Position numbers and translations under genes: made by a program
The notes under the pieces: generated by a model
What the model saw: only the letters and a program-made list of their open reading frames with translations
The model's database searches: none
Told to the model about the DNA's origin: nothing
Source of the DNA: Craspedostauros australis
Lineage: Eukaryota; Bacillariophyta; Bacillariophyceae; Mastogloiales; Achnanthaceae
Reading direction: 5' to 3'
NCBI GenBank assembly: GCA_026770025.1
Contig: JAMXDE010000010.1
Span: 1,860,001 to 1,924,000 of the forward strand
DNA length: 64,000 nt
Shown: positions 1-64,000 of the stretch, piece by piece
Position numbering within the stretch: the stretch's first letter is position 1
Layout: the number at the start of each line of letters is the position of its first letter

Positions 1-556
1 CTGATGGACACCTCTCTCTCTCTCTCTCTTTCTCTTGCTGGAGAGAGGCACAGGAGCAAAGATTGGACGATCTTGAGTGGTGCTCACCGCCTGTTGGAGG
101 CTGCAGAGTATGGCACGAGGTGGTACGAGCGTGTTATTCTCTTCGCAATTGCAACCGTTCGTCAGAGGCGATGTTCTGTGTTTCGGAGAGTGGTTGTTTG
201 TTCCGAGGCTGTCCTTGTCCTTGCGCGGCTTGGGCCTGTCGTCAGAGAAGAAAGAGTTGGTGGGATGTGTTGGCGCCGCCGAAAAACGTATGTTTCGTGA
301 CTCCAAATCACGGGAATGACTGTTCGTCATATCCACGACTAGCATTCATCGCTCAAACTTCCTCCCACAAAATGGAGAGGCAAACCAATGAAGGAGACAG
401 ACTCGCCCATCCATGCACTGCTGCAACATCGCTCTGCGGGTCAGGATAAACTCGTCCAAGCCATTTTACCCGATGATTACTATACAGCACGATACTCTCT
501 CTCTCTCTTTGCTCGTGGAGGGTGTTAAGTTGTGGAGTACTGCAAAGTGTACTAGT
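1..556. other. Non-coding flank with CT microsatellites
   Basis: I see no supportable gene here. There are two short pyrimidine microsatellites of CT dinucleotides, near 12-34 and 494-510. The stretch lies downstream of the HSP100 gene that ends at 557 on the minus strand, so its right end should hold that gene's 3' UTR. The open frames present lack domain features and overlap one another in several frames. Confidence 0.6.
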
Positions 557-3500
557 TTAACTTGTGGCTTCCGTTTCCAGCACACCGTTGTTGCCATTGA
601 GGATCGATTCCAACGATGAGCCGATGCCACCGCTGACCTTTTCCACCATCACCTCCAGAATTTCGTTGTCGCTAGATCGCTTGATCTGAATGCTGTATTG
701 GCGACCATCAGGGTCTGTGTCTGCGAATCCCACGCTAGCGGAGTCACCGGTCTTGAGAAAGCCTCTCACGATGGCATCGCTGATGGCATCCTCGAAGAAT
801 CGCTGCGCTGCCCGCCGCATGGGACGCGCACCGAACTGGGCCGCGTTGGAGCTACCCTCCTGCATGACCTTCTCCACCAGACTCGGCTCGATGGTCAGAG
901 CCATCTCCTGCTCATTTTCAGCGCGCTGCACGGTCTGCTGCAAGATCAGCGATGCGATGCTCTCCAGATCATCCTTGCCCAACGGCGAGAAGACCACGAT
1001 TTCGTCCATGCGATTCAGCAGCTCTGGTCTCATTTCCTGCTCCAGCTCCTCCTTCACGACCTCGGACAACATGGCGTACAGTGCATCGTTCTCCTCCATC
1101 GTCATTTCGTCCGTGCTGGAATTCGGCATGACCTTGGAGAGGTCCAAAATGCGCTTGCTGCCGACGTTGGATGTCATGACCAGGATGGTGTTTTTGAAGT
1201 TGACCGTGCGGCCTTTGCCGTCCGTGAGCATGCCATCCTCCATGATCTGGAGCAGGATGTTGAGGACGTCCTTGTGCGCCTTCTCCAACTCGTCCAGCAA
1301 GACCAGGGAATGCGGCGCTCGTCGGACGGCCTCGGTCAGCTGACCACCTTCGTCATATCCAATGTATCCGGGCGGTGGTCCTGTGAGGCGTGCCACGGAG
1401 TGCTTCTCCATGTACTCCGACATCTATAATGATAATTGTAGGTACGCAAGTGGGATGAATGCGATGTGCCATAAGCGAGAAGCATGAACAGCGATCGTGA
1501 GTCGAGATAAGATCATACAAGCGGAAATGACAGCAACTCCATGAAACACCATGCACTGGTCCCGAATGGCCGCGCGCCAACAAGCTGCATTGCTAGAGAG
1601 TGGTGTATGGTACACCCAACCAACCAACCAACGAATCCAACGAATCCAACAATCCACTCACGTCAATGCGAATCATATCCTTCTCCGATCCGAAATACGT
1701 TTCGGCCAACGTCTTGCACAGCTCCGTCTTGCCCGTTCCGGTGGGACCGCAGAACATGAAGGATGCGATGGGACGCGTGGGATCGCGCAATCCCGATCGT
1801 GCACGACGCACGGCACGGCTGACGGATTGCACAGCACGTCCTTGCCCCTTGACGCGCCTGGTGATGTCATCCTCCAGCACGACGAGACGATCCATCTCCG
1901 CATTCTCCAATTTTCCAATCGGGATATTGGCCCATTCACTGACGACTTGGGCGATTGTGTGCTCATCGACGACGGGGAGTTCGGTTTCCTCGTCGTCGTC
2001 GTTGTCAAAATCAGCGGCCATGTCATTGTTGAGGTCTTTGGCTGCGGCAGTCTCCAGATGCACGACGGCGCCAGCTTCGTCCATAAGATCGATGGCCTTA
2101 TCGGGAAGGAACCGATCGGAGATGTAGCGTTCGGAGAGTTTGGCAGCAGCCTCGAGACTGCTGGGCGTGTACTGAACACCATGGTGCTTGGAGTAGGTGG
2201 GCGACAGCGTTTCCAATATCTGCACCGTCTCATCCACGCTGGGTTCCTTGACCATGACAGGTTGCAAACGACGTTCCAACGCGGCGTCCTTCTCGATGTA
2301 CTTGCGGTACTCCGAGATGGTGGTAGCGCCAATGAGCTGCATCTGACCGCGCGCCAACGCCGGTTTGAGGAGATTGGCGGCATCCATGCCACCTTCGGCA
2401 GCACCGGCACCGACGAGGTTGTGAATTTCATCGATGAAGAGGATGGTGGGCGGCGCCTTGGGATTCGTGACTTCCTTCAGAATATCCTGCAGCCGCTCTT
2501 CGAACTCTCCGCGATACTTCGTACCGGCCACGAGCTGCGATAACTCCAGCGACACCAACCGCGTGCCGCGCAGCCGCTGTGGACACTTGGCAGGATCGAT
2601 GAGGATCTGCGCGATGCCTTCGGCGATGCTGGTCTTGCCCGTGCCGGGTTCGCCGATGAGCACGACGTTGTTCTTGCGGCGGCGTGTCAGGGTGCGGATG
2701 CAGTTGTAAATCTCCTTGTCGCGGCCTTGCACGGGATCGAGGAGGCCGTCTTGGGCCTGCAGCGTGAGATCGACGCCGCATTCATCGAGGGTCTTGGAGG
2801 AGGCCGTGGCGCCGGTACCACCCATGGCGGCGACCAATTCCTTCTTTTCCAATTCGGCGTCGTCCTGGTCCTTCATGTTGCTGAGGAGCGAGTTGCAGAT
2901 ATCGATGGCCTGGTACCGATCCGAGTCGAATCCGTCGAGCAGAATGATGGCACGCCAGGCATCGTTGGTCTTGGGATCCATGACGGCCGTGGCAGCATCG
3001 CTGTTGGACGACGGGTTGATGTCGTGGTCGTATTCCAGGATCGCCAAGAAGATGTGCATCGATTCGATCGTCACGGATCCCATGGTGTCCGCGAGCTCAC
3101 CGGAACGCTTCAGAGTCTGCTGCACCTCCTTTCCGAACGGAAGATCGTCGTCGGGATTTTGACGTTGAAAGATGGAAGACAATCCGCCACCGCTATTGGC
3201 CGACGCAGCGCTTTCGGCGTAGAGGACGGACAGCACCTGCTGGTACTTGCGCCATGTGATGCCGTACTGTGTGAGGGTGCGATCGAGGGGTTTGAAATTC
3301 TGCATGTCGACGATGCCGGCCAAGAGGCAGGGCAGCTCCACCTCGGAACGACCGTACTTGGAAGACTGCTTCTGCGCCGAGACGATGGAGCTTATGACCT
3401 CCTCGGACATGCGTTCGAAGACGTGGCGTCTTGTGATGGATGTGGCGTGCGTGCGTCGGAATGAAGATGGCGATGAGCGACTTGTGCTGCTGCTGCTGAT

Positions 3501-3734
3501 CGAGTTGATGGGATTAGGTGAAGAGATGAGCGATTGTGCAGTTGATGTCTGCGACGACCATCTCGTGTTGGCGACCGATGTGGAGGTGGATGGGATTGTG
3601 AAGGACTCCACCGTCATGATTCCACTCCCCGATGCTGTGAAGCCGTGTTGGTCAGCAGCATCATTGTGCATCCACAACGTGCGCTCGTTGGAGAGGCTCA
3701 AGATGAGCGTCGAGATGGCGATGGATCGCAACAT
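557..3734 (-). CDS. ClpC/ClpD-type HSP100 AAA+ chaperone (two exons)
   Basis: Two coding exons, 3734-1662 and 1423-557, are joined across a 238-nt GT-AG intron (donor GTGAGT, acceptor TATAG). The product is 979 aa. After a Ser/Thr-rich leader of about 100 residues comes a Clp N-domain (about 104-290). AAA module 1 has Walker [10 protein letters not shown] near 361 and Walker [10 protein letters not shown] near 432. AAA module 2 has GPTGTGKTE near 663, [11 protein letters not shown], the arginine-finger segment [10 protein letters not shown] and the sensor-2 motif GARPMRR. The linker between modules is only about 35 residues, so this is ClpC/ClpD-like and not ClpB, which has a long coiled coil there. 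Such proteins are ATP-driven unfoldases, usually in plastids in algae. The leader begins with a short hydrophobic run ([11 protein letters not shown]), compatible with a signal peptide but without a clear plastid cleavage motif. Oddity: no IGF/VGF-type ClpP-docking tripeptide follows MTSNVGS. Family call sure; organelle uncertain. Confidence 0.93.
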
Positions 3735-4714
3735 GGCTGCTCCCGCTGCACTTATGTGCTGTGTGCTCTGGAATGAATGATGGATGGTCTGCTCTGCACC
3801 TTTTTGTGAATGCTGAAGTGGAATCGCGTTGCTCCCTGGCGCTCTCCAGCTATTGTATGATCCACTCTGTTGCTGATCAACGGTTCCTCCTACTGTTCCT
3901 GCTACTGTTCCTGCCTCTGCTTCTTGATGGCAAACACCTGCTGAAGGTGATTGTGTGACACGACCCTTCCTCGTTGCCTCTTGGTATCTGAACTGACGTC
4001 AACTGATGCCAAAGGATTGATTGAACAATGAACAAGGAACAGCGTGGATGCTGGTTTGGCCTAGCGGTGATGACACTCTTCAACCTCTTGCACGAAGTGA
4101 TGGTGATGATGGATGATGCGGATACGATGGATCTGCGAATGCCTCTCTTGTGCGACAATCATCGTCATCATCGTCAGCAGTGGTATCACGATCGCATGGA
4201 CATTGTTCCGCGAAACCGCGGCCACAAATCACGTTTCCGTCAAAGATCCTTTTCGCCACTTCTCCATCTTGACTCAGCCGCATGCGAACGGTTCATGAGA
4301 AAAATGACGACCAATCCAGAAACTGCGACTCATGTGACCAACATGATGACGTCATGTTGGATGAAACATGGAATGTGGAATTCAGAATGTCATTCACCGT
4401 GCAAGTACGACATTCGATACCCAAAGCTCCCAACTCACGCAAGAACCAAAAGGATCACACACCCATCACGCCGTGGTGATGTGACGATGACACCAACACC
4501 GCCACAATGATGGATCCGTCGAGAACGAGTGCGGCAACGCACGACCGTCCCTTCACACAAAAGAAGGAAGGCCTGCATCACATGCGTCATTGCCACACGA
4601 CCTACCCGCACGAGTGTCATATTCGAAGGAAGAGAACATCGTTTGGAACCTCGCACTCGGTCGTATTATATAATACAGCATACTATTCTATTATATAATA
4701 TTATACTTGACAAG
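3735..4714. promoter_or_regulatory. Bidirectional intergenic region between HSP100 and ABC1 genes
   Basis: This 980-bp gap separates the starts of two divergent genes, so it should hold both promoters and 5' UTRs. The clearest element is the AT-rich block at about 4664-4712, containing two TTATATAAT-like TATA candidates, immediately upstream of the ATG at 4715. No convincing gene was seen; the small open frames here have no recognisable domains. The promoter role is inferred from position and composition only. Confidence 0.5.
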
Positions 4715-6859
4715 ATGATGTCCGCTGCGAGCCGATCGCTGATGAAGGCTAGGATGCCACCATCGCAATCATTGGCGATGATGCAAGGCACTGTGCAACG
4801 TTACTCGACCACGATCGGGCATGGCTACTCCAACGGCCTTCTGTCCGCCCACAACGCGCATCACACCAAGTACCTGCAGAATCTGAGGCGATGGCACCGC
4901 AACTTCTGGAGGTTGTACGCGCGCCGCATGCTCGATCTCATGGCCATCTCGGCATCGGCCATGGCGTTGCGTCAAAAGGCCAGCAAGCTCGAGGCGGTGG
5001 CGCAGCCCAAGCGATGGCAGAATTGGGAACGCGCCGATTGGGAGGAGACGGCGTTGGCCTCGGTGGGTGCGTCGTCCTTCCAGCGATGGTGGATGGCGAC
5101 GCAGCGCGTCATCACCCTGGGAGCGTTGGTGTCGCCGTTGGCCATCCTCGTGCCGCTTTCCTACGTGTCGGATCGCGCCAAGGATGGGGCCTGGGCCTAC
5201 GCGCTGTGGGGCATCGAGCATGCTGGTCCCACGTGGATCAAGCTCATGCAATGGGCCACGACGCGTCAGGATCTCTTCTCTCCCGACTTCTGTCAGTACT
5301 TCGGCAAGCTGCGCGACAACACGACGGGACACTCCTGGCAGGAGACGAAGCGCATTCTGCAGGAGGAGCTCATTGGGACGGAGTCGGGCGCCACCGTCGA
5401 TAAGAACGGACGTCCTCCCGTCATGAATGAGAAGTTGACTTCCGATCCCAACAGTCCGTTCTACAAGAAACCTGGCAGCAGCTTCAAGCGCAACAAAACG
5501 GATGGCAGCGGCATGGCGGCACCTTCGTCGTGGGAGGATCTCGTCCGACTCGATCCGAAACCGATTGGAAGCGGCTGCATCGCCCAGGTCTATCAGGGAG
5601 AGCTGCTGCACCCAACACCGCACTTCCCAGCCAACACGAAGATCGCCGTCAAGGTGCAGCACCCTGGCATTTGGCACAAAGTCTGCGTCGATTTCTACGT
5701 CCTCGGAAAGATGGCCAAATTCTTGGAATCCATACCCTACCTCAACCTCCGCATGCTCAGTCTCTGTGACACCATCCGCCAGTTCCGCGACATCATGATC
5801 CCGCAGCTCGATCTCACCTTGGAGGCCGACCATCTCAACCGTTTCAACGCGGACTTTTCCAACATGCCCAGCATCGACTTCCCCAAACCGCTCACCGAAC
5901 TCACCACGACCCAGGTCCTCGTCGAGACCTTCATTGAAGGCACACCAATCATGGACTACGTCGATGCCAGCGAACCAGAACGCATACAGCTGGCGCATTT
6001 GGGATTGGAGTCGACGCTCAAGATGATCTTCTTGCACGATTTTGTTCATGGAGATTTGCATCCAGGTAAGTGATTGCGTTGGTGAAAGTGTGGCAGAATG
6101 GCAGTGATCATAATCGTCGATTTGCAGTGCAGAAGAAAGCATGATTGTCCTAATGCATTCCTCTTTTTGCATCATCTCACCCTTTGCTCGCACATCCCTG
6201 TTGATGAATTTCACATTCTTTCGACGACCAATTCATACCAAACCAACCAAACAACAACAAATATTGACATTGGCAATGCCTCTGACACCGACCCCAACAC
6301 AGGTAACATTCTCATCAGTGGCACATACCCAAAGCTGAAGCTCAACCTGCTCGATTGCGGATTGGTGTTGGAGATGGGACCCTCGCAGCACGTCAACCTC
6401 GTCAAGGTTTTGGGTGCATTCACGCGGCGAAACGGACGGCTCGCAGGAGAACTCATGATAGACATGAAGGCGCAGCAACGACACCATCAGGCCTTGGTCG
6501 ACGGTGCCGGCAACACGCTCATGGGCGGACCCAACGAGGCCCAGCTCGCGGCCGAACAGCTCGCGATCCGCCAGAAAGCCGAAAGGGACGTGCAGGCCTT
6601 CATCGACGGCATCGAATACATTTGCGTCAAAGACGAAGGGCAGAATTTCATTGAGAACGTGGGCGATTACATCACGGATATTTGCACCTTGGCATGCCGG
6701 CATCACGTCAAACTGGAGCCTGCCTTCATCAATGCCGCGTTGGCCGTGGAGATCATGGAAGGCGTGGCCGCGGCGTTGCATCCCGAGCTACGGGTGCAGC
6801 AGGTCGCCTTGCCCTTGGTGATCCAAGCCGAGCTCATGCATCGCATGGGATTGCATTGA
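4715..6859 (+). CDS. ABC1/COQ8-family atypical kinase, ADCK2-like, mitochondrial (two exons)
   Basis: Exons 4715-6065 and 6303-6859 are joined across a 237-nt intron (donor GTAAGT, acceptor CACAG), giving 635 aa. The splice completes the catalytic motif HGDLHPGN (445-452), the UbiB/ABC1 signature. The start at 4715 was chosen because it gives a basic, Ser-rich mitochondrial-type pre-sequence (MMSAASRSLMKAR) and follows an AT-rich promoter; the frame is open further upstream. A hydrophobic segment lies near 131-152. The nucleotide-binding loop reads PIGSGCIAQVYQG and the lysine segment KIAVKVQHPG. The metal-binding motif is LLDCGL, in place of DFG. At 176-179 the family KxGQ motif reads KLMQ. 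ABC1 proteins support ubiquinone biosynthesis or mitochondrial lipid homeostasis; ADCK2 type is inferred from the GSGCIAQVY loop. Substrate unknown. Confidence 0.93.
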
Positions 6860-7157
6860 TTTGGTATGGAGTACGCACTAGTCGAGTCTTGCATACGTAC
6901 CACATCAAAAAGGATATGAACAAAACGCAACGACCACCACATCCCGCGTGTTTTTTTCTGTAAAGCACCAATAACACCTTCCGTTTAGTGAATTAATGGT
7001 TGGACACGCATACTGCTCAGCATTAGTGGAGTAGATACAACTGCACGTGCCATGTTTCTTGTTTGTACCATGCGCTCATGAGGGTACGTAAGAGTGGGCA
7101 TCCTCTCCAGTCCACGAAATAGAGCAAAACGCAAAACCAGGTTCATTGCGTGGCGTG

Positions 7158-8680
7158 TCAACAACCACCACTCGGGAGCTTGTCGCGGAGCGCGCAGATG
7201 GTCGCCTTGCACTGTTCGCCATTCGGATGCGCGCCAAAACATGAAGCTGCAGGAAGGAGAATGCGGAGCATGACGTGAAAGAGTGCGCATTTTGGTGGCA
7301 GCGAGGAGAGCACGTGTCGCATGGTGAGTATGAGAACAGCAATGGAAAGGATTTTGTTGTCCTCTTTCGGTGCAGGCAAATGCGCAAGCAAGAGCACAGC
7401 CGCCGACACACCGCAGTGCATCATCGTCGTATTCTCTGCAGTGGATTATTCACATCGTCCGAGTACTTACGTTCATGCAACGATGGAAAGATGGCCTTGA
7501 GTTCTGGACAGATGTTGAGCACGTGGTCCCGTATCGTCCAATTCAAGGACGCCAGCGTTCCGGATAGCACCAAAGGTAGCTCCACCAGATCAGGCTTTTC
7601 CGAAGTCCCCAGCTGATCCGAAGTCACGTACTGGATGCCACCAAATGCTCGGGTGACCTCCGGTGTTGCCAATCGGTACAGCCGCTCCTGTGCGCCTGCC
7701 TGATTCTTTTGATACATATGCTGCAAAAAGTACTTCCAATCCACGTCATCCGATTTCTCCGGCGGGAATTCATCAATGATGGAGAGCATGGCAGATCTGT
7801 GGCGGAAGGAGTGCGTGCCACCATCGCCGCCGACGCCATTGTACCGCCCCCGATTCGGCACGCCCACGAAGTCGTACTGCGTGTAGACATCCCAATCGTA
7901 GCTCTCCGATCGATGGTTGGAGCATACGGCGCCGTTTCCGCCAAAGACGAAGACGTTCTCGGCGGCGACGGAGTTCCAGAACCACCTCGATTTCAACACC
8001 TCCTTGGGCTTCGTTCTGCGGGCTGTCATGTTCTGAGGCAACGGCGTGACGATGATGGGTATCCGGCTCGTTGTGATCGTTTGATTCGCGCTCTGGTGTT
8101 GCATGGCAGGTCCCAGCATGCGTCTCAATGCAGGGTGGAAGCGCAGCACATCTTTCTCGAGCCATCCCTGATTGACGAAGACCTGCAACGCCCAGCCATC
8201 GGGGAGATTGTTCATGGCGTTGTTGAGCATGATGACGTATCGTCTGTGAAACCACTTTGGATTGCGCAGGAACAGGGTCACCGCAACACCTTTGATCATG
8301 CCGGGTTGTTGGATGCTACCAATGTTGCTGCTGTCATGGCCGTTGAATGAGGATACTGCTGGAGGTAGAGGATGTTGGCGAGGGCTGTCTTCGGAACCGC
8401 TCCCGTCCTTCATGGAGTTATTCATCTTTGTCGCTTGAGCAGCATCGAGATGTTGGAATTGCGCCGCTCTCAACGTATTGATTGTGGCAGCGTGGATCGG
8501 GTTGAGTTCATGGTTCGATTGCTGCGTCCTCATGATCAGCGATACGATGATGATCCACTGCACGAGAACGATCCCCACCAGAAACATCGCGATCTTCCTC
8601 CAGAACGATGCTCCCGTGCTGCTGCCGCTGCTGATGATGCCGCCAGCATGTGTCGGTTGCCCGATCTTCTTCAACGCCAT
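7158..8680 (-). CDS. DUF5672 glycosyltransferase-like type II membrane protein (two exons)
   Basis: Exon 1 is 8680-7471 and exon 2 is 7246-7158, separated by a 224-nt intron (donor GTAAGT, acceptor CTGCAG); the product is 432 aa. I chose this acceptor because it continues the tail as CFGAHPNGEQCK, with conserved-looking cysteines. An acceptor about 180 nt earlier in transcription would leave only a five-residue tail. A single transmembrane segment near residues 28-47 follows a short basic N-terminus, the topology of Golgi type II enzymes. The lumenal part has N-glycosylation sequons and the DUF5672-like stretches YDFVGVP, GGDGGTHSFR and FGGIQYVTSDQLGTSEKP. The family is considered glycosyltransferase-like; no activity can be assigned here. 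It converges on the upstream plus-strand ABC1 gene, with about 300 bp between stop codons. Confidence 0.85.
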
Positions 8681-9137
8681 GATCCTGTCTGCCTGTTGCT
8701 ATTCCACTGAGCAAACAAAAATGGATGAGTGTCGATCTATAATATTTTCAGGCACTGTGCCCGTGCATGTGACGATTTTCTGGAAAGTTGTGGAGTATGC
8801 ATGCATACATACACACATACATGAACGTAAACGTGTTGGTATCGTCTCTGTGAGAGGTGTTTGGCTTGGAGCTGCCTCTGGTCATTGTTTCTGGCGTTTT
8901 GATTTGCGTGGTTTCTCACCAAGGGAACAAGAAAATGGGAGCGGTCGAACATCCGCCAATGTTCGATTATTGTCCGATACAACATACATGGTCCGTTATC
9001 ACAGTAAGAACACAGATGGAGTTACTGTAAATGGTATATTCTAACTATATCAAGTATACCATGTTCACCGAACCAAGGTGTTGTCCAACTTTACGCATCT
9101 GGAGATGCAGTGTGACAAGGCGCAGCAGCCGCCGTGA
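8681..9137. other. Intergenic spacer with start of the duplicated unit
   Basis: There is no gene here. The DUF5672 promoter should lie at the left. From about 8931 the sequence is colinear with 12940 onward, so the 3' flank of the peroxidase gene belongs to the tandem duplication described below. Left of about 8925 the match to the other copy is lost. Confidence 0.6.
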
Positions 9138-10815
9138 TCAAGCAAATAGAAGGAGATACCCAATCGATTGAGCGGCTACAACAGCGCTCAGCTGGACCAC
9201 TGGCGATGCGGATGGAGGGGCGGTTGCGTTTCCAGAAGGTAAACCGACCTCCAGCAATTCGGTTGTATTGATACCGTTGTTCACCATCTTTTCGAACACG
9301 TTGCGGAAGTCCTCCAACCACAGAGCTCCGTTGCTCGCGTATTCGGCAAGCTTGGCACTGGTGCTCGCGCTGGAGCAGTTAGAAGTGCCGAGGTTTGCGT
9401 TGGTGCCGGCGAAGTTGCAGGTCACGAAGCCATCGGCATCCATGGACCCAGCGAAGTCGTACGCCAGTGCAAGATCGGCATTGAGGAAGAAGTCGTCATC
9501 GCCTCCACCGTTACGTTCCCAGATGGCATTGCCATTGGCAGCAACTTCGATGTCAAAGTTGCTGTCGAGTACACGGCGCAGGAATTCATTGTCCAATGTT
9601 AATTTATCCTCCACCCATACACCGTCCACCAAACCGGAGTTTTCCTCGTTGAGCTCTCCGCTGCGTTGATGGTCGAATGGATAGATGAAAGCATGGGCGC
9701 ACATGTACATGCACACAGTGTTGAATTGAGAGATGATGAGAGCACACTGGTGAGCGAGGTTGTTTGCGCTTGCATACTGTGTATCTCATTCGACAATTGC
9801 AACCACAGCCGCAGCCGCAGCACACCCTCACGCGAAGGCAGCACCTCAAACTTACAGCGTATGTGCGCCCATGATTGCGACAGTCTCGTCAGCGTCGAAG
9901 TTGAAGTGCTGTCGGAAGTATTCGAGCAGTTGTTCGGTGGTGAGGTTCACTCCTGGCAGCTCTCGTTCTGGACCGGCTGTCTCGCTGAAGCCAGCAGTGT
10001 CGCATGTCGGTCGACCGTACACCTCGAAACGGTAGTCGAACTTGGTTCTGGGTTGCATCGTTTCCGCGGCCGTCATCCCAGCCACCGCCCACACATCGGT
10101 ACGGGTGAGGTATTGAGAATACTTTGTCACAAATGGGCGGAGAGCCTCGATTGGGGCTAGCAATCCATTGTTGTCTTGGTTGTTTAGGTTGATGCACCCG
10201 TCACACATGTCGACGCAGTCATGGAAGATGAGACGGACCAGCTGCGGTCCAAGACGCTCGCTGCTTCGGACCATCTTACCGACTTCGTATCGAAGCGAGT
10301 CGACTGCATCCCTTGGAGCGTCGAAGTCCAGCGGGGTGCCATCGTCGCCAGTGGCTCGGCTGGATGCATCGCCCTCAGTGCTCTGGGAATCAAAACTTCC
10401 ACGTCTTCCACCACGATGCAAGGCACGGCCACCATGAACGGATCCGTCGTTCACATGCATGGCATCGCCTGTGCACGGTGCGGCAGCATCCGTGTCATGA
10501 GGGTTGTCGCCGCCTGCGGTGTATCCGAGGTATGGGCATGCGTGTGCGACGGCAACGGTTGCGAGGAAAGTTGCGAGGCTGATCTTCATCTTGGATTTAG
10601 GTAGTTTGTGTGCGTGTTTGCTTTGCTTTTGCTTTGCTTTTGCTTTTGCTTTGGATGTTTGTTTGCCTGTGTGCTCGTTGGTTTGATTCGCTTTTGATTT
10701 TGCCGGTGATTGGTTTTGTGAGATGAGACTGCCCCCATCGGTACCAATCAGTGTCCCGCACAAGATGATGGGCCGCATGCTGACGTCTTGTGCACGATCC
10801 GTGTAGTCACTTATG
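8931..10815. repeat. Tandem duplication unit, copy A
   Basis: This segment matches 12940-14815. The offset is a constant 4009 bp from the 3' flank through both exons and the intron to the start codon. Upstream of the gene the spacing shifts because a CTTTTG-type microsatellite near 10620-10660 is longer here. The duplicated unit holds one complete peroxidase gene with about 200 bp of 3' flank and about 225 bp of 5' flank. Endpoints were placed by eye and are accurate to roughly 10-20 bp. Confidence 0.85.
9138..10589 (-). CDS. Secreted plant-type heme peroxidase, copy A (two exons)
   Basis: Exons 10589-9856 and 9660-9138 are joined across a 195-nt intron (donor GTAAGT, acceptor CGCAG), giving 418 aa. 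The splice joins GAHTL to GELNEENSG, as expected after the proximal histidine. Residues 1-17 form a signal peptide (MKISLATFLATVAVAHA). The distal motif RLIFHDC gives Arg119 and His123, and IMGAHTL gives the proximal heme ligand His243. A cysteine cluster (CVDMCDGC) follows the distal His. The C-terminus ends in a hydrophobic tail after a Ser/Pro spacer, suggesting a GPI anchor or membrane tether. Such enzymes reduce peroxide with an organic co-substrate at the cell surface; the substrate is unknown. A paralogue of about 95% identity sits 4009 bp downstream on the map, with intron and coding lengths identical. Confidence 0.93.
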
Positions 10816-12129
10816 TATGCACTCAAGCACATAACGCCCTGTTGCCGATAAACCCTTAAGTGGTCATAGATAGACGTTAATAGCGTTAAATTTGTTATTA
10901 GTGTATCCCTTTACGACCGGAGCTTAACGCCCATATTATGGGCGATATAACGACACTAGTTGTTTTTTGAACGAATTTTCCCTACCAGGGCCTACGTGAA
11001 AACTAAGTCTGTACCCCTCACAACTAGTGTTGTCGTGGGAAACTACTGAATTCTTGTTTGTGTCTATTTCACTTCTTTCCATGGTATATATCCCAATGAT
11101 CCCTACAGATATAGACTCGGCAGAAGCTACACATCCTGGTAACCCGTTTAGGTTTGGTTCCCTCCTTGCCAGAAAGTCGTGCATTTGTGTCGGAATGTGT
11201 GTACTCGGATGTGTATGCATCAGTCACACTTGCTTGCCGTCGGGAATATTTGTTGGCGCAATCATGACCCAAAACTGGTGATGTCACAACGATCCAACCA
11301 CGATACCACGAAGATACTGCGATACTAAAATGCCAGGATACCGCGATACCAGCAGATACCACAGTATCCATCACATGCGACGATACCTGAAGGCCTTACC
11401 TACCAGGTCTACAGAGAATGAAATATGTTTTAAATAATCCAACAGATTCCATCAATCATCAGATTCAACAAAACCTGAGAATGGAACAACGACGAGACAA
11501 TGAGAGAATTGCGACAAGGTCAACAACAACCAAGACAACATCAACGCGCAACAAGGAGACCAATGTGCATGGGAGGTGCAAGAGGATTGCACCAGCAACG
11601 ACCGTGGAGAGGAGATGGATCAAGAGAGCATCTTGATCATCTCATTCCCCACGCACGCTCATCAACAATCAGAAATGACTACAGTAACAAGTAACAGAAA
11701 CACTTTCGACAAAGAGTGTGACTACTACCGATTCTCCGTGCGCGGAACCTTCCAACAGAGAGCATCAGAGATTTGGTCTGGCCACCACCCGGAAAAGCAT
11801 GAGACGTCAATATTTGAAATGATCTACTTCCCAACTAAACCTGAAGCGACACCAACATCGACGACCTCAAGCATCATCAATGGAATGCGGAATCGACAGT
11901 GCCATGGAGTGGTGACAAGTGACATCGACACAAGAGGCGTCATCGCTACATCATGGGTCATCTCCACGTCAGAACAAGATTGCAAAGATGCATGACCAAG
12001 AGCTGTCCTTCAACACAGCAACATGAGATACAACACAAGAAAGGTAACATAGATTCAGAAGTCACTCTACCCAATCAGTGTCTTTACTACACCAGCTCAT
12101 CGCCATCTTCCTGAAAGACTTGATCTCTC
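10816..12129. other. AT-rich inter-duplicate spacer, probable decayed element DNA
   Basis: This stretch has no match in the second copy of the duplication. It is more AT-rich than its neighbours around 10840-11110 and contains a stem-loop at 10928-10944 (arms CGCCCAT and ATGGGCG). A cluster of GATAC repeats lies near 11299-11390. Short open frames rich in Gln, Arg and Thr (about 11418-11995) could be eroded retrotransposon coding sequence, given the copia fragment that follows, but I cannot recognise a domain. No host gene is supported. Confidence 0.4.
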
Positions 12130-12821
12130 TTGACGGACTCGTGCGATTTCGCTGTGTACAATAACGGGACAATATGCGCAGCCGCACAGGAGCATGTCTG
12201 TCCGCAGGAGGTGGAGATATACGCCACTTCGTCCAAACAAAAACTGAACACCAGGAGCTCGACTGAAGCAGAACTCGTGGCAGTTGACAATGTCATGCCA
12301 CAAGTGTTATGGACACAGTATTTCCTGCAGGAGCATGTTATCGACCTTGGCCCCACAATCACTTATCAGGACAGCCAAGTGCAATGCTCCTGGAACAGAA
12401 CGGTCAAGGGTTAAGCAGCAAACGGACTCGTCACATCAACATGCGATTCTTCTTTGCCACAGATCGAATCGAAAAAGGAGACATCACCATCCAGTACTGT
12501 CCAACAGATGTCATGCTCGGAGACTTCTTCACGAAGCCACTCCAGCGAACCAAATTCAGAACATTCCGAGACACTATCCTCAACCACCATACTGGTGATG
12601 TCATCAAGGGCAAGTCATACAAGGAAGCCTTGGTGGGATCAAAGGAGTGTGTTGGGGAAGACACCTACATTCCCGGTCTACCTGTGGTTTCGGGACATCC
12701 TGACGAAGACCAGACCAGGCAAGGAAAACCAACCGAGACCACACAACCACTGTGCCAGGTCAGCAAGAAGATCACAGCAGCAACAAGTAACAACAAAAGA
12801 GAGAGCAAACAAACACCATAA
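12130..12821 (+). mobile_element. Ty1/copia retrotransposon remnant: RNase H region, frameshifted
   Basis: The stretch encodes recognisable pieces of a copia-type RNase H and polyprotein C-terminus: IYATSSKQKLNTRSSTEAELVAVD (in the first frame, near 12216-12290), then RTRHINMRFFFATDRIEKGDI and VMLGDFFTKPLQ in another frame. The frame changes near 12210 and again near 12378, where one adenine appears to be missing, so the fragment cannot encode an intact enzyme. No reverse transcriptase, integrase or gag domain is visible upstream, so only the 3' end of an element remains. An LTR could begin near 12921 (TGTTG), but I see no matching second LTR. The fragment ends about 120 bp before the second peroxidase duplication unit. 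Elements of this family are common in diatom genomes. Confidence 0.8.
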
Positions 12822-12939
12822 AAATCAATTGTAACTATCTGATTAGCCAAACATACGATCACACAGCATCGTCTGGAACTGTCCTTCGGCTCAAAGCCGG
12901 GTAGAGACTGGCAGGAACGCTGTTGTAACAACAGGACGA

Positions 12940-14815
12940 GAAAATGGGAGTGGCCGAACATCCGCCAATGTTCGATTGTTGTCCGATACAACATACATGG
13001 TCCGTTATCACAGTAAGAACACAGATGGAGTTACTGTAAATGGTATATTCTAACTATATCAAGTATACCATGTTCACCGAACCAAGGTGTTGTCCAACTT
13101 CGCGCATCTGGAGATGCAGTGCGACAAGGCGCAGCAGCCGCCGTGATCAAGCAAATAGAAGGAGATACCCAATGGATTGAGCGGCTACAACAGCGCTCAG
13201 CTGGACCACTGGCGATGCGGATGGAGGGGCGGCTGCATTTCCAGAAGGTAAACCGACCTCCAGCAATTCGGTTGTATTGATACCGTTGTTCACCATCTTT
13301 TCGAACACGTTGCGGAAGTCCTCCAACCACAGAGCTCCGTTGCTCGCGTATTCGGCAAGCTTGGCACTGGTGCTCGCGCTGGCGCAGTTAGAAGCGCCAA
13401 GGTTTGCGGTGGTGCCGGCGAAGTTGCAGGTCACGAAGCCATTGGGATCCATGGACCCAGCGAAGTCGTACGCCAGTGCGAGATCGGCATTGAGGAAGAA
13501 GTCGTCATCGCCTCCACCGTTACGTTCCCAGATGGCATTGCCATTGGCAGCAACTTCGATGTCAAAGTTTCCGTCGAGTACACGGCGCAAGAATTCATTG
13601 TCCAATGTTGTTTCATCCTGCACCCATTCACCGTCCACCAAACCGGAGTTTTCCTCGTTGAGCTCTCCGCTGCGTTGATGGTCGAATGGATAGATGGAAG
13701 CATGGGCGCACATGTACATGCACACAGTGTTGGATTGAGAGATGATGCGAGAACAATGGTGAGCGAGGTTGTTTGCGCTTGCATACTGTGTATCTCATTC
13801 GACAATCGCAACCACAGCCGCAGCCGCAGCACACCCTCACGCGAAGGCAGCACCTCAAACTTACAGCGTATGTGCGCCCATGATTGCTACAGTCTCGTCA
13901 GCGTCGAAGTTGAAGTGCTGCCGGAAGTATTCGAGCAGTTGTTCGGTGGTGAGGTTCACTCCTGGCAGCTCTCGTTCTGGACCGGCTGTCTCGCTGAAGC
14001 CAGCAGCGTCGCATGTCGGTCGACCGTACACCTCGAAACGGTAGTCGAACTTGGTTCTGGGTTGCATCGTTTCCGCGGCCGTCATCCCAGCCACCGCCCA
14101 CACATCGGTACGGGTGAGGTATTGAGAATACTTTGTCACAAATGGGCGGAGAGCCTCGATTGGGGCTAGCAATCCATTGTTGTCTTGGTTGTTTAGGTTG
14201 ATGCACCCGTCACACATGTCGACGCAGTCATGGAAGATGAGACGGACCAGCTGCGGTCCAAGACGCTCGCTGCTTCGGACCATCTCACCGACTTCGTATC
14301 GAAGCGAGTCGACTGCGTCCCTTGGGGCGTCGAAGTCCAGCGGGGTGCCATCGTCGCCAGTGGCTCGGCTGGATGCATCGCCGTCAGTGCTCTGGGAATC
14401 GGAACTTCCACGTCTTCTACTACGGTGCAAAGCACGGCCACCATGAACGGATCCGTCGTTCACATGCATGGCATCGTCTGCGCACGGTGCGGCAGCATCC
14501 GTGTCATGAGGGTTGTCGCCGCCTGTGGTGTATCCGAGGTATGGGCATGCGTGTGCGACGGCAATGGTTGCGAGGAAAGTTGCGAGGCTGATCTTCATCT
14601 TGGATTTAGGTAGTTTGTGTGCGTGTTTGCTTTTGCTTTGGATGTTTGTTTGCCTGTGTGCTCGTTGGTTTGATTTGCTTTTGATTTTGCAAATGATTGG
14701 TTTTGTGAGATGAGACTGTGATCGAGATGCCCTCATCGGAATCAATCAGTGTCTCGCGCAGGATGATGGGCCGCATCTCGACGTCTTGTGTACGAACTGT
14801 GTAATCACTTATGCA
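12940..14815. repeat. Tandem duplication unit, copy B
   Basis: This is the counterpart of 8931-10815: the same order of 3' flank, exon 2, intron, exon 1 and 5' leader, without internal indels across the gene. The left edge lies close to the copia remnant. The 5' leader has a shorter CTTTTG microsatellite than copy A and begins to diverge at about 14815. Confidence 0.85.
13147..14598 (-). CDS. Secreted plant-type heme peroxidase, copy B (two exons)
   Basis: Exons 14598-13865 and 13669-13147 are separated by a 195-nt GT-AG intron that is nearly identical to that of copy A; the product is again 418 aa. It keeps the signal peptide, distal Arg/His (RLIFHDC), CVDMCDGC cluster, proximal IMGAHTL and hydrophobic C-terminal tail. 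About 20 residues differ from copy A, concentrated in the low-complexity segment after the signal peptide (HRSRRRGSSDSQ against HRGGRRGSFDSQ) and just after the splice (GEWVQDETT against GVWVEDKLT). The heme pocket is unchanged, so both copies look functional. Loss of the glycosylation sequon NAT (NAA here) near the tail is one change that could alter processing. The tandem arrangement suggests a recent dosage increase or early divergence. Confidence 0.93.
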
Positions 14816-15628
14816 CATGAGCATACCTGTGAGATGTCGCAGGAAGTGGAACGACTTGGCACGATCGAAGCGAAAGCGTTGAGTTTCGTTGTCTCGCTGT
14901 TGTGCGAGTAGCGTGATCGATGATACAAGTACGAATATGTCCAAGTCTCAGTACTCCTGTTCGTACTCCTGTTCGTAGCCGTAGTCGTAGAACATGAACC
15001 AAAATCCACACGATCCCCAGCCTTGCACAAACGTCGCTATCGAAGAAAGTGCCGACATCCAGTCGCAGTTGCGATTCATGTGATGAGATGGTAGAACTTG
15101 AGGCGCAGTCCAATGAAGAACAACGCAGATGTTGGAGGAATTGGGGCTTTGCTTCCGCAACGCAAACAAAAAGCGTGTCTGGCCTTCGCCTACAGCAACG
15201 CCTGCATTGCATGTGTCGACTTCACCTGTTGCCCAAACGTGATGAGGATTGAAATTCTGACACGATTCCGCATGTTGCTGGTCACGTTAAATTGAGAAAC
15301 CACATGAATCGTACCAAAAGTGGCCGAAGAGAAGAATGCGCCTTTTTCAGTCGTGTTCAGTCTCTCCGCGTCGCGTTCTCTTGTGAACAGGCTCTAGATT
15401 AGTCTACCTATCCATCAGTCTACCAACGGCAGCACCAACACAAACAGTTGCATCTCTTCATGTGTTCACGTCTTCATCTCCATCGTGTGTATTATACGAG
15501 AATCTAGAGCCAAGCTCTGCGTGTCGCGATTAGGAGTAGAAGTAGAAGTAGGTGCGCGAAAGATACCGATGGGATTATGGATCTACTCCCAGCGGCATGA
15601 AACATTATTAATGGCGGCGCTGAAGGCT
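14816..15628. other. Intergenic spacer between peroxidase B and FPGS
   Basis: I see no gene. The stretch contains the promoter side of peroxidase B and the 3' flank of the folylpolyglutamate synthase gene. A short tandem repeat of GTACTCCTGTTC units occurs near 14950-14985, followed by GTAGTCGTAG repeats, and a GTAGAA repeat lies near 15535-15552. Confidence 0.5.
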
Positions 15629-17359
15629 TCATGATGCAAGAGTGTATCCATCGACGGATGCCTCATGCCACTGTATCTCTTCCAACAGTGCACCGACCAG
15701 GTATAACGAGCCAGTGACGAGGATCTCCATCCGCGCGCCGGTTTCCTGCTGCAGCTCCTGCCAGATCTCTTTGGAGTTCTTGTCGGATACAACGGCGCAA
15801 TCGCTGTCAGCGGTTGGCCGTTCGATGTGATTCCAGAGCGAGGCCAATGTGTGCTGCCATCGATTGGTCGGCGTTTCGTCGTTGGTGATCTTGCTGCCGT
15901 CAATGGTCATTCCGTGCTTGGCGAGTATTTCCCTCGCCGTAGGAGGTGTGACGGGTGATGGCCGGTGTGCTTTGGCGGGGCAAAAGTACACCCTCTGCCA
16001 ACCAATGGAGGAAAGCAGCTGCAACAATTCCAACGGATCTCTCTCGTGACTGCAGTTGAAGATGAGGATGGCCCTGCTTGTGTTGGGATGTGATGCACCG
16101 TGAACTGGCTTGCCGACTGTTTGTTCGAACCATTGCTTTGTTGCTGCCATCGATTGGATGGTGTGAGAACCATCAAGTCTCAACGTGATCCTGTCGGTTG
16201 CCTCTACGGTCTGGCAACGTGCAGGCCATGTCACCTGAGTCAACGCATCGATGAATTTTCCGTCGCTGTCATCGCGATTTCGATTGCCGCAGCCTTCGCT
16301 ACCGTTGGCTGCGGCATCTTCGCATAAATGGAGCGCCAGTTCAGCGTTGCCGTACTGGTGCTCACCTGCCAATCCAAACACGGCTCTTGCTTTGGCCAAA
16401 AGTTGCCGCACCCGCCGACCTTGCGCATCCACCATCTTGAGGGACGCGCCTGCTCCTTCATTGCGAGCGCAGTTTCGAAACATGGACACGACATCGTCCA
16501 TGTTGCTGTCCAAGCAGTAGCATGATTTGCTCGATGCGTGTCCCGTGGCATTTGGTGAGCTGATTTCCTCATCTGCAGGGGGCCTGGGCGTGACGGTGTG
16601 ACCATCCTTCTTCTGTGCGAATATGCCACCCTTCTCCCACGCGATTTCTGGAAGCGTCGAGCCAAGGATGCGCGTGTGGTCGAAGTCCAGCAGCGTCACG
16701 CCACACACGGATCTTCTGTGGCCTTCGATCGTGTCCAGTATATTGGTTGCGTCGTATCGACCACCCATCCCGACCTCCAAGACGATAACATCCAGCTTTG
16801 GCTGCACCTTCGTGAAGATGTACATCGCCACCAGCGTCAGCATTCGGAAGTACCCTGGTAGCACTGGGAGACCGTCATCGTCTGAGCTACCGGCAGCATC
16901 TTCAGCTGAGGTGCCATGTGCCTCCAATCTGCGCCGTACTGTCCAGTAGGCATCGCCGAACACCTCCTTGGACACCAGCTTCCCGTCCAGCCGGATTCGT
17001 TCGCGGATGTCCACCAAGTGCGGACTAGTAAACAGACCGGTTCTGCACGCATAGGTTCGGCGGAGGATACTCTCGCAAATGCAGGCTGTCGAACCCTTCC
17101 CTTTCGTCCCTGTGATGTGGATGACTTTGGAAAATGGAGGTTTGGAGTCGGCGATAGTAGTGCTGGTGGTGCTGCTGCTGCCGGTACCTTGTGGAGGAGA
17201 TTGGTGCAGGCTCGCGAGTCCAATTCGGTCCAGATATGTTCTCATGTCCTGCACCGTCTTCGTCCTCCGTGCCGCTGCCCTCTTAATCTCATCCTTGCCA
17301 CGCGCCTGATGGGTGCCCGAGAACAGCGCGTCGACGGCTGCCTGGTAAGACTTATCCAT
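15629..17359 (-). CDS. Folylpolyglutamate synthase (Mur ligase family)
   Basis: A single exon of 576 aa. It starts with MDKSYQAAVDAL, which resembles the usual N-terminal helix of FPGS (SYxxALxxL), and continues with the ATP-binding P-loop HITGTKGKGST, the folate-site segment GLFTSPHLVDIRERIRLDG, and LEVGMGGRYDATN with the metal-binding Glu. LLDFDHTRILGSTLPEIAWEKGGI is the Mur-ligase central histidine region, and LRLDGSHTIQSM corresponds to the C-domain DGAHT motif. The enzyme adds glutamates to reduced folates, retaining them for one-carbon metabolism. The length is normal for eukaryotic FPGS, with acidic and low-complexity insertions. The frame is open 150 nt upstream of this ATG without another ATG, so an upstream exon could add a targeting peptide. 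I take the protein as cytosolic. Confidence 0.93.
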   Translation of the reverse strand: MDKSYQAAVDALFSGTHQARGKDEIKRAAARRTKTVQDMRTYLDRIGLASLHQSPPQGTGSSSTTSTTIADSKPPFSKVIHITGTKGKGSTACICESILRRTYACRTGLFTSPHLVDIRERIRLDGKLVSKEVFGDAYWTVRRRLEAHGTSAEDAAGSSDDDGLPVLPGYFRMLTLVAMYIFTKVQPKLDVIVLEVGMGGRYDATNILDTIEGHRRSVCGVTLLDFDHTRILGSTLPEIAWEKGGIFAQKKDGHTVTPRPPADEEISSPNATGHASSKSCYCLDSNMDDVVSMFRNCARNEGAGASLKMVDAQGRRVRQLLAKARAVFGLAGEHQYGNAELALHLCEDAAANGSEGCGNRNRDDSDGKFIDALTQVTWPARCQTVEATDRITLRLDGSHTIQSMAATKQWFEQTVGKPVHGASHPNTSRAILIFNCSHERDPLELLQLLSSIGWQRVYFCPAKAHRPSPVTPPTAREILAKHGMTIDGSKITNDETPTNRWQHTLASLWNHIERPTADSDCAVVSDKNSKEIWQELQQETGARMEILVTGSLYLVGALLEEIQWHEASVDGYTLAS

Positions 17360-20096
17360 GAGCAGCTCGTAGGTATGATATCTGCGAGTGCGCGTGTCTC
17401 TCGGCTTGTGGTGCTTCGGACTAAAGAAATGGAAATGGACCAGGAAAGCTCTGATACTGCGGACCTCTGAGAAATGATGTGAAATGTGATCCGGCGAGGC
17501 TCTGGCCACCCTCTTTGTCTGCGAGTGGCGGCGTTACGAGAGGCACATCACATCGCATCGTCCCAGACCAACTGCTTGCGCCATCGTTCTTTGTTGACAT
17601 CGGTTGGCGATGATGGGCTCTTGGGTTGGCGTCAATTTACTCGAAGTAGTCGGAGATATCGCGTCAGTGAAAAACCTCATTTCTTGGAGCCATTTGCCCA
17701 TCAGCAACGTTGGCGCTAACAACGTGTTCGCGACAGAAACCGAAGCCAAGGGACCTTGAGAGACGTTGGCGGACGATCTCCGAGTATCAATACTTGTTGT
17801 CTTCGTTAGTCGAAGGGTGTGCCGTGCTGGTCCATCTCGCGAGTAGTCGTACCGCACAAAGAGGCGCTTATTGCACACCCGCTTTGCGCCGGAGTTTTGC
17901 GAGGACGGGTACTTGTGCGGACACTGTGTGCGTGCGTACATCTATTTGTATCACTTGTTGTTTGTGCCTCGGGAGTGGATTACACGTCGTTGCGGAGGTG
18001 ATGTGTTGCGCGACAGAAACAGACGGTTCTCCGAGGAGCTCGATTGCGGTCCAACCGATTGTCAGCCGGCTTGCGATCTTCGCGCACTGCCGTTCGCCGC
18101 GTGAACGAAGCTTGCACACAAGAACGCGTAGTCGTACTCCCAAAAGGCGAGGTGCTTGTGAACATTGGTGCCAACACGCACAGTAGCTGCCTGCTCGGGA
18201 AGGACGCAAATCGCATGGTGGAGCAGGCGGGGAATGTGCGAAGTTGGAGATGATGTGTGAGTTCCTGGTGCTGGCCAGGACTTTCGATGCTGGTACCTGG
18301 GATGTGTATTCGTAGCCTGGAGAGAAAAAATGCTCCGCTCAGTTGGTATGTATTGATGTAGCGTTCGCATCTGTTGCTTCTGCTGCACATGATGCCACAA
18401 TTCTGATCGCAGGAACTGTTGTGAATGGACGGCGGAAGCATTATTTAGCCGTTCATCCGTGAATCCCTTCGGGCAAACCATCCCTCGGTCCGCTGTGGCT
18501 TTGTCCACACGCGGACCAACGAAGCCTGCAGTCACGCCACCGCAAGGAATTGGGGAAGAGAATTGCTTCCGAAGCCTTCCACCTTCGTCCTTTGGTGATC
18601 TTGCGAGCAGCGGTACTCCCCAGGCATGATCGCACAAGTACCAATAGTCAGTGCGTCATTGGCCAGGGTGCAGATGGCCGCGTGGTAGTCCCCGACGGAA
18701 CGGTGGTCATCCTCGTGTCTCGCCAAGTTGGCTCACAAAGTTCTGCAGAGAAGCAGAAAAACACAGAAAATGAGGTCTCCCACTGCCAGATCGCAGCCTG
18801 CGTTTCAACTCACAAGAGAATAAGTAATTTTATCTACCACAGGAGTGTTAAAACGAGACCATGTCGTCATCGTGCGCATTGAACCGTTACTAAGAATGGG
18901 GCACAACGGAGCAGTAGAATCCAGTCGACACAAAAGAACGGAGGCCCGTAGCGCCTTGTTGCTGCCGACTCCGTCTTTCGTTATCACACTCCCGCGCGTA
19001 CTCCTTTGGTGTATTTGGTATCCCGCTCGTACTCGTGCTCGTGCTCGTGCTCGCGTTCGTCGTGTTCATCGTGTTCATCAGGTTCGTCCTCGCCCGTCGG
19101 TAGCTCGCAGCTGGTGTGAGCGCGAATGCGGTTGCCTGTGCGCTTTGTGCTGTGTTTGTGTGTCACATTTGAGACTGCGTCCAGATGGAGGTGGCAGATG
19201 ATGTATGGTACGAATGCGGCGCGGTGCAGTACGGTACGTGTGTCTCGTGTGGTGTGGTACACAACTTGCATGTGTTTGCACGAGTACCACACCATTGTCG
19301 CGGCAACACTGTGGTAAATGGTTCAGCTTTTTGGGGCTAACAGGTTACTCTTGCGGGGAATGTTTGCGACAACCACAACCTGTTTCGAACAGCTGTTTGA
19401 TTTTTCCATTGTGGGCAACAGATCAGAAAAAGCAGATGGCAATGGCGCACAGAACTGTTCCTCGGATACAATAAGGACAACCATCAATCACAACTGACAA
19501 TCATCAGCAGATTGCCAACAATAACGCTGCAACACCGCCACTTTTTGCTTTCAAAACCAAACTTCGTGCTCGTTGTAGAGACAGAGGCTGTCAGGACCGC
19601 AGCATACGATCATCGGCGATTTCAGTACCAGGCTGTGACGTTGGTGGACTCGAAGTGACTCGGAGTGACTAGCGGTGGTCGACAACAGACAAGTGAGCCA
19701 ACAACATCGCAGGCAACGAGCAGTGGAAAGCAACCATACAAGCAATAGCCCAACTGATCCAAACAATTCGAAGAGCCCAGCATTGGCCAAGGAGCCGAGC
19801 AATACGGCCAAAAGACGCAAGCAGAGCGCATATCAGTCTTCCTCGGCGTATGCGCCTGCAAAGAGTGAATCAAGAACGCGCCTGGACCAAGCATCTACAA
19901 TAGCAACAAACACGACCGAACACGCACACATCCGAAAGTGCACAAGCCAAGGAACTAAGAGCGAAGAGCGAAGAGCAAAGCACACAGACCAAAGATCGCA
20001 CCAACCATACTGGTACGCCGCAGTGAAGATACTGAGTTGTGCAGGTGGATTGCCAAGCAACGGGCGTCCCAAAGTGTGACAAGTACAGGCACGAAC
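17360..20096. other. Long intergenic region without a supportable gene
   Basis: This stretch of about 2.7 kb has many overlapping short open frames on both strands but none with a recognisable domain. Its left part should hold the FPGS promoter and its right part the promoter and leader of the CRAL-TRIO-like gene that starts at 20097. A tandem run of CTCGTG/TTCATCGTG units lies at about 19025-19085. An open frame at 19675-20079 is rich in Ser, Gln and charged residues and probably belongs to the leader. A minus-strand open frame at 18062-18637 looked possible but has no family resemblance. Confidence 0.4.
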
Positions 20097-22988
20097 ATGA
20101 AGGCACCATCAGGAGACTCGGATCGAGGCTCCCCGCAGAGGCCGACAAGAGCACAACACTGCCACGATGAAGGCGAGAATGACAGTCCTGGTGTGATCAG
20201 TGGTCACATCCAACAGCTGGATAACCTTCTAAATGCTATGAGCGACAACGAAAGGGAGTCGTACGAGCAAGCATGTGCCAACAACGCTGCTTTGAGGACT
20301 GATCTACGAATGCGGATGAAGTTCCTGCGAGCGGAAGACTTCCAGTACGGGCTTGCGGCCCATCGTCTGACGCAGTACTTCGACACCATCAAGGAGCTGT
20401 TTGGTGCTGAATGTTTGGGAGAGGAGATAGCGCTATCCAATCTTTCCCAGCAGGACCAAGAAGCGCTGTGCTCGGGTGCGCTGCAAGTACTCCCGCAGCC
20501 AGATCATCTTGGCAGGACAGTCGTATTCTTCCACGAAACTGCCAGCATGCACACAAACCGAGAGAGTATGGTAAGTGTGGTCGCATTGACCTGGATGCCA
20601 TCTTGTTTGCACAAATATGACCAAGCCCAGATGCCGGAGTCATTCCATGCTACTCCTGCTGTGATCCATCGACACACGACCATGCATGGGTGATGTTATG
20701 CATGACACTGCATCTGCGTTTGCATCCGCACATGCAGATGCGTCTGTGCATCAGGCTGCGGATGTGCTTGCACGTGAATCTGCACAATCATTTGCTCCTG
20801 TTCCATTTTCATTTCCACAAGTTGATCCATGTGCATGTACATGTGCATACGTACATGCACATGAGCGTATGTGAGAGGGACGAGAAAGCACCACCTGAAT
20901 GGCTTTGGGGGTTGGTCTCGCAACTTCGCGCTGCACTGTAATTCCAACATCTTGAGCATGATCTGACACTTTGCAACTTTGCCCTTCCACTTCCACCTTG
21001 CACTTTGGCACTTGCGACGATGACGAATCTACTTTCTCACGATGCGTATGACACGACCGCGACGTTGCGGCAACTTCACAAACGACCAGATGCGCGCTGC
21101 ATTCTACGTGCTGGATGTGATCTCAAGAGATGCAAGTCTTCAGCGCGATGGTATTGTGCGTGTGCGATACGATGTCGGAACACAAGTATCGAATCGCTTC
21201 GACCTTGATCTGTTCCTCAAGATGGAGAAATTTTTCAGGTTTGCCGCTCCTGTGAAGGTGCGAGAGCTTCATCTCATCCACGGTGAGCTGATGTCGCTTG
21301 ACGCGATGGCATTTCTATACGAATCAGTACTCTCCGATGCTGCCAAGGCGACGCTACGCGTCCATCTCAGTAAGTACGAGCATCGATGCGAGCAACAATG
21401 AATGGCTTTTCGCAACAGCTTTCAATCTTGGGACTTTGCCACTCTCCTGACATGTGCTGACCTGACAGCTACTGACAATCGTTGCCTTGTCCTCGATTCG
21501 CACTTCTCCCCTGCCATCTGTTACCGCCACACGTCACACACTGCGATGGCCACGCGTTGGACTACATTATGGCATGCACCATCAACCTCCGCCGAATGCA
21601 TCATTTCCTTCTTACTAGACTCCAACGCTGATTTTGCATCCCGGTTGGAAACCTTCGGTGTCCCACCAACAGCACTTCCGGTCGATATGGCGGGTAGACT
21701 CAGAGTTGAAAATCATGTAGCATGGATAGCTATCAGGCGTGCAACTGAAATCAGCAATGCTCCCGAAACGCAGCTGGCATATTCCATGCAATTTGGTCAG
21801 CAGCAGCAGCCTCGGTTCTTCGCGCAACCGATGGATGTCGAACCCATCGCACGCCAGGTCTATCAACCTTCAGCCACAGCAACAGCTGTTGCGACTGATG
21901 TGCCGGCCACGTTGGTGTCAGCCAATACGCATCCAAGGTTGGGAAGGAGTACCATGCTGTCATCATTCATCTCCGCAGACCATGCTTTGCCCGCTTCTGT
22001 TGTTGCCGGGCCGGTGGATCCGGGCTTCCGTCAAGGCAGCGACGATGGAAGTTCGAATAGAACTCAGCCCGGTGTTGTCCCGCTCTCTTGGATGTCAGAC
22101 GATATGGCATTGTCGGCATACCAATCAACTCTGCGCCGGCAAATTGAAGCCTTTGCGGCCACGACCACCGATGTCCAGTTCAATGCATCCCGCACAGCCA
22201 GAGCAATCCTGGAAGGTCAGGTCGGGCTGAGATGCCGGCATTGCTCGCACCTCCCAGAATACAGACGAGCTGCTGGGGCTGTCTACTATCCCGGTACGTA
22301 CAAAAGTGCTCTGAAGTCTTGATCAACTGCGTCTTCCTGCGCTCTTCTATTGCATACTACCTACGAGTACATTTTGTGCCATCAGCATGATTTGCAACGG
22401 CCGAGCTGAAGTACCATGCGACGGCAGATGCATTCTACTTGTATTGAAACATGCACACGGACACGCGCGTGCGTGGTACCGTGGTATTTCATGCTGATGG
22501 GAAGACGTCATGCCTGTCTAAAATGTGGTGGCTCAATTCTGCGCATCATTTCCTCACAAATCGATCACCTTGGAATGCACACCCCTCCTCAACAATTCAC
22601 TGACCATATCCAACCGGACGAATACATTGCGGCAATACCCAACTTCATCCTCATTCTGATTGCAATGGGACTCCGATACAAATATCGATGGCGCGAAAAA
22701 CACCAATGCTACGTACGCATGACAGGATCACTGGACATGCTGTACCAGGCAGCTCAGAATCTTGCCAAGAATCATCTCTGTGGCGGTTGCCACGAGATCC
22801 GCACCGATGTCCAAGATCTCTTGATACGATTGAGGGACGATAAGCGGCGGGCATCGTCGGGGAAGGAGTATTGGAAGAGGACAGCGAAGTGCCGTGGGAT
22901 CACGGAAGCAAACGGGCGGTTGTGGTTTGAAAAGGTGGTCGAACCTCCACGCGATGATACCACGCTATCACAGTCGGAAAACACATAG
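20097..22988 (+). CDS. Diatom-type CRAL-TRIO-like protein with C-terminal CRHC region (four exons)
   Basis: Exons 20097-20570, 21090-21369, 21619-22293 and 22726-22988 give 563 aa. All introns (519, 249 and 432 nt) are GT-AG, and frame is kept at each junction. Exon 1 has AAHRLTQYF and ALCSGALQVLPQPDHLGRTVVFF, exon 2 has AFYVLDVISRD and the sheet-helix unit ending LRVHL, and exon 3 opens with SRLETFGVPPTALPV. This order matches SEC14/CRAL-TRIO-like proteins that I recall as numerous in diatoms. The C-terminal third has GQVGLRCRHC, GAVYYP and, across the last splice, SLDMLYQAAQNLAKNHLCGGC, a second module with paired cysteines. Lipid binding is inferred from the fold. The function of the CRHC module is unknown. 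The start follows a long leader without other clear ATGs in the right context. Confidence 0.8.
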
Positions 22989-23022
22989 TTGGCACAACGA
23001 GTACATAGTTGGCACAACGAGT
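22983..23022. repeat. 20-bp direct repeat across the stop codon of the CRAL-TRIO-like gene
   Basis: The unit ACATAGTTGGCACAACGAGT occurs twice in perfect tandem (22983-23002 and 23003-23022), followed by a partial third start (ACATA). The first unit contains the TAG stop of the gene at 22986-22988. It is probably a small slippage duplication in the 3' UTR. Confidence 0.9.
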
Positions 23023-24702
23023 ACATAAACAGCACAGCAAAGGTGTCGTTGTTCCTCCGTCACATCATATGACATCATATCATGCTCCATCGCGTCACGC
23101 CACGTTGTATGATGATGCCTTGTTCCGCCTGACCTCAGCTCATGTTGCCGTAGGCGATCCACATCCGCAAGGAGAAGAGAGACTTTCTCCGACTTGTTCA
23201 TGCAGACACCGCTGCTGCTCTGGGCAAAGATCATGGGGGATTGCAACCATCAATTGGGCATGAGGAACACCTGACGAGATAAAGATATAGCCCTTGTAAG
23301 AGCGGTCTTGAACGTTCATTGGCTGCTACATCGCCATGCTCGTGGCTGGTATATCAGCAACGCACACGGGCGAAAGAAAGCCACGGAGACGGACCCGGCT
23401 CCTGAGGGAGCCACGATTCGAACAGCGATGGTGGCAGGGATTGTGAAGGAGGGGTCTCATTTCTGGACTGGCCGAAATGAATTTGCGGGGTTGGGGGAGT
23501 GGAGAACTATTTCTGAGGTCGCCAATCCCTCACCATCGCATTTGAACTCCGTTGTACGGGTATGGTACAGATGAGTGCGGATCGCCTTTCCTTCGACTGT
23601 TTCATCAGGACTCACGTTCATAACTTTTCCCTCCTTCGCGGGCAACCCTTCGCAGGTCTTTCGATCCGTCGTCGTCTCGACGGAGGCGCACAAGGTTGTG
23701 TTTCGGTGCTGTGGGCCATGTCGGAGTGCCGTCCCCATGGCGGCCAAAACTTCGTCCCAGATCCCACTCTTTGGCAGATGTCTCGCGCCATCCTGGCACG
23801 TTCTTCCAATTCAGTTCTCTTCCTTCTTTTTTCCATTCATGCACGTGCTCGTACTCTCCTCTACTTCGATCTGCTGTGATTTTCTCTGCTTTGGGAATCG
23901 TCAGCAGCCTCGCCCATCCGCGACTTTCGTGCCTTTCCTTGCACGTCGAACAGAGATCGCACAACGAGGTCGGTGCGGAGCAGAGTGCCGTCGTCGACTC
24001 TTTTTTTGCACCGTTTTTTGTTGCCACAGAAATCGTAAAAGCCGAAGCGGGACCAGAAAGACGTCGCCGATCTCACAAAGCAAATTGTGACACGATTCAT
24101 CTCACGTTCAAAGGAGTTCTGTGGAAAGTTCGCCTATTCTTGCTTGGGGATTCTGTTGGGGATGCAGCTGTCGTTGTTGTGAAGTTCCTCGGGCGTTTTG
24201 CGGTACCAACGCGCACCCAGGCTCTGTATAGTCATTTTAGTCGAGCGTTGGAAACAATCGAATTGATCGATCCGAGAATCCGGAAAAATGAAATTCAAAG
24301 TTCTATTTTCGTGACATCGACATGTTCAAATGTTCGCAACTGTCGTTTCTCCGTGTTGGCTGCGTTGGTGGGAAGCAGTGCCTCCAGGTTCCTCACGAAG
24401 ATCCTCACTCGCGCCCACACTCGCACAGCTCGTACGCGTGCGTCCTATGGTGCCATACTCGCCCATGCCCGACGTCTCGCCGTTTCTCTGCCTATTAGTA
24501 CACACTCTCGCACGCCACCCTTCCTTCTTGGCTTTTCGTCGACTTCCCAACTCATAGTCGCACTGTTGATGTCGGAGTTGGCGTTGCGGTCGGTGTCATT
24601 GTGTTTCCAGAAATCGATTCCATCCAACGTCGACGACTCATACGCGCAGCCACACCACGGGCGCTCTCCTCTTTGGGTGCATCGTGAATTGCTGGACGCA
24701 GC
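22989..24702. other. Intergenic region upstream of the PH-ankyrin gene
   Basis: I see no gene with recognisable domains in about 1.7 kb. Open frames exist on both strands at 23560-24800, including a long plus-strand frame overlapping the next gene in another register, but they are Ser/Arg-rich and lack motifs. The right half probably carries the promoter and 5' UTR of the gene starting at 24703. Two copies of CATCATATGACATCATATC-like sequence lie near 23063-23082. Confidence 0.4.
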
Positions 24703-26589
24703 ATGGTTCAGACCGGAGGGAAGGGAACAACAGGAGCAACAGAAACGACCAAGACCACAGCGTTCAATCAACTCACGGACGTTTGCATTTGCGCTGGATT
24801 GGACAGCATGATGACGAATCCATTCGATGATGACTACGATGATGACTACGATGAAGGCAACGCCAATGGGGAGGAGAAGAAGGGAGAAACGGAAGCAAAC
24901 AACATCGCTTCGCATGAGAAGGGTGCTGGCGATCAGGGCCGCCAACGCGATGCCAAAGGCAACGATGGCGAAGGAGATGATCTGGATGCAATGCTGGAGA
25001 ACATGGACATCGACAAGGACTTCAACGTTGCCACTGCTTCACCTTCGAGGTCAAATTCCAACGTTTCGGACCACTTGATCGACGTGACCTGCGCCTCGGG
25101 AGATGCCTGCGCGGCAGTTGCCACATCGATGAAGAGCATGCTTGGGTCAGAGCCTTCGTCTCCATCACGAGATGCCTCCAGGTCGATGCCGGCTTGGGCG
25201 AAAGTGGACTACGCAGAACAGCAGCGCTGGAGACGCCCGGAGGTGTACAGCAAGCGATATAGGGCCAATCCGCAAGAACAGTCCGAATTGGCGGTGTTGT
25301 CGTCAGAGTGCAACATCACCATGTCCATCACACCGCCACCGTCGCCAACGAGGAAGGACAAAAAGCAAAAGAGGAAGAAGAGGAGTATGTTCAGCTTCCG
25401 ATCCATGAAGAAGGTGCTGGATAAGGCTGTGGATTCCGTGATCGGCGACGAGAACAACATCGTGGCTTCCAACTTGATCTCCAACGAGGACGACAATCCG
25501 CATTCCATCATCGTGCATCGCGGCAAGCTCCAAGTCCGGAAGCAGGTCGGGGCGTCGGCGTTCCGGATGGTGGATTGTGAGTTGATGCTCTTCACGCGTG
25601 GCTTCATCGTCATGGAAGATGGCAACCGCGTGAGCGTTGCGACGTACTGGAACAACGTGCAGAGTTTCGAGGATATGACCGATGTTCCCGGCGATGCGTT
25701 GATTCCGAAAGGTTGCTCATCCTTCTGCATCACCATGAAAGCGGCATCAGGTGATGGGAGCGCAGGAGATCAATCCGTGGCAAAGCCGAGGCGGATGCAG
25801 TTCCTGTGCCGGTCCAACGAGCTTTGGTGCGATGCCATCGAGACTGTGATCGTGGAAAATGCCATGTTCGATCCACGTTATGACACCACCAAGTTCGGAT
25901 GGCAGTACGAGCTCATCGTCCATCCAATCTGCACCATGGTCGTCACGAACTCTTCGGTCGAGAGATCCAACGAGGACGAAGATGTTGCGAATGAACGCAT
26001 CACATCCATCATACGACAAATGAAACGCGATCCAAAAACCTCCAAGCGCATCAACCAGCTGGACAGATTCAACAAGTGCTCGGCTCTGCACTACGCTGTG
26101 CAATGTGACCACCCCAACGCCGTCTTGATCGAGGGATTGTGCGACGTTGGTGCTGATCCGAATCTCGAGGACTACGAGAGCCGATCCCCCATGTACTACG
26201 CCGAACGCAACAGGCTCGATCACGTCGTGGGCATTTTGAAGACGCACGGGGGCAAGGACTCGGAGATGGCGGCCGTGGAGCAGCGCGGGGCGTTGTTTGG
26301 TTCCGCGCAAGTGGCGGCTGCGGCATCGGAGAGACGACGCGATAGGGAACGTCAAGTCAAGGAACTGGAGCAGGAGGTGAAGGACGAGCGAAGTCAGCGG
26401 GCCCGCGAGAAGGCAGAGAGCGCACAGGCCGCGATGGGCATGGCGATGGCCGGGTTGCAAGAACGCGGTCAAAAGATCGATGATCTGGGCTGGAAGACTC
26501 AGGAATTGCACACCCAGGCGGCCACGTTCGGTGATCTGGCTGCCCAGCTGAAGGAAAAGAGCAAGAAGAAGAAATGGTATCAGCTATAG
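24703..26589 (+). CDS. PH-like / ankyrin / R-SNARE-like coiled-coil protein
   Basis: A single exon of 628 aa. The first 150 residues are acidic and disordered; a second ATG at 24808 (MMTNPFDDDY, giving 593 aa) may be the true start. A basic patch (RKDKKQKRKKR) precedes a PH-like region of about 150 residues (from IIVHRGKLQVRK to RSNELWCDAIETVI). A short ankyrin block follows (CSALHYAVQCDHPNAVLIEGLCDVGADPN and SPMYYAERN). The C-terminus is a coiled coil ending in LQERGQKIDDLGWKTQELHTQ, QAATFGDLAAQL and KKKKWYQL, which resembles the second half of an R-SNARE motif, including an arginine where the ionic zero layer would be, but with no transmembrane anchor. I infer a membrane-recruited adaptor that could enter SNARE bundles, as amisyn or tomosyn do. 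It is tail-to-tail with the MDH gene. Confidence 0.85.
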   Translation: MVQTGGKGTTGATETTKTTAFNQLTDVCICAGLDSMMTNPFDDDYDDDYDEGNANGEEKKGETEANNIASHEKGAGDQGRQRDAKGNDGEGDDLDAMLENMDIDKDFNVATASPSRSNSNVSDHLIDVTCASGDACAAVATSMKSMLGSEPSSPSRDASRSMPAWAKVDYAEQQRWRRPEVYSKRYRANPQEQSELAVLSSECNITMSITPPPSPTRKDKKQKRKKRSMFSFRSMKKVLDKAVDSVIGDENNIVASNLISNEDDNPHSIIVHRGKLQVRKQVGASAFRMVDCELMLFTRGFIVMEDGNRVSVATYWNNVQSFEDMTDVPGDALIPKGCSSFCITMKAASGDGSAGDQSVAKPRRMQFLCRSNELWCDAIETVIVENAMFDPRYDTTKFGWQYELIVHPICTMVVTNSSVERSNEDEDVANERITSIIRQMKRDPKTSKRINQLDRFNKCSALHYAVQCDHPNAVLIEGLCDVGADPNLEDYESRSPMYYAERNRLDHVVGILKTHGGKDSEMAAVEQRGALFGSAQVAAAASERRRDRERQVKELEQEVKDERSQRAREKAESAQAAMGMAMAGLQERGQKIDDLGWKTQELHTQAATFGDLAAQLKEKSKKKKWYQL

Positions 26590-26867
26590 AAGACAGCTGT
26601 AGCTCGTAGAAGAGCAGAAGAGCGCAGCAACGAAGAGTGTTGACATGCACGGCACAGCGCAGTGCCGTGCAATATGTTTACGAATGTAGCTATGCCATTT
26701 GGGTTTTGTCGTAGTACTGTTACGAGCACGTTACGAGTACTTTGATTGATGCGAATGTCATCTACATGCTTGACATACCATGCTCGTTCGTTGCGCCCAC
26801 CCCACTTTGTTCCATGTCGACAGAGCTGACTCTACTCCGCTCTCCTCAAACTTCACTCGTTTGAGAC

Positions 26868-28521
26868 TCATCCGTGAACAAAATCCACCCCCATCTGTAT
26901 CTGCTTCTGCAGCAACGGCACCAGCTTGTCGAACCACTGCTTTTCGTAGTCTGACATCTCGCCGATGCCATGGACTTGCTCGATTCCATCGACGCCGAGA
27001 CTGCAGGGTGTTGCGAAGAAGGGTGTATCCGGCACGATCGTCGATTGCACGTACGCGCATTCCAAGATCCCTTCCTCACCATCGAGCGCTCGCAGCACGC
27101 TGTCCGTGAACCGATAGCCTGCGTAGGCCATGTTCAGGGTCGCCGCGCCCTTGCCCTCCTTGGCCTTCAGGATCTCGTCGCCGCCGAATTGTACCCGCAC
27201 CGTCAGGGCTTCGCGTGCCTCGTCGGTCGGTTGGAAGTTCGGGATGCGGCTGAAGAGGGGCAGGATCGTGATGCCGTTGTGACCGCCGACCACGGGAACG
27301 TTGATGTTCCTCAGCTCATCCTCGGCTACGTTGCTCGATGCACGAAGATGCTGCGCAACGAATGCGTTGGCACGGCAGACGTCGAGTGTGGTAACGCCGG
27401 CGAGCTTCTTGGGATTGTACGCGCCATGCAGCTTGAGGACTTCGGCTGCGGTGGGGACTACGCTGTTGACGGGGTTGGTGATGATGGCCACGAATGCATC
27501 CGGGCAATGCTGAGCGACTCCATTCATCAGGGTTTGGATCGCCTCGGCATTGACCTGAATGGTGACGCCATCAAAGCGCAAGACATCACAGCGCACGTAT
27601 TACCGTGCAGCGCAATGCAATGTAATGCACGGCGAAGGGTCGATGGGTTCGATGAGATTATGAAGATAGGGGCACCGTACCATACCATGTCATGACATGG
27701 CAGGTTGGGATCGATGGGTACATGCACCAAGAAGCAAAAGGACCGCAGACGTGTGTGAGAAGAGAGAGGAAGGGGGAGCAAGATGGCGCGAAGGACAAAG
27801 AGGAACGAAACAATTTGCGCGTTCTTTCGAGAAATGGGATTTCCACCCGCCCTTGGCATCTTCAATCGAGTCATCAAGATTATGATGGCGCATAACATAG
27901 TGCAGCCGCGCCACCTTCATCTGTTGCGCACCCGGACATCTCTGCAAAGCACAATCAGACGCAACCAAGCACATCAGGCCACCCTCCTCTTCCGCGCTTG
28001 AGTTGTACGGGACAGTACTCTATAGTACACACCTTCAAAAGATCGTCCCGAGTCATGCCCAATCGTCTTGGGACGCCTGCTGGGATGACAACGACCTCCG
28101 CGCCCTGCAGAGCTGCCGCGAGCCCTTCGTCTTCGACCGCTTTCGGTGGCCACGCGGACGATCTCAACGATGGCAGGTGTCCCGTCACCTTCATGGTTCT
28201 ACTCATGCCGTTTGGTGGCGGGATGTGAGACAGGTCGGCCGCAACGCCGGGCGTCCCGACCAGGTCATAGCATGCCAGCTCGGAGATATGGGAAGCCAGG
28301 TTGGCCTTGAGCAGCAGGCTGAGCGACTGGCCGATGCCTCCGCCAGCTCCCAACACCGCGACCTTGCGCAATGTGGTTGCTGGCTGTTGGGTGGTGCCGC
28401 TGGTGGAGAGAGATCTGGTAAATGATGATGATGGTGATGATGACAATGATGCTGTCAGCAGCCTGTGTCCCATGGGCAAAGAACTTGTGTTCCTTTGCAG
28501 CAATTTGGCGAACGCGTTCAT
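26868..28521 (-). CDS. Malate dehydrogenase, NAD-dependent, mitochondrial (two exons)
   Basis: Exons 28521-28033 and 27554-26868 are joined across a 478-nt intron (donor GTGTGT, acceptor TTCAG), giving 391 aa. The phase-0 splice joins GMTRDDLLK to VNAEAIQTL, exactly where MDH alignment continues. The N-terminus ([22 protein letters not shown]) is a typical mitochondrial pre-sequence. The NAD fold has [10 protein letters not shown], the substrate arginines are in [12 protein letters not shown], and ITNPVNS and [12 protein letters not shown] carry the cofactor and catalytic-histidine positions. The enzyme interconverts malate and oxaloacetate in the TCA cycle and redox shuttles. Length and motif order are normal. 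The intron is longer than most in this window. The gene converges on the PH-ankyrin gene, with 278 bp between stops. Confidence 0.96.
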
Positions 28522-31500
28522 GGTGAAGTGGAGGCGGGAATGGTGGCGGCACTCAGAGTGGTGCTCTGTTCTCTATGGAAGTTTGGATGGCAGCGCGTTC
28601 GTAGAGAGCAAATGGATTGCGAGTATTACCGAGCCAACAAGTCAGAGGATCAAAGTCCACGCAAGGAGAAGAATGTGATGTGATGTGGTGTCAGGTTAGG
28701 TTGGGTTGGGTTGGCTGTTCGATTGGTGATGTGTGGTGCTCTTGTTGTTCTGTCGATTTTGGATCCTGCGTGGTATCTTGTTGGGGAGGAACAGAACAGA
28801 ACTCCGTTGTCAGCGAGATGGAGTTCCTTGGATTGGTTGGTGTGATGTTGTTGAAACGAATCTTACCAAGATTGCGGTGAAATACGCATTACTTTTGTTT
28901 TGAGCCAGTATTCCAATGATTCACGACAGGCTATATATGTGGATGTAGTTTTTCAAACGTGGTATACCGGCTCACGAATGATCATGACTGCAAAGATGCG
29001 AAAAGTGATCTGTCCATGCGGCACGTCTCCAACCAGCATCGACAGTCCCGAAGCCAGCAATCAAACACCACATTCCGTTTCAAGTGTTACTCGCTCCACT
29101 CTGGGAGAAGAGGAGCATGCGGCGCCTTCAATCAGCACTGGCGCGGTTTCGTGGCGTTGGTGAGAGAACGGTGTGAACGCGATGCTGGTGGCAGAGCATG
29201 AGCATTAGCAGCTACGAGCACATCACACAATGCGCATGACGATTTGGTCGAGCAACCCGCATCGATTAATTCCTCCAACAAGCCCATGATCCTTTCGATC
29301 TTCGGACCAGTTCGGGAGAGTGCGAATAGGAACTTGGGCAGAACAGGCAGTTCCGCCGCAACATCGTATCTTCGGCAATACTCGTGGATGCAAGTACCGA
29401 TGCTCCCCGTTTGCTGCCACCTGACTCTCTCTCTCTCGTTCCGCCTTGCTTCATTCGCCCCGGAAGAGTCCATTGTGCCACCCTTGCACCTCTGGGAAGG
29501 GAAACAAGAATCCAAGAGTTGTCGGACCCACTGCTACATTGATACTTGTAGGTGCGGCTCGCAGGCCGATGAGGAACTGGCAAACGTGCCAAATGCGCTC
29601 TTGTGGTCATCGTGGTTGTTTGGATTGTTTGCTTCATTCTTCCTCTTCAGCCTCATGCGCTTGTTTCCATGAGCGTAGATAGGCTGCCATACAAGTTGTC
29701 TGTGTGATGGAAGCGGCCTCTGGAGTCCTATTTTCTGTCGCGTGGCACTCTGTGTTACAGAACTATGAGGCCGCCAGAGTTGCTTCTTTGGGTCGCGCCA
29801 CATCTCTGCTTTCTGCCTTCGGGTTTCTGTATCGTGGGGGAATTCGCAGCTGATAAATCCCCGTTGCGGACCATGGGAGCTCCGCGTGATGTGGATGTGC
29901 TGTCGACAACGAGAGCATGCTTTCGTCACGATACTCCCAACGCGACAACAGTGCAACCACACCTGATCATCGAGTTTATTTGATGAGGTCTGAAGAAGAG
30001 ATGGGTGACCAGAACACCGTGGGTTGTTGAGAAGAGACAATGCAACCGCGCAGCAGAACGCTTTCCACTCCTTCATACGATGGGACTCTGCACAACGAGC
30101 GCAGTCGCCCTCTGCTCACAGAGAGAGAGTTTGGTACTTTTGCAGATTCGCGACACACCAGAGAGTCACAAGGGTGGAAACGGGTTGCCACGTGATCTGC
30201 GCGGCGCTCTTGGTACCAGGATGTGCCGTAATGACCTCCTTGCCACCTCCCCTTGTGCTAACAATCGTTTCCGGTGTGCTATGTTGCGAATATTCCAGAT
30301 TGCGATCTATTCTATGATGAGCTAGCTACGAAATGGACCAGTAGTCTTATTCTGACAGAGGATATGACATCTCAGTCCAGCCCACGGATGCGTTCGACCT
30401 GGACCTGATCCATAGATGTTGCGCTAATTGCGAGCGACTCCTCGCGTTGAAGGAACGCCATTGCGCGAGGGTGTGTGTTGGTGGAGATCGCATTTATGGA
30501 ACCGAGAGTGGGTAGACATGGGCCGAACACAAACTCGCTTCGCTGTGTGGAATCATCACGACGCAAATGATGAACACAAATTTAGGGCCGAAGAGGAGCA
30601 ATGCACTTGAGCGTAGGTCGTAGTCGCTCGGTTGGCCGAAGCCGAAGATTCGAAGATCATCCGCATCTCGGTGCATTTTCAACCGTGTCATAGTTGTACA
30701 TGCTAGGAAGAGTACTAGTACGAGTACTGCACGCCCTCTCGTTCTTGCCTGTTCGAAACAAAGAATCGGACTTCCGAGAAGGGGCTGCGTAGTTGGTGTT
30801 AGCTCGTGTTCCTCGTCTTGAATTGACATACGACATTCAGTGGTGAACGTGACCCCAACGGAGTTGCTTGCGGTACAGCTAAGCCACCACTGCGGTCTCC
30901 GTCTTGTTGCGAAACGTCGATCATGTCACAATCCGGCCAACTCATCATGCCTTTCCAACTTGGAAGGCATGGGAAGCATCATTGCTGTCCTCTCAAACGT
31001 GTATTCATGTTCTCCTTCATGGATGTGTTGTACGAGACCAAACAGATCACTACCTCTGCTTAAATCTCAATGGTTTTTGATAGTTGCACTTAATAGTGCA
31101 TTCCCGAATAGGGCCTATTACCGTGAATAACACCGTGATACAACAGCGAGTTCGTCGAATGATAAAAACTTGCTGCTTACAGTTCGCAGAAGAAAGAGCT
31201 TTGTTCTCCTCCACGCTGCCACGATGCCGAAACAGTCGCGCGGTTGCGCAACACAATCACGGAAGACACCGAAAAACAATACGGTGAGCCGTGCGGTATC
31301 CCGCACCAAGCGCTGTGCCAGACGCCACCTCCATGCCCTCGCAAACAAACACCACAGTGCGTGGCGTGAGTACAAAACGCTTTGCGAAGCGCTGCAGCAA
31401 CGTGGCAAGCAGGCCCATGCGCCATACGTGCACGAACCCGCAAAACCCAAACAAACAACAACTGACTGGCTCCAAACCCTCACAAAATCAAAAACCAAGC

Positions 31501-31555
31501 AAACAATCGCGACATCCACAGCATCCACCGCACTCGCAACAAATACAAAGTCATC
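28522..31555. other. 3-kb intergenic region without a supportable gene
   Basis: Beyond the MDH promoter at the left I see only short overlapping open frames without family resemblance (the longest are about 29534-30076 minus, 29244-29672 plus and 31118-31528 minus). There is a short (CT)n tract near 29425-29438. The last several hundred bases, rich in CAAAC motifs, probably serve as the leader of the gene at 31556. Short unrecognised genes cannot be excluded. Confidence 0.4.
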
Positions 31556-32269
31556 ATGTTCCGTCGTTCCAAGGCAGCATCCAACGCAGCACCATCAGGT
31601 GTCATCGTCAACTTCGATAAGATGGTCAAGTCCTCCAAGGCATCATCGCTCCTCAGCCGCATGCAGAGAGGCCGCAATGGCGCGAACAAGCTGAAGGCGC
31701 AGCGCCAACACCAACCCGCAGTCGACCCTGAAGTTGCTTCGACTTGCTCCACGGAGAGCGTTTCCACAATGCAGAGCCTCGTCTCCTCCTTGTCCTCGAG
31801 CCAGCCCATCATCGCCACGACCGCCACAACGCAGCATCGCAACGAGAAGAAGGGAAAGAAGGTCACATTCGACTCACAGCCAAAGGGCCTGCTCATCCCG
31901 ATGCCATCCCCAGAAGAGATCCACGAACGCTGGTACGACATGCACAACTACGACAGCTTCCGCGAAGACAGCGCCCGAACCATCGCCTTGATCCAGAAGT
32001 GCCAACGCGACACTCTGCGCCAGCAATCCGACGACTACTGCGTCCGCGGATTGGAGGGCATGTCGCGCGCCGGTGCCCTGCGATGCAAGAAGCAGCAAGG
32101 CTTTGCCCGGCAGGCCGTGTTGAAGCTGCAGAAGGAGTGCCATTCCAAGGGACTCCCCAACTCCGAAGCCATTGCCGAAGCATACGAGAAGGCCAGCAGC
32201 AAGAGCGTCACGATTGCTCTGTCATACGCTCGCAGAGATGAGGAGGATGTCTACAGACAGCAGGACTGA
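31556..32269 (+). CDS. Small diatom-type protein with 'CVRGLE' motif
   Basis: A single exon of 237 aa, starting MFRRSKAASNAAPSG. The first half is basic and Ser/Thr-rich, with a short motif KKGKKVTFDSQPKG near 100-115. The second half is a conserved-looking helical region: IHERWYDMHNYDSFREDSART, then CVRGLEGMSRAGALR, and a tail of the form AVLKLQKECHSKGLPNSEAIAEAYEKASSKS ending in a charged helix. From memory, many diatom proteins share this order (W-Y motif, C-x-RGLE, Q-rich helix, S-helix) and none has a known function. It is probably soluble. I give no functional assignment. It converges on the HSP70-like gene. Confidence 0.8.
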   Translation: MFRRSKAASNAAPSGVIVNFDKMVKSSKASSLLSRMQRGRNGANKLKAQRQHQPAVDPEVASTCSTESVSTMQSLVSSLSSSQPIIATTATTQHRNEKKGKKVTFDSQPKGLLIPMPSPEEIHERWYDMHNYDSFREDSARTIALIQKCQRDTLRQQSDDYCVRGLEGMSRAGALRCKKQQGFARQAVLKLQKECHSKGLPNSEAIAEAYEKASSKSVTIALSYARRDEEDVYRQQD

Positions 32270-32982
32270 AGCTGTTTGGCAAGAACAAAGGCACGACTCC
32301 AGAGGGGCACCATCAGGATCACGAGATCAGGTCATGGATCAAGGGGAAGACTGACTCCACGACTTGAGCTCATGCGCATATAATACCATACTACGCAGGG
32401 TAGATAAAACAATAATTTTGAATTCCAACCTCCACGCTCCAACAATCTTCATCGTGCGCATTACGAGTAGTAGTACGTGCCAGTAGAGTGGAGCGAAGCA
32501 CTTATGATTGTCGACAGTAATGGCGTCAGGCACAAAGATCCCAGGAAGCCGCACGACCTGATGTTGGTGCTGGTGGGGAGAGCACGATACCCCGAAAAGG
32601 TTCTACCAGTACACTCTACTAGGTCGTACATACCGGCTGCCCATGCAACGAATCGACATCCATGTCCACCTCCAGGGTGGCTCTTGCGATGAATCCCTCG
32701 TACGTACTACGCATGTCCTCGTCATTCGACATTGCCATGCACACCGGAACTGATCGATCCCGACAGATGTGCTTGTGCGTGGCGTGACCACCAGATCATC
32801 AACCCTCGATGTCAAGCTGAATGGAGCCAAATGACTACATCGCTATCACTTTGAACGTAGAATAGGATCATCCCCCACCCTGTTCCACTTCACACGACAG
32901 TGCGAGAATGCACCTCATGCATCAACATATGATACCAATGGACAACCAAACTCTCCTTTGGCACGCACACTCGCCATTGTCT
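32270..32982. other. Convergent 3' intergenic region
   Basis: This stretch lies between two converging genes and should contain both 3' UTRs. An AT-rich spot occurs at 32375-32425 (CATATAATACCATAC and AAACAATAATTTTG). No gene is visible. Confidence 0.5.
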
Positions 32983-34632
32983 CTAGTTATTCTCTACTCG
33001 CTTCAATCCATCGTAGTAAGTATAGGTCTGCGATGGCAACAACGATGCGGCGCCCACGGCCGTGAGTTCCGCCCGCACCGTCGATGGTTCCGGACAGACG
33101 TAGCATTCGGGCGGAAACAGCATCGCCAATCCATCGTGCGCCGCCTTTTGCAAGAAGGGATGCCGCGATCCACCACCGACGACGAGCACGTGATCGATGG
33201 TACCGGGTGTGCGTCCGGCATCTTCCAGCAGCTTCGTGGCGACGGACGACAGCAACGTGGACACGTTGGTAGGTGGCGGCAGATTCGGGGACAGGATGGG
33301 TTCGTCGCTGCCGTACATGAGCTCGGGGTACGTCGTGTCCCTCCATCTGTCCTCGGTGGCCTGTTCCAGCACCGTGCGGGACAAATTCAACCTGAAGTGC
33401 GGGTCGTCGCTCTTGTCGGGCTGTCCCATGAGGAGATATGGGATGTGCAGATCGACGTTCGTCTTGTGCACCAGTTCCAGCACGGCCTGCCGTGCTTCCT
33501 TGGAGATCAAGGCGAGGGACATGGGGTCGTTGGCCAACGTCGCGGTCTCGTTGCCGTCCGAGTCCGTCACCGCCGTCTCCTTGACAACACGATCGACGAG
33601 CTGCTGCACCAACGCCTCGCCGCCGACGTTAGGGATGGTCGCGAAGGACGTGACAGAGGCGCCGCCTTCGACCAAGCTCAACGTGGTCTCCAATCCACCA
33701 ATATCAACGACGAGGCACGTCTGCGAGGACACATCGTCCTTCGTGGTGGGCGATGCAATGCAATCGATCGATTGAGCACCCCAAACAGCAGCGATGGGAT
33801 CCGGAACGACGACGACCTCCTTGTTGATCGCAACACCGCTCACCCTCACGCTGTCGTCGGTCGACGGCTCTGCCTCGATAGCCTCCGAATATTGATTGTA
33901 CAGCTTGGGTGGCATCGCGACGACCGTTCGGACGAGCCGGCTGGATTGCGACACGGATGTTGCTGCCGCTTCGACTCGCTCCATGACTTGCGCTACGGAA
34001 GGAGTGATCATTTCGGAAACGATCTTGGAAGCTTCCTCCAGGGAGGCCGTGTCCGAGACGAATCGCTGGTACGGCAATGACACCTGACCTTCCGCACTCG
34101 AATTGCTTGGCTTGTAAAAGAACTTGTCCATGGCCGTGGCGCCCGATAGTATGCTGGCCTCGCCTGTACTCCCAGCTGCCGTCGTCACAAATCGCAAACG
34201 TTCGCCTTGCGGCGTCTCCAGCAACGTCGGCGTCGGCTGGCCCACGTACGTCGATGCCACCTTGTTGTAGATGGTGCCAACATCCACGCCGATCGTCGTG
34301 GGGATGGCCTGATCGCCGCTGCGTGCCTGCTTGCGTTCCCACTGCTCCAGCTCCCACTGATAGTCGGCCCATTCCTGATCCATGCGACCCATCGCCTTCC
34401 AGCTCCATCGTCCGATCATGACAACAGCGCCAGCCGCAATCAGGGGCACGATCTCTCGTCGTTGTGTGGCGTGGTAGTGGCGCAACGGCGTGGTGCGATG
34501 ATGAATCCGTCCTTCATTGTGAGTGATACTATCATCGCGAGACAGCCGCATCGCGGATTGCATCATCGTCGACATTGCCGGCGATGCACGTGAGCGCACG
34601 GCTGCTGTCGCGAGTGTTCGTCGAGCGAGCAT
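32983..34632 (-). CDS. Divergent HSP70-like ATPase, membrane-anchored, probably mitochondrial
   Basis: A single exon of 549 aa from the ATG at 34632. The start gives MLARRTLATAAVRSRASP, a good mitochondrial pre-sequence. A hydrophobic segment (IVPLIAAGAVVMIGRW, about 61-76) follows, then a charged linker, then an actin-fold domain beginning IGVDVGTIYNKVA near 114. Other HSP70 signatures are present in altered form: VVPDPIAAVWGA, VVDIGGLETTLSLVEG and VLVVGGGSRHPFLQ. The protein ends soon after the last nucleotide-binding motif, so the usual substrate-binding beta-sandwich and lid are absent. It may be an HSP110-like or STCH-like ATPase that works as an exchange factor or regulator at the inner membrane; this is inference. 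It is divergent from the MAP3K-like gene. Confidence 0.85.
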   Translation of the reverse strand: MLARRTLATAAVRSRASPAMSTMMQSAMRLSRDDSITHNEGRIHHRTTPLRHYHATQRREIVPLIAAGAVVMIGRWSWKAMGRMDQEWADYQWELEQWERKQARSGDQAIPTTIGVDVGTIYNKVASTYVGQPTPTLLETPQGERLRFVTTAAGSTGEASILSGATAMDKFFYKPSNSSAEGQVSLPYQRFVSDTASLEEASKIVSEMITPSVAQVMERVEAAATSVSQSSRLVRTVVAMPPKLYNQYSEAIEAEPSTDDSVRVSGVAINKEVVVVPDPIAAVWGAQSIDCIASPTTKDDVSSQTCLVVDIGGLETTLSLVEGGASVTSFATIPNVGGEALVQQLVDRVVKETAVTDSDGNETATLANDPMSLALISKEARQAVLELVHKTNVDLHIPYLLMGQPDKSDDPHFRLNLSRTVLEQATEDRWRDTTYPELMYGSDEPILSPNLPPPTNVSTLLSSVATKLLEDAGRTPGTIDHVLVVGGGSRHPFLQKAAHDGLAMLFPPECYVCPEPSTVRAELTAVGAASLLPSQTYTYYDGLKRVENN

Positions 34633-35335
34633 CGTGTGAGTTTCTGCTGTTGCTCTTCGCTGTCTTGTGCGCTGTATTCTCAATCTCTGCGCTGCGATAG
34701 TGTATGGTACTGGTATGCTTCATGCTATGAGAGGACGCCTCAGGAATGCGGTCCGGGCATGATGGTTGGGTTTGGAGCTGCCTCCGACGTTCGATGCGCA
34801 ACATCGAGACATCACCACCGCCATGGTCGAGTCGTTTTTCCACGATCGTTCGTGTTTGGGTTGGTATCGGTTTCGTGAATTTGTGGCAGAGGTTTGTCTC
34901 AAGATGACGTGTCAAGTCGTGTGAGTCGAACATTCATACCGTTTGAGACGTTATGTTTTGTATTGAGCAATGAAGAAACTTGAAAGCCAGAACGGTCACG
35001 CGTTCCCACACAACCAACAAAACAGAAACAACTCAAAACGCGAACATGCATGATGGTGTCTTCCTCCTTGTCCGGACGATGCCGCCCCTACTGCCATCAA
35101 CCATCACCATCGTGATGACACCACAAGAATACAAGAGGACTTCATCATCGTCAACATCGGCACAGTCATCACCAAGCTCTACTTTATTGCCATACTCAAA
35201 GGCTCAGCATCAAACAAGGCCCTGCCACACAAGAGCACAAAGCGAAACTGAAGAAAGACATTGGCATCGGCAGGAACGGTATTTGCCACAGCATCCACAT
35301 CATATAGTACGCTGCCATTTGCGTTGACAACCACC
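34633..35335. promoter_or_regulatory. Bidirectional promoter region, HSP70-like / MAP3K-like genes
   Basis: This gap of about 700 bp lies between two divergent start codons and should contain both promoters. No strong TATA block was seen. The right part is rich in CATCA and CACAA words that look like leader sequence. No gene is supported. Confidence 0.45.
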
Positions 35336-38300
35336 ATGCCGATCGGACCGCGCAGATCAGTACGTCGCACGGCGAAGGCCGGTGTTGCCACCAAGAAGAG
35401 TTACCAGATCCCTGACTCCGACGATGACGCGTCTTCCTTCGGAGGCATCGGTGCATCATCCGTCAAGTCGACGCCATCCAAGGCCAAAGCCATGGCACGC
35501 AAGGTCGGTGGAGTGCTTGCCTCCCTCAGCATGAATAACAACAACCGCAGCAGCAGCGAGAAGGGGAATCGTGGCGTCAAGCAAGGCAAGGCCAAAGCAA
35601 CCGCCAAGCAAACGAAGCCATCAAGCAATCCAAGCGGAGGAATGAAGCAGAAGAACGTCAACAAGCAGAGCTCTGATTCGCTGAGACTGGCAAAGGCAAC
35701 ACAGAAGGCTGCCACTGCCGCTGTCGCGACGTCGAAGCCAAGCAACAACAATGTGCCATCCCGCACGCAGGAAAAGGAGAATGCAGCAAAGTCCCGCCGC
35801 ACTTCCATGGACACCGCAACGATGGCATCCCCATCGTTGCCCAAGTCGGTCTTGATTTGCACCGATGCCGACAGGCACAGCAACATCCTCATGTCGCCGC
35901 CCACCGAGGCGCGACCGGCGTTCGCCACGCCATCCCAGCTCGATTCTGCGGCATCGCCCATGCATCATGATGACAACATCAGCGCCATGAGCTCAAGCGT
36001 CTTCTCCCCACATCCGACGTACCAACGATCGGCCAACCGGCAGTCGCTTGCGAATGTCATGGAGACGAGCGCCGATAAGCTGCAGCGCACCAGCCGCCAC
36101 TTGCAGTACGATCGCGACACCAAGGCTGCTCTTGCCGACGACGTCGATGATGACGACGACGCCACCCTATCCATGGGGACGCCCATGAAGAAGCTACCGG
36201 ATCGCTCTGGAATTCCCAAGGAGAATTTGGCCATGGATGACGACGCGACCTTCGAGAATGCCGACGACGGTGATGCCGCGTTGGAGACAACAGACGAGGG
36301 AACAGTCCGCAGCAACATGAAGAAGACCATTCTGGATGATGGCGATGACGACGAGGATGAAGCCTCGGCCAGCACGCAAGAGAACGAGTTCGAAGACTTC
36401 GATGAGGATGAATTCTCGGAGCCAGACGACGACAAGGATGACATGTACAACCCTGACGAGGATGACGACTCCTTCATTGTCGATGACGATGACGAGCTTG
36501 AGTTCGATGCTGTGGACTCTCCCATCAAGATCCAAACCCGGCGTGGCCGGGCTGCCTCGAAGAACACCAAGTCTGCAGCACCGAAGGCTGCAACGGACGC
36601 TACAGTGGATGACCTCAGCGTGAACATGAGCGCGCTCAATGTCAACGATGAAGCCGCCCCAGCCGCTGTTGCCGCCACCACCGCCAACACTACCAATACC
36701 AACGAGGCCGAAGATGACAATGCCACCCTTCAGATCGATGCGGACGAGACAGTCGTCGTGGTCGACGATGATGCCACCATTGCTCTTCCAACTGATGATA
36801 CCGTCGACATGGCGCAGGTTGCAAGCACCACACCTGAATCCAAACAACATCCAGCAGATGCCTCGGGCATGTTCACACCAGAGGCCGTCGCTGTCGTCGT
36901 GGACGATGACGACGACGGCACCTATGGCGACGACGATGAGGAGGATGAAGCTGAAGCCCTTGTGGCTACTATGCGCACGCCAGCACCCCATGCAAGAAGG
37001 ATGCAAACCAAACCATCCCCTAACAATGCAACCGTCGACTCGATGGCATACTCCACCGACAAATCCGATGTTGAGGATGATCATCCGATTCATGATGACG
37101 CCGATGACGACGACGAAACAGTGTCGTATGCCGGAGGCGTGTCCAAGCTTCTCAAAAAGTTTGAAAGTCATGGAGCGGGCACACCGGACACTGCAGCGAG
37201 CAACACTCAACTGGCATCCTCGAAAGCATCGAAAAACGCATCATCTCAAGCAAAATCAATCAAATCTCCCATGAGCGCTACCAAGTATTCGACAATTGAT
37301 TCGCCACTACCCACAGCTGATGCCACACTCAAGAAGGCGCAGTCACCTGCGCAGAGCAAGGTAACAACAGCAGCGAATGCCAACGGCAAGGGCAAGCAAC
37401 GTAAGTACCACCGCAGCGAAGGCAACATCAAGCCAGGCAAGTGGTCCCTTGGCACCAAGATTGGCGTCGGATCATTCGGCGTTGTTCATGTGGGCATGAA
37501 CATGGCGACAGGCACGCTGATGGCTGTCAAGAGCTTCAAGATGTCAACGTCCGTCATGAAGGACGTCCGCTCGGAGGTCGAGCTGATGCGGTCGCTCAAT
37601 CACCACAACATTGTCCAGTACTACGGTGCCGAAATCGAACGCAACGTGCTCCACATCTTCCAGGAGTGGGTGCCGGCTGGCAGCGTCGCGGAGATGTTGA
37701 GCAAATTCGGCGCTTTCTCCATGTCCGTCATCCGCAGCTACCTCAAGCAGACGCTGACGGGGTTGGCATTCCTGCATTCCAACAGCATCTTGCATCGCGA
37801 CATCAAGGGTTCCAACCTCCTTGTCACCAATGAGGGCATCGTGAAGCTGGCAGACTTTGGCGCCAGCAAGAGGGTCGGAGACTTCCAGGATGATCTGATG
37901 ATGTCCATGACGGCCAGAGGCACACCGTACTTCATGGCCCCCGAGGTGTTTGAAGAGAAGTACAGCTCGAAGGCCGACATCTGGAGCGTCGGATGCGTGG
38001 CTTATCAGATGGTGACCGGATCCCCGCCGTGGAAGGACAAGGGTTTCACCAACCCCATCACGTTGTTCAACTACCTCAAGAAGCGATGCGGACCACCGGC
38101 CATGAAGTTGGAGGGACGATCCAACATCACATCCGACGAGAAGGCCTCCACAGGTTTGTTCCAGGCCCTCGTCGGCAAATGCTACCACAAGCATCCATCC
38201 ACACGGCCAACCGCGAAGGCGCTTCTGGGAGACGCCTTCTTCATCGAGATGCATCATGACGAAGACGACGCCAGCAATACACCCTGTAAGGCGCTGTTCT

Positions 38301-38932
38301 CTCCAGGGGCCTCGACTGTGGCCTCCCGGTCTCCAATCGGATACCACCAGCTTCCACCGACATCGCCTTCGCCGATCAAACTGACCAGAAGCAAGAGCGT
38401 TGTGGACCAAAGGGCCTCGTTCATCTCACCTCCTCGACCGCGCAAGATTGTGGCAGGTATTGGTAGTGCTGGTGCGAGCCCCAGCCCCATCCGAAGCACA
38501 TCCAAGCCCAGGAGCAAGGCATCGCCGGTGTCCACAAAAACGAAGGAGCGCCTTTCGTACGCCAGCGAGAAGCTGCAGACACTGCAGTACGGCAGCAGTT
38601 CACCCAGCAGGAAGCAACCATCCACCACTACCACCACCAACAACAACAACAACGGCACACGATCCACCCTCGTGTCGTCGCCGGGCGCCGACTCAAAGAA
38701 GTGGCCAATCTGGGCACGAGACAAGCTGAAGAGTATCAACTCGCAACAACTGACACCAGACAGCAAGCGCGAATTGTCCAAGCTGATGGACAGTTTGGCC
38801 TTGAGCCCCGACAGCAGCAGCACCAACCAGAAGAGCAGCAGTTACAACCCGTACGGCAGCCGACGCGGATCCTCCACGTCCAACCTCAAGGGATTGGACT
38901 TCTTGAATGGCAGCACCAAGATCGAAATCTAG
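35336..38932 (+). CDS. MAP3K-like (STE11-type) serine/threonine kinase with long acidic N-terminal region
   Basis: A single exon of 1198 aa. I chose the ATG at 35336 (CCACCATG context, MPIGPRRSVRRTAK); the frame is open further upstream but without an ATG. The first 700 residues are low-complexity: basic/Ser-rich to about 200, then repeated acidic tracts of Asp and Glu (36120-37120). The kinase domain spans about 701-972, with glycine loop IGVGSFGVVHVG, Lys in LMAVKSF, HRDIKGSNLL, DFGASKRV, GTPYFMAPEV and DIWSVGCVAYQM; these are hallmarks of STE11/MAPKKK kinases. The tail of about 225 residues is Ser/Pro/Asn-rich with many potential phosphorylation sites. I infer a MAP kinase cascade activator. 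The acidic half may mediate scaffolding. Its stop is 52 bp from that of the convergent reductase gene. Confidence 0.93.
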   Translation: MPIGPRRSVRRTAKAGVATKKSYQIPDSDDDASSFGGIGASSVKSTPSKAKAMARKVGGVLASLSMNNNNRSSSEKGNRGVKQGKAKATAKQTKPSSNPSGGMKQKNVNKQSSDSLRLAKATQKAATAAVATSKPSNNNVPSRTQEKENAAKSRRTSMDTATMASPSLPKSVLICTDADRHSNILMSPPTEARPAFATPSQLDSAASPMHHDDNISAMSSSVFSPHPTYQRSANRQSLANVMETSADKLQRTSRHLQYDRDTKAALADDVDDDDDATLSMGTPMKKLPDRSGIPKENLAMDDDATFENADDGDAALETTDEGTVRSNMKKTILDDGDDDEDEASASTQENEFEDFDEDEFSEPDDDKDDMYNPDEDDDSFIVDDDDELEFDAVDSPIKIQTRRGRAASKNTKSAAPKAATDATVDDLSVNMSALNVNDEAAPAAVAATTANTTNTNEAEDDNATLQIDADETVVVVDDDATIALPTDDTVDMAQVASTTPESKQHPADASGMFTPEAVAVVVDDDDDGTYGDDDEEDEAEALVATMRTPAPHARRMQTKPSPNNATVDSMAYSTDKSDVEDDHPIHDDADDDDETVSYAGGVSKLLKKFESHGAGTPDTAASNTQLASSKASKNASSQAKSIKSPMSATKYSTIDSPLPTADATLKKAQSPAQSKVTTAANANGKGKQRKYHRSEGNIKPGKWSLGTKIGVGSFGVVHVGMNMATGTLMAVKSFKMSTSVMKDVRSEVELMRSLNHHNIVQYYGAEIERNVLHIFQEWVPAGSVAEMLSKFGAFSMSVIRSYLKQTLTGLAFLHSNSILHRDIKGSNLLVTNEGIVKLADFGASKRVGDFQDDLMMSMTARGTPYFMAPEVFEEKYSSKADIWSVGCVAYQMVTGSPPWKDKGFTNPITLFNYLKKRCGPPAMKLEGRSNITSDEKASTGLFQALVGKCYHKHPSTRPTAKALLGDAFFIEMHHDEDDASNTPCKALFSPGASTVASRSPIGYHQLPPTSPSPIKLTRSKSVVDQRASFISPPRPRKIVAGIGSAGASPSPIRSTSKPRSKASPVSTKTKERLSYASEKLQTLQYGSSSPSRKQPSTTTTTNNNNNGTRSTLVSSPGADSKKWPIWARDKLKSINSQQLTPDSKRELSKLMDSLALSPDSSSTNQKSSSYNPYGSRRGSSTSNLKGLDFLNGSTKIEI

Positions 38933-38984
38933 CATCGCATTGCATTGCACTGTGTTCATAATTTATAGAATCACAACGAATACT

Positions 38985-39914
38985 CTACAGGATCCATGGA
39001 ATGATGGCTTTGCGTTGCGAGACGAATTCGGCTGTGTCGCCGTCCACCGTTTTCGAATTGAAGGTTTGCCGGTACCATGTCTGGCTGTGCAACGCGTTGA
39101 TGGAGAGGCTGACGCAGACCCAAAGCAGCAATCCGCAATGCCGTCGGTTGATGCTGTCGAATGGTAGCGCGAAGATAAGGGACGCGTACAACAGCACTTC
39201 CATGAGATAGTGAGGACATGAGACGTATCGAAAGAATCTTTGCCGCATGGGCAAATGATACTGCGCTGCATTGTGATTCTGTTGACGCAACTGACTCAAA
39301 AGCTCATGATGCCGGTACTGCTCATATTGGAAGTAGATATGTAGCGACATCGAGATCACGTTGGCGGTGGCATCGATGCTGTCGTCCTGCAAGAATGCCC
39401 ACGGCAAGAGAGTGTAGTAAAATATCCCCAGCAAAAAGCTCGCGATGTGCATGTTGCTTCTCCACCGATGAATGTAATAGCATTCGTAGGTGCGGCGCAG
39501 GCAATGCGCGAACATTGGAATCGCGATGGTCGTGGGTATGTGATAGTGTTTCGTTGGATCGGAGGACATTGGGAAGCAACGGCGTTGTGCTAATCCGTAG
39601 ATGAGAATCCAATTGGCAGTCGCCAGAAGGTAAAAGTATCGGAAGTAACTCTTCGGGATCCAGAGTCTGTCGATGATGCGATGCAATCGAGAGACTGTTG
39701 AAGTGGATTGGTTGGGCTTATCGGTTTGCCTCGTGCGAGTTGTCGATTGTTGCTGTTGCTGTTGTTGTTGAGGAGATGGTGCGTGCAGCACCTTGCCATG
39801 CAATGATAGCTTTGCCAAGAATGGGGAAACTTGCGTGAGGCACACCATCGTCGTCATCATCACGTAGATTGGCGCCACCGAAAGAATGACGATCTCATGG
39901 AATCCCATCGTCAT
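38985..39914 (-). CDS. Polyprenol reductase / steroid 5-alpha-reductase family membrane protein
   Basis: A single exon of 309 aa from the ATG at 39914 (MTMGFHEIV); the next ATG at 39908 is equally possible. Several hydrophobic segments alternate with basic loops. The C-terminal half has HCLRRTYECYYIHRW, corresponding to the family's RR-x-E-C block, then SCPHYLMEVLLYASLIF, matching the NADPH-site motif (usually S/H-P-x-Y-x-x-E), and the end RKAIIPWIL, which is the characteristic SRD5A3/DFG10 terminus. Such enzymes reduce polyprenol to dolichol in the ER for N-glycosylation. A glutamine run (eight Q) marks a lumenal or cytosolic loop near residue 52. Its order and ending favour polyprenol reductase over a sterol enzyme. 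It is divergent from the plastid MATE gene. Confidence 0.87.
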   Translation of the reverse strand: MTMGFHEIVILSVAPIYVMMTTMVCLTQVSPFLAKLSLHGKVLHAPSPQQQQQQQQSTTRTRQTDKPNQSTSTVSRLHRIIDRLWIPKSYFRYFYLLATANWILIYGLAQRRCFPMSSDPTKHYHIPTTIAIPMFAHCLRRTYECYYIHRWRSNMHIASFLLGIFYYTLLPWAFLQDDSIDATANVISMSLHIYFQYEQYRHHELLSQLRQQNHNAAQYHLPMRQRFFRYVSCPHYLMEVLLYASLIFALPFDSINRRHCGLLLWVCVSLSINALHSQTWYRQTFNSKTVDGDTAEFVSQRKAIIPWIL

Positions 39915-40566
39915 TTTGTATTCTGTGTTGTTGCACAACACCGTATTTCGTTGAGCTTGCTTAACCCTTTACCTTTCCTGCCTCAGCTCCAGTCAGGAGC
40001 ACTCGTATTGGTAGTGTGATGGCTTCGAAAGTGGATTGCGACCTGCGATCTGTTGTCAGCCTTGTCTGCCTCCAGGCTCGTGCTTCCATCATTTCGCAGT
40101 ACCGTGGTCATCGATGTGCCAACAGAAATCAAAAATCGCATTTTGGTGTTTTCCTCATTCTTCAACTCGTATCCATGACTCAAATTGATAATGCTGGTGT
40201 TACTTTGTCTGTGTGAATGGGTGTGTTCGGACAGAGAACTACGACGAACCTGACGCACGGTTGCACGTGTGCACGTTTCTCGCAAACGTCCATCCAAATC
40301 CATCAAAAAAATGAAACGTTTCTGTTGCCAACGAACCGACTGGCTTTTTCGTCTTTCTTCCTCCTGTGTTCTGTTCTGCTCTGTTCCCTCTGTTGGCTAT
40401 TGGTGTCCGATGGCAAGTGCAAGTGCGACTACTCGCACTTACAAATGCATGCATTGCCAGGCCTTCCTGTGTTGTACTCATAGATACAAGATCGTTGCTG
40501 AAGGGCCAAGGTGCTGCAACAATAGAGACCACAAGAGAACGCTCTCATTGGAAGACAGTAGCCAAT
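39915..40566. promoter_or_regulatory. Bidirectional promoter region, reductase / MATE genes
   Basis: This gap of about 650 bp lies between two divergent start codons. It should contain both promoters and leaders. No other gene is supported; the sequence has pyrimidine-rich patches at 40350-40390. Confidence 0.45.
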
Positions 40567-42519
40567 ATGAGATCAACCGCTTCTACCAGTGCAATGACAA
40601 AGACGATCACAGTTGCGCTTTGCGTTCTGTGCGCCATCAACTTTCTGTCGGAAGATGTGACGGCATTCCATGCCACCAACCAGCATTTCTTGCCACAGCC
40701 AATCGCCTCCAAGGTGCATGGCCGCAACCAGTCTCGACAGCAGCAGCAGTATCAGTCTCATCATGAAAAGCACGTTGATGACCCGCTCCACGTACCGACG
40801 CGGCTGCATACCTCCAGCGACATCGATGCCGACTCCATCATCACGAATGCAACGATGACGGAGACACCGACGGAAAGCGGGACGACCACGAAGGCGGACG
40901 CATCCTCCACCAAGGAGATGCTTCGCTTTGCACTGCCCGCGCTGGGCATCTTCCTCGCCAATCCGTTGCTCAGCAACATCGACAACGCCTTCATCGGCAA
41001 GACCGTCGGCACACAGGGGTTGGCGGCCATGTCACCGGCCACCGTCTGCACGGATCAGATGCTCTACCTCTTTTCCTTCCTGGGACGTGCCACCACCGGG
41101 TTGGTCTCGGGCGCCTTCGGAACGAACCGCGATACCGATGCCGCACGCGAGGCGGCTGCTGCACCGCTCACCGTCTCCTTGATCTGCGGTGTCTTCCTGT
41201 CCATCTTTTACGCCGTCGGCACGCCGCTGCTGCTTTCGGGACTCAATGTCAACCAGGCTCTGCGTCCCGCCGCCGCATCGTACGTCCACTGGCGCGGCGC
41301 CATCTCCTGGGCCGCATTGGGACAAGCCTCGGCCTTGTCGGCCATCATGAGCACGAGGGATGCCATCACGCCGTTGAAGATTGTGGCGTTGGCGGCGGCC
41401 ATCAACATCGTGGGCGACGCCGCGCTGTGCGTGTGGCCGTTGCGCATGGGATGCGCTGGTGCGGCGGCCGCAACGTCCTTCGCAACCGTCGTGTCGACGG
41501 CGTTCATGTGTCGCGCGTTGCACAAGAAGAAGATGCTGCCCAAGCTCAAGCTGCCGTCGAAGAAGGAATGGGCCGCGTTGCTGGAGTACACGGGGCCGCT
41601 CATGGCCATCACCGTGGCGCGTCTGCTGGGTACCATCGCCATGCAGAAGAAGGCGATGGCGCTGGGCGTTCCGGAGACGGCCGCACTGCAGGTCTCCATC
41701 AATCTGGTCTTCTTCTTCTTCCTCTTTGGCGAGCCAATCTCGCAGCTGTCCCAAACCACCCTGCCGGCCCTCCTGGCGGACTCCAAGAAGTCGCGTGACG
41801 TGGGACCCGCAGTGCGCCAGAACTTGAAGAGTATTCTCAAATTCGGCGCCGTCACGTCCGTGGTCGTGGGTGCCACCGCGGGTCTCATCTTGAACTTTGG
41901 TGCTGGTGCATTCACGTCCGATGCGGTTGTTCGCACGTTGGCGCAGGCAGCATCACCATCCGTCTTTGTGGCCGTGGCGACTTGTATCTTTGCCAGTACG
42001 TGCATCCAATGTTGAATGGACGGATTGCGGTTGCTCTTACTCGTTTTTGTTTCAATGCTGCGTGTACCTGTCTTGCGTCATTTGGTTACCATTGTGTTTG
42101 CTTGCCATCAATGCTCTCACAAGTACAGGTATGAATGGTGTCCACACGTGCTTCAATCTATTCTAACTCCATTTGAATTTCACGATATTATATAATACAT
42201 GATACTCTGTCTTCCCACTCCATCCCTACCCTACTGCAATACCCGCGCAAAATCACATAAATTATGAATCTATCAAACAGTCGCCGTGGACGGTGCCATG
42301 CTGGCATCGCGTGATTTCGGCTTCATGCTGGCCGTGGCGATGTCATCGTTGGTGGTGCAGATGTATCTGTTGAAGAATTGGGTGACGAATCTGTCCGGAA
42401 TTTACTACACCTTTGCATTGAGGATCGGAGCGTACACTCTGTTGTCGCTTTTGCGTATCTTTTCGGGAAGGGGCGTGCTGGGCCAGTTCTACCGCAAGGA
42501 GAAGACCAAGGCGGCTTAG
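40567..42519 (+). CDS. MATE/DinF-family transporter, predicted plastid (two exons)
   Basis: Exons 40567-41995 and 42281-42519 are joined across a 285-nt intron (donor GTACGT, acceptor AACAG), giving 555 aa. The start at 40567 gives a signal peptide (TITVALCVLCAINFL) followed by DVTAFHATN, a plausible heterokont plastid site with F at +1. The mature region begins with LRFALPALGIFLANPLLSNIDNAFIGK, the typical MATE N-terminus, then VSGAFGTNRDTDAAREAA, ALSAIMSTRDAITPLK and NIVGDAALCVWPL. The splice joins CIFA to IAVDGAMLASRDFGFM, the late MATE helix, and the protein ends KEKTKAA. About twelve hydrophobic segments are visible. Plant relatives such as EDS5 export phenolics from chloroplasts; the substrate here is unknown. 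The plastid location is inferred from the leader only. Confidence 0.9.
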
Positions 42520-42889
42520 GCGTCCATGCATGCATGGCATGAATGTGGGAGTGCGCATGCAGATGGATGGATGGATGGGCTGATCGATCAATTATTTGGA
42601 TGCGCCGTGGCAAGAAGCAACCGGCGAGGTGAAGAGACAGTCAACAATGGGCAAGGAAGCCCTGCAACAGAGCCGTTGCAGAGTAGCATGATCCCCCTCA
42701 AGTGCCCAATCCATTCTCGTAAAACACAAAGTCTTACAACTAGTCCAGTCTGATGCAATGCGCTGCTCCATCGTGCCCACGCAAATACAATCCGCAATCG
42801 TTCGCACAGCCACACATATCAGACAATTCAAACGACCAATTCAATTCAATTCAATAGAACGCAAGTCAATTCAAAATGTGTTCACTCTA
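42520..42889. other. Convergent 3' intergenic region
   Basis: This stretch holds the 3' UTRs of the MATE and DUF6824 genes. Short tandem TGGA repeats occur at about 42564-42578 and CAATT repeats at about 42836-42856. No gene is seen. Confidence 0.5.
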
Positions 42890-43307
42890 TTATCCATCGG
42901 CAAACTCCATGGTGGCCGTATGCGTCGACCCTTGCGGCAGCGAATCCGTCATGCGCACCGAGTGGGTCGTGTTGCCACCACGGCCTGCCAGCGGATCCAG
43001 ATTGAAGCCTTCGAGATCTTCGTGGAAGGCCTCCTCCTCGATCCCCGAAATTTCACTGACCGCGATCGATCGCGTGGAGACGTTGCCGATCTTGCGTGAC
43101 AGATCGCTGAAGATGGAACCGGCTTCGTCGGATCTGTCGGAAATGCGTGACAAACCGGACATCAACGATCGCCGACTTCCGAAGAACGCCATGCCGGGGT
43201 TGTTGCTGTTTGCGCGTCCCGACGTGCCGCCGTCCTTCTGCATGCCGTTGGCGTTGTTGTCGGCGCCGTTGTCGGATGGGTTATTGTTGTTGTTGCTATT
43301 ATTCGCG

Positions 43308-43339
<32 letters not shown>

Positions 43340-44923
43340 GGCGATGTTATTCGCGTCATAGCCCGCGGACATGTTGATGGCACCTGTGGGGTTGTTGACA
43401 TTGTTGTTGGCTGCTGCTGCTGCCGTTGACGCCGCATGTTGGCTGTTGTGCGCCGAGAGGTTGGAGAGGAGGGAGAAGGTGGAGCTTTCGACGGGATGAA
43501 TATCCGGCATGCCATCACCGATACTGCGTTGTGACGGCGGTCGCTTGTACTTCATTCTGGCAAACAGACGCCGCCTATCAAAGTTGCGCATGCTGGGGCT
43601 GGGCATGCCGGGCGATGACATGCCGCCCATGCTCGGGCTCGCCATGGCTGACGGTGGCATTGGCGGAGGTGGTGGTAACTGCTGGTTCATGTGCTGCTGG
43701 TTCATTTGCTGTTGTTGCTGCTGGAATTGATTCTGCATGTTGGGCACGCCCACCATGCCCATGTCGACGGGACCGCCGCCGAAAATGTATGGATCGGCGG
43801 CGCCAAGATTGTGCGGGCCACCGTTGATGGAGTCGTCTATGCTCATGGCGCCCATGGATCGGTTGATGTCGGCAGCGCTCATTCCGCTGAAGTTGGACCA
43901 AAGGGAGAGGTTTGATTCCGCGATGCCGAGCTCCTGCGCCGCCTGTGCCATTCGTCCCGTGATGGAAGGTCGCAGCCGTGCCCTCATGGAGCTCCGCGTG
44001 GAATCCGCGTCACTGAGGGATGCAGCAGCGGCTGCCGCAGCTGCCGTGGCCGCGGTATTCATGGAGTTGAGGCTCATGCGTAACAGATCGGCCTGCATTT
44101 CTGGTGACATCGCGCCTGCACCGATCGATGAGCCGATGCTGGCCAGACTGCCCAGACTGGCGTTGGGCATGATGGACGGCGGGGCGACCGGGCCTCTGGA
44201 TCTCGGTGGGGGCATGTCCTGGAATGCATTGGAGCGGGCGTTTGGGTTGGACTGCTGCTGCTGCGCCGCCAGGTGTTGCTGCTGTGCGATGTGTGCCTGC
44301 TGCTGGTGGTGCGTGAGGGCGGGATGAGGCGCCATGAAGGCAGCTGCAGCGGAGGGATCGAAGCCGCCCATGCGCTGCTGCTGTTGCATGCCCGGGGTCG
44401 TATATATGCCGTTGTTGGAGTTTGCCACGGCGGCGGCGTACTGCGCATCGAGAGAGATGCCTCCGTTGGGCGGTGGCAGACCACCCATCTCCACCATCTT
44501 CTGCCTGAGCTTGGGCTGTCCTTCTCGCAGGGCCTGCGACGTCTTTTCGATGGCCTTCTTGTCGCCGATGTCAAACCACGAGCCCTTCTTGGTGTTCTTC
44601 TCCAGGAACCGGCCCTGCTGCTCCCTGATCGCCGCCACGATGCTGCGTGAAATCTTGAGCTTCTCCGTCTTGAGACACGTGATGTAGAGGCCCTTGTTGA
44701 GATTGACGAGACGGCGGTAGGTCTGGTTGCCTGGATGGCGCAGGGCTGCGCCTCCGCGACCACAGAGCACGTCTGTGTCTCTCGGATCCGTCACATCCTT
44801 GAGGTCCAGCGGTCCGTTGCCATCCCCGTTTTCGTTGTTGTTGTTGCTTGTGCCTTCTGCTGACGCGTCCTTGCCTTCCGACGAGTCAGCCCCCAAGCTC
44901 TTCGCGACTTCTGGTGTGGCCAT
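42890..44923 (-). CDS. DUF6824-domain protein with Gln/Asn-rich tail
   Basis: A single exon of 677 aa. After an acidic, Asn-rich leader, residues about 43-140 form the DUF6824 domain: DPRDTDVLCGRGGAALRHPGN, TYRRLVNLNKGLYI, KISRSIVAAIREQQGRFLEK and the ending GSWFDIGDKKAIEKTSQALRE. Diatoms have many proteins with this domain; its function is unknown and DNA binding or regulation is only speculation. The rest is low complexity: glutamine runs, proline/methionine-rich stretches (PPPPPMPPSAMASPSMGG), a basic segment RRRLFARMKYKRPPSQRS near 470, and an asparagine-rich tract encoded by a GTT/ATT-type repeat at 43270-43350. The C-terminal end has short Ser/Arg and acidic motifs. There is no signal peptide or membrane segment. 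I expect a nuclear regulator. Confidence 0.88.
43274..43345. repeat. Trinucleotide repeat encoding poly-asparagine
   Basis: On the plus strand the bases read as GTT-type trinucleotides interrupted by ATT and GCG. On the coding (minus) strand they give a run of about 20 residues dominated by Asn in the DUF6824 protein. Slippage-prone. Confidence 0.85.
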
Positions 44924-47372
44924 GCTGTCGTTGTCGTTGTTGTCGTTGTCGTCGTTGCTGTTGGTGGCTCAGCCTGTGGTTGTGGTTGTGGCTGTGTTCA
45001 AGTGCGTGGTTGCCTTGCGTTGGGTTGGACTTCAGCTTGGGTGTGTGTGTATGTGGTCTGACACCTTGATACCTTGGTGTTTTGATGCCTTGATGTGATG
45101 AAAGGATGCTTTGCTGATCGAATGGCCTTTTGTGGATTGATTCTCGCCAGAGCACTCCACCTACGTTGATTTCCTTTCTTCTGTCCCGATGTGTTGTGAT
45201 GTGATGTGTTGTGCGACGCGTGATGTGCGATGTGTGGTTGGAGTTGTTCGCTCTCTGTCGTGCAGTGTGTGTGTCTGTGTGTGTGGCTGGTGTCGATCTG
45301 GTGGAAAACTGACGATTCTGGGCAGACGGTGTAGAGTTTGGGCTGCGGATTGCTCCTTGAATCTGAACCCCTTGTTCGGTTTTGTCAGTGTTCGTATGAT
45401 GGTGTTCTGTTGTCTCGAGATCGCGGCAGAACAGTTCTGATGGTCCTGGAGGGTGTGTGTACACGTATCAGCAGACTGATGGATGAATGGGTAGATGAAT
45501 AGGTAGATGCGCCTGTCCAAGTCGGGAGTGTGGAGTGTTCTACTCTGCTCTATTCTGCTCTATTCGGATGTTCAGAACGAGCGATGTATAAGTATGAGCG
45601 ATGTATGGTATGAGCACGAGCGTGTCTGGTGTGCCGCAGAGCGTTGAGGCTGTTGCTGCTGTTTCACGCTGATGTTGTTGTCGAGGTAGGGACGAGGATG
45701 GTGCGACTGCAAGTGTTCGTGTCAATGTGATGCGGGGCTCTGCGGAGGATTGAGTTTGGATTCTGCCTCTCTACGTTCAAGAGAGAGAGAGAGAGAGAGA
45801 GAGGATAGAGCTTCGAACAGGATCAGTCGGCGGAGATGTGATCAATTGGTCGGAGTTCTTGCGACGCTTTCGCTGCTGTCGCTGCTGCTGCTTCCGTTTG
45901 ATGTTGATGTGCCTTGTTGCTCCAGTTTCTGTTGTTTCCTTCGCACGGATCGCTTGGTTTCTGTTAGCGGCCGCGGTTTCTCTATTGCTTCACGCTTCTG
46001 TCGCCTTCCCTCCTTCGTGATGTTGATGTTGCTGCTTCTTCCGTTGTTTCTCTTCTTGTTCGGTATTGAAGGCCGGGTCGTGTGTACCAATACCTGTGAA
46101 GCCGCAATTGTCGGTGCGATGTCCTCAAGTGCGATCTCAATGATGTGGCTGCGATGACGCAAAGCCAGAGAGTGGCGGTCGGAGTACGAAGACGGATACG
46201 AAGACGAGCACGACTGCCAGAGCACGAGTATCAACGGCTTCCCTCCACTTCGAATCCAAAGGCCCAATCTGATAGTTTCTCTCCCAAAAAAAAGGCTGCG
46301 TTCGTGTTCTTGCTGCCCTCCTCCTTGTGCCTGTGTGTTACTTCCTTGCTAATGGTTTCGCCTCCTCTCTCTCTCTCTCTCTCTCTCGTTTGTTGCCTCC
46401 ACCCACACAGACTCTTCTTGGTTGGTGTGGATGTGTACGCGCAGAATGCTGGTAGCACCGCAGATCGTATTCGTCGCTTTTCACAGCAACTCGTGCGTAG
46501 TTCGTCGCTCGTGTGTGTGTGTTGGCGCCCCTGGATGCTGCCCTGCCCTGTCTCCTTGTTTCGGTCGACGATGATCTTTGCTGTTCGGTTGTCGCGTGTG
46601 TGAATGTCGTCACGCAACAACGAACAACAGAAGCGAAGGATGAACACAAACCTGCGCCCACCACCACAGACGAACACAAGAGAGAGAGCAAATCCCGGAG
46701 AGGCGGAGCCAAAACGGCAACAACAACGCTGCACCATGTTTGAGACAACACGCTCCTGAAACACGACATTCCAAGACCCAACATTGCGCTGGATCCGCGA
46801 AGAACCACACACGGATCGATGGCTCGTTTCGGCATGGCGATACGGTTCTGCCTTCTGTCCTGGGAATGTCGATTGGGACATCGCACGTGTGCAGGACAGA
46901 CCAGTCCTGCGCAACAACTTGGCCGTACAAATCTACCAGATGACTACGTGAAGATCGGAATGCCTTGCAAAAAGATTCCAGTCATTTCGGTTTCTTTGCG
47001 TTTTTGTCATCAATCGCGCGTACTCAGTCGTGTGTGGTTACGTGAATGACTCGATGGATTGCACCGATGCCCCCGACAACCTCGACCACATGCAGAGAAC
47101 ACATCACGTCACATCGGCATGTGTCAAACCAAATCGAATCCAACACCAACCAAATTCGTTCTTTGGCAGCCAACGCCAAAATGCCACAGAAGCCGCACAT
47201 CACATCATCACACCTTTTGGCTCTTGTTTCCAGGGCAATGCCCGAGGACCCGTCCATCGTCTCTCGGATCACATCTCGTTGAACATAGAGCACGGAGCAC
47301 GGAGCACAGAGCACGGAGCAATCACACCATCTTATTTGCATTGACATTCCCAACGGCACTTCTCTTACCATC
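44924..47372. other. Long intergenic region with microsatellites
   Basis: About 2.4 kb lies between the divergent starts of the DUF6824 (-) and TtcA-like (+) genes, and I see no supportable gene. The left part, immediately upstream of the DUF6824 start, is rich in GTTGTT and TGTG repeats and probably holds a long leader. There is a (GA)n tract at 45781-45803 and a (CT)n tract at about 46364-46387. A GAGCACGGAGCACAGAGCACGGAGCA repeat at about 47288-47320 precedes the TtcA leader. Open frames on both strands around 46230-46930 have no domains. Confidence 0.45.
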
Positions 47373-48512
47373 ATGTCCATTCTGTCATCTGGTTCCATCG
47401 CACTGTTGGTGTGGATATCGGCATGCATCCATGGTTGCCTTGCATGGGCGCCTGCATCACAGCCAAGTCGTCCATGGAGATCCACACGGCACACTTCCTC
47501 ATCACTTTCGTCGAGATCGTCACAATCGACGTCGACGACGATAATGAGGAACAGAATGACGTATCAATTCAATCCGTCGACACACGAAGTCCTCCTGCAT
47601 GCTGCATCGCTGGATTCTGCTGCGGTGATCAACGCAACTGCTGACTCCACGGCAAAGCAAACCAAAGACGACAGCATTGACGCCACCAGACTGCGCAAAT
47701 TGCAGGGCAAGCTCCTCAAGAGCATGCGCCAAGTGTGCAAGGACTATGACATGATCCAGCCCAACGATCACATCATGATTTGCGTGTCGGGTGGCAAGGA
47801 TTCCGCCACGCTGCTCTACCTCATGTTGCTGCTGCAGAAGCAGCTGGCACCCACGTGTCCCTTCCAAATCACGGCGGTGCATGTCGATCAGAAACAGCCC
47901 GGATACAATGGAAAGCCGTTGCTGGAATGGTTGCAACAGGACCTTCAAGTTCCGTACCACATCATCGAGGAGGACACGTACTCCGTCGTCGTCGACAAGA
48001 CGGACGCCGGCAAAAGCTACTGCACCATGTGCTCACGATTGCGCCGCGGCATCCTGTACACGACGGCCCAAACCAAGCTGACCAACTGCACCAAACTCGC
48101 GCTGGGACATCACGCCGATGACGCCATGGAGACCATGTTCCTCAACATGATCCACACGGGATGCATGCGATCCATGCCGGCCCGGTACACAGCCCAACGC
48201 GCATCGCTGGGCGTGCTGCGTCCTCTCATCCTGTGCTTGGAAGCGGATATTGCCGAGTACGCGCAGCTGCGGCAATTTCCCATTTTGCCTTGCAATCTGT
48301 GCAGCAATCAGGCCAATTTGCAACGTCCGCAAATCAAGTTGCTGCTGGAGACCTTGTTGACGTTCACGCCGGATGCGAAGAAGAATGTGATGAATGCCAT
48401 GGGAGATATCCATCCGAGTCACATGCTGGATCAGAAGTTGCGCAAGTCGTGCGGGATGGATCCGATCACGGGAGAGAGCGACGAAGACGATGAAATGGCG
48501 GAACTGCGGTGA
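47373..48512 (+). CDS. TtcA-like tRNA 2-thiocytidine synthetase with plastid pre-sequence
   Basis: A single exon of 379 aa. Residues 1-25 form a signal peptide (SIALLVWISACIHGCLA) followed at once by WAPAS, matching the heterokont plastid motif (A then W/F-A-P), so the protein should be imported into the plastid. The catalytic part has the PP-loop SGGKDS (139-144), the cysteine pair in YCTMCSRLRRGILY (217 and 220), the ADD-type GHHADD, and a second pair in PCNLCSNQANLQRP (307 and 310). These are the ATP-pyrophosphatase loop and iron-sulphur cysteines of TtcA, which makes 2-thiocytidine at tRNA position 32 in bacteria. The ending VMNAMGDIHPSHMLD also fits. The C-terminus is acidic. It is probably a bacterial-type enzyme serving plastid tRNA; the specific substrate is unproven. 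Confidence 0.9.
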   Translation: MSILSSGSIALLVWISACIHGCLAWAPASQPSRPWRSTRHTSSSLSSRSSQSTSTTIMRNRMTYQFNPSTHEVLLHAASLDSAAVINATADSTAKQTKDDSIDATRLRKLQGKLLKSMRQVCKDYDMIQPNDHIMICVSGGKDSATLLYLMLLLQKQLAPTCPFQITAVHVDQKQPGYNGKPLLEWLQQDLQVPYHIIEEDTYSVVVDKTDAGKSYCTMCSRLRRGILYTTAQTKLTNCTKLALGHHADDAMETMFLNMIHTGCMRSMPARYTAQRASLGVLRPLILCLEADIAEYAQLRQFPILPCNLCSNQANLQRPQIKLLLETLLTFTPDAKKNVMNAMGDIHPSHMLDQKLRKSCGMDPITGESDEDDEMAELR

Positions 48513-50002
48513 CGAGGAGGAGCATGGCTATTGGTATTAGTATTGGCATTAGTATTGGTACTCTGCTGGCATGCATTGCCATATGTATGAACTACAATAT
48601 GCGGAAGAATGGAAACGAACAATGATGTGTTTGTGTTCAACTCCGCATGATGGAGCATCGATCGATAAGCCAAACATCTAACAGCGGGTTGAGATTCAAT
48701 CGCGCTCTCTTGAAGCACCCTCGTTCAACACTGTCCAATTGCTCGTAGAGTCGTGCTGTCGACAGAGGCAAACCAATTCAAAACGCGCTGTCGCGGTTGG
48801 AGAGACCCATGACAAATACGTAGACGCTGCTGCAAAGGAGCAGGTTGGAATCGAGGGATTAAATGACATCGCGGGAACCTCATCTCAGAGGCGCTGGCCA
48901 ATGTTGCGTCATCGCAAACTTGGAGACTCCGTGTCGCTTTCAGCAAAGTGTCTTGCATGGGACAAAAGGGAACCAAACATTCGCGGCCCTTCGCGGGTCG
49001 TGTCCTCTCTTGATCGATCCACATTTGCCCAAGCGCAGATCGTCCTCCACGAAAATGATAGGAGTGGACACAGCGGGGGTTCTTCGCTTTCTGTCCACAG
49101 ATGCGATGTGCGTGTGGCGCCAAGATAGGAAACAGCATGGTGGCATGCAACAAGAGGCACAATTATGCCAGTTGGTTAAGATCGGTTATCTTCTTCGATT
49201 CCCGCCAGAACTGCGCAGTGTCAGGTGGCAGAATTTGTGTTTGTCTTGGTTGGATCTTGGTTCGGGAGTTGCGGTAATTAATATATATTTATCAATTGAG
49301 AGGCATGCTCACAGTTGATGTGCTGTTGGTCGTTGTGACTGCCAGTTGGTCATCTGGCTCCCAAAAAGCGTGACAATGACCCTTTGGGACTCATCCGATT
49401 CAACGATCCGAAATCTTTCTGGAAAACGGTCACTGTCATTTGGTGGATTGATCATCCCATCAAGGAAAAGGCGTGCTTGTTCGAGAAAATGAAAATGGGA
49501 GCCACAGCGCTGTTCCTCTGTTGTGAGGGTTGGACGAGACAGATTGCCGGGAGGCCATCAGTCACGATGTCCTCTGGTGTCTTGGTTGGGTTTCCCTCTC
49601 TCGGCCGCGCAGCGCGAAGGGTGACAAGAACACCCACCACGACAGAGGCTGCCACCAACTCCATCACAAACGTGACTGTGAAGACTGCAACGATCGTGGC
49701 AATCAGAGGGACCGCGCGTGAGGAGAGAGAACAGCACCCGCCAGGCAACAAAGAGAGTCAGCAACGGCAACAGCAACAAAGCACACATCGTCGGCGACCC
49801 ATTCCGCTGTGAAAGAAAAGCGCCAAGAAACAAGAGAAGGCCAAGCATCACTGTGCCATACCGATACACAACCACAATTTGGGACTGATTGGAGATAGCA
49901 CACCATCTCCGTCTTTGCCATTAGTTCTGTTTCACTAGCACGCCATCCTCGTTCTGCACTGCACTGCACTACCTGCAACACAATTGCAACACCGATAACA
50001 CC
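48513..50002. other. Intergenic region between TtcA-like and kinase genes
   Basis: About 1.5 kb without a supported gene. A short tandem ATTGGTATTAG repeat lies just downstream of the TtcA stop (about 48530-48562). The right part should be the promoter and leader of the kinase at 50003. A small AT-rich patch (TAATTAATATATATTTATC) is at about 49275-49294. Short open frames on both strands lack motifs. Confidence 0.45.
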
Positions 50003-51763
50003 ATGACTCGCTACGACAAGATGGACCCAGAGGAGATCGGGCGCCGCGCCTGGAAGAGCGCCTCTCGCGCCGCCAAGCACATGTCCAAGCATTCCAGAAT
50101 CGTCAACCCAAGCCTGGAGAAATGCATTCCGAGATTTGAGCGATCGGAGGTCATCCTGGGGGAGTTCCTCGGCAGCGGTGGATTCAATGACGTCTACGAA
50201 GTCCGGGAGATCTCGCTGGTGCAGAACCTGGAGGAGGCCGAGCACGCCAAGAAGATCGCCTCCCCGCTGCAGCAGGAGCACCGCAACTTCGTCGCCAAGC
50301 ACGTCTTCCGCGAGTCCAGCCAGAACTGCAGATACGCCATGAAGTTCCTGTCGATGGACACTCTTGCGGATCCGAATCGTTTCTGCACTGGTGCTGCAGA
50401 CTTGGTTGTGGTAAGTTGTTCGTCGTCTCTCTTCTTCCTCTTGTGTTGGGTTATGCTTGAGTTGTCCCTACTCTATTCTGCTCTGTTGCACTCTACTCTG
50501 CTCTACTCTACTCTGTTCCTATCCACATGTTCCTCCAACCACCAACCCATTCATTTTCCTAACATTTGCCTAACAACCTGCCCAAAATCCTATCTTGTTG
50601 CCATACACATTGCACACACTATGACACCATGCCTAACTCAAATCCAACCCAACAAAACCGCAGGAGGCCAAGTTCTTGGCATCATTAGAGCATCCCAACA
50701 TCATCAAGCTCCGTGGTATGGCTGCCGCCGGAACGTCCGGCTTTGCCACCCTCAAGGAACGTGGCTACTTCCTTCTGCTGGACCGTCTGCAGTGCACCTT
50801 GGAGGACAAGATCGATCTGTGGGCCGACTACGATAAAAGCCTCGCATCTGATAAGTCCGGCAAGAAGCGCCGCTTCTTCTTGGCGGAACGTCTCCACGTC
50901 GCTTTTGATGTCTGCGCCTCGTTGGACTACCTGCACCGCAACATGATCATCTACCGTGATCTCAAGCCAGACAACATCGGATTCGATGTCAGAGGTACGT
51001 GTGATATGGGGAGTGCATATGTTGACGTTAATGTTGCTTGAAGCTTGCGGCTGTTGGCTGTGGGCTGTGGGCTGTTGGCGTTGTTTTGGTCGAGAGCGTA
51101 TCTCTTGGCACTGAATTGGGACTGAATTGGCAAATAATATCTGACTCACACACATCACGTCGTAACATACGTACCACCTTGCAAACATTCACAGGCGACG
51201 TCAAGCTTTTCGATTTCGGTCTCGCCAAGGAGCTCGACCCCAGCCTTCGTGCTGGCCTCACCGAGTTCTACGAGCTGTCTGGCAACACCGGAAGTCTCCG
51301 ATACATGTCCCCAGAAGTCGCGCGTTCCGAACCATACAACCTCACAGCCGACGTGTACTCATTCGGTCTCTTGCTGTGGCAGATCTGCTCCCTCGATCTC
51401 CCATACGACGGCATGAACCGTCAGGATCATTCCGAATCCGTCGTGCACGGCAACGAACGTCCAGTGCTCGACGCCAGCTGGTCGACGCCGCTCCGCATCC
51501 TCATGAAGCGCTCTTGGGAACCAGATCCGCTGGTCCGACCCACCATGGACTCCATCTACAAGATCTTGCGCAGAGAAATTTGTGCCCTGCGTGATGGTGA
51601 CGAGAGTGGTCTCGAGCACACCAAGCGCCGATCCACATTCGTCCTCAACCGAGACTCCGTCGCCAACGAAGAGCGACAGCGTGCCAGGATTCGTGCCAAG
51701 CGCTCTGGCGCAGACAGCATCGACAGAGAGGATAGACCCCAATCTTCGCTCGCTGGTCCGTAA
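50003..51763 (+). CDS. Diatom-type protein kinase (three exons)
   Basis: Exons 50003-50410, 50664-50994 and 51195-51763 give 435 aa. Introns are 253 nt (donor GTAAGT) and 200 nt (donor GTACGT). The first intron joins LVV to EAKFLASLEHPNIIKLRG; the second splits the codon of the glycine in FDVRGDVKLFDFG. The kinase domain has glycine loop LGSGGFNDVYEV, Lys in CRYAMKFL, catalytic loop IYRDLKPDNIGFD (Tyr replaces the His of HRD), metal motif FDFGLAKEL and SLRYMSPEVA, ending RPTMDSIYKILR. The C-terminal tail is rich in Arg and Ser. It resembles TKL-like or other Ser/Thr kinases; stramenopiles have many such genes. The target is unknown. The gene converges on the ankyrin gene. Confidence 0.92.
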
Positions 51764-52706
51764 TCAGCGGCATCCCATATTGCTGTTACAACAACAGCGA
51801 CAGCAGCAGCAACCGGCGGCAGCCACAGCGATACCAGGATGAGCTGACATCAAGGATGCGGAAGAGGAAGAGGTTTGGGGGGAACCGCGACATCAAGAGC
51901 AGAACGCAGAGAGAGAGAGAGAAGGCGCGCTCCATTGGTTGTGATTGCTGTCTCTCTTGAAGTCGGTCTTCACCAAATAGTACAACACACGCAGTGTGCG
52001 CATCGAGACATTGCGTTTTCAGCTTCGGGAAGGAAGTGCTGCACAGTGGGCATGCAATCATGGTATGCCGAGACTCTTTCCCCCAATTAAGCAGGCGGAC
52101 AGTGCCTGGCCCATGAGTCACCACCATGGTGCAATGGTCAGGGATGGCGCTGCACACATAAGGAAGAAGAAAGAACGAGAGACACACAGAGCGGGAGAAA
52201 CCCCGGGAGCACGGCGGGATAGAAGAGACATACAAATACACATGCGTTCCTTTGTCAAACTGTAACAAATTCATAGATAACACGGCTCTATTTCCTTGTA
52301 TTCTACTCCATCTATTCTCTGAAGAGAGAGAGAGAGGCAGCGCGCCTTTCGTTGTTTGCAAAGAGCGCTGTTCTTGAATGCCGATGAACGTGCGTGCAGC
52401 ATGCATCCGCAGCGTGTGTTCCGTACTGAAGAACAAGCCGAAGACGGTGACGCCCATGATTCTGTGCACATCGACAAATACGCCATCAACAACGCCTTTC
52501 CTTGTTCGTTTATGGTGTGCTCTATCATGATTTGTTGCTTAGTCTATTCTGCTGATTGTTTGTTCCCCTTGTTATGGTGTCAATAATTGTCTTGTGCTGA
52601 TCGTCATCGTCGCCAGCCGGTGTATCTGTTAGTTTCATTTCCCCCCTTCTCTCTCTCTCTCCGTTTCACCCTGCCATGCGATACAGAAACCACCCTGCTT
52701 CCCGCA
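51764..52706. other. Convergent intergenic region
   Basis: About 940 bp between two converging genes with no supported gene. AG-type microsatellites lie at about 51908-51922 and 52321-52336 and a CT tract at about 52650-52660. A CAACAACAGCGACAGCAGCAGCAA stretch at about 51788-51811 lies just past the kinase stop. Confidence 0.5.
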
Positions 52707-54317
52707 TCATGCCCGATCCATGCACGCCTCGATGAGATCGGGACGCGACATGAAGAAGAGAATCCAATGAGGCCGCGCCGCATGCGGAATGTAAGAGACG
52801 GCCAAATGTCCGCGCTTATCGCGCACGAACAGGAGCTCGGGACAGTAACGCAGCAGCAGTGCCACGGCCTCGAAATTGGGTGTCTCCGTCCATGCCGCAT
52901 CATGCAATGGCGTGCGGCCGTAGTCGTCCTGCAGACGCAAGTTGACCTTGACGATCTTGGCGAGGTACCTGAGGATGGCGTAGTTGCCGCGTCGGCAGGC
53001 GATGTGGACGATGGATTCGCCGAACTTGTTGCTGCAGTTGTGGAGGTCGCAGCCGGTCGTGTGCAGGCGTTGGATCGTGAGGAGGTCGTTGGATCGCGCG
53101 GCCTTGGCGGCCTGCGGGTAGGACGGCGATGTGATGTCGATGTGCTGGACGGGCTTCTTCATGCGGCTGCCCTTCCTGTTGCCAGCGTTGAACTTGCTGA
53201 GGTTTGGCTTGAGCTCATCGAGGGCTGAGTAGCCGTAGGCCTTGACGTACTCCGTGAGGAACTCCTCCGGCTGGATGTGGGCGTACTTGTTGAATTCCGA
53301 GACGTAGGAGGCGTTCTCGCTGTCGCCGGCCATGGCGCTGGGCAGCTTGGGATTGCAGTTCTGGGTCTGCATCGCCTTGCTGTTGTAGGGAGCGGTGGAC
53401 GTGCCCTTGCGGATCTTGCGCAGAAAGGTCTCGCTGCGCGAGGTGTGTTCGCTGGCGCGAGACCAATCGTCGCTTTCGTTGCCGCTGACGTAGTTGAGCT
53501 GTTTGGTGTTGCTCTTGGTTCCTGTGACATTGTTTGTGCTTGTGATCTTTGCTGGCTTTCGCGATGCCTGCTGCTGTCTTTGCTGTCGCGCCTGCTGCTT
53601 CTTGAGTCCGTTCATGGAGGGCAAGCTCTGGAAGCTGCCGCTGCGGCGCAATCCCGAGCCGCTCTTGGAGGTGTGGCGCAGGTGTTCCGTGATCCCCACG
53701 GTCTCCATTTGGAACTGGCCGTTGCGGATGATGGGATCGTCGTTCTTGAGCATCCAGGACTCCATCTCCTCGAGGTCGCTGTCCCACTCACCCGAAGACG
53801 AGGAATCGGATGACGGGTACGAAGATGATGCATCGGACTCGGAGGAGTTGTCATCCGAATCCTCACCATCGTCGTCGCTGCCATCGTAGTCCGAATCGTT
53901 GCCGTAGCTGCCCATGTTGTAGTCATCATCATCGTCATTGTTGACGTTGACGTGCTGGCCTGCCTTTGCACCGCGTGTTCGATGCTGGAACGTGGTTGCG
54001 GATGGACCGGGCACCTCGACGTTGCAGAAGGTTCCGACGGAGCTGTCCTGCACGCTCTCCTCCTCCGTGGCCGTCGTGAAGGAGCGCGTCATGCCATCGT
54101 CGCTGTACGACCTCGATGGCGTGCGGCGCCCATTCTGGCGTTGCAAGTGGTCGGCATGATCCGAGATCACGACGATCTTGGATGGAGCGAAGGCGGTCAT
54201 GGGAGCTTTTGTGATGGTGGCATCCACCATGCTGCTGTTGCTATTGTTGCTACTGTTGCGGGTGCGTTGCTTCATGGCCAGGATCTCGTCGAAGCTGAGG
54301 CGGGTGTCGACGTTCAT
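52707..54317 (-). CDS. Ankyrin-repeat protein with acidic/Ser-rich N-terminus
   Basis: A single exon of 536 aa. The first 330 residues are low complexity. They include NDDDDDYNMGSYGNDSDYDGSDDDG and SSESDASSSYPSSDSSSSGEW (residues about 130-185), Gln-rich and basic segments. Later come NKYAHIQPEEFLTEYVKAYGY (about 345) and then an ankyrin block near 405-510: SPSYPQAAKAARSNDLLTIQRL, NKFGESIVHIACRRGNYAILRYL and DDYGRTPLHDAAWTETPNFEAVALLL. The protein ends with an IPHAARPHWILFFMSRPDLIEACM tail. Diatom genomes contain families of ankyrin proteins with this type of C-terminus; I assign no function. There is no membrane segment; it is likely cytosolic or nuclear. The final ankyrin units are compact and short. 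Confidence 0.86.
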   Translation of the reverse strand: MNVDTRLSFDEILAMKQRTRNSSNNSNSSMVDATITKAPMTAFAPSKIVVISDHADHLQRQNGRRTPSRSYSDDGMTRSFTTATEEESVQDSSVGTFCNVEVPGPSATTFQHRTRGAKAGQHVNVNNDDDDDYNMGSYGNDSDYDGSDDDGEDSDDNSSESDASSSYPSSDSSSSGEWDSDLEEMESWMLKNDDPIIRNGQFQMETVGITEHLRHTSKSGSGLRRSGSFQSLPSMNGLKKQQARQQRQQQASRKPAKITSTNNVTGTKSNTKQLNYVSGNESDDWSRASEHTSRSETFLRKIRKGTSTAPYNSKAMQTQNCNPKLPSAMAGDSENASYVSEFNKYAHIQPEEFLTEYVKAYGYSALDELKPNLSKFNAGNRKGSRMKKPVQHIDITSPSYPQAAKAARSNDLLTIQRLHTTGCDLHNCSNKFGESIVHIACRRGNYAILRYLAKIVKVNLRLQDDYGRTPLHDAAWTETPNFEAVALLLRYCPELLFVRDKRGHLAVSYIPHAARPHWILFFMSRPDLIEACMDRA

Positions 54318-56525
54318 CTTTGGTTGCAGTTGTTAGAGGTTGCGGTGGATGGAATGTGTGGATGGAATGGGAAGATGGAGATGTGAGGAGGAATGCAAGG
54401 ACGTTGATGCTCTTGCGGGTGAAGCACGGCAAAGAAGTCGAGGTTCTTTTAGGCGCTGGAATCGTTTTGCTTCGACTTCCTGATTTTGTGACATGAGAGT
54501 GGCACCCACCCAACAAACAATCGAACAATCGAACGAACCGGGATCAGATAGCGCAGAGCGAGCGGCCACAGCAGACGAAGAGGATGGAACCGAGGGAGAC
54601 GGAGATTCGCGTTGGTCTGCGAGTGCGTGTCGGAATGTTTGGCCTTTCTGGTGGATGTGCGTCATCTGCCTGTTGGGGTATAGGTATTGGTGCGACCTAT
54701 GGTGCGGTGATTGTCGCGTTCGCAAGAAGCAATCTGCTGATGATGTTTGCGACTGCCTGACCAGTCAATCGTCGACGATGACGCCAGCTGCCGATTTTAT
54801 CACTGATGGTTGGCTCCCACAGCTGAGGCGAATCGGCGGCGGAATTGTGTCTCCGCAGGACGGCTGTGTTGGCGTTGGCTTTGTCTTGCTTGGGACGCAG
54901 GCCATGGAACAGTTGCGCTGCTGGGGCCCGTCTTCCTTTTCGGCAATCTGGTCTGTCTCCATGCGAGAGGTCGCTTGTCTCCTTGCGGTCCTCGCCTCGT
55001 TCCAGTGTGTCTACGTGATGCTCCTTGTTATCCTGCACTCTTCGCGGAATGCGATGGAGCGGAAGCCATGGTGCTCGTGAGGCCTTTTTGTCGTTGCCTT
55101 CGCGCTTTGTTGTTTCTTGCCAACGATACCGTCTCTCTCCATCTCTTTCCACTTCATCGGGCCACTCGATTCTCTGCTGTCCTTCCTTCCTTCCTTTCTC
55201 TTGGTGTGCGGCACTTCGGAGTCCGCCGCTCTCGGTTGGCAACGATGTCTTTTCATGCAGCGGCACCAACAGATCACACAAACACAGAGCGGCCACATCC
55301 GCAAAACGCGTACGTGTACTCGTTCGATGCATGACGTGAGGCGACTTACAATCCTAAATTATGTCTTTGTGGAGTTGCGATAATGTCGATGGTCCAAGTG
55401 TGATGTTTGATCATGGCAGTATCCGCACGACTATGTATGGCTGCGATACATGCGAAGTGTGGCAGAGTGGAGGATAATACTTTGCCACGGATGTTGCCAC
55501 GGATGTTGCCACGCAACGTCTTTCTTGGTGGATGTGGTTGTTGGCGCTGACTTTGGCGCATGTATCGGCGACGCGTCACAACCTTTCCAACCCAAGGAAG
55601 CTTTTGTCGGTTACACTTGCGGGAACGGCACAAGAAACATCACCTCGCTTCACTCGCGATTTCTCCTCTCTGCCCTCCTCGACTTTCTTGTTCCCCTTTC
55701 CACATCACTTCTGGTCCTCGTCAGTATGGCGCGTGTATGACCTGAACTCGTGGCGGTCGCCACGCTGTCTGTCACCAGCTCGTCCAAAGCATGTTGTTGC
55801 AAATAGGTAGCACAGTGGGTGTCTTGGTTGTCCACCGCATCTCTTTGTCCATCTCTGAGTTGTTTGCCGCCACCACGTCCGAGTGGCGTGGTCCTAATTC
55901 CGCTTCGAATCTGCATTTTGCGCCTTTCCACATCAATGCACTGTCCGTTTCCTTCTTTGCAACGATCGACGCCAAACACCTCCACAAACACGAGCAAGTT
56001 CACCACGCACACCAACGTCAACAGCGATAACACATCACAATGACACGAACGACCTAATCGCGTGTGTGTCTTTGTAACTTCCCACAAAGCGAAAATGGCT
56101 GCGAAACCTTTCCGTTGTGTCGACGTGGCGCACAAAAGACATCTTCCTGACCAATCGCAACGGCGTGGAACACTAACAGAATCAGATCGTGAAGCCCTTC
56201 AATGTTTCTGTGACCATCTGCAACCATCGCCATTAATCCGGGCGCGTCACGTAGTCTTGTCCATGACGTCACGTTTTCACACATAAGATCACGCCCAAAC
56301 ACCAATTCCTATTAGTCATCTGAGTCGATGGTTGGTTCACCCCAACGCGCACGTCTGAATCACGTCTGCGGTTCACACAAATTCGGGTTTCGTGAAACGA
56401 ACAAACGAGAGCCATCACTTTCGGTGTTGTTTCGTTCCGAGGCGAGTAGTCTCTTCGGTGAGCGCACACGCACAATCGTGTGGGACACACGAGCGGCAAT
56501 GACATGGTGTTGATGGAACGACACC

Positions 56526-56556
<31 letters not shown>

Positions 56557-57286
56557 TTGCTCTTGATCTCTCTTCCACGATGTTGGCTGTGCACGACGGC
56601 CGTCCACAATGAGTTGAAACCATGCGTTCCGTCTGTGTTCCAGATGGGATTCAACGCCTTCGCTTCAGATCTTGCGAGGCACTCTGCTCTGTATGGAATA
56701 CTTGATGGTCCCCGTGCGTTTCCCAAGTCTCGGCGTTCTTTGAGGCCGTCGCAGACAAGTTGGCCACGGTCGGATAGATGATGGGTGCTCTCATAACGTC
56801 GACCCTGCAGCAACTCGTTCTGCGCTCGTTTCCATGTTTCACAACTCAAGGGATCCAACGGTCGTTGATGGCGATGTGCCATGCGGACCCTCTGGTGATG
56901 GTCGGTTTGAGCAGGGTTGAATGCCACGATGGCGTGCGCAACTTCCCGGTCTCATCGAGTCGGATGGCAAGAAAGCAACATCACATTGCAACACAACGTC
57001 ATAAAATCGGATCGCGATCTTCGAACCACAAGGTGAGTAGTGACGACTTCCTTCGTTGAGTTGGTGGCTCCACAGTGTCATACAGCAATGCACAGCTTGT
57101 TTCCAGTTGCATTGCAGCGTTTTCCGCGTCGCTCTTACACTATGTATCCACGCTGACGCATTACTCAACATCCCAACAACCTCCTGCAATTGTTTCCGTT
57201 CCACTCTGTATCGATCAAGGATCCATCACCAACAGGACACGAATTACTTCCTCTCCTGTCGACTCATACCTTGGCAACATCGCAAA
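54318..57286. other. 3-kb intergenic region without a supportable gene
   Basis: This region spans the promoter of the ankyrin gene (left) to the leader of the BTB gene (right). I saw open frames on both strands (for example 54493-55080 plus and 54697-55332 minus) that lack domains and overlap each other. A long (AG)n tract is at about 56529-56556, and GGATGTTGCCAC is repeated near 55490-55515. A small gene could be missed. Confidence 0.4.
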
Positions 57287-58501
57287 ATGGCGTCAACGAA
57301 CTGGAACAATGATTCGCCGTTGTCACGCCCGAACAACACGGATTGGGTCTCGGGCGTCTTGGAAATCGCATCAAAAAGGAACGTAAAAAAATCATCCAGG
57401 GATTCCATCCGATTCGCTTCCATCGCCAAGTCTCTCGACAGTGATGTCCAAGTCAATCCAAAGCTGGACGCCACCAAGGATAAGTTGGCTGCCGCAATCA
57501 AACTTCGGCAAGTAAGCGTTGTGGAGGACATCTTGGAGAAGTGCGATGCAGATGACAAGCTGAAGGCAGAATATCTCAAGCATGCGCTGAATGCTGCAAG
57601 CGACGCAAAGTGCTCTGAAATCATGATTTCCCTGACCAAGCCATGGTTTGAGCAACATTCGAAGAAGAAATCGACATGCGACACCACCACAAATACTTTC
57701 ATGCAAATGGCACTCCTCAGCGTCAACCAGGATAGACTCAAAGCTCTCGAACACGAAGACTTTGCTGATCTCATCTTCCTCGTCGGAAACCGTGACAAAC
57801 AACAAGCCATCAAAGCGAACAGTTGGGTGGTGCGAGCCACTGTCCCATCCATCCGCACCATGATCGATTCTGGTATTCACACACAACGTCAAGATCAAAC
57901 CACATCCAACAGCACCAGCAATAACAACGAGGACCTCAAAGTGAATGTCAACAACAATACCGCCACCATCCTCCTCCCTGACCTCCATCCAACACATGTC
58001 AGATACATCATTCGATACATCTACTCTGGCGATGTCACCTTCCTCAACGGTGATGACATGTCAAAGGCGGACGATCTCCGAGACATGATCAAAACGGCCA
58101 ACCGATTCGGATGCTGGAAGCTCAAGCTCATCATCGAGGCACAGCTCATCAATAAGCATCTCACGGGATCTTCAATGATCGATCTGTTGCTGCTGGCACG
58201 TGAGCACGAGTGTGTGATGCTCAAGGATGCTGGCATCCGGATGGCTGCCAAGAATGTGGATGAGTTGTTCGGTCATCCGGAGTGCGGCCGGTTGATCGCA
58301 TGCACTGAGCTGATGACTGAAGTCCATGTGATGCGCAAGGGTGACGTTCCAAGTGATGGGACTGTGAATGACGAGTTTTCGAAGATGTCGGTGATGGAGT
58401 TGTACGGGTCCTTGGCTGGGAAGGATAATGTGAAGGTGGAGGCGTACATGGATCGCCCATCATTGCTGGCGTTGGTGCGCTCCGCGGCCATAGAGGGTTG
58501 A
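57287..58501 (+). CDS. BTB/POZ-domain protein
   Basis: A single exon of 404 aa; the start at 57287 (GCAAAATGGCG) fits and gives MASTNWNNDSP. The N-terminal 150 residues are helical (KLAAAIKLRQVSVVEDILEKC) and unlike the downstream paralogue. The BTB core begins near 145 with NQDRLKALEHEDFADLIFLVG, SWVVRATVPSIRTMID, then a divergent linker and LLPDLHPTHVRYIIRYIYSGDV, followed by a long helical tail (ANRFGCWKLKLIIEAQLINK, LLLLAREHECVMLKDAGIR). BTB domains mediate dimerisation and Cullin-3 recruitment; partner and target unknown. From 57963 to 58489 it is nearly identical to its neighbour. It probably arose with the ankyrin-BTB gene by duplication. Confidence 0.9.
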   Translation: MASTNWNNDSPLSRPNNTDWVSGVLEIASKRNVKKSSRDSIRFASIAKSLDSDVQVNPKLDATKDKLAAAIKLRQVSVVEDILEKCDADDKLKAEYLKHALNAASDAKCSEIMISLTKPWFEQHSKKKSTCDTTTNTFMQMALLSVNQDRLKALEHEDFADLIFLVGNRDKQQAIKANSWVVRATVPSIRTMIDSGIHTQRQDQTTSNSTSNNNEDLKVNVNNNTATILLPDLHPTHVRYIIRYIYSGDVTFLNGDDMSKADDLRDMIKTANRFGCWKLKLIIEAQLINKHLTGSSMIDLLLLAREHECVMLKDAGIRMAAKNVDELFGHPECGRLIACTELMTEVHVMRKGDVPSDGTVNDEFSKMSVMELYGSLAGKDNVKVEAYMDRPSLLALVRSAAIEG

Positions 58502-59281
58502 AGGTGTACCTGCACAGAAGTGAACAATGGCGAGAAAGGATCGCGATACTTGCTCTTTCCCTTTTCGCATTCAGGTGATTCGTCGTGTGCCCACAAAAAT
58601 GAACTGATAACTAAATAGTCGCATCAATTAGAGATAATCACAAAGTGCTTTTCTCTGCTCTGCTCCATACCTCCGCAACCGATCATCAAGTATCGCAGGA
58701 GTACTTGTGTGCGATGTGGGTCGGTGCCATGAATCCATCGCATTGGTCCTCGCAAATTCGCGTTGTCTTCCACCCATCAAGGGGCAGCGAGTGGCTTTGG
58801 TGATTCCAGTTGGTCGGATCAAAGATACCAGAACTGCGAGGGTATCTTTTGTGCACGAGGATGTCAGAATTTCTTCGCGGTGCGACCAAGCCGCACGTGC
58901 GTGGTGGCGGGATCTTTGGTGTTGTTCTTCCGCACCGATGGGAGTCCTTGACGAAAACCATGAAACGGACTTGTTCCGTGACGAGATGCGAAAGCGAGGA
59001 AAGGGTGGAGGTGCTCATAATCCCATCAAGAGGCATACTCGCACAAGGGTGAGTGGGAGGAGAGGTGTTGCAACTGGATGGCGCTCGCCACGGAGAGCGC
59101 ACACAAGCTCTGATCCTCATGTAGTTTGCATCGCTGACGTTGCAACCGAATTCTGGGTTGTCATGTGTCCTTCCTTCTCACAATCGTCTACTTCTTGATC
59201 TTCTCGCGTTGCATCTGACCAGGCAAGTTGCCGAATCGAACAAGACTGTGCGACCAAGCCTGAAGATCATCAACTCTCAAC
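58502..59281. other. Intergenic spacer between the two BTB genes
   Basis: A spacer of 780 bp with no supported gene. It is not shared as a repeat with the flanks of the other BTB gene, so the near-identical tract stops at coding position 58489. It presumably contains the promoter of the ankyrin-BTB gene. Confidence 0.5.
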
Positions 59282-61078
59282 ATGTCCTCTGCAGAACGTA
59301 TGAGTCTCCCAATTCGGCCAGTCAAAGAGAAAGACTTGATCTCCGCTGCCGAAAACGGCGATTTGGATGTCATCGAAACATGGAACACGTGGTACCGAAC
59401 GGAGCTGGTCGATACGATCAAGGATGAGAATGGCGATAATCTCCTGATGAGTGCTTGCTGGTACGGCCACATGGATATCGTGGAATACCTTGTGATATCA
59501 TGCAAAGCAGACGTCAACGGGCGCAACGAGGATGGCGATACGCCTCTTCACTTTGCCTGCTGGAACGGACATCTCCCCATTGTCCAGTTCTTGGTCGCAG
59601 TGTGTGGCATGGATGTCAACGTCCGAGATGGCCAAGGCTGCACGCCTCTCCACGACGCAAGCGGTTGCTGGCACAGTCACATTGTTGAGTTTTTGAGCGA
59701 CGAGCATCACGCAGACGTCACACTCCAGAATGACAACGGCGACACTGCGTTGCTCTTGGCATGCTTCAGCGGTGATCCAGTCATCGTCGATCGCCTGAGT
59801 TCTCGATGTGCAAAAACTATTGGTCTCCCAAACAAGGATGGAACCACGCCGATGCACTACGCTTGTTCGCAAGGTTGGTTGGACGTTGTGAAGCTGTTGG
59901 TAGAAACTCACAAGGCTGCCGTCAACGTCCAAGACAATGAAGGCAACACCCCTCTGCATGACGCGTGCCGATGGTGCCGTGAAGATGTCGCCACGTATCT
60001 AGTCCACTCGTGCAAGGCGTGCACAACCACCAAGAACTCACAAGGTCAAACCCCGTTGGAGTACGCCGAAGAAATGGATCGTGCCATTATCATTCAGCAC
60101 AGATGCCTCCCCGTTCCACTTGTTCCACCCAAAGAACAAGTGCGGGACACCCACGTTGTAGATACATTTTCGACAACTAAAGCAGCGCATCCCTTGGGGA
60201 ACATCAACCAGGATAGACTTCAGGCTCTTGAAAATGACAGCTTCGCCGATCTTGTCTTCCTCGTCGGAGAACCTGAGGAACAACAGGCCATCAAAGCAAA
60301 CCGTTTCATGCTGCTCGCCGCTGTTCCATCCATCCCCGCCATGATCGATGCTGGCACCCGCATCCAGCGTCAAGATCAAACCGCACCCAACAGCACAAAC
60401 AATGGCAGCGAAGATTCTGATATTTCTTTCGTTAGCTGTCTTGGTGCCAACAGCAGCAACACGTCCACGAACACTATCAATCTCACCACCATCCTCCTCC
60501 CTGACCTCCATCCAACACATGTCAGATACATTATTCGATACATCTACTCTGGCGACGTCACCTTCCTCAACGGTGATGACATGTCAAAGGCGGACGATCT
60601 CCGAGACATGATCAAAACGGCCAACCGATTCGGATGCTGGAAGCTCAAGCTCATCATCGAGGCACAACTCATCAATAAGCATCTCACGGGAGCTTCAATG
60701 ATCGATCTGTTGCTGCTGGCACGTGAGCACGAGTGTGTGATGCTCAAGGATGCTGGTATCCGGATGGCTGCCAAGAATGTGGATGAGTTGTTCGGTCATC
60801 CGGAGTGCGGCCGGTTGATCGCATGCACTGAGCTGATGACTGAAGTCCATGTGATGCGCAAGGGTGACGTTCCAAGTGATGGGACTGTGAATGACGAGTT
60901 TTCGAAGATGTCGGTGATGGAGTTGTACGAGTCCTTGGATGGGAAGGATAATGTGAAGGTGGAGGCGTACATGGATCGCCCATCATTGCTGGAGCTGGTG
61001 CGCTCCGCGGCCGCAGAAACGCCGGCAGAAACACCCGCAGATACACCGACAGAGATGGACACAGAGGAAAGCAAATGA
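59282..61078 (+). CDS. Ankyrin-repeat plus BTB/POZ protein
   Basis: A single exon of 598 aa, starting MSSAERMSLPIRPVKEK. Residues about 20-270 hold ankyrin repeats, for example DGDTPLHFACWNGHLPIVQFLV, GQGCTPLHDASGC, DGTTPMHYACSQGWLDVVKLLV and EGNTPLHDACRWCREDVATYLV. A linker precedes the BTB core near 315 (NQDRLQALENDSFADLVFLVG, FMLLAAVPSIPAMIDAG, LLPDLHPTHVRYIIRYIYSGDV), then the same helical tail as the gene upstream. The end differs (ETPAETPADTPTEMDTEESK, acidic and TP-rich). Ankyrin-BTB proteins often act as Cullin-3 adaptors. Nucleotides 60486-61012 are almost identical to 57963-58489 of the neighbour, while the rest is diverged, so gene conversion is likely. Confidence 0.92.
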   Translation: MSSAERMSLPIRPVKEKDLISAAENGDLDVIETWNTWYRTELVDTIKDENGDNLLMSACWYGHMDIVEYLVISCKADVNGRNEDGDTPLHFACWNGHLPIVQFLVAVCGMDVNVRDGQGCTPLHDASGCWHSHIVEFLSDEHHADVTLQNDNGDTALLLACFSGDPVIVDRLSSRCAKTIGLPNKDGTTPMHYACSQGWLDVVKLLVETHKAAVNVQDNEGNTPLHDACRWCREDVATYLVHSCKACTTTKNSQGQTPLEYAEEMDRAIIIQHRCLPVPLVPPKEQVRDTHVVDTFSTTKAAHPLGNINQDRLQALENDSFADLVFLVGEPEEQQAIKANRFMLLAAVPSIPAMIDAGTRIQRQDQTAPNSTNNGSEDSDISFVSCLGANSSNTSTNTINLTTILLPDLHPTHVRYIIRYIYSGDVTFLNGDDMSKADDLRDMIKTANRFGCWKLKLIIEAQLINKHLTGASMIDLLLLAREHECVMLKDAGIRMAAKNVDELFGHPECGRLIACTELMTEVHVMRKGDVPSDGTVNDEFSKMSVMELYESLDGKDNVKVEAYMDRPSLLELVRSAAAETPAETPADTPTEMDTEESK

Positions 61079-61633
61079 CATGAAGGAACACGCCTGGCAA
61101 CGATACTGTCCCACCATCAATCGGCATGGCCCTCCATCATCCTCCACCGCCCTTGCATACGAGTAGATTACAAACGTAGTCTGCACTCACATGTTCAAAT
61201 CTGTTTTCTTCCTTGTCCATTCGATTGGCCGCCACCGCAAGGACCGGTTGGGCAAGTACTCTGTGAGGAGATCCTGGTCTAGACTTTGTTCTCATCTATC
61301 TCTAGTTTCCTTTCGTGGAGTGGCCGTCGTGGTGTAGAAGTCGACCACTTCGACCAAACCTATTCACGAATGACACCAATCGCACAACCGCTTCTCTGCC
61401 CACTCATTTTCTCGCCGATCTGCAGCCAACCAAACCGCCAGTCATCACCACCAACATGACCACCACCATCGTGGCCATCATCATCACCATCCTTGCGAGC
61501 ATACTCGGAGTCCACAATCGAGATCTCTGTGATACGTACTCACATTCATACTCATATTCATACTCATACTTGCACGCAGACGCAGGCCCCTCCACCTCTC
61601 CCGATTTCTCCCCCACCGACTTGCGATTCCAAG
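61079..61633. other. Leader and promoter of the WBP11-like gene
   Basis: About 550 bp separate the ankyrin-BTB stop and the ATG at 61634. A tandem CATACTCATATT-type repeat is at about 61540-61570. The frame of the downstream gene is open through the last 140 bp but without an ATG. No other gene is visible. Confidence 0.5.
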
Positions 61634-63691
61634 ATGGGAAGCGGCATGCAATCATACCACAAGAAGCAGCAGAAGAAGCAGCAGCAAAAGAACAAGGAGC
61701 AGCGCATCAAGGAGCGCGATCAGAGGGTCGTGGAGACGAAGACCGTCGAAGGCGTCAAGGATGAGATCAGCGAGCTCAAGAAGCGCCTCGGCATCCTGAA
61801 CAAGGACAAAGATGCCGATGGCGAAGATGGCGACAAGAAGGCCTCCATCACCAACCATGGCGATCGTCAGAAGCTGGAACGCCTCGAGAAGGAGCTGAAG
61901 CTGGTGCAGCAGGAGCAGGAGCGCAAGAAGGAGGAGGAGAAGAATCAGTACGCCAAGTCCCATCCGTACTTCCAGCAGCATGTGGAGAAGATGAAGAACC
62001 AGCGCTTGACGGAACTGGACGACCCCCGAAAGTCCGTGTACTACGACAAGATCATGAATCCCTATGGAGCCCCGCCACCCGGCAAGCCGAAGCTGTACCA
62101 TCAACGTGGTGGAGGTGTCACCATGAATATTCGGTATGCCATTGTTCCTGGTGAGCCGGAGCCGCCCATGGTCCATTCGCGTCCGCCGCCTCCGCCTCCG
62201 CCACCACGGCATCAGAACAGGAACAATTGGAACCAGCAGCAGCAACAACATCAGCAACGACATGGCCATCATCCAAACCAGAGGCATGATCGTCCTCGGG
62301 ATGACAACAACCGATCGGACCGCAACAGGCAGGAGAACAGGACTCCGCAACACCAGCAGCGGCAACAACAGGAACAGCCAAAGCCGAACCAGAGAGCACA
62401 GGAGGACCGCAACAAGCGGGAGACGCAGCCAGCATCGCGAGCGGCAAAGCCCAAGGAAGCCGAGAAGCCGCTGGTCGTGCCATCCCTGCCAGCCCCGTCG
62501 GAGTCTGTCAAACGTGTAGGCCGCAACCGAGGACGTCGTGGATTGGCGGCCGATATCTGGGCTTCAACCGAAGAAGTCACGTACGAGAAACGCGCCAACA
62601 ACGTCGATTTGGAAATGGAAGGCACCGAGACGGAGACGAAAAAACCAAAGAAAAAGAAATCGGAGAAACGCAAGCGCGCACCGAAACCAAAGCTGGCCTA
62701 CTTTTACCTCGATCGTTCGCAGCAGGAGCAGGGACCGTTCGATCGTTCGCAGATGCAAGGTTGGATGGGTGCCGGATTCTTTCCGGATGACACCCTCGTC
62801 AAGACGACGCGCGACCCGACCTACAAGCCCATTCAGAGCATCCAGTCGTTGACGCAGACGATTCACACTGGTCCCAAGCCGAAGGATACGGGCGACATGT
62901 CGGTGGCCGATCGCATTGCGGCACTGAAGGGTGGCGCGCCACCGCGAGAACAGTCCGTTGCGGATCGTATCGCGGCATTGCGAGGCGATGCACCGACCGC
63001 ACAAGATGATGTGGCAGACCGCATTGCGGCGTTACGAGGGGAGAAGCCAGCCGCCGAGGAGTCAGAACTTCCATTGCCGCCCATGCCGCAGACATCGATG
63101 GGAGATGATCAGGAGATCGGTCCTGCGCCTCCGTCGGCGTACGGTGCGGATGATGACATGCCGGCGGCTTATCCTGTCGCGGATACGATGCCGCCGCCAC
63201 CACCACCTGCTCCCAGCGCTGCTGCAGAGGACGGAGATGTGGGAGATGCCTACGGTTATCCGACGGATGAAGCGATGACGTACCCAGTGGATGACGCATA
63301 TCCGGTGGACGACGCGTATCCAGCGACGGATGCATACCCGGTAGATGACACTTATCCAGCCACAGATGCCTATCCGGCAACGGAGGCCTATCCCGCCACA
63401 GACGAATACCCCGCCACTGATGCGTATCCCGCAACAGACGTCTATCCGGATGCTCAAGATGGGTATCCAACCAACGATGACGATGTCGCGAATGGGGCTG
63501 GAGAAGTGGAGCATCACGAGCCACAAAAGAAAAAGATCAAGGTGGACAAGGACCTGGTGGCATTCCTGCCAACGCATTTGCGCAGCAAAAAGAAGAAGCG
63601 CAACCCCGTGCCACGGCCCCAGAAACGCGCGCCGAAGCCAAAGCAAGAGAAGGAGGTGGACAAGTTCCTTGCGGACATTGATAATCTGTAG
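61634..63691 (+). CDS. WBP11-like protein with GYF domain (splicing-type factor)
   Basis: A single exon of 685 aa from the ATG at 61634. The basic start MGSGMQSYHKKQQKKQQQKNK and the coiled coil that follows recall the WBP11 N-terminus, which binds the PQBP1/splicing machinery. Then come DPRKSVYYDKIMNPYGAPPPGKP, a poly-proline run (PPPPPPPP), a Gln/Asn/Arg-rich stretch, and a GYF domain (AYFYLDRSQQEQGPFDRSQMQ, WMGAGFFPDDTLVKTT, about 354-390). GYF domains bind proline-rich ligands. After that come three copies of VADRIAAL-type repeats (about 422-475) and tandem YPATDAYP/YPVDDAYP units (about 555-615). The end, KKIKVDKDLVAFLPTHLRSKKK, resembles WBP11-type endings. I infer a nuclear pre-mRNA splicing role. 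Confidence 0.83.
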   Translation: MGSGMQSYHKKQQKKQQQKNKEQRIKERDQRVVETKTVEGVKDEISELKKRLGILNKDKDADGEDGDKKASITNHGDRQKLERLEKELKLVQQEQERKKEEEKNQYAKSHPYFQQHVEKMKNQRLTELDDPRKSVYYDKIMNPYGAPPPGKPKLYHQRGGGVTMNIRYAIVPGEPEPPMVHSRPPPPPPPPRHQNRNNWNQQQQQHQQRHGHHPNQRHDRPRDDNNRSDRNRQENRTPQHQQRQQQEQPKPNQRAQEDRNKRETQPASRAAKPKEAEKPLVVPSLPAPSESVKRVGRNRGRRGLAADIWASTEEVTYEKRANNVDLEMEGTETETKKPKKKKSEKRKRAPKPKLAYFYLDRSQQEQGPFDRSQMQGWMGAGFFPDDTLVKTTRDPTYKPIQSIQSLTQTIHTGPKPKDTGDMSVADRIAALKGGAPPREQSVADRIAALRGDAPTAQDDVADRIAALRGEKPAAEESELPLPPMPQTSMGDDQEIGPAPPSAYGADDDMPAAYPVADTMPPPPPPAPSAAAEDGDVGDAYGYPTDEAMTYPVDDAYPVDDAYPATDAYPVDDTYPATDAYPATEAYPATDEYPATDAYPATDVYPDAQDGYPTNDDDVANGAGEVEHHEPQKKKIKVDKDLVAFLPTHLRSKKKKRNPVPRPQKRAPKPKQEKEVDKFLADIDNL
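63245..63480. repeat. Tandem coding repeat of YP-type units
   Basis: The translation gives about a dozen seven-residue units of the form Y-P-[A/V]-[T/D]-D-[A/E/T/V]. Synonymous and non-synonymous changes among the units show that the array is not brand new. It encodes a Tyr/Pro/Asp-rich, probably disordered linker in the WBP11-like protein. Confidence 0.85.
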
Positions 63692-64000
63692 ACACCACTA
63701 GCAACATTTTCGCTATCCATTTGGTATAGAATAATAAAAACAACCCATGGATTCCATTTCATTCATATTATATTATATAATGAATTCTATAATATTTTAT
63801 ACAACGGTATGGCATGCAATACAATACAATGATGCATGATGCCTGGATCCACAACACTGGAAACTAAGGCGGTATTCGTCAATGCGTTGAGGAGGAGAGT
63901 GTAGATCGCAGATCATGGCTCGCAGAGTACGAGCTAGTCTTTCCGTTTCGTTTGGAGAATCGGCGGCAGGATCGCGATTGTGCACATGATTCAATCGAGG
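63692..64000. other. Right-hand flank with AT-rich block
   Basis: Downstream of the WBP11-like gene, an AATAATAAAA stretch (about 63730-63738) could serve as a polyadenylation region and a strongly AT-rich block (about 63763-63803) contains ATTATATTATATAAT. A minus-strand frame is open from the window's right edge to a stop near 63797, but nothing in it is recognisable. Confidence 0.5.

Follow-up and report, generated by a model that had tools for sequence, protein, structure and literature searches.

A TtcA-type tRNA thiolase with a putative plastid-targeting presequence encoded in the nuclear genome of the diatom Craspedostauros australis

The tRNA modification 2-thiocytidine at position 32 (s2C32) has been described for bacteria and archaea, and in Escherichia coli the responsible enzyme, TtcA, acts on tRNA-Arg(ICG), tRNA-Arg(CCG), tRNA-Arg(UCU) and tRNA-Ser(GCU), according to the available text of PMC5372739. 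Within the TtcA/TtuA family, the accessible part of PMC3980101 gives the presence of two CxxC motifs as the mark of group I, to which TtcA belongs, and ascribes five CXXC(H) motifs to group II, i.e., TtuA, NcsA and CTU1. A review, as far as its available text goes, has three cysteines of TtcA holding a [4Fe-4S] cluster, the third of which is numbered 222; because residue 222 is not a cysteine in E. coli K-12 TtcA, the third cluster cysteine is here taken to be C210 or C213. Two further proteins serve for comparison, both described in the available part of PMC9420914. The apicoplast enzyme TgMnmA would resemble the protein reported here in being a nucleus-encoded tRNA thiolase for a complex plastid; it belongs to a PP-loop subclass other than TtcA and has U34 as its target, while Toxoplasma TgTtcA (TGGT1_294380) is composed of aminotransferase class-V and PP-loop parts and is located in the cytosol and nucleus. 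The surveyed literature, which lay mostly outside subscription journals and was available in part, contains no report of either TtcA or s2C from plastids or from diatoms.

The window, i.e., the whole 64-kb stretch of DNA analysed here (C8:1860001-1924000 of an assembly with 90 contigs and a total of 74.8 Mb), contains at 47373..48512 on the forward strand a complete single-exon gene, delineated by its open reading frame and by profile search, for a TtcA-type tRNA thiolase of 379 residues with an N-terminal presequence. The frame opens with ATG, has in-frame stops upstream and runs intact to a stop at 48512, which rules out a pseudogene. The genome holds one copy of this gene, plus a single relative of ~31-32% identity on another contig, C10. 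Bacterial contamination is unlikely, since the GC3 of the gene (0.71) matches that of four other window genes (0.70-0.77) and the contig, which carries eukaryotic genes, is 2.61 Mb long. A neighbouring gene in the window carries DUF6824, a domain typical of diatoms, and in the genome the light-harvesting family PF00504 is matched 61 times. Neither tRNA genes nor Rfam matches were found in the 64-kb window.

On the evidence of profile, motifs and modelled fold, the protein is firmly predicted to be a true TtcA of group I. It scores 312.9 bits against the NCBIfam TtcA model NF007972 (curated equivalog cut-off 272; E 2.1e-93), with a match that spans model positions 5-268 of 295. In a search with this model, 11 of 14 control genomes gave a match, one of them, presumably E. 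coli, above the cut-off. Furthermore, the protein shares 45% identity with E. coli TtcA (b1344) over 256 aa and 50.6% with a Persicobacter stretch, and chance likeness to the TtcA family is excluded by these identities together with the above-cut-off score and its E value. The catalytic domain comprises residues 95-363 (47655..48461, +), as delimited by the NF007972 match and the AlphaFold model. It contains the PP-loop SGGKDS (residues 139-144; 47787..47804, +), which is predicted to bind ATP and is invariant in both the 12-row A1 and the 25-row A3 alignments, followed by a first CxxC pair, C217/C220 (CTMC, residues 217-220; 48021..48032, +; E. coli C122/C125), by the RRGILY block (residues 224-229; 48042..48059, +), identified in the translation and in alignment A1, and by a second pair, C307/C310 (48291..48302, +; E. 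coli C210/C213), which lies within PCNLC (residues 306-310). These are the only two CxxC motifs of the protein. Their four cysteines are invariant in A1 and, like the PP-loop, map one-to-one onto E. coli TtcA; in A3, invariance is complete for C310 and almost complete for C307. The candidate cluster cysteines are all present and aligned.

Of note, the PP-loop, both CxxC pairs and the RRGILY and PCNLC blocks are shared with E. coli TtcA, from which the protein differs in being encoded by a nuclear gene of an alga, in possessing a plastid-type presequence of ~66 residues and a further linker, and in carrying the variants GHHADD (R at that place in nine of the 11 other A1 rows) and CSN (CGS in ten of those 11). 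The AlphaFold model, with a mean pLDDT of 89.4 over residues 101-379, shows a fold resembling TtuA and TilS, and Foldseek placed TtuA and NcsA at ranks 1-17 (E 3.1e-13, TM about 0.6-0.7). The fold is thus common to group II, from which the two CxxC motifs set the protein apart. The initial annotation had proposed a TtcA-type enzyme on the grounds of the PP-loop, the two CxxC pairs and the RRGILY and PCNLC blocks; all of these were found as described, and the assignment is borne out by the profile score, the mapped motifs and the fold. The competing identity that it had named, a CTU1/TtuA-type uridine thiolase, was rejected, the scores being far below the respective cut-offs (NcsA, 38.8 bits against 500; TtuA, 36 against 450) and the CxxC motifs numbering only two. 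The lysidine synthetase TilS was likewise rejected, with a score below the TilS cut-offs.

Plastid preproteins of heterokonts bear an aromatic residue at the signal-peptide cleavage site, in a so-called ASAFAP-type motif. By composition, residues 1-24 of the diatom protein (MSILSSGSIALLVWISACIHGCLA; 47373..47444, +) are signal-peptide-like, with a hydrophobic core, a single His and no K, R, D or E, and residues 25-66 (47445..47570, +), which start with WAPAS, are transit-peptide-like, with seven K/R/H, 43% Ser/Thr and no acidic residue. Cleavage, placed from the motif, is likely to occur at CLA-WAP. By inspection and by an ad hoc pattern, the presequence conforms to the heterokont arrangement of signal peptide, W at the cleavage site and transit-peptide composition, and the plastid signal read there by the initial annotation, CLA-WAPAS included, holds at the sequence level. 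The pattern, which was written after the sequence had been seen and is a rough control rather than a trained predictor, was matched at full score by one of the 213 window ORFs of at least 80 aa, namely that of TtcA, while 17 others matched a looser form. Targeting of the window TtcA to the plastid is judged likely from its N-terminal sequence. One of the 17 ORFs matching the looser form, a MATE-family protein at 40567, displays a VTA-FHA motif of the CLA-WAP type.

The explanation that we favour, with moderate confidence, is that a true TtcA with a two-part presequence works in the stroma, is served by the SUF system and forms s2C at what is likely C32 of plastid tRNA-Arg or tRNA-Ser; s2C32 in plastid tRNA is, as a proposition drawn from these sequences, plausible. 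The protein would be made in the cytosol with its two-part presequence, the signal peptide of which would bring it into the endomembranes that surround the complex plastid, while the transit peptide initiated by WAP would carry it on into the stroma. There, plastid SUF, with SufB and SufC plastid-encoded and SufS encoded elsewhere in the genome, would supply a [4Fe-4S] cluster, with three of the four CxxC cysteines as its ligands. Using ATP, the PP-loop would adenylate an anticodon-loop cytidine at C2, most probably the one at position 32 of plastid tRNA-Arg or tRNA-Ser, and a sulfide bound to the open iron site would take the place of the oxygen to yield 2-thiocytidine. SufB and SufC were both detected above cut-off on the 133-kb plastid contig C90, which also carries rbcL, and SufS gave one match above cut-off (562.7 bits) on a contig other than the organelle contigs C90, C83 and C89, in a frame that holds one TAA, perhaps because of an intron. 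MnmA was found above cut-off at two places, also on contigs other than those three.

Plastid tRNAs were identified with ARAGORN in the readable part of C90, approximately two fifths of this contig reading N. Nine were found, three of which have C32, i.e., two tRNA-Met(CAU) and tRNA-Leu(UAA), while tRNA-Arg(CCG), the only E. coli-type TtcA substrate in the readable part, has U32. The mitochondrial contig, C89, encodes 24 tRNAs, of which 11 have C32, tRNA-Arg(UCU) and tRNA-Ser(GCU) among them. Given the U32 of plastid tRNA-Arg(CCG) and the C32 of these two mitochondrial tRNAs, the occurrence of C32 gives the plastid no advantage over the mitochondrion and, as far as readable, leans to the latter. 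In plants, plastid tRNA-Arg(ACG), tRNA-Arg(UCU) and tRNA-Ser(GCU) have C32. As separate observations on C90, a class II tRNA of 87 nt, with a long variable arm and the anticodon CAU, is encoded at L018:1652-1738 on the reverse strand, adjoining tmRNA and tRNA-Arg(CCG), and L016:2980-4251 matches the C-terminal part of rpoC2, with a long frame at 528-2708 just before it; rpoC2 may be split in two frames here, by a real change or by an assembly error.

The U32 of plastid tRNA-Arg(CCG), taken with the C32 of the two tRNA-Met(CAU) and of tRNA-Leu(UAA), could also mean that a TtcA-like thiolase works in the plastid but has shifted to a different target, i.e., another anticodon-loop base such as position 33, or C32 of tRNA-Leu or tRNA-Met, for which s2U33 in trypanosomatid tRNA-Trp, described in the available text of PMC5372739, is a precedent. 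We consider such a shift unlikely, as the protein scores above the equivalog cut-off for TtcA and retains the bacterial TtcA motifs, and as U32 was seen in one of the four classical substrates, the other three not being among the readable plastid tRNAs. The C32-bearing tRNA-Arg(UCU) and tRNA-Ser(GCU) of the mitochondrion, and the overall count of 11 in 24 there, fit an enzyme that works in that organelle, alone or beside the plastid, its presequence having been misread or being bypassed by a downstream start, and Met codons are indeed present at residues 58 and 62, ahead of the catalytic domain. Yet residues 1-24 have no R or K, a long hydrophobic core and WAP at the likely cleavage site, which is unlike mitochondrial presequences, and two Rhizobiaceae rows, the sole alphaproteobacterial sample in the trees described below, were weakly rejected as sisters (p-AU 0.039), making a mitochondrial role distinctly improbable.

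The presequence opens with a signal-peptide-like stretch, and sequence alone is no proof of passage into the stroma; the signal peptide might therefore act by itself, leaving the protein in the endomembrane system or the periplastid space with no part in plastid tRNA modification. The transit-peptide-like composition of residues 25-66 argues against such retention, which we regard as very improbable, and we know of no substrate for an ATP-using Fe-S tRNA enzyme in either place.

The relative of the window TtcA on C10 (C10:1837878-1841030; L006:1399-5337 plus 5295-5888, reverse strand) encodes a fusion of at least 1287 aa, in which a TtcA domain stands behind an aminotransferase class-V/SufS-like domain with a conserved HKM motif, the lysine of which we take to be the PLP site. 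This copy, ~31-32% identical to the window TtcA, scores about 198.4-202.7 bits against the TtcA model, under the cut-off of 272. Upstream lies an open frame with a first Met in MSEEKNAAS and no signal peptide, which, judged by eye, continues the aminotransferase domain and is likely a first exon; more exons are possible. This fusion and TgTtcA are, like the window TtcA, eukaryotic TtcA-family PP-loop proteins, but differ from it in having a cysteine-desulfurase-like sequence joined to the TtcA domain, and the C10 thiolase may thus carry its own sulfur donor. The C10 protein is a fusion that seems to lack a signal peptide, and its Toxoplasma counterpart is cytosolic and nuclear. The two diatom copies are thus built differently and probably reside in different compartments, which would leave a role in an organelle to the window copy. 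A 693-aa frame at C21:247746-248297 (L009:1420-3501, reverse strand) gave a weak match of 30.4 bits to the TtcA model, and appears by eye to contain a different PP-loop domain, preceded by unrelated N-terminal sequence.

With regard to the origin of the window TtcA, 188 genomes of Myxococcota, so labelled after the phylum of a Polyangiaceae genome, were searched; 141 matched at E <=0.001, the best being 49-50% identical to the window TtcA, while the weaker matches are probably other PP-loop proteins. The window TtcA groups with 14 Myxococcota rows both in a 51-row tree (support for the set 96/90) and in a 70-row tree (95/84), in the latter of which it sits on a long, flagged terminal branch. 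Sampling was lopsided, with 30 Myxococcota rows (the best 30 loci of the 141 matching genomes), 14 plasmid rows, E. coli and viral-contig rows and zero cyanobacterial rows; L001-L003 were dropped as duplicates before the first tree, and the second was built without six rows, including the C10 paralogue, that were long or distant. The highest plain identity to the window TtcA was not myxobacterial in the 51-row set, being that of Persicobacter (47% over 257 columns), and in the 70-row set a viral-contig row of partial length came first (49% over 207 columns). Placement of the window TtcA with the 31 proteobacterial, Persicobacter and viral-contig rows was not rejected (p-AU 0.28), and Persicobacter alone as its sister gave a p-AU of 0.075. 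A scan of genome contigs with the window protein returned three distant bacterial loci of 28-34% identity. Viral contigs gave zero matches to the single protein as query and 42 loci to an alignment, of which 38 passed the filter and 25 non-redundant ones were kept; 19 of these 25 group with E. coli in a single clade.

The initial annotation had left open whether the gene was acquired with the plastid or by separate transfer. The former finds no support, given that Synechococcus elongatus, the only cyanobacterium among the 14 control genomes, has no TtcA match and that the window TtcA joins Myxococcota rows; moreover, the 49 plasmid records that gave a TtcA match include none with a cyanobacterial name. 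Separate transfer fits better, albeit with the proteobacterial placement still standing, and our best guess from these weakly sampled trees is that the gene would have been donated by a bacterium that was not the ancestor of the plastid.

It is conceivable, although we hold it to be rather doubtful, that C32 is thiolated in two compartments by two separately acquired members of the TtcA family, i.e., in the plastid by the window TtcA, from a myxobacterium-like donor, and in the cytosol by the desulfurase-TtcA fusion with its own sulfur source. To our knowledge, s2C tRNA modification is not known from plastids, and if this two-compartment reading were true it would be the first assigned to a plastid, and perhaps to any eukaryote. 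If s2C32 is made in the plastid, an Fe-S-dependent anticodon-loop modification would depend on plastid SUF, the decoding of Arg and Ser codons by the modified tRNAs would hang on it too, and the window TtcA would be a candidate plastid tRNA enzyme of non-cyanobacterial origin.

Elsewhere in the window, two pairs of similar frames were observed. On the reverse strand, the frames at 9852-10832 and 13861-14736, approximately 3 kb apart, share a part that is nearly identical by eye and probably represent a recent duplication; the first of them matches the haem peroxidase family. On the forward strand, the frames at 57287-58501 and 59282-61078 have a C-terminal region that is nearly identical by eye, while their N-terminal parts differ.
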